Positions 1 to 42,364 of a stretch of DNA of 42,364 bases are shown here, piece by piece (position 1 is the first letter of the stretch; the number at the start of each line of letters is the position of its first letter). The stretch comes from Candidatus Margulisiibacteriota bacterium (GTDB taxonomy: Bacteria; Margulisbacteria; Riflemargulisbacteria; GWF2-39-127), in the NCBI GenBank assembly GCA_003242895.1, contig QKMY01000064.1, positions 1 to 42,364 of the forward strand, written 5' to 3'. The notes under the pieces are model-generated. The model saw only the letters and a program-made list of their open reading frames with translations. It was not told the DNA's origin and ran no database searches. The position numbers and the translations under genes are program-made.

Positions 1-175
1 AAAAAATCAAAACCATCCAGGGTTTAGTAAATTTTTTGGCAAAAATCTGTCCTATACATTCCTATATCTTTGTGTGAATTTTCTATTTAGGAGTTGGGGA
101 GCACAACATATTGCAATTCCTTTGCCTAGGTTTCGATAATATAGATGAGTAAATAAAAAAAAGAGAGAGTTCTCC
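1..175. other. Upstream non-coding stretch, no feature recognised
   Basis: AT-rich sequence before the first gene. An AT-rich block, TTCGATAATATAG, lies about 40 bases before the first ATG and could hold a -10 element, but no matching -35 is clear. A purine-rich GAGAGAG stretch just before the ATG at 176 may act as a weak ribosome binding site. The window edge hides what lies upstream. Confidence 0.3.
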
Positions 176-1441
176 ATGTATCAATGCTACAAAACAATTG
201 ACATCCCCATAGCAATAAAGAAGCCATACCGGCCGAATATATCGACGAGTTTGATCGTGAAACCGGTTAATCCTTTTTTTAAGGTGTTTAGTGTTTTTGG
301 GAGAGATGAATTCATAGCCATGGGGGCCGATGCTTTTAATGTTGCTCTCCTCGATTTTGTTTTTCGAAAATTTCCTTCCCTTGTCAGTCAGAGTACGAAA
401 ACGACACTTCTGATCGGTGTTGGCCCGGTTTTAGAAAAAGTATGGTTTTTTGTCCCGCATGTTTTTACCGGACTAAGAGATTATAGGACCCAGCCACCTT
501 CAATAGAAAAAAGGTCGCCATTTTATTATATGAAGCAAGCTTTTAAGGGAGGCGCAAATACCCTGCTCTGGGATGTTCTATGTCACGACCCGATATATGT
601 CCTTAGCATGTATGCCGGGCAGAAAATGATCCCCGATACCCCGATGTGGCTTATATCTATTGCTAGTTATCTTACCGGGATCAGCCTTGTTGTGTTGTTG
701 CAAGTGGCACTCAAAGAGCTTCAATACCGGAAACTGGAGCATAAACTGGAGTCTTTAGGATTTGGAATGGAACACTACTACGAAGCCAGATTTTGTATGG
801 AAAAAACCCCGGAAACCCAGAATAAGATTGAGGAGATCCGAAGCAGAACTGTAGAAGCTTTTCAGTTGAATGATTCAACTGACGTCATTACTTATCATGA
901 CAGGTATATTCCGCTTAAAACGCCGGAAGTATCTGGAAGAAATTATATTCTCAGGCTGAGAAATAGGGATGACTTCTCTGCGGGCAGTAAACAAAATTAC
1001 CGATCGGTACAAATTGTTTTTACCCGTGTTAATGATCAATCAGTAGAAACTCCCGAACAGCACCGTTTTTTTATCGCTGAGAAGAAAAAGTTTTATTCTA
1101 TCCTGCCAGGAGAAGTTGAGATGGCACAGTCTCTTGATGACCTTAAACTAGAAAATGTTAAGCGGTTTCTTAACGGGATTCAGGATAGTAAAACATATAA
1201 GGATATCACCTTTAAAAGATGGGGCGCAAAGAATGAAGAGCTGTACTTTGCAGTCGACGAAATTGAGAATGGAAACGGTACTTATTACATAATAGAGTTT
1301 AAAGCGCGAAAAGATAAGGAACTGTTAATGACAGCCATGAGAGAACTCATGATCCATCTGCCGGTGTATCAAACGACACACAATAAGCTGGATTTGGCTG
1401 ATGGGTTTTTGTCGGAAGAATCATGTTTTTGTACTTCTTAA
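176..1441 (+). CDS. Hypothetical membrane-associated protein, 421 aa
   Basis: I do not recognise the family. The N-terminal half (about residues 45-180) is rich in hydrophobic and aromatic residues. It contains one convincing transmembrane segment near residues 155-180 (SIASYLTGISLVVLLQVAL), with weaker hydrophobic stretches near 50-90. The C-terminal half (about 185-421) is charged and looks like a soluble alpha/beta domain, with a strand-like run around residue 258 (NYILRLRNRDDF). There is no signal peptide or lipobox. The gene stands alone and converges on the DedA gene with a gap of about 110 bases. The ATG is preceded only by a weak purine-rich sequence, so the start is less certain than the reading frame. 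Length, composition and uninterrupted frame support a real gene. Confidence 0.7.
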   Translation: MYQCYKTIDIPIAIKKPYRPNISTSLIVKPVNPFFKVFSVFGRDEFIAMGADAFNVALLDFVFRKFPSLVSQSTKTTLLIGVGPVLEKVWFFVPHVFTGLRDYRTQPPSIEKRSPFYYMKQAFKGGANTLLWDVLCHDPIYVLSMYAGQKMIPDTPMWLISIASYLTGISLVVLLQVALKELQYRKLEHKLESLGFGMEHYYEARFCMEKTPETQNKIEEIRSRTVEAFQLNDSTDVITYHDRYIPLKTPEVSGRNYILRLRNRDDFSAGSKQNYRSVQIVFTRVNDQSVETPEQHRFFIAEKKKFYSILPGEVEMAQSLDDLKLENVKRFLNGIQDSKTYKDITFKRWGAKNEELYFAVDEIENGNGTYYIIEFKARKDKELLMTAMRELMIHLPVYQTTHNKLDLADGFLSEESCFCTS

Positions 1442-1550
1442 TGAGTTTTTTGTCGAGATCTTTATATCTGCATTTTTTCTTTGCAAAGAGTTTTCAAAAT
1501 AGGCTATCTACTTCGATTATTGGGAATTCTTAGTTAAACAGGACTGTTTT

Positions 1551-2234
1551 CTACAGTTCTTTAACTTGTGCAGCTTGTTTTCTGGCTATGGTTTTTTTGA
1601 TAAGGGTTTTCTGCCGCACGTATTCAAAAATTGCCGGGAGAAGTGATATTCCGATTATAGCCATAATAGCTAAGGTAAAGTTATTTTTAACAATTGGAAT
1701 GTTTCCAAAGAAAAACCCGACGAGTACAAAAGCGCCTACCCACATCAGTGCGCCTACAACACTGAAGGCGATAAATCGCAGATAGTTCATTTTTCCAAGT
1801 CCTGCTACGAAGGGGGCGAAGGTCCTGACAATGGGGACAAAACGGGCAATGATGATTGTTTTCCCGCCATATTTATTGTAGAAGCCATGAGTTTTATCAA
1901 TGTAAGCCTTTTTCAAGAACCTTGCGTCTTCCTTGAAAAACAGCTGGCTCCCAAAGAAACGTCCAACCCAGTAGTTTACCTGATCTCCGATAAGCGGAGC
2001 GCAGAAAAGTAATACGAGCAATATCTTAATATTTAATGCTCCGGTTGCTGCCATAGCGCCGGCGGCAAAAAGCAGTGAATCTCCCGGAAGTAGCGGTGTG
2101 ATAACGAGACCGGTTTCACAGAAGATTATCAGGAATAAAATTATATATGTTAGGCTGCCGTAAGTTTGGATAACCATGCTCAGATGTTTATCAAGATGCA
2201 AAAACAGATCAACAAAATTATTTATTAGTTCCAT
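1551..2234 (-). CDS. DedA family (SNARE-associated) membrane protein
   Basis: Polytopic inner-membrane protein of the DedA/SNARE-associated family; members are linked to membrane homeostasis and, for some, undecaprenyl-phosphate or phospholipid flipping. Typical features are an N-terminal hydrophobic segment followed by ETGLVITPLLPGDSLLF, then GRFFG, then the arginine-containing FVPIVRTFAPFVAGLGKM motif (about residues 130-150), and two C-terminal membrane segments. I chose the internal ATG at 2234 (227 aa) because AAAGGAAG lies just upstream; the frame is open for 14 more codons to 2276 with no such site. The C-terminus is basic, as usual. A decayed TPR reading frame ends 16 bases upstream on the same strand, suggesting the two once formed an operon. 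The specific substrate cannot be inferred. Confidence 0.92.
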   Translation of the reverse strand: MELINNFVDLFLHLDKHLSMVIQTYGSLTYIILFLIIFCETGLVITPLLPGDSLLFAAGAMAATGALNIKILLVLLFCAPLIGDQVNYWVGRFFGSQLFFKEDARFLKKAYIDKTHGFYNKYGGKTIIIARFVPIVRTFAPFVAGLGKMNYLRFIAFSVVGALMWVGAFVLVGFFFGNIPIVKNNFTLAIMAIIGISLLPAIFEYVRQKTLIKKTIARKQAAQVKEL

Positions 2235-2250
2235 AATACTTCCTTTAAAC

Positions 2251-2600
2251 TCATTCATAGTAGTGGACCAGATCATTCGAGTTTTCTATCGGGTGCCTTT
2301 TGATTAATAGCATTCGAGTGTCAGCATCGTCAATCATTATTTTGTAATTTCTCAGGGCGTAAGAGAGGCTACTCACCTGGATTGCTTGTTTTCCCGCAGG
2401 GCTGTTAATGCCAGCTGATAATGAACATTATTTCGATTGCTATGCCTGATTATATCTTCGAAATTATTTTCAGAAGCATTTTTAAACGATTGGCATTCAG
2501 CTATTAATTCTTGGACTTTTGCATGATTGAGCGTATCTGTTTCCTTGTAAATCCTCAAGGCCTTCCGATAGAGATCAATGGTTTACGACGGATTTTCCCC
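2251..2600 (-). pseudogene. Decayed TPR-like gene (nonsense plus frameshift)
   Basis: One frame is open from a TTG at 2558 to 2373 (61 aa). TPR-like coding quality continues outside it. Upstream in the same frame, GENPS, a TAA at 2583-2585, then TIDLYRKALRIYKE reads like a TPR helix pair in which a Gln codon (CAA) became TAA. Downstream, the other frame reads KQAIQVSSLSYALRNYKIM and ends at TGA 2251-2253, 16 bases before the DedA ATG. Restoring one A in the four-A run near 2393-2396 would join the two parts. ALRIYK and ALRNYK are about 73 residues apart, close to two TPR units. What I see is two open segments; one ancestral gene is an inference. Alternatively, two short unrelated peptides. 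Confidence 0.42.
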
Positions 2601-2616
2601 GCCCGGAATAAAAATA

Positions 2617-2647
2617 TAGGGCCCGGTACGATGCGTACCGGGCCCTA
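2617..2647 (-). terminator. Strong Rho-independent terminator after the TonB receptor
   Basis: A perfect 14-bp stem (TAGGGCCCGGTACG with CGTACCGGGCCCTA) closes a three-base ATG loop. On minus it is followed by TATTTTTATT, so it should end the TonB-receptor transcript 28 bases after the stop codon. On plus it is followed, after a few bases, by a run of eight T, so it may also work from that side. Confidence 0.88.
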
Positions 2648-2675
2648 ACTATCAGGTTTTTTTTAATCAAGCGGA

Positions 2676-4736
2676 TTAAAAGTTACAGGTTAATTGTGCT
2701 GTAATTATCCTTCTTCTAATTGGCGAAGGAATACTGCTTGTGTTGTCTGGTAGGACCGGACCATCATAAGCCTTTAAATCAAATATATTCGTTGCACCAA
2801 GAGATAATGACCATTTGTCATTAAATTTCGGTGTAGTACTGAGGTTTACGTCAACCAGGCTATAGCCATTGTTTTTGGCGAAATTGTTGTCTGCGAATTC
2901 TACCCAGGGCCCTTTAAAGATATTATGGATATAGAAATTATACTTGTCTTCAATTAATAGCATATTCATCCCGACTTTAAACTGATGCTTAACCGTTCCT
3001 GGTAAACTGTCATACATTTTCCCAACTGGCCCGTCATTAGTATCTTCATATTGTTCCTGACTACCATTTACGTATCCATAGGATGCAAAGAGCTTAATCC
3101 AATTATTAACCTTGCCCGTCGCATTAGCTTCGATTCCGTATACAGTTCTATCTTGTTTTGAATTTGCATAAGTCTTTGCGTAGTAAGGATCATTTACAAC
3201 TTTGATATCCTGTAAAATTGTATGCTTTTCTTTATTAAGAAAAACAGAGGTATCAAACTTGAAACCACTATTAGGATTAAAGATATATTGCAATTCGTAA
3301 GAAGTAATGCTTTCCGGTTTAAGGTTAGGATTGCCTTTGATGTTGTTGTTACTTCCTTTTACTTGATCTACCATAAATATGGTATCAGGAGTCTTGAAAC
3401 CGCCGCCATACAAGAATTTTAAGGTGTTTGCCTCATCTATACTCCAGATTTCGGACAGCCTTGGAATAAGAATATTCGTATGCTGCTCATAAGTGAACCC
3501 GGCAATTGTTCTCAGTGAGTTTGTCAGATAAAAATCGTCTTCAATCATATAGGTAACATAATTTGTATTCACTAACTCCCAATCAGCCCATACTGGGTAA
3601 GAAAGAGTTCCTTTTTTCTTAGGAACGGACCGTACGTTTTCGTAAGATAGCCCGGCGAAAAGAGTATTGGTATCAGATGGCGAATACCGGAACTTTTGTT
3701 CCAGCATGTAAGAAGTCGCTCTTGCAGCCCAAATAGAATAATAATCTGTAGCAGAATAGCCGCCAGCTGAATAGGTAATCCTGTTTTTTCCGTAAATTGA
3801 ATATTTCTGGTATGATAATATCGAGTCTGATTCCAGCTCAGAATTGACTTTAGCCGTATACCCAACACGGGCATCAGCTAGTTTTATTGTCTCAAGAGTA
3901 TCGTCATTAGACTGATAATCAGTAGGATACATATCCGTACCTGTTTTGGATGAATTAACTTCATTGTATTCAAGGTCTAATGCTAGTCCTGAATCATGCT
4001 TGATTGACAATAGTAGATCTTTATTGTCATGAGGCAAATAGTATTCATTTGGAAGTCCAGCTGGGAGTTGTCTGGCGCTAGCACTATAATAGTCAGGATA
4101 TTCTTTTCTTAGATCATACCCTTTAAGACTTGAATCATTGAACAGAGATGCATATATATCGAATCCACCTATTTTACTGCCTGCATAGACGCTTGTTGAT
4201 TTCCGGTCCCAGTTGCCGTTCATAATGGCAACGGCTCCTCCGTTGATGTCTACTCCTCTTTTTGTAATTATATTGATTATGCCGGCATAAACATTTCTTC
4301 CATACATGGAGGCATACGGTCCAATTATATATTCTACTTTGTCAACGCCATCGATCGGGATATTATATTGCATAATAGTTTGAACCCCATCTCTTGGATT
4401 GAGGGACTGACCGTTTACCATTATACGGTACTTACTGTTCCAGATGTTACCTCTTGCAATCAGGGTTTTTTCGGCATTGCCTTCAGTATCAAATAATACA
4501 GTTCCAGGCAAATCGTTAACTAGATCAATGAAGGTTCGATAACCGCGGCTTTTCATTTCTTCTCCGGTTATGACATAAGCATTCGAGGCAGCTTTAACTA
4601 TGCTCTCAGCTCTTCCGGATGAAAGCGAAAAAACTGGTAAATCCATAAATAACAAATCTTCTATATTTTCAAGAGCATTTGCGTAACAGCCCAAAAAAGT
4701 CAGACAGACAAACAAACATAATGTTTTTCTTAACAT
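2676..4736 (-). CDS. TonB-dependent outer-membrane receptor
   Basis: Outer-membrane beta-barrel receptor for energy-coupled uptake, 686 aa. The N-terminus is a signal peptide (MLRKTLCLFVCLTF...) with a probable cleavage after ANA near residue 21; a nearby LGC resembles a lipobox but the preceding residues fit poorly. The plug domain (about 40-160) shows the family pattern SNAYVITGEEMKSRGYR, LPG, IARG, a GVDKVEYIIGPYASMYG block and GIINIITKRG. The rest is a barrel of alternating aromatic strands ending in Phe (TAQLTCNF), the usual outer-membrane C-terminal signal. A strong AAAGGAG site precedes the ATG. The gene stands alone with its own terminator. TonB, ExbB and ExbD are not in the window. 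The substrate cannot be read: no Fur-like box or cobalamin riboswitch was recognised upstream. Confidence 0.95.
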   Translation of the reverse strand: MLRKTLCLFVCLTFLGCYANALENIEDLLFMDLPVFSLSSGRAESIVKAASNAYVITGEEMKSRGYRTFIDLVNDLPGTVLFDTEGNAEKTLIARGNIWNSKYRIMVNGQSLNPRDGVQTIMQYNIPIDGVDKVEYIIGPYASMYGRNVYAGIINIITKRGVDINGGAVAIMNGNWDRKSTSVYAGSKIGGFDIYASLFNDSSLKGYDLRKEYPDYYSASARQLPAGLPNEYYLPHDNKDLLLSIKHDSGLALDLEYNEVNSSKTGTDMYPTDYQSNDDTLETIKLADARVGYTAKVNSELESDSILSYQKYSIYGKNRITYSAGGYSATDYYSIWAARATSYMLEQKFRYSPSDTNTLFAGLSYENVRSVPKKKGTLSYPVWADWELVNTNYVTYMIEDDFYLTNSLRTIAGFTYEQHTNILIPRLSEIWSIDEANTLKFLYGGGFKTPDTIFMVDQVKGSNNNIKGNPNLKPESITSYELQYIFNPNSGFKFDTSVFLNKEKHTILQDIKVVNDPYYAKTYANSKQDRTVYGIEANATGKVNNWIKLFASYGYVNGSQEQYEDTNDGPVGKMYDSLPGTVKHQFKVGMNMLLIEDKYNFYIHNIFKGPWVEFADNNFAKNNGYSLVDVNLSTTPKFNDKWSLSLGATNIFDLKAYDGPVLPDNTSSIPSPIRRRIITAQLTCNF

Positions 4737-5118
4737 GCGAACTCCTTTTATTAGTATTATTTATAAAAAAAACAGATAAGGGTCTTTACTATTTTCTACC
4801 ATCATCTAAAAACGGTATGGCAGGGTGTTTTGCAACTCCTTTCTTTTTTATTTTGCAGGATATATATATAGTAGCCTAGAAATATGTACTATTTTTAATT
4901 ATATAATATGGAAATCCATTTGTATAATTCTGTAGCAGATAAAGTGTAATGAGGGGATTCGGGAAAATAATCAGACCGGTTGTTCTGGCATTTATAGAAC
5001 TTAAATATAGAAGCGTATTTGCTGTATATATCCGGAATTAGCAGCTGTCATAATTATTGAATCCCGTTGATAAACCGGAATACTTGTTTTAATCTTGTTT
5101 TGTACGACCTGCGATTAT
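4737..5118. other. 382-base intergenic region upstream of the TonB receptor
   Basis: AT-rich, with no supported gene. It must hold the promoter of the TonB receptor (minus) and the 3' end of the CHAP gene transcript. It contains a TATATATA run at about 4861-4868 and a small palindrome, ATGGAAATCCAT (arms of 5 with an AA centre), near 4909-4920, which could be an operator. I could not identify a clear terminator for the CHAP gene, a riboswitch or a Fur box. Confidence 0.4.
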
Positions 5119-6243
5119 TTAGCTCATGCTTACAAAGCCATGGACATAGCTGTCACGAATGTTTCGGTTAACAGCTGAGACCTTATTACTGTAATTGCCC
5201 TCAACGGTATGTATGATATCTCCTTCTACACTTGCCACAATTCCTACGTGAGATCCTCCGCCAGCGCCGAACAGAATTAAATCTCCTGGTTTGACCGTGC
5301 CTGGATTTCTGGATTGATTATATTTACCGTTGGTTTGTGCCCAATTTACGATAGAGCTGCAACCTGCTTGGAACCCAAAGGGACTGTTTCCCCCTGTTAC
5401 CTGATTGTAAACAGTACTTACAAAGTCAGCACACCAGTGCTCATTGTAACCACCTTGATGCCATTTGTTCTGAGTAAACTGGGCTTGTCCGCCGGTACCT
5501 TCGCTAATTCCAAGATAGCTTAATGCTTTTCTTGTCGCATCTTGAGCAACTCCTTCACCAACTACGCTTACTCCTTCACCAATTCCTTCTATATTGCTTG
5601 AACCTGTTGCTTTATTTGTTTTGTCTGTTTTCTTGGTTTTATTATTAAATATCTTATCTTGAGCGAAATTTTTCCCTGAAAAAGCATCGGCTACGATTGA
5701 TGTTTCTTCTTCTTCAGAATCCGGGTCTCCAGGTTTAGCATTAATTGCCTTATTGATTATTCCATCTATCAGGTTTTTGGCAAATGTGGAAGTTTTGGGC
5801 TTGACTATGTTGCCTGTAGTTGTTGAAGTTACGGATATTTGGGTGGTTTTGGTCGGATCAATTCCCGGAGCTGTATAGCTCGGATCAAAATCTTTTCCTA
5901 CTCCTGGTGTTGTAGGGACTACTCTATTATTGTCGATTAGATTGTCGGTCTGAGGTTTGATTGTGTTTCCACTATCTATTAAGTCAGTTTTAAACATGGT
6001 TGTGACGTTAATGTTTGTTTTCTCGATACCAGGGATTGTTTCTGTGGCTGCTGCGGGTGGTATGGTTCCTGGTGCATAACTGAGTGCTCCGGGATTATTG
6101 CCTTCGTAGGTGTCGGTATTGTTACTTTGAATGGGAGGAGCGTCATCGACGCTTAAGTAACCGGGTTCCTGGTTGATACCTGATAGATTGTTGTTAACGG
6201 GTGTGGTGGTAGGTTCCTGTGGTTTTATCGTAATTTCGGGCAT
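5119..6243 (-). CDS. CHAP-domain putative peptidoglycan hydrolase with low-complexity N-terminus
   Basis: The C-terminal ~130 residues form a CHAP (cysteine/histidine amidohydrolase-peptidase) domain, typical of amidases or endopeptidases that cut peptidoglycan. The catalytic Cys lies in HWCADFVSTVYN, followed by PGDLILFGAGGGSHVGIVAS with the catalytic His, then HTVEGNYS with the acidic/Asn position. The N-terminal ~220 residues are low complexity, rich in Thr, Pro, Asn and Ile, with recurring PG and TT blocks, and look disordered. No signal peptide or membrane segment is visible, so the export route is unclear. AGGTGGT lies before the ATG. The gene lies 98 bases downstream of a small one-helix membrane protein on the same strand, a probable partner. 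It could act in cell-wall remodelling; a toxin role is possible but nothing shows it. Confidence 0.82.
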   Translation of the reverse strand: MPEITIKPQEPTTTPVNNNLSGINQEPGYLSVDDAPPIQSNNTDTYEGNNPGALSYAPGTIPPAAATETIPGIEKTNINVTTMFKTDLIDSGNTIKPQTDNLIDNNRVVPTTPGVGKDFDPSYTAPGIDPTKTTQISVTSTTTGNIVKPKTSTFAKNLIDGIINKAINAKPGDPDSEEEETSIVADAFSGKNFAQDKIFNNKTKKTDKTNKATGSSNIEGIGEGVSVVGEGVAQDATRKALSYLGISEGTGGQAQFTQNKWHQGGYNEHWCADFVSTVYNQVTGGNSPFGFQAGCSSIVNWAQTNGKYNQSRNPGTVKPGDLILFGAGGGSHVGIVASVEGDIIHTVEGNYSNKVSAVNRNIRDSYVHGFVSMS

Positions 6244-6341
6244 AGTTTATTACCACCTTTTGAACAAATTCTGAACTAACTATTCATAACTGTTAATCGG
6301 CATGTTTATATAATAATCTTGTATCGAAAGATTCTGTTGTA

Positions 6342-6566
6342 TTATTTGCGGCGATGCTTTTTTTTATGATGAGCATGCTGTGGCTGTGGTTTTCTAAAGC
6401 CTGCCTGTTTTTGCTGATTTTGCATTCCTTTAGAGAGTTGTATTATTTTTTTGAGATTAGTCCATGATTTTGATATTCTTTTGCCAAGATAGAGTGCTCC
6501 GATAAAAAGCAGAATTAAAACTACAACGACTACTATGACAATTATTGCAATGACCCAGTTGTCCAT
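6342..6566 (-). CDS. Small single-span membrane protein with basic His-rich tail, 74 aa
   Basis: The N-terminus is one strong transmembrane helix (about residues 4-27, almost entirely Ile, Val, Leu). The tail of about 45 residues is basic and ends in a Lys/His/Arg-rich stretch (QHAHHKKKHRRK). A good ribosome binding site, AAAGGAAAA, lies upstream of the ATG. The protein lies just upstream of the CHAP gene and probably shares its transcript. The tail could bind acidic polymers, nucleic acid or metal, but this is an inference. I do not recognise the family. Confidence 0.68.
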   Translation of the reverse strand: MDNWVIAIIVIVVVVVLILLFIGALYLGKRISKSWTNLKKIIQLSKGMQNQQKQAGFRKPQPQHAHHKKKHRRK

Positions 6567-6599
6567 ATTATAATTTTCCTTTCTATTTTAACCAACTTG

Positions 6600-6897
6600 A
6601 TGATGACCTTTTTTTGAATCATCTTTGTACCGATAACAATGTTCGATTTTACCAGTACAATTACCACTATTATAGACTGCGGAATGAAAATCGTATATCG
6701 GCTTAAAATTATACTGCATTTTATCAAAAAAAAATATGCTGAATACTTTAGCAAATCTGATCAAGTTCAATTGATGATGGGGCAGGGTTAAAGATAATAA
6801 AGACGAGTTCGAGATCCCTATTGTTACAATAAAAGAAAATGCTACCGTAGATGTCCTCCATATTGATAAAGCATCAGGGATAAGGTGGCGGGATTAA
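6600..6897 (+). pseudogene. Probable remnant of a protein-coding gene, unrecognised
   Basis: This stretch lies between genes facing the other way and holds short, protein-like plus-strand segments in different frames. One segment reads KKKYAEYFSKSDQVQLMMG before a stop. The next frame then continues with VKDNKDEFEIPIVTIKENA, followed by TVDVLHIDKASGIRWRD and TAA at 6895-6897. Removing one G from the four-G run at about 6779-6782 joins them. An earlier segment (DNNVRFYQYNYHYYRL) is in yet another frame. No start codon with a ribosome binding site was found. The composition is protein-like but I do not know the family, so this is a tentative call; chance open frames in AT-rich DNA remain possible. 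Confidence 0.3.
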
Positions 6898-6955
6898 AAT
6901 AGAGAAGATAGTTGGCTTTTTTTGAGTTGATTTAAGTTTCCGTGTGTCTGAAAGC

Positions 6956-7654
6956 TTAATATATGTATGGGCACTGAGTCGTATCTTTCATCTGGCGACA
7001 GCAGGAAATTGCGTCTGCAACCAGCTGTTGTTGGCTCGTTGGCAATTTTTCCTGGAGGAGCATCAGTTCGTGGATTTGATGTTCATTGAGCCTGGAGATT
7101 TTTTCTTTTATTTGTTTCTGCTTTTCAGGAGCTAATTTGTTGCTCAGCTCCAATCCTTTTTGTGCTTCTGCTAAGACTGCGGCGAGAACTTTTTTGTCAA
7201 TTTGCTGATCATTTTCGAATTTTTTTCGAAGATCTTTAAGGCTTTCTTCTGAGAAGCTAATATTTAGCTCTGCTTTTCCGGAAGGGTCAGTGTTCATGAC
7301 ATAAGCTATTTTCTTTGTCACAAGTTTGATCGGATAGAGCCAGCTTCCCGGTAAGCTGTAAGCAGAAGTCCCGACAACACTGGCACTCATGAACATTGCA
7401 AGGAGGAAGCTTGCGGCTTTCAACATTACAGGTAGTTTCAATCGCAGGCTGAAAGTATTCTTTTTCTTTTGGGCGATCTTATCCACGGCTATGACCGTTT
7501 TTGCAAAAGCAAGCATATTGATCTCAGGCTTAGGAAGTTTTTTTATCGATTTTGCAAGTGCCGACATTTCTTCGAGTTCTTTGCTCCCTGCAGAAAGGTC
7601 ATCCGCGTTGTTATCAAGTAATTGATCGAATTCATCGTCTATTCCGTTTCCCAT
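6956..7654 (-). CDS. DUF5667-domain membrane protein, putative anti-sigma factor
   Basis: 232-aa single-span protein. The N-terminal ~75 residues are acidic and cytoplasmic. A transmembrane segment follows at about 77-100, then the DUF5667 signature SLPGSWLYPIKLVTKKIAY, and a charged helical region that includes SFSEESLKDLRKKFENDQ, which would lie outside the inner membrane. The start codon lies 16 bases inside the end of the sigma-factor gene, so the pair is translationally coupled. A one-span partner encoded directly after an ECF sigma factor normally acts as its anti-sigma factor; here that is inferred from position and topology, since no zinc-binding anti-sigma motif (HxxxCxxC) is present. 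The signal it senses is unknown. Confidence 0.8.
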   Translation of the reverse strand: MGNGIDDEFDQLLDNNADDLSAGSKELEEMSALAKSIKKLPKPEINMLAFAKTVIAVDKIAQKKKNTFSLRLKLPVMLKAASFLLAMFMSASVVGTSAYSLPGSWLYPIKLVTKKIAYVMNTDPSGKAELNISFSEESLKDLRKKFENDQQIDKKVLAAVLAEAQKGLELSNKLAPEKQKQIKEKISRLNEHQIHELMLLQEKLPTSQQQLVADAISCCRQMKDTTQCPYIY

Positions 7655-8169
7655 TTTTCGCCTTTCGATAACATTTTTCGCAAACTCCGGACTGCCCTGA
7701 ATTGAAGCGATTTAATTGCACCCTCGGTTTTGCCAAGGAAGTCTGCAATTTGTTTATTGCTAAAATCATTGATAAATTTATAAATAACTACATCTTGTTG
7801 CTCTTGCGGCAATTTCTGTAGCTGACGCCGGAGATCTTCTCCGCTTACATATTCTGTAAAATCTGTTTCGGTCTCCTGATATTCCTGTGTCATCGCGGTT
7901 CCAAGCTTGCTGTTTTCTCTTTTTCGGTAGTAATCAATGATCAGGTTCCTGGCAATGGTATAAAGCCAGCTTTCTATATTTCCTTGCAGAGTAGTAATGT
8001 TTTTGACCATTTTCATAAATACTTCATGTGTTAGGTCTTCAGTATCTTCACGTGTCGAGACCTTATAAAAAATATAATTATATATTTTTGAGTAGTAATA
8101 TTCACATATTTCTGTCAGTGCTTCGCTATCATAATTTTTGGCACGAGAGATAACCTGTTCGCTAATCAA
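7639..8169 (-). CDS. ECF-type RNA polymerase sigma factor
   Basis: 176-aa sigma-70 family factor with only regions 2 and 4. Region 2 lies at about residues 20-85 (YYYSKIYNYIFYKV, TEDLTHEVFMKMVKNI, then ESWLYTIARNLIIDYYRKR). Region 4 lies at about 115-165 (LPQEQQDVVIYKFINDFS, then the helix-turn-helix SNKQIADFLGKTEGAIKSLQ). The start is TTG at 8169; a nearby upstream ATG is closed by a stop two codons later. A GGGG stretch upstream is the only possible ribosome binding site. It is cotranscribed with the DUF5667 protein, which probably controls it. Its own promoter should lie in 8170-8466, but I could not recognise an ECF -35/-10 pair there. Confidence 0.95.
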   Translation of the reverse strand: MISEQVISRAKNYDSEALTEICEYYYSKIYNYIFYKVSTREDTEDLTHEVFMKMVKNITTLQGNIESWLYTIARNLIIDYYRKRENSKLGTAMTQEYQETETDFTEYVSGEDLRRQLQKLPQEQQDVVIYKFINDFSNKQIADFLGKTEGAIKSLQFRAVRSLRKMLSKGEKWETE

Positions 8170-8466
8170 TATTAATACCCCATATACTTTCTATCTAAGA
8201 CGAATGAGAGTGTTTATAGTTACGATCTGTTTTTATAAGACCATAGTTTGCAGCATTTATTAATAATAGTGATGACTTAAAGCCAGACTATAACTTATAT
8301 AGTTTAATACTTTTCCTGTAAAATTCAATATAGACTCTTCTTGACATATTTCTGTAGATATAATAAATCTACCTTAGAATACAATTGCTTAATACGGAAT
8401 CAGTAAGGAATAATGTGCCATATTCTTGAATTGTAATTATTACGCTTGCAGCAGCAGGGGAATGAT
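8170..8466. promoter_or_regulatory. Divergent promoter region between sigma factor and membrane protein
   Basis: 297 bases separate two divergent genes. On plus, TTGACA at 8341-8346 and TATAAT at 8359-8364 are both perfect matches, but only 12 bases apart, too close to form one sigma-70 promoter, so each may belong to a different start. The region is AT-rich and holds no gene I can support. Confidence 0.4.
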
Positions 8467-10038
8467 ATGAATTTAGGAATAATCCTTCGATTAAATTCTA
8501 GAGAGATATTTAAATATAGCTTGCTTGTGGGGATTCTAGCTACTTTTATCGATGCCGTAATAGCTCATGGTATCTGGAGGGGAACTGATCCTTACTGGAC
8601 TTATTGGGTAACGAATGTGTTCCTTTTTAGTACAGTATTTTCTATCGGAGCTACTTTCTGGGGTGTCGGGCTCCGACAGGGACTTGTTCTAAGTTTTTTC
8701 AGTGCCTGGGCTTTTGCTTTCTATTATGATTATTTTGCACCGTTAGGGCTTCCTCAGGAGTCTTGGTGGCTGGAGTCCCGGGATTTGTGGACTGCCGGAT
8801 TTGTGACTTGTTATCTGGTTGTGTTAGCCGGGTATCTTATCTCCTTATGGATGTGGCTTCGAATAAAAGCAAGAAAAGAGTCTTCCGAACTATCAACTCT
8901 GGCTACCTGTGAACATGTTGAAATCTTAAGATTTACAGTTATTGCCAGCCTTGCGGTCCTCATCGTCGATGGTTTAATTACTCAGGGATTATTATTCAGG
9001 CATTTTCCAGGAGTGACTTTTTATTTCCAGCGTTTTTTATTGTCTTATATAGTCCTCTATTTCTGGACAGTGTATATCGGGTTCGAAAAACAGGGGATAT
9101 TTTCCTCTGCTTTTTTGCTGAGCTTGATATGGACGGGCTACTCTATGTATCTTGGTCCGGTAGATTTGCCATTATCTCCTCCCCGGTACCTTAACTATAT
9201 TCCACTCTGGTTAAAGGTGTTTCCCGGTAGTTTTCTTTCTATTTTCACCGGCATATTTATTTTGTCCCGTTTGATCCCCCAAAAAAAACCTAACTCAGTG
9301 GTTTTGATCTCAGCAGTTTTTGTTTCCATTATAGCCCTAGGCAATCCTCTCTTTGCATCCGAAGGCCTTTTTGCGTCAGCTGCAGCTTCTGGGAGCGGGT
9401 CGAGTTATTTTGGCGCTGATCCTTATAATTTGAAGATAGTCCAGCCTATGATCGGTTCTATCAAACTTCAGGTAAACGATATCGGTAACCGAGAATCGCA
9501 AGTAAAGAATAATGATAAAGTAAATATCGTATCTAATTTTATGGCAGGGAATTCAGCTTATCGAGTGGTTATTACGAGAGCTATGCCGCGTCACCCACTC
9601 GGGACCTATCCTGTCTGGATGGGGGTTGCGTTTAATCCTAAGATACATGGAATGACAGGGATCGGAACAAGCAAATTGCCCGAGATAATCCCTGAGATAG
9701 CTGTGTGGGGGTGGGCTGAAGTCTGGAAAGACGGGAAACTAATTTCCAAAATGGTTCCTGCGCAAGTTACGGTAATAGCCAAAGGGGCTACGAAAGGAAT
9801 TACCTTGGAAGTCGGTGCCGAAGAGAAAGATCTTGTTGGTGATCCTGCCGGTTATATCCATGTGCGCTGGCCAAAGGTATCTTCAGTCAATTTGCCGGTA
9901 ATAGCGATATATAGCCGGGAGATGGGAGGCTGGATTGTTTTGATAGCTATTAATCTGGCTTTTTTATGGCTTATTATAGACTCTCCCTATCGAATTAAAA
10001 AAAAAGGATTCACAAGGAAACAGGTAAAAGCTAGATGA
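8467..10038 (+). CDS. Polytopic membrane protein with internal duplication and extracytoplasmic C-terminal domain
   Basis: Unrecognised 523-aa membrane protein. Two similar multi-span units follow one another (about residues 14-129 and 155-266). Each has an Asp in an early helix (FIDAVIAHG and IVDGLITQG), and each has a YxxYxxPxxLP motif (YYDYFAPLGLP and YSMYLGPVDLP). After a further hydrophobic segment comes a ~190-residue Gly/Ser-rich then beta-rich domain (about 300-485), with PVWMGVAFNPKIHGMTGIG and PEIAVWGWAEVWKDGK, probably outside the inner membrane. A final transmembrane helix and a basic tail follow. The ATG at 8467 is chosen for the AGGGG seven bases upstream; the frame also allows a TTG at 8446. 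It converges on moaA with a 19-base gap. It may be a transporter or an assembly factor; neither is shown. Confidence 0.85.
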   Translation: MNLGIILRLNSREIFKYSLLVGILATFIDAVIAHGIWRGTDPYWTYWVTNVFLFSTVFSIGATFWGVGLRQGLVLSFFSAWAFAFYYDYFAPLGLPQESWWLESRDLWTAGFVTCYLVVLAGYLISLWMWLRIKARKESSELSTLATCEHVEILRFTVIASLAVLIVDGLITQGLLFRHFPGVTFYFQRFLLSYIVLYFWTVYIGFEKQGIFSSAFLLSLIWTGYSMYLGPVDLPLSPPRYLNYIPLWLKVFPGSFLSIFTGIFILSRLIPQKKPNSVVLISAVFVSIIALGNPLFASEGLFASAAASGSGSSYFGADPYNLKIVQPMIGSIKLQVNDIGNRESQVKNNDKVNIVSNFMAGNSAYRVVITRAMPRHPLGTYPVWMGVAFNPKIHGMTGIGTSKLPEIIPEIAVWGWAEVWKDGKLISKMVPAQVTVIAKGATKGITLEVGAEEKDLVGDPAGYIHVRWPKVSSVNLPVIAIYSREMGGWIVLIAINLAFLWLIIDSPYRIKKKGFTRKQVKAR

Positions 10039-10057
10039 AATGGAGCTTTCTCTTTAC

Positions 10058-10861
10058 TCAACCGCCTATTTGTACCATGCAGTCATTCGAATTATACGTG
10101 CCGCATTTTGGTTTGTTTTGCACGGCTTGATCGAGGGCTTCGGTCATTGTAAGCTCGCCGATATTAACCTCATAATCTGAGAATAAACAGGGTTTTAGTT
10201 TCCCATCACAGGTGAGCCTGAGCCTGTTGCATAGCTCACATTGTCCGGCATTTGCATTTTCAATGATATAGCGTTGCCCCGTTTTTAAGTTCATTTCTTT
10301 AATGAACCGTATTTCCAGCCCATTTTTTTTTGCAAATTGAGTCAGGTCATCAAGTTCGTTTTCATTAAAATCTTTGATAACGACGGTATTAATCTTGATT
10401 GTGGTAAACCTGGCTTTTTTGGCTGTGTGTATCCCTTCGATGACATCTGCTAATTTTCCTCCCCTGGTCAAATAGGAGAACTTTTCGGGGACCAATGTGT
10501 CCAAGCTTATATTTAGCCGCTGAAGGCCTGCGGCTTTTAGCTTGTATGCATAGTGTGGTAAGAGAGAGCCGTTGGTTGTCATGCATAGGTCTTTAATTCC
10601 TGGGATCGAACTGATAAGCTGTATCAGGTAAACAATGTTTTTTCTCACGAGTGGTTCTCCTCCGGTGATCCTTACTTTGTCGATTCCGGATGCAACGTAT
10701 GCTTTGACTATCTCGTGAATTTTTTCAAGCGAAAGTATTTCTTCGTGTTTTTTTAGCGTAACGCCTTCTTCCGGACGGCAGTATTTGCAGGCGTAGTTAC
10801 ATTTATCTGTTACTGAAACCCTGAGATAATTAATTTTTCGCCCGTAGCTGTCAAAAAGCAT
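10058..10861 (-). CDS. moaA: GTP 3',8-cyclase MoaA, compact form
   Basis: Radical-SAM enzyme that rearranges GTP in the first step of molybdopterin synthesis. The N-terminal [4Fe-4S] motif CNYACKYC is present, followed by ITGGEPLVR, TTNG and the LNISLDTL block. The C-terminal second cluster motif is intact: CELC, thirteen residues, Cys (CNRLRLTCDGKLKPC), and the protein ends in the conserved GG. At 267 aa it is about 60 residues shorter than usual. The segment normally between the IRFIEYMP-like strand and the second cluster (including the W and IGFI...PVS region) is reduced to about 20 residues. An AGGAG site precedes the ATG. It starts one base after the mobA stop, so the two are cotranscribed. 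Confidence 0.93.
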   Translation of the reverse strand: MLFDSYGRKINYLRVSVTDKCNYACKYCRPEEGVTLKKHEEILSLEKIHEIVKAYVASGIDKVRITGGEPLVRKNIVYLIQLISSIPGIKDLCMTTNGSLLPHYAYKLKAAGLQRLNISLDTLVPEKFSYLTRGGKLADVIEGIHTAKKARFTTIKINTVVIKDFNENELDDLTQFAKKNGLEIRFIKEMNLKTGQRYIIENANAGQCELCNRLRLTCDGKLKPCLFSDYEVNIGELTMTEALDQAVQNKPKCGTYNSNDCMVQIGG

Positions 10862-10862
10862 T

Positions 10863-11462
10863 TTATCTCCTGTTTATCATCGTTTCTGCCATTTTTATAT
10901 CAGTTTCAGTATTTAAATTAATAAATGATCTCATATCAGGATCAAGTTCCTTTATTGTCTTTTCATTAATGTATTTTGCCTTTACTTTTTGCAGAAAGGA
11001 AATTATCCGGCCTCGTTTTTCCTTCATGGCGTTTTCGATAGCCGGTAAACAATTGCGGGAGTAGATGGCGAAAAGAGGTTCGTAATTGCCTTGAACAACG
11101 GGAATAACCGCATCATATTCAGCACAATTGTTTTGCAGATAGCTGAATAGCTTTTCATGGAAAAATGGCATATCAACGGCAGTAACAAAATTGTGGAGGC
11201 TTGAACTGGCTAATAATCCGCTATAGATCCCCATTAACGGGCCCTGCTGTTTTTCTTTATCGATAGCAATTTTTTCTTCATAGTTTGTATAGAGTTCCGG
11301 GCGGTTGGTAACAATGATCAGTTGGGTACTCTTTTTTTTAAGTGTAGCGATCTTTCTGTCAATAAGATATTTTCCGTCGAAGGTAACAAAGGCTTTTTCT
11401 ATATTGCCTAACCGAGTTCCTTCTCCGCCTGCCAAAATTATTGAGGTAAGTTTATTTTTCAC
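10863..11462 (-). CDS. mobA: Molybdenum cofactor guanylyltransferase-like NTP transferase (MobA family)
   Basis: A nucleotidyltransferase that would attach GMP (or CMP) to molybdopterin. The N-terminal nucleotide-binding loop LAGGEGTRLG is present, but the family motif RMGxDK reads RLGNIEKAF, with Glu in place of Asp. The metal-binding AVDMPF and the downstream AEYDAVIPV and NYEPLFAIYS blocks fit MobA. The length, 199 aa, is typical. The start is uncertain: GTG at 11462 overlaps the end of the upstream gene, while a TTG at 11477 is also in frame; neither has a strong ribosome binding site, which suggests translational coupling. It lies between a small conserved protein and moaA, so a cofactor role is well supported; the nucleotide used is not. 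Confidence 0.85.
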   Translation of the reverse strand: MKNKLTSIILAGGEGTRLGNIEKAFVTFDGKYLIDRKIATLKKKSTQLIIVTNRPELYTNYEEKIAIDKEKQQGPLMGIYSGLLASSSLHNFVTAVDMPFFHEKLFSYLQNNCAEYDAVIPVVQGNYEPLFAIYSRNCLPAIENAMKEKRGRIISFLQKVKAKYINEKTIKELDPDMRSFINLNTETDIKMAETMINRR

Positions 11463-11631
11463 GTAATTTAATGACAATTTCTTTGTGGCCTTCAGTACCT
11501 TTTAGAGGTTTTAGCAGACCTAGAATTGTCGAGGCAACTATTTCCTGTATAAAAGGGTTTAATCCAATTTGCTTGTTATTCACTTCGATTTCTACTTCCA
11601 TTGACTTGTTATGCTCATTACAACAGCTCAT
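11452..11631 (-). CDS. Small conserved protein heading the mobA-moaA operon, 59 aa
   Basis: A short acidic protein beginning MSCCNEHNKS, followed by EVEIEVNNKQIGLNPFIQEI and a hydrophobic helix ending in GLLKPLKG, then a Lys/Glu-rich strand. I chose ATG 11631 because AAGGAGAATAATT is directly upstream; the frame extends to 11667 without such a site. Its end overlaps the start of mobA. From memory, similar small proteins (a beta strand, NPFVQEI-like motif, helix, strand) occur beside molybdenum or tungsten cofactor genes in anaerobes, but no function is known to me. The adjacent cysteines at the N-terminus could bind metal; this is an inference. Confidence 0.8.
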   Translation of the reverse strand: MSCCNEHNKSMEVEIEVNNKQIGLNPFIQEIVASTILGLLKPLKGTEGHKEIVIKLREK

Positions 11632-11867
11632 AATTATTCTCCTTAAATACCGGTAGTTTTCGGACATTTCCCGTTAGCAAAGGGACCCTGTTTATTGGTC
11701 GCTGGCTAGTTTCCTTGCTGCCGGAGCGGGATTATTATTAATGCTTATGGTAACATAAGCTGTTGGTTTTTTGAACAGGTTAGCTGGACTGTCCTGTCTT
11801 AAACAGTGAATTATATACTAAATACAGCTATAGAGTTCTTGTGTATAATTTAAGTGGAGTGTTTCTG

Positions 11868-12308
11868 GTGGTTATTAAAAAGAAATTATACGCGTTAAGA
11901 AAATATCTGTTTATCGGAGGCGGTGGGTTCTTCGGTGCTGTTGCAAGGGTTTTGCTAAAAAAACTGATGCTTGTTTATCCTTTGAGTCATTTTCCTTATG
12001 TTACGCTGTTTATTAATATTTCCGGTAGTTTCTTTCTGGCATTGTTTATTACATTGGCATTAGATTTATGGGAACTTGACTCTGATATACGCCTAGGTGT
12101 GGCGACTGGTTTTTTTGGTGCATATACTACCTTTTCTGCATTTTGCAAAGAAACTGTAGATTTATCTATTCAGGGAGCATATACGTTTGCGTTATTCTAT
12201 ATGGTGAATTCTGTGGTACTAGGGCTATTGGCTACGTATTGCGGTATTTTGATCGCTCGAAAAATCATTCTTATTGTGACAAAAGAAGAGATCGATGAGA
12301 CGTTGTGA
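11868..12308 (+). CDS. crcB: Fluoride ion channel, first subunit (Fluc/CrcB family)
   Basis: A four-helix membrane protein of the CrcB/Fluc family, which exports fluoride passively as a dual-topology or paired dimer. Family motifs are GGGGFFGAVAR (about residues 17-27), the Asn-containing NISGSFFLALF and the pore motif GFFGAYTTFSAF. A basic stretch precedes the first helix. I prefer GTG 11868 (146 aa), which has GGAG upstream; the frame is open to a GTG at 11841. The gene is followed 21 bases later by a second CrcB and then DUF190, a common arrangement. Two divergent CrcB subunits suggest a heterodimer, as inferred for other tandem pairs. No fluoride riboswitch was recognised in the 170 bases upstream. 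Confidence 0.9.
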   Translation: MVIKKKLYALRKYLFIGGGGFFGAVARVLLKKLMLVYPLSHFPYVTLFINISGSFFLALFITLALDLWELDSDIRLGVATGFFGAYTTFSAFCKETVDLSIQGAYTFALFYMVNSVVLGLLATYCGILIARKIILIVTKEEIDETL

Positions 12309-12329
12309 GCTAAAGAGTGAGGAAGGCAA

Positions 12330-12686
12330 ATGACCTATTTATTGGTTGGTATTGGCGGGATATTGGGAAGTTTTACGAGATATGTCCTCGGCAGGTTCGT
12401 GTCGGAGAAAGCTTCTTCAACAATTCCGATGGGGACAGTGCTCGTCAATATTTCGGGTGCATTTTTTTTGGGTGTATTTAGCGCAAGCGGTGTAAGTCAG
12501 CATTGGTACCATCTTATTGCAGATGGATTTCTTGGTGCATATACTACCTTTTCTACCTTTATGTATGAAGGATTTAATCTTTTTCAGGATCGGGAAATGC
12601 TTAATGCTTTTATCTATATTATCTTTTCTCTGCTTTTTGGTATTATCGGTTTTGCTCTGGGTATGATGATTGCTCGATATTTATAA
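12330..12686 (+). CDS. crcB: Fluoride ion channel, second subunit (Fluc/CrcB family)
   Basis: Second CrcB/Fluc subunit, 118 aa, four transmembrane segments. Motifs are GIGGILGSFTRYVLG at the N-terminus, LVNISGAFFLG, and GFLGAYTTFSTFMYE. A GAGGAAGG sequence precedes the ATG. At protein level it differs widely from the first subunit outside the motifs, yet 23 consecutive nucleotides covering the pore motif are identical in both genes (12115-12137 and 12532-12554). The DUF190 gene follows directly. Together they form a fluoride-resistance cassette. Confidence 0.93.
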   Translation: MTYLLVGIGGILGSFTRYVLGRFVSEKASSTIPMGTVLVNISGAFFLGVFSASGVSQHWYHLIADGFLGAYTTFSTFMYEGFNLFQDREMLNAFIYIIFSLLFGIIGFALGMMIARYL

Positions 12687-12702
12687 ATTGGAGGTGGGGG
12701 GG

Positions 12703-13032
12703 ATGGATCTGAGTGGAAAATGTAAGCTTTTGACCATTTATATCAATGAAGATGCGAAGTATGACGGACATAATCTTTATCATTATCTGGTATTAAAATT
12801 GAAAGAAATGGGAGTTGCTGGCGTTACCGTGAGCAGGGGCCTAGAAAGTTATGGCAAGAATAAGCGGCTGCATACAGCGAAAATCTTGGACTTATCCCTA
12901 AGCCTTCCGATAATTGTTGAAGTTATTGATACTGAGGAACAGATCGATCGAATTCTTCCCATTGTGAAATCGGTAGTAAACGGAGGGTTAATTACACTGA
13001 CAAGCATAGAAGTTGTGCAATACGGAAAATAA
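12703..13032 (+). CDS. DUF190 family protein
   Basis: 109-aa soluble protein of the DUF190 family, a small alpha/beta ferredoxin-like fold related to PII proteins. Features: an N-terminal strand (KLLTIYINEDAK), a helix, the GVAGVTVSRGLESYG motif, then LSLSLPIIVEVIDTEEQID and a C-terminal strand. ATG 12703 is chosen for the GGAGGTGGGG directly upstream; an in-frame TTG at 12670 would overlap crcB. DUF190 genes are frequently found next to crcB, and a role in controlling or assisting the channel is assumed but not established. It is the last gene of this operon. Confidence 0.9.
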   Translation: MDLSGKCKLLTIYINEDAKYDGHNLYHYLVLKLKEMGVAGVTVSRGLESYGKNKRLHTAKILDLSLSLPIIVEVIDTEEQIDRILPIVKSVVNGGLITLTSIEVVQYGK

Positions 13033-13037
13033 AAATA

Positions 13038-13067
13038 TTGACAATCCTACTCCTTTATCTTTAAAAT
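13038..13067 (+). promoter_or_regulatory. Candidate sigma-70 promoter for the OFA transporter
   Basis: TTGACA (13038-13043), an 18-base spacer and TAAAAT (13062-13067) give a near-consensus promoter. It lies about 250 bases before the OFA-family gene and directly after the DUF190 stop codon. The expected start, near 13074, is just upstream of the palindrome at 13080-13097. Confidence 0.45.
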
Positions 13068-13079
13068 GCCAGCTGCTAT

Positions 13080-13097
13080 ATGTGATTTGATTCACAT
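13080..13097. promoter_or_regulatory. Perfect CRP/FNR-type palindrome
   Basis: ATGTGA, six bases (TTTGAT), TCACAT: an exact match to the CRP-type half sites TGTGA-N6-TCACA, extended by one paired base on each side. It could repress the promoter just upstream, or act on a weaker one further downstream (GATAAT at 13122-13127). Whether the regulator is CRP-like or another family member is unknown; none is encoded in the window. Confidence 0.55.
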
Positions 13098-13316
13098 GCC
13101 GCAGAGATTTTGTGAAGGGAGGATAATTGTTTTGTTGTTGTTGGCAATTTTTTGCAAAGCCGTATAACAACGGGATAAGGGAAAAGCATATTTGGTTTTT
13201 CTAAAAGCATGAGGCTATTACAACATAGTAAAACTTGATATGGTTTTCTATAATTATGCCTTACTAGCAACAGAAATAATGTAATTTAATAAAAATAATA
13301 AAGAGGAGTTAGGGAA

Positions 13317-14558
13317 ATGAAGAAAATACAGAATAGATGGTTTGTTGCCATCGCCGGAGTTGTTATGCAGCTTATGCTAGGCTCAGTTTACGGTTGGAGC
13401 GTATTTAAGAAACCAATAATGGAGCTTAACCAATGGACAAAGCCAGAAGTTGGTATGGCTTTTACTCTTGTAATATTCTTTTTAGGTTTTGCGGCAGCGG
13501 TTGGAGGTAAGTATGTAGATAAAGCTGGCGCCAGAAAAATTGCTACTATCGGAGGGATCCTGTTTGCTATCGGGACTCTTGGTGCAGCTTATGCAATACA
13601 GACTTCTAATTTGATCCTTTTATATGTTTTCTATGGTGTTATTGCCGGTATCGGTAATGGGCTTGGGTATCTAACTCCGATTGCTGTCCTGGTAAGATGG
13701 TTTCCTGATAAAAAAGGCCTTATCACTGGCATGGCAGTTATGGGTTTTGGCCTTGGCGCTGCGGCAGTCGGGCAAATTGCTCCTTTATTAATTAAGAATC
13801 CACAGATCGGTGTTGCAAATACTTTTTATTTATTCGGAATAATATTTTTTGTTGTTCTTACAATAGCTGCACAATTCCTTAACAATCCACCGGCAGACTA
13901 CTCAGTAGCAGCAGCTAGCGCAAAACAATCTGCGACTAAGGTTTCATCTGCAACTTTACCGGAAGCGCTAAAAATGAACCAGTTCTATCTGTTATGGATT
14001 GCTTTCTGCATTAATATAACAGCAGGTATCGCGCTTGTAAGCAATCTTTCACCAATGGCACAATCCCAGCTAAAAATTACAGCTGTTGCAGCCGGTACAA
14101 TCGTTGCTATTGCCTCGCTATTTAATGGATTCGGAAGGCTGTTTTGGGCAGCTATTTCTGACAAGCTAGGAAGAAAAACTGCATTTGTTTTGATTATCGC
14201 TACACAGATTCCTGCCTTCCTATTTTTACCGCAGACTACCAGCTTCGCAGTATTTGTAGCTCTTACCTGCTATATTTTTCTCTGCTATGGCGGGGGGTTT
14301 GGAACTATGCCATCATTCGCAGCGGATACGTTCGGATCAAAGAATATCGGACAGATTTATGGTAAGATCCTATTTGCCTGGGCAGTTGCAGGTGCAGCCG
14401 GACCGATGTTGCTTGATCTGCTAAATGACTCAAAACTAGCATTTACAGGTGCAGCTGGAATTCTTTTAATTGGTCTTGTCTTGATAAGTTTATACAAAAA
14501 GCCGGTCTTAAAAAATACACAAACACCTATACCAGAACTAAAACCAGTTACTGTGTAG
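13317..14558 (+). CDS. OFA family major facilitator (oxalate/formate antiporter-like)
   Basis: 413-aa, twelve-span MFS permease of the oxalate:formate antiporter family. Typical for the family are the N-terminal NRWFVAIAGVVMQLMLGSVY and YGWSVFKKPI, the loop GGKYVDKAGARKIATIGG, VRWFPDKKGLITGMAVMGFG, and in the second half FNGFGRLFWAAISDKLGRK. AGAGGAG lies upstream of the ATG. The gene is a single transcription unit: a long leader with a CRP-like palindrome before it and a terminator after it. OFA members carry small organic acids (oxalate, formate, lactate, pyruvate); the substrate cannot be told from sequence. Its place between two molybdenum-cofactor clusters makes formate a tempting but unproven guess. 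Confidence 0.93.
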   Translation: MKKIQNRWFVAIAGVVMQLMLGSVYGWSVFKKPIMELNQWTKPEVGMAFTLVIFFLGFAAAVGGKYVDKAGARKIATIGGILFAIGTLGAAYAIQTSNLILLYVFYGVIAGIGNGLGYLTPIAVLVRWFPDKKGLITGMAVMGFGLGAAAVGQIAPLLIKNPQIGVANTFYLFGIIFFVVLTIAAQFLNNPPADYSVAAASAKQSATKVSSATLPEALKMNQFYLLWIAFCINITAGIALVSNLSPMAQSQLKITAVAAGTIVAIASLFNGFGRLFWAAISDKLGRKTAFVLIIATQIPAFLFLPQTTSFAVFVALTCYIFLCYGGGFGTMPSFAADTFGSKNIGQIYGKILFAWAVAGAAGPMLLDLLNDSKLAFTGAAGILLIGLVLISLYKKPVLKNTQTPIPELKPVTV

Positions 14559-14580
14559 GCCAGTTGCTATAAAACCCGAA

Positions 14581-14612
14581 AAAACCCCAGGGCAAATTCC
14601 CTGGGGTTTTTT
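14581..14612 (+). terminator. Rho-independent terminator after the OFA transporter
   Basis: A 12-bp stem (AAAACCCCAGGG with CCCTGGGGTTTT), a six-base loop, and a T run continuing to 14612. It lies 22 bases after the stop codon and separates the transporter from moeA. Confidence 0.93.
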
Positions 14613-14681
14613 GTAGGATACCGGCGTTTACACTCTTATTTCAATGATTCTATTTACGCTTAACCCATACCTTCAAATCAG

Positions 14682-14696
14682 ATAATATGATATTAT
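14682..14696. promoter_or_regulatory. AT-rich perfect palindrome upstream of moeA
   Basis: ATAATAT, one central G, ATATTAT: perfect 7-base arms, 27 bases before the moeA ATG. It overlaps possible -10 sequences (GATAAT, TATTAT) and may be an operator or simply part of the promoter. No binding protein can be assigned. Confidence 0.35.
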
Positions 14697-14723
14697 TACT
14701 CAACTCCCGAGCAGGAACTAATT

Positions 14724-15911
14724 ATGATTACACGCATAGAAGCAATCAAACTAATTCGAGACCATACGCAGACAATCAATCCAATCGATTTGCCAGTGCA
14801 GCAAACCTTGGGAAGCGTGCTGGCTGAACCGGTATACTCACGTCTTGACCTTCCTCCATTTAATAAGTCCGCAATGGATGGATATGCTGTCATCGAGAAT
14901 GAGAGCGCTACAGAATTGTCAGTCATCGGCATAATTAAGGCTGGAGACTTTATTGATTTTGAATTGTGCCCAGGCCAAACTGTTAAGATTATGACCGGGG
15001 CCCGTATCCCTGTTAGTGCCGGGAATGTGATAATAAAGGAAGACGTGTCCATTATTTCTGATGAAATGATTCGGGTTAATCATTATCGGAATAAGAAGAA
15101 CATCTGTTACCAGGGAGAGGATGTACGAAAAGGTGATCTCATCTATCAAGAGGGCGAACTTGTTACGCCAATCGTTATCGCTAATATTATTTCTTCGGGG
15201 ATTAGCAATGTAAAAGCATATAAAAAACCGTCTATAGCAATAATTACTACTGGGGATGAATTGCTCGAAGCCGGAGAAGCTTACCAGGAGGGCAAGATAT
15301 ACAATAGTAATGGCCCGTTACTTAAGGGCTTATTGCATGATAGAGGTTACTTTGCGGTATCGGTTGTTAAACTCCCTGATGATAAAGATAAGATTGTGCT
15401 ACAGTTGCCGGAAATCTTAAATTCTCATGATCTGATTGTATTTACCGGAGGAATATCGGTGGGTGAATATGACTTTACGAAGGAAAGCCTCGAAGCGGTT
15501 GGAGGGAAACTGGTTTTTCACAATATTGCCATGAAACCGGGCAAGCCGGTAGCGTTTTTTACCTGGGGCCATAAACCTGTTTTTGCCTTGCCAGGCAATC
15601 CGGTTTCCGTGTTTCTCTCGTTTTATTTGTTTGTTCTCCCCGTATTTCGGATAATGCAGGGAAGAAAAACGGTTCGACAGGCTTTTTTGTCGATAACTTT
15701 AATCAGTGATTTTATCGTTAAAAACAATGAGCGGGAACAATTTATTCCCGTTTATCTCAATGAAAACAATACTATTGAAGCTATCACGTTCCATGGCTCC
15801 GGGCATCTCCTGGCACTGAATACTTGTAATGCGTTCCTTATAGTACCGAAAGGAACTCAGGAACTCAAAGCCGGGCAAGAAGTTGAAGTTTTTATGATCA
15901 ATAATATGTAA
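14724..15911 (+). CDS. moeA: Molybdopterin molybdenumtransferase MoeA
   Basis: Inserts molybdate into adenylylated molybdopterin. The 395 residues contain the family motifs in order: FNKSAMDGYAV (about residue 48), KIMTGARIP, DVRKGD, AIITTGDEL, SNGPLL, TGGISVGEYDF, AMKPGKP and ALPGNPVS, with the C-terminal domain IV from about residue 320. AGGAAC lies upstream of the ATG. It starts a three-gene operon, moeA-moaC-MOSC/mogA, and is separated from the preceding transporter by a terminator. The length is normal and no key motif is missing. Confidence 0.96.
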   Translation: MITRIEAIKLIRDHTQTINPIDLPVQQTLGSVLAEPVYSRLDLPPFNKSAMDGYAVIENESATELSVIGIIKAGDFIDFELCPGQTVKIMTGARIPVSAGNVIIKEDVSIISDEMIRVNHYRNKKNICYQGEDVRKGDLIYQEGELVTPIVIANIISSGISNVKAYKKPSIAIITTGDELLEAGEAYQEGKIYNSNGPLLKGLLHDRGYFAVSVVKLPDDKDKIVLQLPEILNSHDLIVFTGGISVGEYDFTKESLEAVGGKLVFHNIAMKPGKPVAFFTWGHKPVFALPGNPVSVFLSFYLFVLPVFRIMQGRKTVRQAFLSITLISDFIVKNNEREQFIPVYLNENNTIEAITFHGSGHLLALNTCNAFLIVPKGTQELKAGQEVEVFMINNM

Positions 15912-15939
15912 TAAATTAAAAAGTTAGAAAGGTAACAAT

Positions 15940-16392
15940 ATGGGCGAATTCACACATCTTGACGATCAAGGCAAGGTCGCAATGGTAGATGTTTCGAAGA
16001 AACCTAAACAGTCAAGAATTGCTGTCGCATCAGGCAGTATTCGATTAGCCAAAGAAACAATCCTGAAGATAATGGAAAATGAGATCGCGAAAGGGAGTGT
16101 CTTGGTTACTGCCCAGATTGCGGGGATTCAGGCAGCAAAGAAAACCTCTGATCTGATCCCGCTCTGTCATCCGATATTTCTAAGTAACATCAGCGTTAAG
16201 TTCGAAATAAATGAAGAGTCGATAGTTTCGATTGCCCAGGCTAAAGCTGTTGATGTTACGGGAGTAGAGATGGAGGCACTGACTGCCGTGAGTGTCTCTC
16301 TTTTAACTATCTACGACATGTGCAAAGCTGTCGACAAAGCTATGGTAATTGGAGATATCACACTTCTGAAGAAAGAGAAAACCAATGTTTGA
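15940..16392 (+). CDS. moaC: Cyclic pyranopterin monophosphate synthase MoaC
   Basis: Works directly after MoaA, converting 3',8-cyclo-GTP to cyclic pyranopterin monophosphate. The 150 residues show FTHLDDQGKVAMVDVSKK at the N-terminus, KKTSDLIPLCHPI, and the highly conserved block TGVEMEALTAVSVSLLTIYD, then MCKAVDK with the catalytic Lys. GAAAGG precedes the ATG. It overlaps the downstream MOSC/MogA gene by 8 bases. Its partner moaA is 4 kb away on the other strand. Confidence 0.96.
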   Translation: MGEFTHLDDQGKVAMVDVSKKPKQSRIAVASGSIRLAKETILKIMENEIAKGSVLVTAQIAGIQAAKKTSDLIPLCHPIFLSNISVKFEINEESIVSIAQAKAVDVTGVEMEALTAVSVSLLTIYDMCKAVDKAMVIGDITLLKKEKTNV

Positions 16393-17308
16393 GTTTGTTA
16401 TCCGATCTATTAACACGTCTAATGAAAAAGGGACAGCCAAGAATCCTGTTGATAAAGCTATTATCAAAAAAGGCTTAGGGATCGTCGCTGACGCGCATCG
16501 TGGAATGAAAAACCGGGAAATAAGCCTGCTTTCCCGTGAAGAGATAGATGGTTTTAAACCTGATCTTCCTGATGGATCATTTGGCGAGAATTTTACAATA
16601 GAAGGCTTAGATACTTCTAATATAAAGTTGCTGGATAGAATGAAGCTTCGGGATGTTGTCCTGGAAGTATCCAAAATCGGGAAAGAATGTCATGACCGGT
16701 GCCATATCTATCATAGTATGGGCGATTGCATTATGCCTAAAAAAGGGTTTTTTGTTCGGGTCATTCGTGGAGGGGGCATAGTTCGTCCCGGTGCCAAAGC
16801 TCAGTATATCCCTAAAACATTTAAAGTCGCGGTGATAACGCTTAGTGATCGGGCTAGCCAGGGAGTTTATCAGGATAAAAGCGGCGAACTTATCACTTCG
16901 CAACTACAACAATATTTTGCTTCAAGTGATCGTCAGGTATTAATTGATAAAATTGTAATTCCCGATTCATCACTAAAACTTATTAGCCTTTTTTTGAAGT
17001 TTATATTCAAAAGTTACGATATTGTCATGACTACCGGAGGGACCGGCGTTTCACCTAAAGATATTACAATAGGGATTACTCGCTTGTTCGTTAAAAAAGA
17101 GATTCCGGGTATCGCGGAGTTTATCCGTAATAAATATGGGCAGCATAACAGAAATGCTCTTACCAGCCGAAGCCTTGTCGGTGTTAATGGCAAAACACTT
17201 ATTTTTTGCCTGCCTGGAAGCGTTAAAGCCGTGAATGAATACTTGGCTGAAATTATTCCGATGCTAAACCATTTGTTCTCTATGGTACATGATCTGGACA
17301 TGCACTAA
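16385..17308 (+). CDS. MOSC domain - MogA/MoaB fusion protein
   Basis: 307-aa protein with two domains. Residues 1-140 form a MOSC domain, a likely sulfur-carrying or cofactor-binding module; its conserved Cys region reads GKECHDRCHIYHSMGDC and ends in FFVRVIRGGGIVRPG. Residues 146-295 form a MogA/MoaB domain, which adenylylates molybdopterin for MoeA: FKVAVITLSDRAS, MTTGGTGVSPKDIT, and LPGSVKAVNEYLAEIIP. The start codon overlaps the end of moaC. MOSC-MogA fusions occur in other bacteria; joining the adenylyltransferase with MOSC beside moeA suggests cofactor handover, which is an inference. No terminator was recognised after it. Confidence 0.93.
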   Translation: MFEFVIRSINTSNEKGTAKNPVDKAIIKKGLGIVADAHRGMKNREISLLSREEIDGFKPDLPDGSFGENFTIEGLDTSNIKLLDRMKLRDVVLEVSKIGKECHDRCHIYHSMGDCIMPKKGFFVRVIRGGGIVRPGAKAQYIPKTFKVAVITLSDRASQGVYQDKSGELITSQLQQYFASSDRQVLIDKIVIPDSSLKLISLFLKFIFKSYDIVMTTGGTGVSPKDITIGITRLFVKKEIPGIAEFIRNKYGQHNRNALTSRSLVGVNGKTLIFCLPGSVKAVNEYLAEIIPMLNHLFSMVHDLDMH

Positions 17309-17591
17309 TACCTGCCATATAACAATTATATATTTGAAACATTTTTCTACCCTTCTCGACCGAGAATTCCCCATTAACCCGGTTGTCTTGCCTACATAAA
17401 TTTTCGGAGACTTTTTGCCATGGCTTAAATCCCTGCTTTTTTGAATAGCTTGAGGGCTTGTTATGTTTTGCATTTGTTCTGGTGTAATGCCGTGGTTATT
17501 TAAGTTGAGTTTTTTTGTTGCAAATATCACTATACATAAATATCGTTATGTGTTAATTTGTCGGGGTAATTTCTTGCGTTGGGGTAATTGA

Positions 17592-18086
17592 ATGAATGCT
17601 TATGTGAACCGTAAAATTGTTGCCTGTCCTGAGCCTATATTGCCCGCCGATGTTTTAGCTCTGATTAAAGAGCGAGCTAAATTAGTAGATGAAATTATTG
17701 TTCCCGGCGGACCACTTGATCAATATTTGCTAAAAGAAAATGTTGATCCTAAATCAGCGACTGTCTATTTTTATGGTTCCAGTTGTACTGGAGTTCCTTT
17801 TTTGCAAAAAAAGAGTGGAGTTGCCTATGTAACTGCTCAATCCGATATTGATTTTCTTGTATTTGCAAACAAAGTTAATGGTACTCTGTGGAGGATGCCG
17901 GAAGGTCATAATCGTCCATTTGAGTACAATAGTGTCCCGGTAGAAGTTATAAGTGGATATGTACAAGGCAGTGTTCTTGATGAGTTTTTGTTTAATTTGT
18001 TTGGTCTGAAAATTTACAGTAAAGAAGCGACATTAGCCGTTCCTTTTTCTTCAAAGCTTGTAAGGTCTCCTTCACCGCCAGATTAA
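17592..18086 (+). CDS. Putative nucleotidyltransferase-fold protein, 164 aa
   Basis: The central region VYFYGSSCTGVPF, followed after a gap by QSDIDFLVF, matches the GS...DxD motif of the DNA-polymerase-beta-type nucleotidyltransferase fold (MNT and relatives). The spacing between GSS and DID is longer than in small MNT proteins because of an insert of about ten residues (KKSGVAYVTA). Residues 1-50 are helical and unassigned; the C-terminus ends in a Ser/Pro-rich tail that could reflect a truncation. A GGGGTAA sequence lies near the ATG. It stands alone between a possible small gene remnant and the ApbE homologue. No HEPN or antitoxin partner is visible, so a toxin-antitoxin role is not supported. 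Confidence 0.68.
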   Translation: MNAYVNRKIVACPEPILPADVLALIKERAKLVDEIIVPGGPLDQYLLKENVDPKSATVYFYGSSCTGVPFLQKKSGVAYVTAQSDIDFLVFANKVNGTLWRMPEGHNRPFEYNSVPVEVISGYVQGSVLDEFLFNLFGLKIYSKEATLAVPFSSKLVRSPSPPD

Positions 18087-18247
18087 CTTGATTTTAGAGT
18101 TTGTTAGCTAACCGAACTTTCGTGCTTACAAATTTTTTAGCTGAGTATTCATCGGTAAATTCTAAATATATCCTATTACTTGTTTTTATGCTATAAGTAA
18201 TATTGTTCGCTATGGTATTAAGCTACTTATGAAATCCGACAATTAAT

Positions 18248-19261
18248 ATGAGCACGAAACATCAAGTAATAATCACAGTTGTCCTATCCCTTGTTTTATG
18301 GCATATCCTTGATGTTTTCCTCTGGGAGAAGAAGCTTGTGCAGTTCGAAACATTTGCTCTTGGCACGACAGTTACTGTAACATATCCGCAACATCATGAA
18401 TCAAAAAATAAGGAAATAGAAAAAGGGATCACCGATATCCTCTATTATGTTTCTCATGATCTTTCTGGCTATGTTCCTGATAGTACTGTCAGTAAGTTAA
18501 ATAGGGAAAGACTGGTTGTCGCAAATGAGTTGTTTGAATATGCAGTGAAAAAAGCAATAATAATATCAGCGTTGTCCGATGGTGCATTTGATATTACGTC
18601 ACAGCCTCTCGTTGATCTTTGGCGTAAAGCTGATGAGATGAACTCCACTCCTGATAGCCAAAGCATTGCTGATATTCAGAAGCAAGTAGATTATAGGCAT
18701 ATAACCGTAACCGGTTCGATTATAGGGTTCGATAAAAAAGGCGTGGAAATAAATCTGGATGATCTGGCAAAGGGGTACGCGGCGGATCTAATTGCTAAGT
18801 TCTTTAAAGGGAAGATGGTATATCCAGCAAAAGTTGCCATGGGAGGAACAGTTCTGGTGATAGGCTCAGAACCAAAAAATATTGGATGGAAGGTTTTGAT
18901 AACAGGCGCGAATAATACTTATCATCCGCTGATTCTCAATATTAAAAATAAAGCTGTTGTTTCTCTCGGTGATTATAGCGGGATTGTTCTTTCACAAAGA
19001 GCCTCCCATTTACCGGACTCAAGTCCGGTTATTGATCCTCGTAACGGATATCCGGTCCAGGATGTTCCTCGTTTTGTTTCTGTCGTTTCAGAGAAAGCGA
19101 TTGTTGCTTCCGGTCTTGCCCGAGCACTATTTGTTTTGGGTCCTGAGCGGGGTATTAACCTCATTGATTCACTCGATGATTCAGCCGCCTTAATAATAGA
19201 TAGCCGAGGGAAAATTAATTATTCAAAGCGCTGGCATTATGGAAAAATCAAGGGCAATTAA
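18248..19261 (+). CDS. ApbE-like protein (FAD:protein FMN transferase family) lacking metal-site residues
   Basis: 337-aa homologue of ApbE, the enzyme that attaches FMN to flavoproteins at the outer face of the inner membrane. An N-terminal hydrophobic anchor (about residues 6-26) has no lipobox Cys. Family landmarks are present: FETFALGTTVTVT, SDGAFDITSQPLVDLW, DDLAKGYAAD, VIDPRNGYP and ALFVLGPERG. However, several conserved residues differ. The usual ADxxxT metal-binding motif reads ASGLAR (Ser288 for Asp, Arg292 for Thr), the HxIDP His is Pro260, the GG before AKGYA is Asp-Asp, and GGN reads GGT. The fold is clear, but catalysis by the known mechanism is doubtful. No FMN-acceptor protein is encoded nearby. 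The upstream ribosome binding site is weak. Confidence 0.85.
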   Translation: MSTKHQVIITVVLSLVLWHILDVFLWEKKLVQFETFALGTTVTVTYPQHHESKNKEIEKGITDILYYVSHDLSGYVPDSTVSKLNRERLVVANELFEYAVKKAIIISALSDGAFDITSQPLVDLWRKADEMNSTPDSQSIADIQKQVDYRHITVTGSIIGFDKKGVEINLDDLAKGYAADLIAKFFKGKMVYPAKVAMGGTVLVIGSEPKNIGWKVLITGANNTYHPLILNIKNKAVVSLGDYSGIVLSQRASHLPDSSPVIDPRNGYPVQDVPRFVSVVSEKAIVASGLARALFVLGPERGINLIDSLDDSAALIIDSRGKINYSKRWHYGKIKGN

Positions 19262-19390
19262 TTTTTTAGACTCGTTTTTTATGCTGTAGTGTGTTATACT
19301 AATAACGTCAAAAGTGGTATATAAATTTATAGCGTAGTAATAACTAAATTTTAAAGTTTATAACTACGTTAACAAAGGGGACTGAATTGA

Positions 19391-20314
19391 TTGGTTTCTT
19401 TAACGATTTCGTTGCAAGAAAGGATAGCGCATATTCTTTTGAATGCAATAAAAAACGACAAAGTGGCAAATGCCTATCTCTTCGCTGGTCCTCCTGGAGT
19501 AAATAAGGGCGACGGAGCAAAGGCGTTTTCTAGAGCACTTAATTGTATGTCTGATATGGAAGATGCTCTATGTACCTGTAAGAATTGTAGCTCGATAGCA
19601 AAGGGATCGTTTGTTGATATTGTAGAGATTTATCCTGATGGTGCTAAGATCAGGGTTGATCAGATCCGAGAGCTTAAAAAGATTACCAGATTTGGTCCGG
19701 CGCAGGGGTTGAAACTCTGTGTCATTATTCACAATACCGAAAATTTTACTGTGGAGGCTGCTAATAGCTTTCTTAAACTATTGGAAGAGCCGCCTAATAA
19801 TGTTGTTTTTATCTTGATAACAGCTAACCTGTTTACCATGCTTCCTACGATTATTTCCCGTTGCCAGATATTGCAGTTTTCGCAGCTATCTTCTTCTCGA
19901 GTGAAGGGCTTGCTTCTGGACCGGTATCAATTATCCCCTGATGATGCCGAAGACATTGTAAATGTTGTTCAAGGAGAATTCCTTTTGGGAACGATCCTTG
20001 CCGATGGAAAAACCGATGGCTGGGCATTTATAAAAGAACTCGACGATTTACCTAAGAAAAGTATTTTTGAAACATTGAAATATGTTGAAACTCTGGTTGC
20101 GCAGGATAAAGATGCGATTAGAAATATCATCAATTTGTATGTTATGTATATGCTTAACAAGATAAAAAACAGGAATATAAGTTTTGACGAGAGAACAATA
20201 ATGCGAAAATGCATTCAATTATGTTTCTCGACATTACGCAATTTAAAATATAACATTAATTTGAAATTGCATATGGAAAATACGATGCTTCAAATGCGTT
20301 TATGCAGGCAATAA
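19391..20314 (+). CDS. holB: DNA polymerase III subunit delta' (HolB-like clamp-loader ATPase)
   Basis: 307-aa clamp-loader subunit that helps open and load the sliding clamp. AYLFAGPPGVNKGDGAKAF is the P-loop region, with one extra residue and no GK[ST], which suits delta' being a non-hydrolysing subunit. A four-Cys zinc motif follows (C near residue 52, then CTCKNC). Next come IRVDQIRELKKI, NSFLKLLEEPP and the SRC motif (TIISRCQILQFSQL). The start is TTG at 19391, with AAGGGGAC upstream. It is followed 43 bases later by ricT, an order also seen in Firmicutes. The last ~100 residues are the poorly conserved collar domain. Confidence 0.9.
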   Translation: MVSLTISLQERIAHILLNAIKNDKVANAYLFAGPPGVNKGDGAKAFSRALNCMSDMEDALCTCKNCSSIAKGSFVDIVEIYPDGAKIRVDQIRELKKITRFGPAQGLKLCVIIHNTENFTVEAANSFLKLLEEPPNNVVFILITANLFTMLPTIISRCQILQFSQLSSSRVKGLLLDRYQLSPDDAEDIVNVVQGEFLLGTILADGKTDGWAFIKELDDLPKKSIFETLKYVETLVAQDKDAIRNIINLYVMYMLNKIKNRNISFDERTIMRKCIQLCFSTLRNLKYNINLKLHMENTMLQMRLCRQ

Positions 20315-20357
20315 GTTAAGAGAGTACAAAGAAACGCTCTCAATTAAGGTGGTTATT

Positions 20358-21107
20358 ATGAAATCTCAATTAGGAATAAATATACGGCATTTTGATAAGA
20401 TATATCCTATTGATAATATTAATTTTAATATACAAATAAATCAGCATATTGTCGTTGATACAAGCCGGGGCATTGAATGCGGTATCGTTAAGCCACGCTG
20501 TAAATGCGCAAAAAAACAGAGATTTGAACTTAAAATTAATAAGATCATTCGTATTGCCGATGCAGCTGATATTAAAAAACTGGAAGCTCTTGAAGGGAAA
20601 GAATCTTCGGCGCTAACTATTGGCATGACGAAGGTCGAAGAACTGAACCTTCCAATGCGTTTTGTGCGGGTTGAGTACCTTTTTGATGATAGTAAGGCAA
20701 TTTTTTATTATAAACAAAATGATGAGAATGATAAGAACGGCGCTAGAAAGTTGAATTTATCAGAATTAATTAGACAACTGGCTTCTGTTTTGAGAATAAG
20801 GCTGGAGATGCGGCAAGTTGGGCCGCGGGGTGAAGCAAAGATCCTTGGTGGCGTAGGAAATTGCGGTCGAGGACTATGCTGTTCTACCTGGCTGACTAAG
20901 AGTAAGCCGGTTACAATTAAGATGGCTAAAGAGCAAAGTATGTCAATTAATATTCCCAAATTATCGGGTGTTTGCGGTCGTTTAATGTGTTGTTTGCGAT
21001 ATGAAAGACAGAACTACCAGGAAGGCGTTCTTATTGCTGCGGATAAAGAGATATCCGGGAACTATGAAGAGATATTCGAGTCGGGAGAGGAGGTAGTCAA
21101 TGAGTGA
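20358..21107 (+). CDS. ricT: PSP1-domain protein, RicT (YaaT) homologue
   Basis: 249-aa PSP1 domain protein. In Bacillus the RicT homologue joins RicA and RicF in a complex carrying [4Fe-4S] clusters that affects RNase Y-dependent mRNA maturation. The N-terminal half is a beta-rich domain (IVVDTSRGIECGIVKPRC). The C-terminal half has the signature GVGNCGRGLCCSTWL and LSGVCGRLMCCLRYE, supplying the conserved Cys residues, with MRQVGPRGEAKILGG just before. I chose ATG 20358, which has AAGGTGG upstream, over the in-frame GTG at 20349. Its end overlaps the HIT gene by 8 bases. RicA and RicF are not in the window, so the complex here is inferred from the family. Confidence 0.93.
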   Translation: MKSQLGINIRHFDKIYPIDNINFNIQINQHIVVDTSRGIECGIVKPRCKCAKKQRFELKINKIIRIADAADIKKLEALEGKESSALTIGMTKVEELNLPMRFVRVEYLFDDSKAIFYYKQNDENDKNGARKLNLSELIRQLASVLRIRLEMRQVGPRGEAKILGGVGNCGRGLCCSTWLTKSKPVTIKMAKEQSMSINIPKLSGVCGRLMCCLRYERQNYQEGVLIAADKEISGNYEEIFESGEEVVNE

Positions 21108-21444
21108 TTGTCTTTTTTGTAACATTGTTAAAGGCGCTATAAGGGCGAACAAGGTTTATGAAGATGAAAATGTATTGGCATTTGAGGATATTAATCCTCA
21201 AGCCCCTGTTCATTTGCTTATTATTCCGAAGAAACATATTCCTACTATAAATGATATTGAAGAGTCAGATAAAGCTCTGATCGGAGAGCTGGTTATTGTT
21301 GGGAAAAAGCTTGCAAAAGAGAAGGGTTTAGCCGATGATGGCTATAGGCTCGTAATCAATTGTAATAAAAGTGCCGGGCAGCTTGTGTTTCATATTCATG
21401 TTCATCTGCTGGGTGGCAGGAAACTGGACTGGCCTCCAGGATAG
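21100..21444 (+). CDS. HIT family nucleotide-binding hydrolase (HINT type)
   Basis: 114-aa histidine-triad protein. It starts CLFCNIVKGAI, has FEDINPQAPVHLLIIPKKHI, and ends with the triad HIHVHLLGGRKLDWPPG, matching the HINT/PKCI subgroup that hydrolyses purine nucleoside phosphoramidates. The GGAGAGGAGG region just before the ATG is a strong ribosome binding site that lies inside the end of ricT. Length and motifs are normal. Its precise cellular substrate is unknown. Part of a housekeeping string with holB, ricT and rpsU. Confidence 0.96.
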   Translation: MSDCLFCNIVKGAIRANKVYEDENVLAFEDINPQAPVHLLIIPKKHIPTINDIEESDKALIGELVIVGKKLAKEKGLADDGYRLVINCNKSAGQLVFHIHVHLLGGRKLDWPPG

Positions 21445-21545
21445 CTTCGTAGTTATCTAACGTGCCGGTGGTGTTTGTCAGGAATAACTGAGGCGGAACA
21501 AGAAGTGTTTTTATAATAATAAAAAAAATTAAGGGAGTGGTAATA

Positions 21546-21737
21546 ATGGCGGAATTAAGAAAAAATCCGGAAGATTCAATCGACAAGGTGTTGCGTCAGT
21601 TTAAAAAGAAATTAAAAGAAGAGGGCCTTATCGAAGAGCTTCGCAAAAGAGAGTTCTATGAGAAACCTTCGGAAGCAAGAAAAAAGAAAATAAGAGCAGC
21701 TATCCGAAGACAGCAACGCAAGTCCGATAGAGACTAG
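21546..21737 (+). CDS. rpsU: 30S ribosomal protein S21
   Basis: 63-aa basic protein of the small ribosomal subunit, with the pattern DSIDKVLRQFKKKLKEEG, then LRKREFYEKPSEARKKK and a basic tail rich in Arg and Lys. AAGGGAGTGG precedes the ATG at 21546, which I prefer to the in-frame GTG at 21537. It lies 101 bases after the HIT gene and 34 bases before the lptF/G gene, so transcription may run on into the envelope genes. Confidence 0.96.
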   Translation: MAELRKNPEDSIDKVLRQFKKKLKEEGLIEELRKREFYEKPSEARKKKIRAAIRRQQRKSDRD

Positions 21738-21771
21738 CATAGCGCTGATCGGGTTATTTTTATAAAAAACT

Positions 21772-22878
21772 ATGGTTAGAACATCAGTTCCAATACTAGA
21801 CCGTTATATAATTAAAGAGATATCTGGTCCGTTCTTTTTTGCTGTCTGTGGTTTTGTAATGATCGGCATTGTGGACATTCTTTTTACATTGATTGATCTT
21901 TTTATTAATAATGGGGTGCCATTTCTTGTAGTATTACGCCTGTTGATTTATAAAATCCCGGCGATAATGGTGCTATTTTTCCCGATGGCTACGTTATTTT
22001 CTGTTATGCTTACACTTATACGTATGGCGAAAGATAACGAAATTACAGTTTTGCGTGCCAGTGGGGTGAATGTTCTCCGAATTATACTGCCGTTTATCGT
22101 AATGGCAGTATTTTTTAGTTTTCTCTCATTTGCGATTAACGAAAAGCTGGTGCCCTGGACAAATCATGTTTCAAATAATCTCATCAGAAAAGCAGTACTG
22201 AAAACACCGCCGCCGGATGTTGCTGAAAATATATTTTTCAGAGAATCAGGTGACCGGTATTTTTATGTTAAGAAAATTGATTCCAAAAATAACCGGATGC
22301 TTAACATTCTTATTTATGAGCTTTTATCTTCATATCCCCGTGTTATTACGGCTCAAGAAGCCCGATGGAATATGAAGACCTGGAAACTGATCAATGGGAA
22401 AGTTCATAAATATGGTGATGATGGCGTTATCAAATATGAGGCTGATTTTGCAGAAATGGAAATCCATGTTGATAGGGATGTGGAATCGTTTTTTACCGAA
22501 CAGAAAACCCCAAAAGAGATGGGAAGCGACGAGTTGAGGCAGCAGATTGGAACTCTGGATAAAGGTGGGATTAATACTAATTCATTGAAAATAGAATTAA
22601 GTATGAAAAAATCAATTCCTGCCGCGAGTCTTTCTTTTGCAATTATTGGAATGTCGCTTTGTATTCTGTTTGTATCTTCGAGCAAAGATTGGTGGGGCGT
22701 GATCTTTTCCGTACTCATTGCTTTGCTGGCTGTGGGGTTTTATTTCTTTCTGATGGCAACCTTCCGTTCACTTGGCCGGGCGGGAGAAGTTCCCTTGTTC
22801 CTGGGAGCCTGGACGCCTAACTTATTGTTTAGTACACTAGGGTTAGGTGCGATATTTTATAAAGCATATAGCAGATAA
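21772..22878 (+). CDS. LptF/LptG family permease of the lipopolysaccharide export ABC transporter
   Basis: 368-aa inner-membrane protein of the YjgP/YjgQ family, which forms the transmembrane part of the LptB2FG extractor that moves lipopolysaccharide from the inner membrane to the Lpt bridge. Six transmembrane helices are visible: three at the N-terminus (starting LDRYIIKEISGPFFFAV) and three after residue 275. The motif RMAKDNEITVLRASGV (about residue 85) matches the coupling-helix region. Between the helix groups lies a ~170-residue periplasmic beta-jellyroll. Only one member is here, and no lptB, lptA or lptC. The ribosome binding site is weak, which suits readthrough from rpsU. Confidence 0.92.
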   Translation: MVRTSVPILDRYIIKEISGPFFFAVCGFVMIGIVDILFTLIDLFINNGVPFLVVLRLLIYKIPAIMVLFFPMATLFSVMLTLIRMAKDNEITVLRASGVNVLRIILPFIVMAVFFSFLSFAINEKLVPWTNHVSNNLIRKAVLKTPPPDVAENIFFRESGDRYFYVKKIDSKNNRMLNILIYELLSSYPRVITAQEARWNMKTWKLINGKVHKYGDDGVIKYEADFAEMEIHVDRDVESFFTEQKTPKEMGSDELRQQIGTLDKGGINTNSLKIELSMKKSIPAASLSFAIIGMSLCILFVSSSKDWWGVIFSVLIALLAVGFYFFLMATFRSLGRAGEVPLFLGAWTPNLLFSTLGLGAIFYKAYSR

Positions 22879-22981
22879 GCTTGGCTTTTGAGCCGATAGG
22901 ACCTTAACGGTATTTTCGCTGGCTTCCCTTCGCAGGGAGTGGACATTTAGCTTATGAGGGGGGGGGATCTACCTGGCAATT

Positions 22982-25441
22982 ATGAACCTGTATATTTCTA
23001 ATAAGAAAAGTAAAAACAAATATAATCATTTAACGGTAAATGAAAATAAGTATAAAAATGAGAATGATCACTTAAAGGAATTGGCAGATAAAGACCTTGT
23101 TAAGAAAGACTATATTCCAGCACAGGAGAAATATAAGAAAATAATTTCTTCAAGCCCACAGAAAATTCCTCTTGTTTTACAGTCATATGAACGATTACTC
23201 GTCAAAGATCTTGAAAATGTATCCTTAAAGATGTCTCTTGTTGATATTTCGTTTTTTATTGAGGATTGGAATGAGGCGAGATATGAGCTAGAGGAGGTTA
23301 TTGAACTCGATCCTTCAAATATCCAGGCATATTTATTATTGGCGAGAATACTTCAGCGAAAAGATATAAAGGATGTAGTTAGACTATTTGAAAAAGCTTA
23401 CAATCATGTTGATGAAGACGAAATAATAGATGGGCTCGTGTCCAGTTATGTCCAGACGAAAGATTATCAAAAAGCAATTCACATTTATTCTAAAATGCTC
23501 GATAAAAAAGAACAGAGTCCTAAAGTCATAAAAATATTAGCAGAATTGTATACAAAAAATAAAGAATATAATAAGGCAACGGAAACCTATCTCTTCCTTT
23601 TTAAAAATGATAAGGCTTGTCTTGACGAAGTCGTTCAGAAATTGGAAGAGCTCTTGCAATACGTCCCGGATAATATTTTTATCATGGAGGCCCTTGCCGA
23701 GACCTATCTTGCAGAGATGAAGCCTGAATTATCTCTGAAAATGCTTGAACAGACCTGCGTAATAAAACCTGAACTGTGTGATGAGACTATCAAAAAAATT
23801 AAGAAGATCCTCTCTGCTTATCCTGATTTTATTCCCGCCGTGGTCTCTTTAGCGTACATGTATCTTAAAAAACATCTTTATTCTGAATCTGTCATGTGTT
23901 TTACAAAGCTAATGAAGGATAATTCCCGTTATATCGAAGAGGCTATTATGGGGTATCAACGGGTTTTGGAACAATGTCCGGAGCAAGTACTCGCACGGCA
24001 GTATCTTGGAGAAGCCTTTCTGTCTGTCAGGAGAATCGATGAAGCTGTAGAAGAGTTCAGCAAATTAATTGAATACAATGGTCAGGATGCCGGCTTCGTG
24101 ATGACTAAATGCCGATCGCTCTTAAAAGAAAACGAACAGTATCCGGGAGCGCATCTCCTGCTTGCAAAATGTTATTATGTAAGGAATGAATATAAGAAAG
24201 CATATGACGAATGCCTTTTCCTTATCAGTAATGGTAATTCTGATCATATTCAAGTAGAGAATTATAAGTTGTTGGTCCAAGTATGTTACCATTTGGAGAA
24301 ATATGAAGATTGTAAAAAGTATCTCTATGCTATTATCGAGTTTAATGAAAAAGAAAAAGATTTGCATGATTTCTGCAATGCATATGCAGAGAAAATTGTT
24401 TCTGCGAAGTTTGATCAAGAGAAGATACTTGAGCAAAGTAGCCCCCATTTATATAATTATTATCTCGGTCAGAAATATTATTTAACAAATAAACTTGAAG
24501 ACTCAATTAAGGCCTTCCAAATTTCTGCCCGTGAATCTAAATATGCCGGTTTGTCATATTATTATCTTGGATTGTGCTTTAAGGCCCGTGGCCGGTTTGA
24601 TCTGGCGATCAATCAACTGAGCCGGGCATTTGAATATGAGAAAGAAGCTAATAATTATGCTGCAATGAATGCAATTAAATACCAGATCGGGCTAGCCTAT
24701 GAATCAATGGGAGACTTAAAGAGCGCCACAGAAAAATACGAGAGAATACTTGAGAATGATATTTCTTTTAGTTCTGTTAAAACCCGGATCAAAGAGATTA
24801 ATTCCATGAGTTGGGCAAACACTGCCGGAAAAGCGCTTCTCGGGATAAAGCGAGAATATGAAAATTCAGAAATGATAGTGGTATGGGCACCAAACAAAGC
24901 GCAAAGAAATCTGGTAAAAAAAGACAAGCGTGCCGGAATGGTTATGGATATCTCTTTTTCTCAGTCACATAATGATGAAGGGGTTAACCATTTTTTGAAG
25001 GGAAGGATTAAAGCGGCTGAAGAAGAGTTTCTGTTAGCGATGCAGTTAGACCAGAGCTTAACCATTATTTATAATAATCTTGGGCTCCTCTATCTTGAGA
25101 AACAAAATAATGAAGAGGCCAAAAAGTTTTTCGAGAAAGCATTGGAAGATAATCCTGATATGGCAATTATTTATGCAAATATGGGATTGATGCACTACAT
25201 GTCAGGCGAAATGGAAAGTGCACGAGAGTTATATAATAAGGCCATTGCGCTTGATCCCAAGTTGAGTAATGCTTTGCTAAATTTGGGCGATATTTGTTAT
25301 CATTTTAATGAGGTTGATAAAGCGCTTGAATACTGGGAACAAGCCTATTCGGAATGTACCCTTCCTGAGTTAGCGCGTAAACGGCTTCTATTCAAAAAAT
25401 CTTCTTTCAAATTGGAAGAAGAGCTTATAGATATTAAGTAA
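22982..25441 (+). CDS. Large tetratricopeptide-repeat protein, 819 aa
   Basis: Mostly helical TPR protein without signal peptide or membrane segment, so probably cytoplasmic. Clear units include IIDGLVSSYVQTKDYQKAIH (about residue 145), ILAELYTKNKEYNKATETY, and the C-terminal series IYNNLGLLYLEKQNNEEAKK, IYANMGLMHYMSGEMESARE and ALLNLGDICYHFNEVDKALE (about 690-790). The first 35 residues are Lys/Asn-rich and poorly structured. It sits between lptF/G and lptD, which suggests an envelope role; LapB-like control of LPS synthesis is one possibility, but the CxxC rubredoxin motif of LapB is absent. A nine-G tract lies 16-24 bases before the ATG. An ATG at 22954 would be in frame only if one G were lost. 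Confidence 0.88.
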   Translation: MNLYISNKKSKNKYNHLTVNENKYKNENDHLKELADKDLVKKDYIPAQEKYKKIISSSPQKIPLVLQSYERLLVKDLENVSLKMSLVDISFFIEDWNEARYELEEVIELDPSNIQAYLLLARILQRKDIKDVVRLFEKAYNHVDEDEIIDGLVSSYVQTKDYQKAIHIYSKMLDKKEQSPKVIKILAELYTKNKEYNKATETYLFLFKNDKACLDEVVQKLEELLQYVPDNIFIMEALAETYLAEMKPELSLKMLEQTCVIKPELCDETIKKIKKILSAYPDFIPAVVSLAYMYLKKHLYSESVMCFTKLMKDNSRYIEEAIMGYQRVLEQCPEQVLARQYLGEAFLSVRRIDEAVEEFSKLIEYNGQDAGFVMTKCRSLLKENEQYPGAHLLLAKCYYVRNEYKKAYDECLFLISNGNSDHIQVENYKLLVQVCYHLEKYEDCKKYLYAIIEFNEKEKDLHDFCNAYAEKIVSAKFDQEKILEQSSPHLYNYYLGQKYYLTNKLEDSIKAFQISARESKYAGLSYYYLGLCFKARGRFDLAINQLSRAFEYEKEANNYAAMNAIKYQIGLAYESMGDLKSATEKYERILENDISFSSVKTRIKEINSMSWANTAGKALLGIKREYENSEMIVVWAPNKAQRNLVKKDKRAGMVMDISFSQSHNDEGVNHFLKGRIKAAEEEFLLAMQLDQSLTIIYNNLGLLYLEKQNNEEAKKFFEKALEDNPDMAIIYANMGLMHYMSGEMESARELYNKAIALDPKLSNALLNLGDICYHFNEVDKALEYWEQAYSECTLPELARKRLLFKKSSFKLEEELIDIK

Positions 25442-25583
25442 TATAAGTTGCTATTTTACCGGCGTATTGCTAACCAAATGTTTTATTGCAGATAATACTG
25501 TTTTTTATGCGCTATATGTTGATATTATAATATTGTGGAAGCAGAAATTTATTCCTGCCTTTTCCTGAAACTAAGAGCGCTAC

Positions 25584-25656
25584 TCGTCCATATATTGCCT
25601 GGATGACGAATTCATAGGAGTTATATTGCTGTGTTTACTTTGCAGTAGCTCCCTAT
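25584..25656 (+). promoter_or_regulatory. Two adjacent hairpins in the lptD leader
   Basis: The 243-base gap before lptD can fold two stems. The first pairs TCGTCCA (25584-25590) with TGGATGACGA (25600-25609), with a small bulge. The second pairs ATAGGAG (25614-25620) with CTCCCTAT (25649-25656), with one bulged C, and continues inward with TATTGC to GCAGTA. There is no T run after them, so they are not ordinary terminators. A 12-base palindrome, ATATTATAATAT, also lies further upstream, near 25523-25534. Confidence 0.35.
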
Positions 25657-25684
25657 AAAATAAAGAACGCTAAAGAATTATACT

Positions 25685-28246
25685 ATGTTCCAATCATATA
25701 TAAAATTTATTCTTCTATTTTTTTTGTTGTTTTTATCAGTTTCTCAGATCTGTGCCAGCGAAGAAAAGATTGCTGTTAAAGCTGATTATCTTCGATATGA
25801 CAAAAACAGTACACTTATGAATGCTTCCGGCAATGTGGAAGTAAGCAGCCCTATTTTTCTGATATCTTCTGATTCCTTGTCTATTGACCCTTCAGGAAAC
25901 CACTTTATTTTTGATGGACACGTCAATGGGACGATGGAGGGCAATACTTTCAGCTCGAATAAATTCGTTCTCTTTGCTGATGACGAGTACTCAATTGCTA
26001 ATAATATCGAAGCAAAGCTCAGGTCTAAAGATGTCGGCGGTATCGTTACTTTTAAGGCCGATACCTTGCATCGGCACCCGGAGAAAAACTGGGGAGAGAG
26101 CGGGGATTTTACGACCTGCAAATATCCTGGGTCACATTATCGTGTTCATGCTAATAGCTTTGAGTACTATCCAAAAAGCAGGATAGAAGCACACGATCTT
26201 GTTTTTTCTGTCGGTCCGGTCCCGGTCATGTATTCACCCTATTGGTTCTATAGGCTTGGGTACCAGAACCCAATTCTTTCTTATCCCGTTATTGGACAAG
26301 ATGAGAAAAACGGGTGGTTTGTTCAAACAACCTGGGACTATTTCTGGAACAAGAGTAATCGCAGCTTAGTGCTTTTGGACTGGTATGAGAAAGTAGGTTA
26401 TGGTGTTGGTGTTGACCAGCGCTGGAGTATTAATGATTCAACTAATCTTAGTGCAAAGCTATTCGGAATAATAGATACTTCGGGAGTCTTAAAAGGAGAA
26501 AGCAAGTTCTATACAGACGTGAAGTATGATACGAAGCTGAGTCCTTATCTCACTACCAATGCCGGCTATTATTTCCAGAATTATGATCGAAATAGCAACG
26601 ATTACTCAAAAAAAGAACAGAAAAAGATGAACTTTTCAATAAAATACGCTAAAGATAAAGAAAAATATGGATTTTCTTTCGACCATTTCTACGATAAAAG
26701 GACTAACGCATATTTCAGGAATAACATTGCGATTAATATAAATGAGTTTGGCTATGACGAGAGCAAGAATTGGGATAAGTACCATGAAAGTATTTCAAGG
26801 AAATATTCCTTTAATAATGAGTTTCTTGGCGGTAGCCAAAGCTTATACCATACCATCGATGAACAGGACCGGAAGGTAAATCGATCCACGATAAGTGAAC
26901 GCTATAATAAGAGTTTTTATTTTTCGAATTCTCCACTCACAATGGTTTCCCTCAGTTTGTCACCCGAATTAATCCAGTCCCGTGCAAATAATAGTTTATT
27001 TGATAAATCTTTAAAACATAATTATACGACGAAATTAGGGTTTGATAGCCGGTCGCCGGTTAATAGTGTGGATATAAACTATAACTGGGTAGATGATATG
27101 GATGGGGAAACGGTTACCTCCGATTATTATGACAAATATAATGTTAAAAGTTTGCCGGTTGTGAATGTCGCACTTAAGAATGCGACACTTGATGTGCCTA
27201 ATCCGGTGGGCAACGGCTGGATTAACATTTTTCAAGTGCAGAATAGCTTTTTGTTCGGGCACTATATTGAGAGAAGAAAGCTTAGAACCTCCGATTACAA
27301 AATGGATACGAATAAATATAGTATAAAACTGGCACTTTCACGGAGTATTCCTATAGAACAACTTGGGTCTACCTTTTTTTTCCGGTCAAACCTGGAACAG
27401 AATTTCTACGGTACCGGTGATCAGTCCAATTACCGGTCTGATACCTTTGGTGTGGACAATAATTGGTTTAATTGTATCAACTATTCTTTAACCTTCAATA
27501 AAAACTATCCGGGAATAGATATGTTTGATAAGACGGAGCATTCCAACTCTCCATTCTTTTTTGATGCGCAAGCCCATCAGAAGAGTTTTTCCCGGAGCCA
27601 GGCGTTAACATTTTACCTTATGTCTCCCAAAGAGGAACTGCCTGCCAGGTATTCTGAGCTCACACCTGTGCAACCTCAATGGAAGATGCTTAATTGGATG
27701 TTTTCCTGGAATCACAATTTTATTAACAAGAATCCGGTTGATGTGCATACAGTGCTTACGCTTAAACCATTAAATACGCTGACTATCGATATGGATACTT
27801 ATTTTGCAATCGAGAGAAAGCGGTCCCAGAAATTCTGGAGCCAGCAACCGCTGATAACTAATGTGTTATGGAATATTTCAAAGGAATTATACTTAAAACA
27901 GAGCTTTCGGCATGATCTTAATCTTCCCGCCCGAAAGAACTTGCTGTCAGCTTCGACAGAGCTTGGATATGTACATCAGGTCGGCGAATCGGAGTACTGG
28001 AAGTTTACCTGGAATACAATCTGGGATGCTCCGAATAAACAGTGGAAGACGAACAGCTACTCCGTGATGTGGGAGCTTGACTGCCTGCAGTATATGTATG
28101 ATTATCAAAGACAAAATGAGGAACATAAGTTTACTTTTAAGGTGAAAGCCTTTGAAGCTGACCCTGTTGGCTTTACGAAGTCAAAGGTGAACAAGGTTGA
28201 AAAATGGCAGATCCAAGGTCTTGATAAGTCTATGGAACAAAGGTAG
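25685..28246 (+). CDS. lptD: LPS-assembly protein LptD
   Basis: 853-aa outer-membrane protein that inserts lipopolysaccharide into the outer leaflet. A signal peptide (about residues 1-24) is followed by an LptA/OstA-like beta-jellyroll domain (about 28-150; KADYLRYDKNSTLMNASGNV). Next comes the family junction CKYPGSHYRVHANSFEYYP, then MYSPYWFYRLG. The rest is a large beta-barrel rich in Tyr, Phe, Trp and Asn. Length is typical. The four-Cys disulfide arrangement of E. coli LptD is not evident. It is followed by a lipoprotein gene and lnt. A 243-base leader with hairpins precedes it, so it may have its own promoter. Confidence 0.92.
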   Translation: MFQSYIKFILLFFLLFLSVSQICASEEKIAVKADYLRYDKNSTLMNASGNVEVSSPIFLISSDSLSIDPSGNHFIFDGHVNGTMEGNTFSSNKFVLFADDEYSIANNIEAKLRSKDVGGIVTFKADTLHRHPEKNWGESGDFTTCKYPGSHYRVHANSFEYYPKSRIEAHDLVFSVGPVPVMYSPYWFYRLGYQNPILSYPVIGQDEKNGWFVQTTWDYFWNKSNRSLVLLDWYEKVGYGVGVDQRWSINDSTNLSAKLFGIIDTSGVLKGESKFYTDVKYDTKLSPYLTTNAGYYFQNYDRNSNDYSKKEQKKMNFSIKYAKDKEKYGFSFDHFYDKRTNAYFRNNIAININEFGYDESKNWDKYHESISRKYSFNNEFLGGSQSLYHTIDEQDRKVNRSTISERYNKSFYFSNSPLTMVSLSLSPELIQSRANNSLFDKSLKHNYTTKLGFDSRSPVNSVDINYNWVDDMDGETVTSDYYDKYNVKSLPVVNVALKNATLDVPNPVGNGWINIFQVQNSFLFGHYIERRKLRTSDYKMDTNKYSIKLALSRSIPIEQLGSTFFFRSNLEQNFYGTGDQSNYRSDTFGVDNNWFNCINYSLTFNKNYPGIDMFDKTEHSNSPFFFDAQAHQKSFSRSQALTFYLMSPKEELPARYSELTPVQPQWKMLNWMFSWNHNFINKNPVDVHTVLTLKPLNTLTIDMDTYFAIERKRSQKFWSQQPLITNVLWNISKELYLKQSFRHDLNLPARKNLLSASTELGYVHQVGESEYWKFTWNTIWDAPNKQWKTNSYSVMWELDCLQYMYDYQRQNEEHKFTFKVKAFEADPVGFTKSKVNKVEKWQIQGLDKSMEQR

Positions 28247-28304
28247 TGCGCGGTATATTTATCAAATATGCTTCTATGTCGGGTTAAAAGAAGGGATTAA
28301 AGAA

Positions 28305-29048
28305 ATGTTGAGAAATATAATTATATTGAAAGCTGGTCTCTTATTCATGCTATTCATGCTGGTAGTTGTGACGCAAGGGTGTGCAAGAACTATGACCGAT
28401 AAATTTGATTCAGGGTCCGAGCTGTTTTTTACTATTAACTATAACGGACCAATTACTACGACTACTGCGAATTATTATGTGATTTTCCCTCAACCTGAGG
28501 CGACTCTGGGTAGCGTAATCCCGGATAAAGATGGTATTGATAGCCCATATCCTTTCTTTGATGCTCCTCATAATAATAACCTGGATTTTCGCGATAGATT
28601 AAATGACTTTTATCTTAGCGATGAACTTGGATTGGACCCGATAGCCTATTATTTTCAGCATTACTATCAGAACTGGTTTGATTATATCGAGGTTGACGGC
28701 TCTGAAGTGAAGCTTAATGAGGGCCCGTTTCCGGCAGATGGAACAATAACCACGAATATTCAAACCTCAACCATTGGCAGTATTGATAACAATAACGGTA
28801 ATGTCAGGCTTTCTTTTACGGTGAGAATTGATCAATTATCACATCCTTATGCCAGAGGTGAGAATATCCGTTTTTTTATTGTGACTGGGACGGGAGATTT
28901 CCTTCTCGCGGATTGGATGAACAGCATCAGTTATATTTCAAACGAGCAGGGGAACAGTGTCTCCGGTGTTGATGATGAGTACTCTCAAAATGATGCCTTG
29001 ACTATTTCCGGGCTGGATATTGTGGATTGGAATGTTATTGTACGATGA
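28305..29048 (+). CDS. Predicted lipoprotein between lptD and lnt, 247 aa
   Basis: The N-terminus has a lipoprotein signal: a charged start, a long hydrophobic segment (LKAGLLFMLFMLVVV) and TQGC, with the lipidated Cys near residue 26. The mature part reads as a beta-rich domain (SELFFTINYNGPITTTTAN, GNVRLSFTVRIDQLSHPYA, NIRFFIVTGTGDFLLADWM), and I do not recognise the family. ATG 28305 is chosen because the lipobox then falls at the proper distance and AAGGGA lies upstream; the frame extends back into lptD to 28197. Its stop overlaps the lnt ATG. Position directly after lptD suggests a possible LptE-like partner, but no sequence similarity to LptE is visible. Confidence 0.8.
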   Translation: MLRNIIILKAGLLFMLFMLVVVTQGCARTMTDKFDSGSELFFTINYNGPITTTTANYYVIFPQPEATLGSVIPDKDGIDSPYPFFDAPHNNNLDFRDRLNDFYLSDELGLDPIAYYFQHYYQNWFDYIEVDGSEVKLNEGPFPADGTITTNIQTSTIGSIDNNNGNVRLSFTVRIDQLSHPYARGENIRFFIVTGTGDFLLADWMNSISYISNEQGNSVSGVDDEYSQNDALTISGLDIVDWNVIVR

Positions 29049-30568
29049 TGGCTGCCGGACAAGTATTTATAATAATAGTATCTGCCTTTTTATTAGGGAG
29101 GTCATTTTATAATTACAATATGGCGTTTCTTGCGTGGGGAGCACTTGTTCCATATTTTTTTATCTTATTCAGAATGCCTACAATTAAAAAGGCTTTTTTC
29201 CTCAGTTTTACATTTGGCAGTATTTTCTACGGAACATTGTTTTATTGGATTACGATCGTCTCTAAATGGGTAGGTCCGCTCGGCTATGCAGGGTGGCTGG
29301 GGACTTTTTTATATCTGACGCTGCTTTTTTCTGTTATGGGAATTTTTCTCTACAAGATTTGCAATTCTCTATGGATGAAAGTGTTCGCTCCTCCGCTTGT
29401 GTGGGTGTTATTCGAATGGCTCCAATCGAAAGGCGCTTTTGGCCAGACAGCAGGGTCTCTGGCGTATTCGCAAAAAGCGGAATGGCTCGTCTCTCAATCT
29501 GCAGCATATGGCGGTATTTACCTTCTCTCATTCATTATTGTTCTCGTTAATTCACTAATCCTGGGCATAGTTTTGTTGCGGGGGGCACATAAGAAAAACC
29601 AGATTTTGTTCAGTGGGTATTTCCTTGCTGCTATAATCGTTCTAAGTAGCTGGATGACATTCCTTCACAGAGATAGGCATATTGACGATATCACCCGTTC
29701 TTCTACCCAAGCGCTGGTTTTCCAGCCAAATGTGGCCCAATACAAAAAGCTTTCTTATCGGTATTCATTCGAGATATTCCAGGAATTGTATAAAGATATG
29801 AATACTATGCGGCTGATTAATGCGGACCTTTACATTTTTCCAGAAAGCTTGATTCCCGGGCTGTATAATCAAAATGAACTTTTATACCGGCAGTTAGCTC
29901 AGTTGTTGCCAGCCAAAAGTTATATGCTCTTTGGTTCCAATCGAAGAACTCCTGATAAATACTATAATTCACTGTTTGTTATGGACCAGAGTGGAAATAA
30001 TCTTCAATGCTATGATAAGCAACGGATTGTTCCATTTGGGGAATATATGCCATTTCGAAAATTAATTGACCATTTATTGCCCGAAACTCTCCAATATATG
30101 GGTGCAGATATTTCTCCCGGTGACGGGATCAAATTGTTTTCTACCTCTAACCATGAGCGTTTTGGTGTTTCTATTTGTTTCGAATCAATATTTCCAGAAA
30201 TTTTTTATCAGCAGCACCAAAATGGGAGCGAATTTTCTGTTGTTGTGACCAATGATGGCTGGTTTTTTGATACCATTGCACTTAAAATCCATCAGAATGC
30301 TACTGCGTTCAGAGCCGTTGAATCGAGAAAACAAGTACTTTTCTGCGCTAATACCGGCATATCATCTATAATACAGCCTTCAGGGAAAATTAACCGGTTG
30401 ATTGCGTATAATTCTAAAGGGTATATGATCACAAAGATCAAAAAAAACACTGGAAATACCTATTATTATAAGCATTTCAATCTGTTCATCTTAGTATGTG
30501 CAATGGTATTGTTGTTAAGTATTGTTGGCGAGTTGTTTCTTAGAAAGCGTTTTCTGGGTATAAAATAG
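29045..30568 (+). CDS. lnt: Apolipoprotein N-acyltransferase
   Basis: 507-aa inner-membrane enzyme that adds the third acyl chain to lipoproteins. An N-terminal bundle of hydrophobic helices (to about residue 205) includes VWVLFEWLQSKGAFGQTAG; a C-terminal nitrilase-type domain follows. The catalytic triad can be placed: Glu267 in YIFPESLIPG, Lys325 in YDKQRIVPFGEYMPF, and Cys378 in GVSICFESIFPE. The chain ends in a last membrane helix. The start codon overlaps the preceding lipoprotein's stop (ATGA at 29045). Co-operon with a lipoprotein and lptD fits a role in outer-membrane assembly. Confidence 0.96.
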   Translation: MMAAGQVFIIIVSAFLLGRSFYNYNMAFLAWGALVPYFFILFRMPTIKKAFFLSFTFGSIFYGTLFYWITIVSKWVGPLGYAGWLGTFLYLTLLFSVMGIFLYKICNSLWMKVFAPPLVWVLFEWLQSKGAFGQTAGSLAYSQKAEWLVSQSAAYGGIYLLSFIIVLVNSLILGIVLLRGAHKKNQILFSGYFLAAIIVLSSWMTFLHRDRHIDDITRSSTQALVFQPNVAQYKKLSYRYSFEIFQELYKDMNTMRLINADLYIFPESLIPGLYNQNELLYRQLAQLLPAKSYMLFGSNRRTPDKYYNSLFVMDQSGNNLQCYDKQRIVPFGEYMPFRKLIDHLLPETLQYMGADISPGDGIKLFSTSNHERFGVSICFESIFPEIFYQQHQNGSEFSVVVTNDGWFFDTIALKIHQNATAFRAVESRKQVLFCANTGISSIIQPSGKINRLIAYNSKGYMITKIKKNTGNTYYYKHFNLFILVCAMVLLLSIVGELFLRKRFLGIK

Positions 30569-30596
30569 CAAGGGCGCAGAAACTGCGCCCTTGCTA
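30566..30596. terminator. Bidirectional terminator between lnt and a small minus-strand gene
   Basis: A perfect 14-bp stem (TAGCAAGGGCGCAG with CTGCGCCCTTGCTA) with a three-base AAA loop; its first bases are the lnt stop codon. On minus it is followed by TTTTAT, a better T tract than the plus-side CTTTAAGG, so it probably ends both convergent transcripts. Confidence 0.85.
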
Positions 30597-30620
30597 CTTT
30601 AAGGTTCGAGGAGGTCTCGG

Positions 30621-30791
30621 TCACATAGATTTATTTCGTTTCGAGGTAAGTTCAAGATTGCTATATTCAGGAGAATGCTTCGAAAGCTCCTGGTTTTCTA
30701 TTTCATGCAATACGCTTTTTAACAGATAATCAAACCGGTGTTCCATACTTCTTCTAGATAACGGGTTTCCTTTGTATATTTTTTTTGCCAT
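30621..30791 (-). CDS. Small hypothetical protein, 56 aa
   Basis: A basic, helical short protein (MAKKIYKGNPLSRRSMEHRF, then DYLLKSVLHEIENQELSK). I chose ATG 30791 because AGGTGA lies just upstream; an ATG at 30818 is in frame but has no such site. It has its own terminator immediately downstream, which supports a real transcript. The centre could be a short amphipathic helix for protein-protein contact. Family and function unknown. Confidence 0.6.
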   Translation of the reverse strand: MAKKIYKGNPLSRRSMEHRFDYLLKSVLHEIENQELSKHSPEYSNLELTSKRNKSM

Positions 30792-31075
30792 GGTAGTCAC
30801 CTGTTTCTTGATTTGCATTTCTTATATAAGAATGATTCCCATAATTATAGACATTCAAACATTTCGATATGGTGAAAGATGTCTTTTGTTAGTTGAAACC
30901 AATTGAAAAAAGTACCTTGAAAAGAATTGTCTGGGGTGAATTGCCAAGGAAGAAGGTTAGCGAAAAGTTGCAAAAAGGTATAATCGTTATAGTTTTACTG
31001 TATATATAACCAAAACGTGAATATTTCGCAAATAGACACCTTGTACTATAATCCGCATGTCAGCGAGGTGCGTGA
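30792..31075. other. Intergenic region with candidate promoters
   Basis: 284 bases between divergent genes. Two TATAAT sequences on plus (30979-30984 and 31047-31052) are good -10 candidates; the second lies 24 bases before the start of the beta-barrel gene. No clear -35 matches either. No gene was recognised. Confidence 0.35.
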
Positions 31076-32197
31076 TTGCGAAGTAAGATTATACTAGTGT
31101 TGGCATTTTTTGTGCTGTCCACGTGTGCTTATGCGCTGGAAGACCCTTCCTATGGAACAATTTATTATTTAAATCGGTTATTTCATACCGGATTCACGAT
31201 TGATAATGAGTTAGCTTATGTTGCCGATTATTCGCTGCGTTTTAATTATGCCGGAGTACAGGTTGCCAGTATCAGCGGAAACAAATTTGCTATAGACAGA
31301 CAGTTTTTTGTACCGCTTCCTGTGTCAGAGCCATTTTATCTGACAGCCAGGTATACGGAATTGAGCCTGCTAGAAAAGCAAGAATTGCATAATATTTATG
31401 AATTCGGTTATAGAATCCTGCCATCGCTGGGATTTGGCATTATCGGAGAGCCGACCTTTGACAAGAGTTCTATTGATGTCGGATATTCAGCACGGTTTTC
31501 GCTTTTTAATAATTACTTTATAGCGCAGTACTGGACCCTGGATTATCTTTATAATGAGAAGACCGAATCTCAAAATTATTATAAAAAGTATCCCCGCAAA
31601 TATGTTCTTAACTGGTTATACAGGACTCGTGGCCTAATTGGTTTAGTTCATTATTCCTCACTTAAAGCCGGAGAGTTCGTTGCCAGGAGTGAACCGTCAG
31701 GTCAGCAACGATTAAGTAATGAAGAAAATAACGTAACAATTTTTTTGAAGAATAAAACCGACATGTATACCGGTGGATTTCTTCTTGATTACCTGGATGA
31801 GCAGGAGCAGCGAGAACCGGGTGTAGACCAAGAATCAAATTTGCTTATTGTGAGGCCATTTATACAGGTACCGATCCTTCCCGGTATGAGTATTGATACT
31901 ACCGGAATGTATGTGAGTACGTATTTCAAAGATGGTAAGACTGGCAACAATTCTAATTCCTATTGGGGACTGATGACCTTGCTTACACACCAGCTCATGC
32001 CTGTTATTGACCTGCAGTATGGCTATGCATTTTTGGAATCCCAAAAACATACAGAAAAATCGAGAAGCAAAGTAATTCTAACTGCCAAATTCCAATTCAC
32101 AGGCAATTTTTATCTAAAAATATTGCACTCTGTGAGACCTAGACAAGGGTGGGGATCCTGGGATGGCAGCGCTGTAGAATGTTCCTATGTTTTTTAG
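31076..32197 (+). CDS. Predicted outer-membrane beta-barrel protein, 373 aa
   Basis: A signal peptide (MRSKIILVLAFFVLSTCAYA, cleavage near residue 20) precedes a chain of alternating hydrophobic and aromatic strands and loops, ending in Phe (VECSYVF), the usual outer-membrane barrel signal. The start is TTG at 31076 with GAGGTG six bases upstream. I do not recognise the family. The next gene, a UMF1-type permease, overlaps its end by 11 bases, so they are cotranscribed. A role as a porin or lipid-related barrel is possible but open. Confidence 0.8.
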   Translation: MRSKIILVLAFFVLSTCAYALEDPSYGTIYYLNRLFHTGFTIDNELAYVADYSLRFNYAGVQVASISGNKFAIDRQFFVPLPVSEPFYLTARYTELSLLEKQELHNIYEFGYRILPSLGFGIIGEPTFDKSSIDVGYSARFSLFNNYFIAQYWTLDYLYNEKTESQNYYKKYPRKYVLNWLYRTRGLIGLVHYSSLKAGEFVARSEPSGQQRLSNEENNVTIFLKNKTDMYTGGFLLDYLDEQEQREPGVDQESNLLIVRPFIQVPILPGMSIDTTGMYVSTYFKDGKTGNNSNSYWGLMTLLTHQLMPVIDLQYGYAFLESQKHTEKSRSKVILTAKFQFTGNFYLKILHSVRPRQGWGSWDGSAVECSYVF

Positions 32198-33479
32198 CAG
32201 TATGACGGACGAGGGTGCCCCAAATATAAAAGACAGTCGTATGCCAATTATTTCCTGGGCGTTATACGATTGGGGTAGTACTGCTTTTCCTACCTCGGTT
32301 GTTGTGAGCTTTTTCCCCGTTTTTTTCAAAACTTACTGGGCCGGGCCTGAAGTTCTCGATAGGAGTACCTTTTATCTGGGCCTGGCCAATTCAATTGCTG
32401 GTATCATTCTCGCATTGCTTGCACCTTTCCTTGGGGTAGTTGCTGATAAGGGATCAGCCAAAAAAAAGTTTTTAGCTTTTTTCGCTTTTTTAGGAATTAT
32501 CATGACCGTTGCGCTCTACTTTGTAAGCATGGGTAACTGGGCATTGGCTGTTTTTTTCTATGTTCTGGCTTCACTCGGGTATTCGGGGGCTAATTTGTTC
32601 TATGATTCATTACTGTTAACTATTGCCTCTAAAAAAAAGATTGATTTTGTTTCTTTATTTGGCGAGGCTTTAGGGTTTCTCGGCGGAGGAATAGCTTTTG
32701 CCTTTTCTGTTGTGCTTTATCTGTATCCGCATTGGTTTGGTGTGACGGATAGTCAAACAGCAATCCGGATATCATTCCTTATAGTCGGAATATGGTGGGC
32801 CCTGTTTTCTATTCCGATTATGTTGTTCGTCAAAGAACCACCTTCTAGTCGCTCTTCCGTCACGAGTTCACTCTCTCGAGACTGGAAGCAGGTACGCACT
32901 ACGCTGGGCACCATTAAACAATATAAGTCAGTCGGTGTATTCCTGCTTGCATATTGGCTGTATATCGATGGAGCCAACACTGTTAGCAAAATGGCTGTAG
33001 ATTATGGTGTTGCTCTAGGCTTTTCTCCTGGTGCTCTTGTTAGTGCGGTATTGCTTGTTCAATTTATTTCCTTTCCTGCAACTTTACTCTATTTGTATGT
33101 CGTAGCTCGCATAGGTGCCAAAGGCGCTGTATTAGTAACTATTTCCGGCTACGGACTTATCTCAGTTCTGGGCTACTTCATTCAGAAATCTTGGCACTTG
33201 TTTGCTCTTGCAATTCTCATCGCCTTATTCCAGGGTAGTATCTATGCTCTCAGTCGCAGTCTGTATTCACGTCTTATCCCATTTGATAAATCAACAGAGT
33301 TTTTTGGGTTTTACAACGTCATCGGGAAATTTGCAACGATTATCGGTCCGTTGTTTGTCGGCTTGGTTACGCTCCTAACGCACAGCAACCGGATTGGTAT
33401 TTCCTCAGTTATAGTGTTTTTCATGGCAGGAGGTTGGCTGCTGTCTATGGTGGACATCAAGGAAGGAAACAGCATATAA
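32187..33479 (+). CDS. UMF1/Atg22-like major facilitator permease
   Basis: 430-aa twelve-span MFS protein. The start of helix 1 carries the family signature SWALYDWGSTAF (usually ALYDWANSAF), followed by LAPFLGVVADKGSAKKKFL, and YSGANLFYDSLL at about residue 135. Bacterial UMF1 members resemble the yeast vacuolar amino-acid effluxer Atg22; substrates are generally unknown. The start is unclear: ATG 32187 overlaps the previous gene, ATGs at 32202 and 32241 are in frame, and none has a clear ribosome binding site. A gap of 58 bases separates it from the acyl-activating enzyme, so a role in lipid traffic is conceivable but only from position. Confidence 0.86.
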   Translation: MFFSSMTDEGAPNIKDSRMPIISWALYDWGSTAFPTSVVVSFFPVFFKTYWAGPEVLDRSTFYLGLANSIAGIILALLAPFLGVVADKGSAKKKFLAFFAFLGIIMTVALYFVSMGNWALAVFFYVLASLGYSGANLFYDSLLLTIASKKKIDFVSLFGEALGFLGGGIAFAFSVVLYLYPHWFGVTDSQTAIRISFLIVGIWWALFSIPIMLFVKEPPSSRSSVTSSLSRDWKQVRTTLGTIKQYKSVGVFLLAYWLYIDGANTVSKMAVDYGVALGFSPGALVSAVLLVQFISFPATLLYLYVVARIGAKGAVLVTISGYGLISVLGYFIQKSWHLFALAILIALFQGSIYALSRSLYSRLIPFDKSTEFFGFYNVIGKFATIIGPLFVGLVTLLTHSNRIGISSVIVFFMAGGWLLSMVDIKEGNSI

Positions 33480-33537
33480 TACGCCGCAACATAAGATATC
33501 TTAATACTTTTCCTTTTAGTAGAAAGGGTTATTTATA

Positions 33538-36258
33538 ATGCAGAAAACAACCCTCAACAAAACCGGAGATATTTCTTCCTTGCAAGAGTTTGCTGAGCGA
33601 CTTGCCCGGCAAAGCGGAGAAGCGATCATAGCATTTACGCACGGGGTCATGAATACTGTAACTGTCGGAGAACTTGATAAAAAAGCACAGTATATAGCAC
33701 AGGTACTTTTGAGCTTGGGAGTTAATAAAGACTCTTGTGTGTCCCTCTACAGTCGCAACAGTGTTCATTGGATTGCCGGATGCCTGGGTATATTCCGTGC
33801 AGGAGCTACTGTCGTTCCGATCGATTCTCAACTTAGCGGAAAAGAACTGGAACATATTATCCTTGATAGTGGCTCGGAAGTTGTAATGACCGATGCTGCA
33901 GGTGTGGATAATATAAAAAAGGTCCGGCCCACTTCTGTTATTATCCTGCTGGAACGGACTGCAGAAGCAATTCCTGACACACTCTATTGGGAAGATGTCC
34001 GGATCGGTACTAGTGACGGGAGGGCGAGCAGGGTAAGTGCTCATGACAGGGCGGCACTTTTTTATACTTCCGGAACAACCGGACAACCTAAAGGGGTGCC
34101 GCTAACGCATGCCAATCTGATTTTTCAGTTACAGACCATTGAACGGAGCGGAATTGTCAGAAAAGGTTTTCGTGTTCTCCAGCCTTTACCTGTTCACCAT
34201 GTTTATCCCTTTGTTACCGGTATACTTGCACCGCTGGCACTGGAATGTACTTTAATTTTGCCCGAATCGCTAACCGGGCCTAAGTTGCTCCGTGCAATAA
34301 AAGAAGGACGGGCACGCGTTATGATCGGCGTTCCGAGGTTGTATCAGGCTATGCTTCAGGGCATTGAGGGCAAGCGTGGTTTATTGGGGTATATTAAATC
34401 CACTTTTCTGCTTTCAATTGCCGCAATAAACCGGTTGTTGCGCCGATTGATCCGCTTGAATGCAGGCCGCATTTTTCTTTATCCGCTTCATCGAAAAATA
34501 GGAACTTCTCTTAGGATACTAACCAGCGGCGGAGCACCCCTCGATCCTGAGGTAGAGAAACGGCTTTACGGGTATGGATGGGATCTGGCTATCGGATACG
34601 GGTTAACCGAAACATCGCCTTTGCTAACTATCAAATTTTCCAATGAAGATAAGATTGGAAGTGTCGGCCGACCGGTATCAGAGACCAAAATTAGGATCGA
34701 TACATCAGTAGTGCGACAAAAACATCCTTCCGGAACCGGAGAAGTTTTAGCTCATGGACCTGGTGTTTTCTCCGGATACCATCACTTGAGAAAAGAGACT
34801 GAAGACGTCTTGACTAAAGACAGTTGGTTTAGAACCGGTGATCTCGGGTATCTCGATAAGGATAACTACTTATTTCTCGTGGGGCGCCGCTCTACGCTGA
34901 TTGTCCTTCCCGGAGGAGAAAATGTCCAGACTGAAACGGTGGAGCAAGTATATTCAGCCGATCCGGTAATAAGGGAAATCGGCGTTTTTCTGCATACAGA
35001 CCGGTTGGTTGCGTTAATTGTGCCAGACCAGGAAATAGTTAACAAAATATACAATGGCAATATGAACATAGCAATCAGCGGCGCTTTACATCATCAGGCA
35101 CAGAAGGTGCCATCTTATATGCATCTTGCAGAGTACGCCGTTTTGACAGCGGCTATTCCGCGGACGCAATTAGGCAAGATACGCCGTCATCTCCTGCCGG
35201 AGCTATATGAGTCCGCACTTGAGCAGAAGGCAAAAGGACCGCGCCAAAAAGGTGCAATGCCGATAGACCAGATGTTAATGCAAGACCGTGAACTTCTTCG
35301 CAACCTGGCAGCAAAAAAAGCCTGGTTCATGCTGGAGCGACGGTTCCGTAATGTGTGGTTAACGCCTGATACGGATCTTCGCTCGGGGTTAAGTGTAGAT
35401 TCCCTGATGTGGATTAGCCTCACGTTCGATATTCAACAGGAAACCGGTGTAGAATTAAGTGAAGAATCTCTTACCCGGGCCTGGACTGTTCGTGAGCTCT
35501 TGCAGGAGATCGCTCGCGGAGGGCAGGGAAAGATATCCTCATCCCTTGAATCGATTATCGAACATCCGGAGGAAAACCTTTCCCAGGAACAAATGAGTTG
35601 GCTGTACCCATTGAACATATTTCAGCGGATTATGCGCTACTTCGGTTATCTGCTGGTTGCCGTTGCTCTTAAGGTAGTATTCCGTCTTCGTGTGTTTGGC
35701 CGTGAGAATATCCCCGAACAAGGCCCGATAGTCTTTGCACCGAACCATCCCAGTCATATTGATCCACTGGCAGTTGCCGTTGCCTTGGAATATAGGCGGT
35801 TATCCTCAGTCTACTGGGCAGGGTGGGCAGGGATTATGCTTAGGGACCCATTTATGAGATTGATTACCCGTTTGTCACAGACTGTCCCTGTGCAACCGGG
35901 TAGGAGTGTTTCTTCAAGTCTGGCTTACGGATCGCTACTCCTGAAGCAGGACAAAAAACTTGTCTGGTTTCCAGAAGGAGAGCGGTCTCCGACCGGAGAA
36001 TTTTTGCCTCTGCGGCCGGGCCTAGGTATCCTGCTTAGCGAAATAGACGCAGTGGTTGTTCCTGTGTGGATCGAAGGAACTTTTGAGGCACTTCCGCGTG
36101 GAAGAATTATTCCCAGGATGCATCGAATATCTGTCCGCTTTGGTACTCCCTTTCGACCTTCACTGCTCAGAGAAGAGACCAGGAGTAAAGAAGAGCTCCG
36201 GCAACGCATTCTTCAAGAGCTGCGTGACAGGTTGCAGCAGCTGAAACACCTCCCCTAG
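33538..36258 (+). CDS. Three-domain acyl-activating enzyme: AMP-ligase, ACP, PlsC acyltransferase
   Basis: 906-aa protein. Residues 1 to ~560 form an AMP-dependent synthetase: FYTSGTTGQPKGVPLTH (about 175), GYGLTETSP, WFRTGDLGYLDKDNYLFLVG. At about 585-660 a carrier-like domain has the phosphopantetheine motif GLSVDSLMWISL with Ser622. From ~700 a PlsC acyltransferase has NHPSHIDPLA (NHxxxxD, His737 and Asp742) and FPEGERSPTGEF. Expected action: activate a fatty acid with ATP, load it on the carrier domain and pass it to a lysolipid or glycerophosphate. E. coli Aas has the same two catalytic domains in reverse order and no carrier domain. The gene appears richer in G+C than its neighbours, not computed. 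AGAAAGGG lies upstream of the ATG. Confidence 0.92.
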   Translation: MQKTTLNKTGDISSLQEFAERLARQSGEAIIAFTHGVMNTVTVGELDKKAQYIAQVLLSLGVNKDSCVSLYSRNSVHWIAGCLGIFRAGATVVPIDSQLSGKELEHIILDSGSEVVMTDAAGVDNIKKVRPTSVIILLERTAEAIPDTLYWEDVRIGTSDGRASRVSAHDRAALFYTSGTTGQPKGVPLTHANLIFQLQTIERSGIVRKGFRVLQPLPVHHVYPFVTGILAPLALECTLILPESLTGPKLLRAIKEGRARVMIGVPRLYQAMLQGIEGKRGLLGYIKSTFLLSIAAINRLLRRLIRLNAGRIFLYPLHRKIGTSLRILTSGGAPLDPEVEKRLYGYGWDLAIGYGLTETSPLLTIKFSNEDKIGSVGRPVSETKIRIDTSVVRQKHPSGTGEVLAHGPGVFSGYHHLRKETEDVLTKDSWFRTGDLGYLDKDNYLFLVGRRSTLIVLPGGENVQTETVEQVYSADPVIREIGVFLHTDRLVALIVPDQEIVNKIYNGNMNIAISGALHHQAQKVPSYMHLAEYAVLTAAIPRTQLGKIRRHLLPELYESALEQKAKGPRQKGAMPIDQMLMQDRELLRNLAAKKAWFMLERRFRNVWLTPDTDLRSGLSVDSLMWISLTFDIQQETGVELSEESLTRAWTVRELLQEIARGGQGKISSSLESIIEHPEENLSQEQMSWLYPLNIFQRIMRYFGYLLVAVALKVVFRLRVFGRENIPEQGPIVFAPNHPSHIDPLAVAVALEYRRLSSVYWAGWAGIMLRDPFMRLITRLSQTVPVQPGRSVSSSLAYGSLLLKQDKKLVWFPEGERSPTGEFLPLRPGLGILLSEIDAVVVPVWIEGTFEALPRGRIIPRMHRISVRFGTPFRPSLLREETRSKEELRQRILQELRDRLQQLKHLP

Positions 36259-36319
36259 AAGTTATTATCTTTGCCTTTTTCCCCCCTAACAAGTCCGGCT
36301 TAAAAAAAAATATCAATTA

Positions 36320-36328
36320 TGGTATAGT
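36320..36328 (+). promoter_or_regulatory. Candidate extended -10 promoter for the glycosyltransferase operon
   Basis: TGgTATAGT is an extended -10 element in the 189-base gap before the LpxB-like gene, about 120 bases before its ATG. A T/C-rich stretch follows the preceding stop codon but no hairpin was seen. No -35 was recognised. Confidence 0.35.
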
Positions 36329-36447
36329 ATTATAACTTTAGCAGGCACTAATTCGAAGATAGCATAAGGTTGCTTGTTATGAGTGAAGAATTGTTACCTG
36401 AATTTTTCTGACGATTCGGATATGAGTTCATTGAAACAGGCTACTTT

Positions 36448-37563
36448 ATGACTAACAATGTAACGTTAGATATTGTGATAACTACAAATGGACCGGGTGA
36501 AATTGTTTCTTGGGTTGAGCCGGTTGTAGCAGAGCTTAGGCAATATATTAATGCGAGAATCATTGTTGCCTTGCTTCCGTGTAGGTTTGCAAGTGGTAAT
36601 GAGAAGGTGTATCTTGAGAGCATCCAGGGAATATCCTCAGTATTAACACCGGCAGAAACTATGAAACTTTTTAATAGTAAAAAACTTCCGGATAGTACCC
36701 CGATGGCGTTAAGGGGGATTGTTATTTTTCTGGGAGGAGATTTGCTCTGGGCGTATCTCCTTAAAAAACGGTTAGGCTATCGGTCAATTGCATACACGGA
36801 AGGACAGACAAATTTCCGCAATAAATTCGATTATTTTTTCTTGAGAGAAAATGATGGGGATTTAATGGTCGATGCTTTTAAAAGCATCAAAAGCGCAGCA
36901 GCACCTATCGGCACCGTGAAAAGAATTACTTTTTTTGCCGGAAGCAGGCCGAACCACTTTAAGCTGCTTATTCCTTTCTATAATGATATCGGGAAGCTTC
37001 TGGTTAATGAGGGCTTTCAATTATTTATCGGGCTTTCACCATTTATTAATGATCAGGCAGCGGCGATGATGGACAGTCAGCTTGATCGTTCTGTTTTTAC
37101 CGTTCTTAAGGGAAACCCTGTCGATATTTTTAGTAATACCGATCTGCTGGTTACTATTCCTGGTACCAATACTGCCCAGGCAGCGATCGCCGGCATTCCC
37201 TTATGTGTTATTATCCCACTTAATAATCCTGAAGAAATTCCATTAGAGGGAATTTTTGGTTTAATAGGAAATATACCTTTTCTTGGTAAATACTTAAAAA
37301 AAGCCGCTGTTGTTATTCTTGAAAAAAAGATTAAGTTTTTTTCTATTCCCAGCATGAAAGCTAAAAAGACAATTGTTCCCGAGTTAGTCGGAAGGCTCGT
37401 GCCGGTAGATGTGGCTAATTTTATTTTGCAGTATGCAAAAGACCAGAATGCAATTAGAAAGTCAGTTGAGGATGCGAAATGTATTATGGGGGCCGGTGGC
37501 GTGCTCGAAAAAATAAGAAAAGCTGTAACCGCTTTGAATGATCTTCAAAGGAGAACCACTTAA
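36448..37563 (+). CDS. LpxB-related glycosyltransferase (lipid-A-disaccharide synthase-like)
   Basis: 371-aa GT-B fold protein related to LpxB, the enzyme that joins two glucosamines in lipid A. The N-terminal TTNGPGEIVSWVEPVVAEL matches the family start SGxGExxxxxxxxxL. Later come IAYTEGQTNFRNKFDYFF, the nucleotide-sugar-binding region ITFFAGSRPNHFKLLIPF, and TIPGTNTAQAAIAGIPLCVI, typical of the C-terminal donor site. There are no membrane helices. It starts a five-gene plus-strand set: this gene, smr, rmlD, a second LpxB-like gene and an ABC exporter. The substrate is unknown and need not be lipid A. The ribosome binding site is weak. Confidence 0.8.
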   Translation: MTNNVTLDIVITTNGPGEIVSWVEPVVAELRQYINARIIVALLPCRFASGNEKVYLESIQGISSVLTPAETMKLFNSKKLPDSTPMALRGIVIFLGGDLLWAYLLKKRLGYRSIAYTEGQTNFRNKFDYFFLRENDGDLMVDAFKSIKSAAAPIGTVKRITFFAGSRPNHFKLLIPFYNDIGKLLVNEGFQLFIGLSPFINDQAAAMMDSQLDRSVFTVLKGNPVDIFSNTDLLVTIPGTNTAQAAIAGIPLCVIIPLNNPEEIPLEGIFGLIGNIPFLGKYLKKAAVVILEKKIKFFSIPSMKAKKTIVPELVGRLVPVDVANFILQYAKDQNAIRKSVEDAKCIMGAGGVLEKIRKAVTALNDLQRRTT

Positions 37564-37565
37564 TA

Positions 37566-38009
37566 ATGGCTCTTCAGAGACAAGAAATTGACTTGCATGG
37601 GTATACTGTTGCTGAGGCCCTTTTTAGGCTTGAGCAGATTATCCCGCTATCTTACAGTAAAGGCGTTGATGAACTTCTGGTAATTCATGGTAAAGGCGAG
37701 GGTGTTTTGCGATCTGAAGTCCTGAGTTTTTTGAGGAGTGGTTATTGCAGGCAATATGTCCAGTCCGTGCAGCCGGGAGACCAGTACCGGCTCGATGGGG
37801 GGCAGGGGGTTGTAAAGGTAATCTTTAAAATAATGAAGGTAGCAGAACTTAAAAAAAAGTCCTTCCCGGTAAGATATATTGACGTAAATGATTCGAAAAT
37901 AGAAAAAATATCTGATGATACTAAAGCAATGGTTGATGATAAAAAGCGCAGAGGGAAAGACCGGTATTTGAAAATGGTCAATAATAATAAAATTAATAAT
38001 AAAGGATAA
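37566..38009 (+). CDS. Smr-domain protein, 147 aa
   Basis: An N-terminal Smr domain (about residues 5-85): EIDLHGYTVAEALFRLEQII, then LLVIHGKGEGVLRSEVLSFL, with the DLHG and HGKG motifs of the MutS2 C-terminal nuclease domain. A basic, low-complexity tail of about 60 residues follows. No MutS ATPase part is present, so this is a stand-alone Smr protein, a possible nucleic-acid-binding or cleaving enzyme. It starts two bases after the LpxB-like stop codon and overlaps no gene. Its place inside a sugar and lipid operon is unusual and probably not functional in itself. Confidence 0.9.
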   Translation: MALQRQEIDLHGYTVAEALFRLEQIIPLSYSKGVDELLVIHGKGEGVLRSEVLSFLRSGYCRQYVQSVQPGDQYRLDGGQGVVKVIFKIMKVAELKKKSFPVRYIDVNDSKIEKISDDTKAMVDDKKRRGKDRYLKMVNNNKINNKG

Positions 38010-38019
38010 AGGATATATC

Positions 38020-38868
38020 ATGGTAAAAATAGTAATTATCGGATCAAATGGTATGCTCGGGTCTCGGTTCCTTTCTGATCACTCCAAGGACGACCATATT
38101 ACCGGTATTGATTATCCTGATATGGATATTCGAAATATGGAATCAATTAAATCTTTATTATTAGAGATAAAACCGCACATAGTAATAAATTGTGCCGCAT
38201 TTACTGATGTGGATAAATGTGAAATAATGAAAGATGAATCTTATGCTGTCAATGGCGAAGGACCTGGAAATATCGCAAAGGTGTGCAACGAAATAGATGC
38301 GGTCCTTGTCCACTTTTCAACGGACTATGTTTTTGACGGCTTAAAAAAAACAGCATATTGTGAGGATGATATTCCTAACCCGTTGTCAATTTACGGTAAG
38401 TCCAAGTTAGTGGGGGAAATGAATGTCCGCCGGTTTTGTTCTAAATATTTTATTATAAGAACGGCCTGGTTGTATGGCGAGAACGGGAAGAATTTTGTAA
38501 GAACGATTGTTGCTGCTGCTGATAAGAATCCATCTCTTAAAGTGGTTGCTGATCAGTTGGGTTCTCCGACGTACACGAAGGACCTGGTGGAAATATCAAA
38601 GAAGCTCATAAAGACAGAGAAATATGGAACCTACCATGTTACCAATGAAGGTAGTTGTAGCTGGTATGAATTTGCCGGTGCTATTTTTTCGTTTTTAGAT
38701 AAGCAGGTATCTGTTGCTCCTTGTTCTACGGATGAGTATCCTCGACCGGCTTCAAGGCCAAAGAGCGGGATTTTATCGAAAAGCAAAATAAATTCATTGG
38801 ACATATATATCCGGGATTGGAAAGATGGATTAAAAGAATATTTGCTTAATAGGGAGATAAATCTTTGA
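38020..38868 (+). CDS. rmlD: dTDP-4-dehydrorhamnose reductase (RmlD-like)
   Basis: 282-aa short-chain dehydrogenase that reduces dTDP-4-keto-L-rhamnose to dTDP-L-rhamnose. The dinucleotide-binding loop GSNGMLGSRF is at the N-terminus. MDIRNMESI, VINCAAFTDVDKCE, HFSTDYVFDG and the catalytic YGKSKLVGE follow, then IRTAWLYGENGKNFV and DQLGSPTYTKDL, all as in RmlD. AAAGGA precedes the ATG. No rmlA, rmlB or rmlC lies in the window. Its presence suggests that rhamnose or a related deoxysugar is used in a cell-surface glycan. Confidence 0.92.
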   Translation: MVKIVIIGSNGMLGSRFLSDHSKDDHITGIDYPDMDIRNMESIKSLLLEIKPHIVINCAAFTDVDKCEIMKDESYAVNGEGPGNIAKVCNEIDAVLVHFSTDYVFDGLKKTAYCEDDIPNPLSIYGKSKLVGEMNVRRFCSKYFIIRTAWLYGENGKNFVRTIVAAADKNPSLKVVADQLGSPTYTKDLVEISKKLIKTEKYGTYHVTNEGSCSWYEFAGAIFSFLDKQVSVAPCSTDEYPRPASRPKSGILSKSKINSLDIYIRDWKDGLKEYLLNREINL

Positions 38869-39977
38869 AAATACTAATAATAAGTAATGGAAATGGTGAA
38901 GATTTAATTGGTTCTATTCTTGCAAGAGAGATAAAAAAACAGTATGAAGAGGCTGAGATTTCCGTAATGCCGCTGGTGGGCCTTGGGAAATCATATGCAG
39001 GTATGGAGCTTACAATACTTGGCAAACCGAAAGAAATGCCAAGCGGAGGTTTCTTAACCTCAAAATCCGTGATTTTAAGAGATATTATGGCTGGTATGCT
39101 AATCCATCATGCCCGGCAGATGGCCATTTTATTAATGCAGAAAAATAAATTCGATAAGATTGTATGTATTGGCGATGTTTTCTGTTTATTGATGGGGGCT
39201 ATTGCTAAGAAGAAGTGCCGGCTCTATTTTCTCCCCACTGCAAAGTCTAATTATATTGAGCGTCATTATCCCATAGAGAAGCAGCTGATCAAACGGTTTG
39301 CTACCAAAGTTTTTCCTCGAGACAATCTTACGGCCCAGAGTTTTCAAAACTATGGTGTGGACACTTATTTCTTTGGTAATGTCATGATGGATGCGATCCT
39401 TAAAAGTAATGTGAATTTTGATATCGCTGATGATGAGGTAGCTATCGGGATATTGCCTGGTTCTCGCAAAGAAGCTTATGAAAATTTCCAATCTATTCTG
39501 GATGTGCTGGTTTATTTATACCAGCATATTCGCAAGAGCGAACTCGAAGCCCGTTTTCTGGTTGCGGTAGCACCTACTATCAAGAAAGAAGATCTTGAAG
39601 AGATGTTGGTAGTCGAAGGCGCTGTGTTAAACCCGCGAAGATTTATTTTTACTGATAAGTTTGGAGATGTTCTCTCCCAGAGCAATTTTGTTATTGGTAT
39701 GGCTGGTACTGCCAATGAGCAGGCAGCTGGATTCGGGAAACCTGTATTTACGTGGGAAGGCCGCGGTCCGCAGACTTGTAAAAAAAGGATTGAAGACCAA
39801 GGAAAATTGTTAGGTGAATCTTTGATAGTCATCGAAGGCACTGCCGGGCAGAAGGCTAAAACATTGTGGAAGCTGGTACAGAAACCCCAACTCTATAACA
39901 AATGCAAAAATAATGCCTTCGAGAGAATGGGAAGTCCTGGTGCAGCTAAGAGAATTGTTAGTGAAATTCTGAAATAG
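38865..39977 (+). CDS. Second LpxB-related protein (lipid-A-disaccharide-synthase-related)
   Basis: 370-aa protein of the lipid-A-disaccharide-synthase-related group also found in cyanobacteria. It begins ILIISNGNGEDLIGSILARE, has the LVGLGKSYAGMELTILG block, FGNVMMDAIL, then GILPGSRKEAYENF and VIGMAGTANEQAAGFGKPVF, the last typical of the donor-sugar site. The start is TTG at 38865, overlapping the rmlD stop (TTGA), with GGGAGAT upstream. It differs from the first LpxB-like gene in the operon, so the two probably catalyse different transfers. No membrane helices. The product is unknown. Confidence 0.85.
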   Translation: MKILIISNGNGEDLIGSILAREIKKQYEEAEISVMPLVGLGKSYAGMELTILGKPKEMPSGGFLTSKSVILRDIMAGMLIHHARQMAILLMQKNKFDKIVCIGDVFCLLMGAIAKKKCRLYFLPTAKSNYIERHYPIEKQLIKRFATKVFPRDNLTAQSFQNYGVDTYFFGNVMMDAILKSNVNFDIADDEVAIGILPGSRKEAYENFQSILDVLVYLYQHIRKSELEARFLVAVAPTIKKEDLEEMLVVEGAVLNPRRFIFTDKFGDVLSQSNFVIGMAGTANEQAAGFGKPVFTWEGRGPQTCKKRIEDQGKLLGESLIVIEGTAGQKAKTLWKLVQKPQLYNKCKNNAFERMGSPGAAKRIVSEILK

Positions 39978-39988
39978 TAAAGGGTAGC

Positions 39989-41815
39989 ATGTTGGCGTTA
40001 GAAAATATTAAAAGAAAAATCGATATCAGAATAGGTGTTTTTAAAGAAACCTTATACTATAGACTTATCAGGTATATGAAACCTCATACCCGATGGGTTG
40101 CGATATCTCTTGGAATCTCGCTTGTTTATGGGGCTGCTAATGCTTTAAATGTTCCTCTTTCAAGGGATATTTTTGAGACACTAAGTAAAATAAGCAGCGG
40201 TAGTACGACGCATAATTATTTCGCCTTGTTTTCCGTATACGTAGTTTATGCAATTATTCTTCGTCTTTCTGGTATTGTATGTAAATTTTTTCAGACGTAT
40301 ATTATGTCTTATGTTTCCCAGCGGATAATTATCGATATGCGGATGGATATGTACCAGCATCTTCACCGGTTATCAATGGATTTTTTTAAGAAATGGAAGC
40401 TCGGGGACATTCTTTCTCGTATTTTTGGCGATATTGATCAAGTGCAGAGTACCATTCTGTCTAATTTTACTTCGGTATTCCCAGAGTTGATAAAGCTGAT
40501 TGGTGTTCTTGGATATATCACCTTCCTTAACTGGCAATTGACACTAGGAACGTTAATTATTGTTCCTTTTTTGATGTATATTATTGATTGGTTCGGAAAT
40601 AAATTGAAATTAATCTCCGGTAAGATCCAGAAAAAAAATGCGGATATTTTTTCTGTCATCCAAGAAGCATTGTCTGCTATTTTCATCGTCCAGTCTTTTA
40701 CCATGGAAGGTCATGAAATTAAAAAGTTTTCTAAGCAGAATGAAAAGAGTTTTAAAATATCCATGAAAGGGCTTCGCATCGATGCATTACGCAGTCCGGT
40801 TATTGAGCTGCTTCAATTCGCAGCCATATCTCTTGTAATATGGTTCGGGGGATATCAGATCTATATTGGAAAAATGAGCGGTCCGGAACTAGCCTCTTTT
40901 TTTATCGGCGTACTTTTGTTAATAGATCCTATTTTGGCTTTATCCCGTGTTTATACTCAGACCCAGAGATCAATGGCGTCGGCGCGAAGAGTTTTTACCC
41001 TTATTGATATAGAGCCCAGTATTAAAGAAATCAGTAAGCCGATCATCTTTGATAGCATTAACGGTGAAGTGAGATTTGAGAATATTAACTTTTATTATGA
41101 GAAATCTGAAGGGAATGTGCTTCGGAATATAGATATAACCGTTACTCCCGGAGAGATCGTCGCACTTGTTGGCGCTAGTGGCTCAGGAAAAACTACTTTT
41201 GCGAACCTTATTCCGCGATTTTATGATCCCACTGATGGCCGTATGCTGGTTGACGGGATAAATATTAAAGATTGCCAGATATTTTCCCTTCGGAATCAGA
41301 TCGCGATAGTTCCTCAGGATGCAATGCTCTTTAGCGGCACAATTAAGGACAACATTTCTTACGGAAAATTAGATGCCACAATGGAAGAAATTATTGAAGC
41401 TGCCAAAAAGGCTAATGCCTATGAATTCATCGTAAAGTTAAAAAATGGTTTTTATACAAGGGTTGGTGAGCGAGGTGCGAGGTTGTCCGGAGGCCAGAAA
41501 CAGCGAATATCGATTGCCCGGGCTATCCTCAGAAATCCGAAGATCTTGATCCTTGATGAGGCGACATCGGCACTCGATACTGAGTCGGAACGGCTGGTTC
41601 AGGATGCATTGTATAAGCTGATGGAAGGAAGAACTTCATTCGTTATTGCTCATAGGTTGTCAACTATTGTTAATGCGGACCGTATTTTTGTATTTGATAA
41701 CGGATCGATTGTCGAAATCGGTACTCATGAGGAATTAATGAAAATTGATGAGGGAAATTACCGTAAATTATACAATTTACAATTTAAGAGGACTTCTATG
41801 CCAGATATTGAGTAG
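39989..41815 (+). CDS. MsbA-type ABC lipid exporter
   Basis: 608-aa half-transporter with a six-helix membrane domain (about residues 30-325) and a C-terminal ATPase. Walker A is GASGSGKTT (from residue 395), followed by the Q-loop IVPQDAMLFSGTI, signature LSGGQKQR (from 499), Walker B ILILDEATSALD and the H-loop VIAHRLSTI. Architecture and length match MsbA, the inner-membrane lipid A flippase. The start codon follows the LpxB-like stop by 11 bases, with AAGGG upstream. It would flip the product of the preceding enzymes. Whether that is LPS or another glycolipid is open. Confidence 0.95.
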   Translation: MLALENIKRKIDIRIGVFKETLYYRLIRYMKPHTRWVAISLGISLVYGAANALNVPLSRDIFETLSKISSGSTTHNYFALFSVYVVYAIILRLSGIVCKFFQTYIMSYVSQRIIIDMRMDMYQHLHRLSMDFFKKWKLGDILSRIFGDIDQVQSTILSNFTSVFPELIKLIGVLGYITFLNWQLTLGTLIIVPFLMYIIDWFGNKLKLISGKIQKKNADIFSVIQEALSAIFIVQSFTMEGHEIKKFSKQNEKSFKISMKGLRIDALRSPVIELLQFAAISLVIWFGGYQIYIGKMSGPELASFFIGVLLLIDPILALSRVYTQTQRSMASARRVFTLIDIEPSIKEISKPIIFDSINGEVRFENINFYYEKSEGNVLRNIDITVTPGEIVALVGASGSGKTTFANLIPRFYDPTDGRMLVDGINIKDCQIFSLRNQIAIVPQDAMLFSGTIKDNISYGKLDATMEEIIEAAKKANAYEFIVKLKNGFYTRVGERGARLSGGQKQRISIARAILRNPKILILDEATSALDTESERLVQDALYKLMEGRTSFVIAHRLSTIVNADRIFVFDNGSIVEIGTHEELMKIDEGNYRKLYNLQFKRTSMPDIE

Positions 41816-41844
41816 ATAGAGGGGAAATTGTGTTTTGGGGAGAG

Positions 41845-42213
41845 TTAGCGAACATATTTCCTGATTACTGTTAGTAACTCGTCAATATAAACTGGCTTGA
41901 GCACTATTTCATCTAAACCCGATCTCATTCCGTTAGCTATTTCGTTTTTGCCTGTATAAGCGGTAAACCCTACAATCGGGATGTGTCTTGTTATAGGGTT
42001 TGATTTGATGGTTTTTGTGGTTTCCCAGCCGCTGATACCAGTTGGCATTTTGTTGTCAATTATTATTAAGTCAGGAAGTATTTCGGTTACTAACTTGTAT
42101 CCGTCAGTGCAATTGTCCGCAGTATAGACATCATATCCCGCTTGTTTTAAACTATAAGAAAATACTGTAAGTATGCTAACAACGTCATCAATGAGTAATA
42201 TTTTTCTGTTCAT
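41845..42213 (-). CDS. Single-domain response regulator (receiver only)
   Basis: 122-aa receiver domain with the phosphorylation pocket complete: acidic pair Asp9 and Asp10 (ILLIDDV), phosphoacceptor Asp53 (LIIIDNKMP), Thr84 (GFTAY) and Lys106 (IVLKPV). No output domain follows, so it would act like CheY or Spo0F by protein contact or phosphorelay. ATG 42213 is chosen because the receiver begins there; the frame is open to 42351 but that extension reads as a non-homologous hydrophobic leader. No ribosome binding site is clear. No histidine kinase is in the window. It converges on the ABC exporter with a gap of 29 bases. Confidence 0.9.
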   Translation of the reverse strand: MNRKILLIDDVVSILTVFSYSLKQAGYDVYTADNCTDGYKLVTEILPDLIIIDNKMPTGISGWETTKTIKSNPITRHIPIVGFTAYTGKNEIANGMRSGLDEIVLKPVYIDELLTVIRKYVR

Positions 42214-42364
42214 ATAATTAATTATATTGTAAATAATAAATACTGCAAGTGCAAATATCGACAGGGGTGCAGATACTTTCGGTGGGTAAATAACCTTTTG
42301 GCAGTTTGAAGTTGGTTGGCGGTTTGGATTGAGATTTTTCCCAGGCTGCAACCTTGTTTTGCAA

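Follow-up and report, generated by a model that had tools for sequence, protein, structure and literature searches.

The window analysed here, positions 1 to 42,364 of contig QKMY01000064.1 of a Candidatus Margulisiibacteriota bacterium, carries a gene for an ApbE homologue that is very likely, judging from the residues replaced at its active site, to have lost FMN transferase activity. ApbE couples flavin to other proteins, a functional enzyme being one that carries out Mg-dependent FMN transfer to a D..[ST]GA[ST] substrate. Annotation as an FMN transferase is routine for its homologues, which also serve as a basis for predicting extracytosolic electron transfer. We think it probable that the window protein is a membrane-anchored, probably periplasmic pseudoenzyme with the ApbE fold, a paralogue of the FAD:protein FMN transferase that does not itself transfer FMN. 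The features that bear on this reading are as follows.

18248..19261, + strand: ApbE-family gene with a degenerate active site (337 aa, ATG start, PF02424 match)
18266..18325, + strand: N-terminal hydrophobic segment, residues 7-26, read from the translation
18752..18763, + strand: N169-L170-D171-D172 in place of D-L-G-G/S/A before AKGYA (alignments, PMC8906456)
18962..18967, + strand: S239-L240 in place of the T-S of the TSG motif (FmnB Thr256-Ser257; alignments)
19010..19027, + strand: extra LPDSSP (residues 255-260) before V-I-D-P, with Pro260 at the catalytic His position or His254 displaced
19109..19111, + strand: Ser288 (TCC) where canonical ApbEs have the metal-binding Asp (Asp301 of FmnB, Asp285 of V. 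cholerae ApbE; ungapped alignment)
19121..19123, + strand: Arg292 (CGA) where 61 of 62 canonical comparators have Thr (FmnB Thr305)

Family membership and active-site replacements

The frame at 18248-19261 (+ strand) is unbroken over its 337 codons. ApbE is the single Pfam family matched by the product (PF02424, 181.2 bits against a cut-off of 25.6, E = 3.7e-53), and residues 38-315 cover profile positions 1-265 of 266. The best match in the PDB is V. cholerae ApbE (6nxi), and the closest solved structures are the V. cholerae, P. stutzeri and Listeria ApbE/FmnB proteins, with E values of 1e-22 to 1e-24. The equivalog model PRK10461 (NF007774) gives 88 bits, below its cut-off of 498, a narrow model that carries little weight alone. 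An AlphaFold model built from a three-sequence alignment had a pLDDT of 31, and the two-domain T-fold of the family is predicted here from the profile match. Residues 7-26 are likely to form an uncleaved membrane anchor; in the translation the lipobox Cys is absent, as is Cys from the entire protein.

For comparison, we surveyed 80 other ApbE frames, nearly all from the source phylum, and took the 62 that keep the metal-site Asp as canonical comparators. These are almost invariant at the positions concerned, with the Thr, the TSG Ser and the His each present in 61 of 62. The DxxxT block of the window protein (residues 276-300) aligns with canonical ApbEs without gaps, so that the replacement of Asp by Ser288 and of Thr by Arg292 is unambiguous. 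Turning either codon into one for Asp or Thr would take two or more base changes, and single sequencing errors are thus no explanation for them. Mapped onto Listeria FmnB, the alignment gives Asp301 to Ser288, Thr305 to Arg292, Ser304 to Ala291, Thr256-Ser257 to Ser239-Leu240 (TSG to SLG), Arg262 to Gly245, Asn216 to Thr201, Phe142 to Asp129, Asp184 to Asn169, Gly186-Ala187 to Asp171-Asp172 and, with an ambiguous His alignment, His273 to Pro260. Asp115 (FmnB Asp128) and Lys175 (FmnB Lys190) are kept, and Ala291, Thr201, Asn169 and Ala113 fall inside normal family variation. The FmnB ligands have been described, and substituting alanine for a metal ligand, His273, Lys190 or Arg262 abolishes activity or lowers it strongly (PMC8906456); in V. 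cholerae ApbE, H257G alone impairs the enzyme (PMC12052999).

These alignments with characterised ApbE/Ftp structures support loss of the metal- and pyrophosphate-binding site, and a previous sequence-only reading of this DNA is confirmed in its observation and supported in part in its interpretation. That reading had described an ApbE homologue with the metal-site Asp and Thr replaced by Ser288 and Arg292, and both the homology (181 bits to PF02424) and the two replacements (ungapped block, FmnB mapping) are borne out. Its proposal of descent from a flavin transferase is likewise supported, and its claim of a kept fold finds support in the full-length profile match, that is, on a profile basis. 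The membrane anchor that it held to be kept is present at the level of the sequence, as the hydrophobic segment without a lipobox Cys. Other details fared less evenly. HMMER against the solved structures places Pro260 in the catalytic His column, as had been claimed, whereas MAFFT places His254 there, followed by a six-residue insertion; read from the sequence, the HxIDP geometry is broken under either alignment. The reported replacement of GG by two Asp is informative in part: the first Asp also occurs in 4 of the 62 canonical proteins, and the second, at the column of the FmnB Mg ligand Ala187 (PMC8906456), occurs in none. The reported change of GGN to GGT is uninformative, the column being S, E, N, D, Q, A or T in canonical proteins. 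Three changes had gone unremarked, namely TSG to SLG (Leu240), FmnB Asp184 to Asn169 and FmnB Arg262 to Gly245.

Set beside ApbE/Ftp of known structure (V. cholerae 6nxi, Listeria FmnB 7esa and T. pallidum Ftp 4ifu), the window protein shares the full-length PF02424 match, a likely N-terminal membrane attachment, the GG, AKGY and IDP..GYP segments and the adenine-side Asp and Lys. Unlike them, it has the metal Asp and Thr, the TSG Ser and the catalytic His replaced or displaced, DD before AKGYA, an insertion before IDP and a likely transmembrane anchor rather than a lipobox. No report of a pseudoenzyme or inactive ApbE was found in the part of the literature that our search covered, and a flavinylation survey treats ApbE homologues as enzymes (PMC8238504).

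Constraint on the gene and alternative readings

With these replacements the window protein would no longer be able to assemble the Mg-pyrophosphate site, and would therefore not transfer FMN. Arg292 and Asp171/Asp172 may occupy the space once taken by the metal, perhaps paired in a salt bridge, and with Asp115 and Lys175 the adenine side of the pocket could persist. The protein might then act without catalysis, either as a metal-free binder of a nucleotide or flavin or in association with the canonical ApbE or a flavinylation substrate. In several species ApbE is known to be dimeric or tetrameric (PMC12052999), so that a mixed oligomer with the canonical ApbE can be envisaged. A flavin-binding or regulatory role, as proposed in the previous reading, is conjecture from the sequence, and FAD binding is uncertain because the pocket for the flavin and pyrophosphate is altered over much of its extent. 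The kept Asp115 and Lys175 would also fit residual nucleotide-dependent chemistry, a counterpoint to the pseudoenzyme reading.

We consider it unlikely that catalysis persists in a remodelled site, in which Asp171/Asp172 would be new metal ligands and His254 or another residue the base, for an altered transferase, FAD pyrophosphatase or other phosphotransfer reaction. Such an enzyme would suit the two new acidic residues where FmnB has a Mg ligand (Ala187), the retention of Lys175 and Asp115 and, in MAFFT, of His254 in the His column; the family has two activities, transferase and FAD pyrophosphatase, which differ among its homologues (PMC4767422). However, Arg292 puts a positive charge near the metal site, the change of Ser to Leu and the loss of the FmnB Arg262 equivalent take away further contacts, and the insertion interrupts the active-site loop.

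Early decay, with function lost recently and a frame that is simply still unbroken, seems to us improbable to a similar degree. The gene is known from one genome, on a long branch, without an orthologue and in an orphan position, and carries many replacements at normally invariant sites, all of which would fit this reading. Against this, both metal-site replacements need at least two base changes each, and 0.5 neutral missense changes per site would bring about 10 stops, with a probability of about 3e-5 that the frame stays unbroken. Codon usage is among the most typical of the window's genes, and GC content by codon position is normal (53/35/34 percent). Moreover, of the 22 columns that at least 85 percent of canonical proteins conserve, the window protein keeps 15, many of them non-catalytic, while the catalytic ones are lost. 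We take this as a gene that is not visibly decaying and is under structural but not catalytic constraint. Its terminal branch in the tree measures 1.7 changes per site where the median is 0.58, a sign that constraint has been relaxed or has shifted. That the protein is an ordinary active member, differing at positions that commonly vary in the family, is very unlikely: homologues of E/K type (L101, L107, L110) and G/S type (L072-L074) do occur in the phylum, but they mostly retain the other motifs where the window protein loses all together, and the 62 Asp-keeping comparators hardly vary at the Thr, Ser and His.

Genome context and orthologue search

A canonical ApbE is encoded in the same genome on contig C54 (307 bits), near rnfC, rnfD and rnfG, and would be the genome's real transferase. 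The rnf names were assigned by eye from the sequences, with rnfG backed by an FMN_bind match, and an FMN_bind search of the whole genome found RnfG only. The window gene is flanked on one side by molybdenum-cofactor genes and a small ORF, and on the other by holB and two genes named by eye, one PSP1-like and one HIT-like; no neighbour suggests a flavinylation substrate or partner. These neighbours have no match near the ApbE genes of relatives, and a promoter and terminator scan near the window gene gave results at chance level.

Directly upstream of the gene lies a 164-aa ORF (17592-18086) that has no Pfam match and looks nucleotidyltransferase-like by eye (GSS...SDIDFLVF). The molybdenum-cofactor cluster includes a frame in which MOSC and MoCF_biosynth domains are fused (16385-17308), and beside moaA there is a 530-aa multi-pass membrane protein, again with no Pfam match (8446-10038).

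No orthologue of the window protein was found in its class (7 other genomes), its phylum (74) or a wider set of 383, and in sets of 95 and 383 relative genomes no match exceeded 37 percent identity. A search of about 380 genomes for close homologues with the same replacements returned none, and none of ten further top matches (L130-L139) has Ser and Arg at the DxxxT positions. Among the genome contigs searched for loci related to the window gene, only two Cloacimonadota proteins were recovered, both canonical; viral contigs gave no related locus, and enlarging the alignment there added one partial sequence.

Other ApbE copies with changed active sites in the phylum

Judged by their residues, active-site-less ApbE paralogues recur in the source phylum. 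The changed types in the survey were L090, L079, L072-L074 (G/S), L101/L107/L110 (E/K) and one family-level clade; the wide PF02424 survey of 384 genomes took in high-scoring places only and so gives no frequency of degenerate copies outside the phylum. The clade comprises L102, L104-L106, L108 and L109 together with a copy in L122, from seven genomes. Its members are lipoproteins without TSG and without the His, and have E/E or E/N for the D/T pair. Each gene lies directly downstream of one for a membrane-anchored FMN_bind protein with a TGATIT motif, the only FMN_bind protein found in each of the seven genomes, and is followed by what read as fabZ, lpxA, rseP and uvrC genes. The pair of FMN_bind and degenerate ApbE genes is seen at L119:7250-8733, where the two frames span 8209-8733 and 7250-8206, and likewise in L117, L118 and L120-L123. 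A degenerate and a separate canonical ApbE occur together in 6 of the 8 genomes of the clade's family.

Pairwise dN/dS is 0.07-0.30 in the degenerate clade against 0.13-0.33 for canonical ApbEs of the same family, and the clade is thus under purifying selection as tight as that on the canonical enzyme. Together with the FMN_bind neighbour, these values indicate that an active-site-less ApbE can be selectively maintained in a flavinylation setting. Like the window protein, the clade's members are paralogues without the His, the TSG and the DxxxT pair and, in most cases, share a genome with a canonical ApbE; they differ in being lipoproteins, in having E/E or E/N rather than S/R, in being shorter and in their synteny with an FMN_bind gene. 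In trees the window protein stands apart both from the clade and from L090, although long branches make these placements uncertain. The clade is not orthologous to the window protein, and is a precedent for it rather than a case of homology of function.

A new function for the window protein is plausible, a reading strengthened by the existence of this constrained, non-orthologous clade in a related family. Whether ApbE pseudoenzymes form a recurrent functional class of non-catalytic flavinylation partners (substrate presenters, regulators of canonical ApbE or flavin and nucleotide binders), to which both the window protein and the FMN_bind-linked clade would belong, is a tentative idea that we regard as doubtful. 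Should copies without the active site be kept as partners or regulators, some FMN transferase annotations would be wrong and flavinylation would be subject to a further level of control that has gone unrecognised. Because a degenerate ApbE is paired with its genome's only FMN_bind protein in the clade, this partner or regulator idea lends itself to direct testing in a heterologous system.

In one other case, L090 (G004:C144; L112:1258-2244), a protein from the same class as the window protein has Q/C for D/T, no His, no TSG, no GG and LSG for AKG. It resembles the window protein in its replaced active-site residues, its remodelled loop before IDPRNG and its transmembrane anchor without a lipobox. 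A single origin for the two was considered: the careful tree separates them, placing L090 with the class's canonical ApbEs (98/92), while an AU test on a quick tree leaves a joint clade unrejected (p 0.78). The L090 gene adjoins CheC-like and YfiH-like genes, both named by eye.

Two further groups were observed. ApbE paralogues at L113:6590-7642, L114:6979-7971 and L115:6470-7462 have G and S for the D and T (GGLSSSL) with SSG and the His intact, and share their gene clusters with porin-like proteins and with an FMN_bind protein that carries a TGAT motif. Short ApbE homologues at L127:7353-8219, L128:543-1418 and L129:3498-4310 have E/K for D/T (SEVYAK), each with a gene beside it that is thioredoxin-like by eye.
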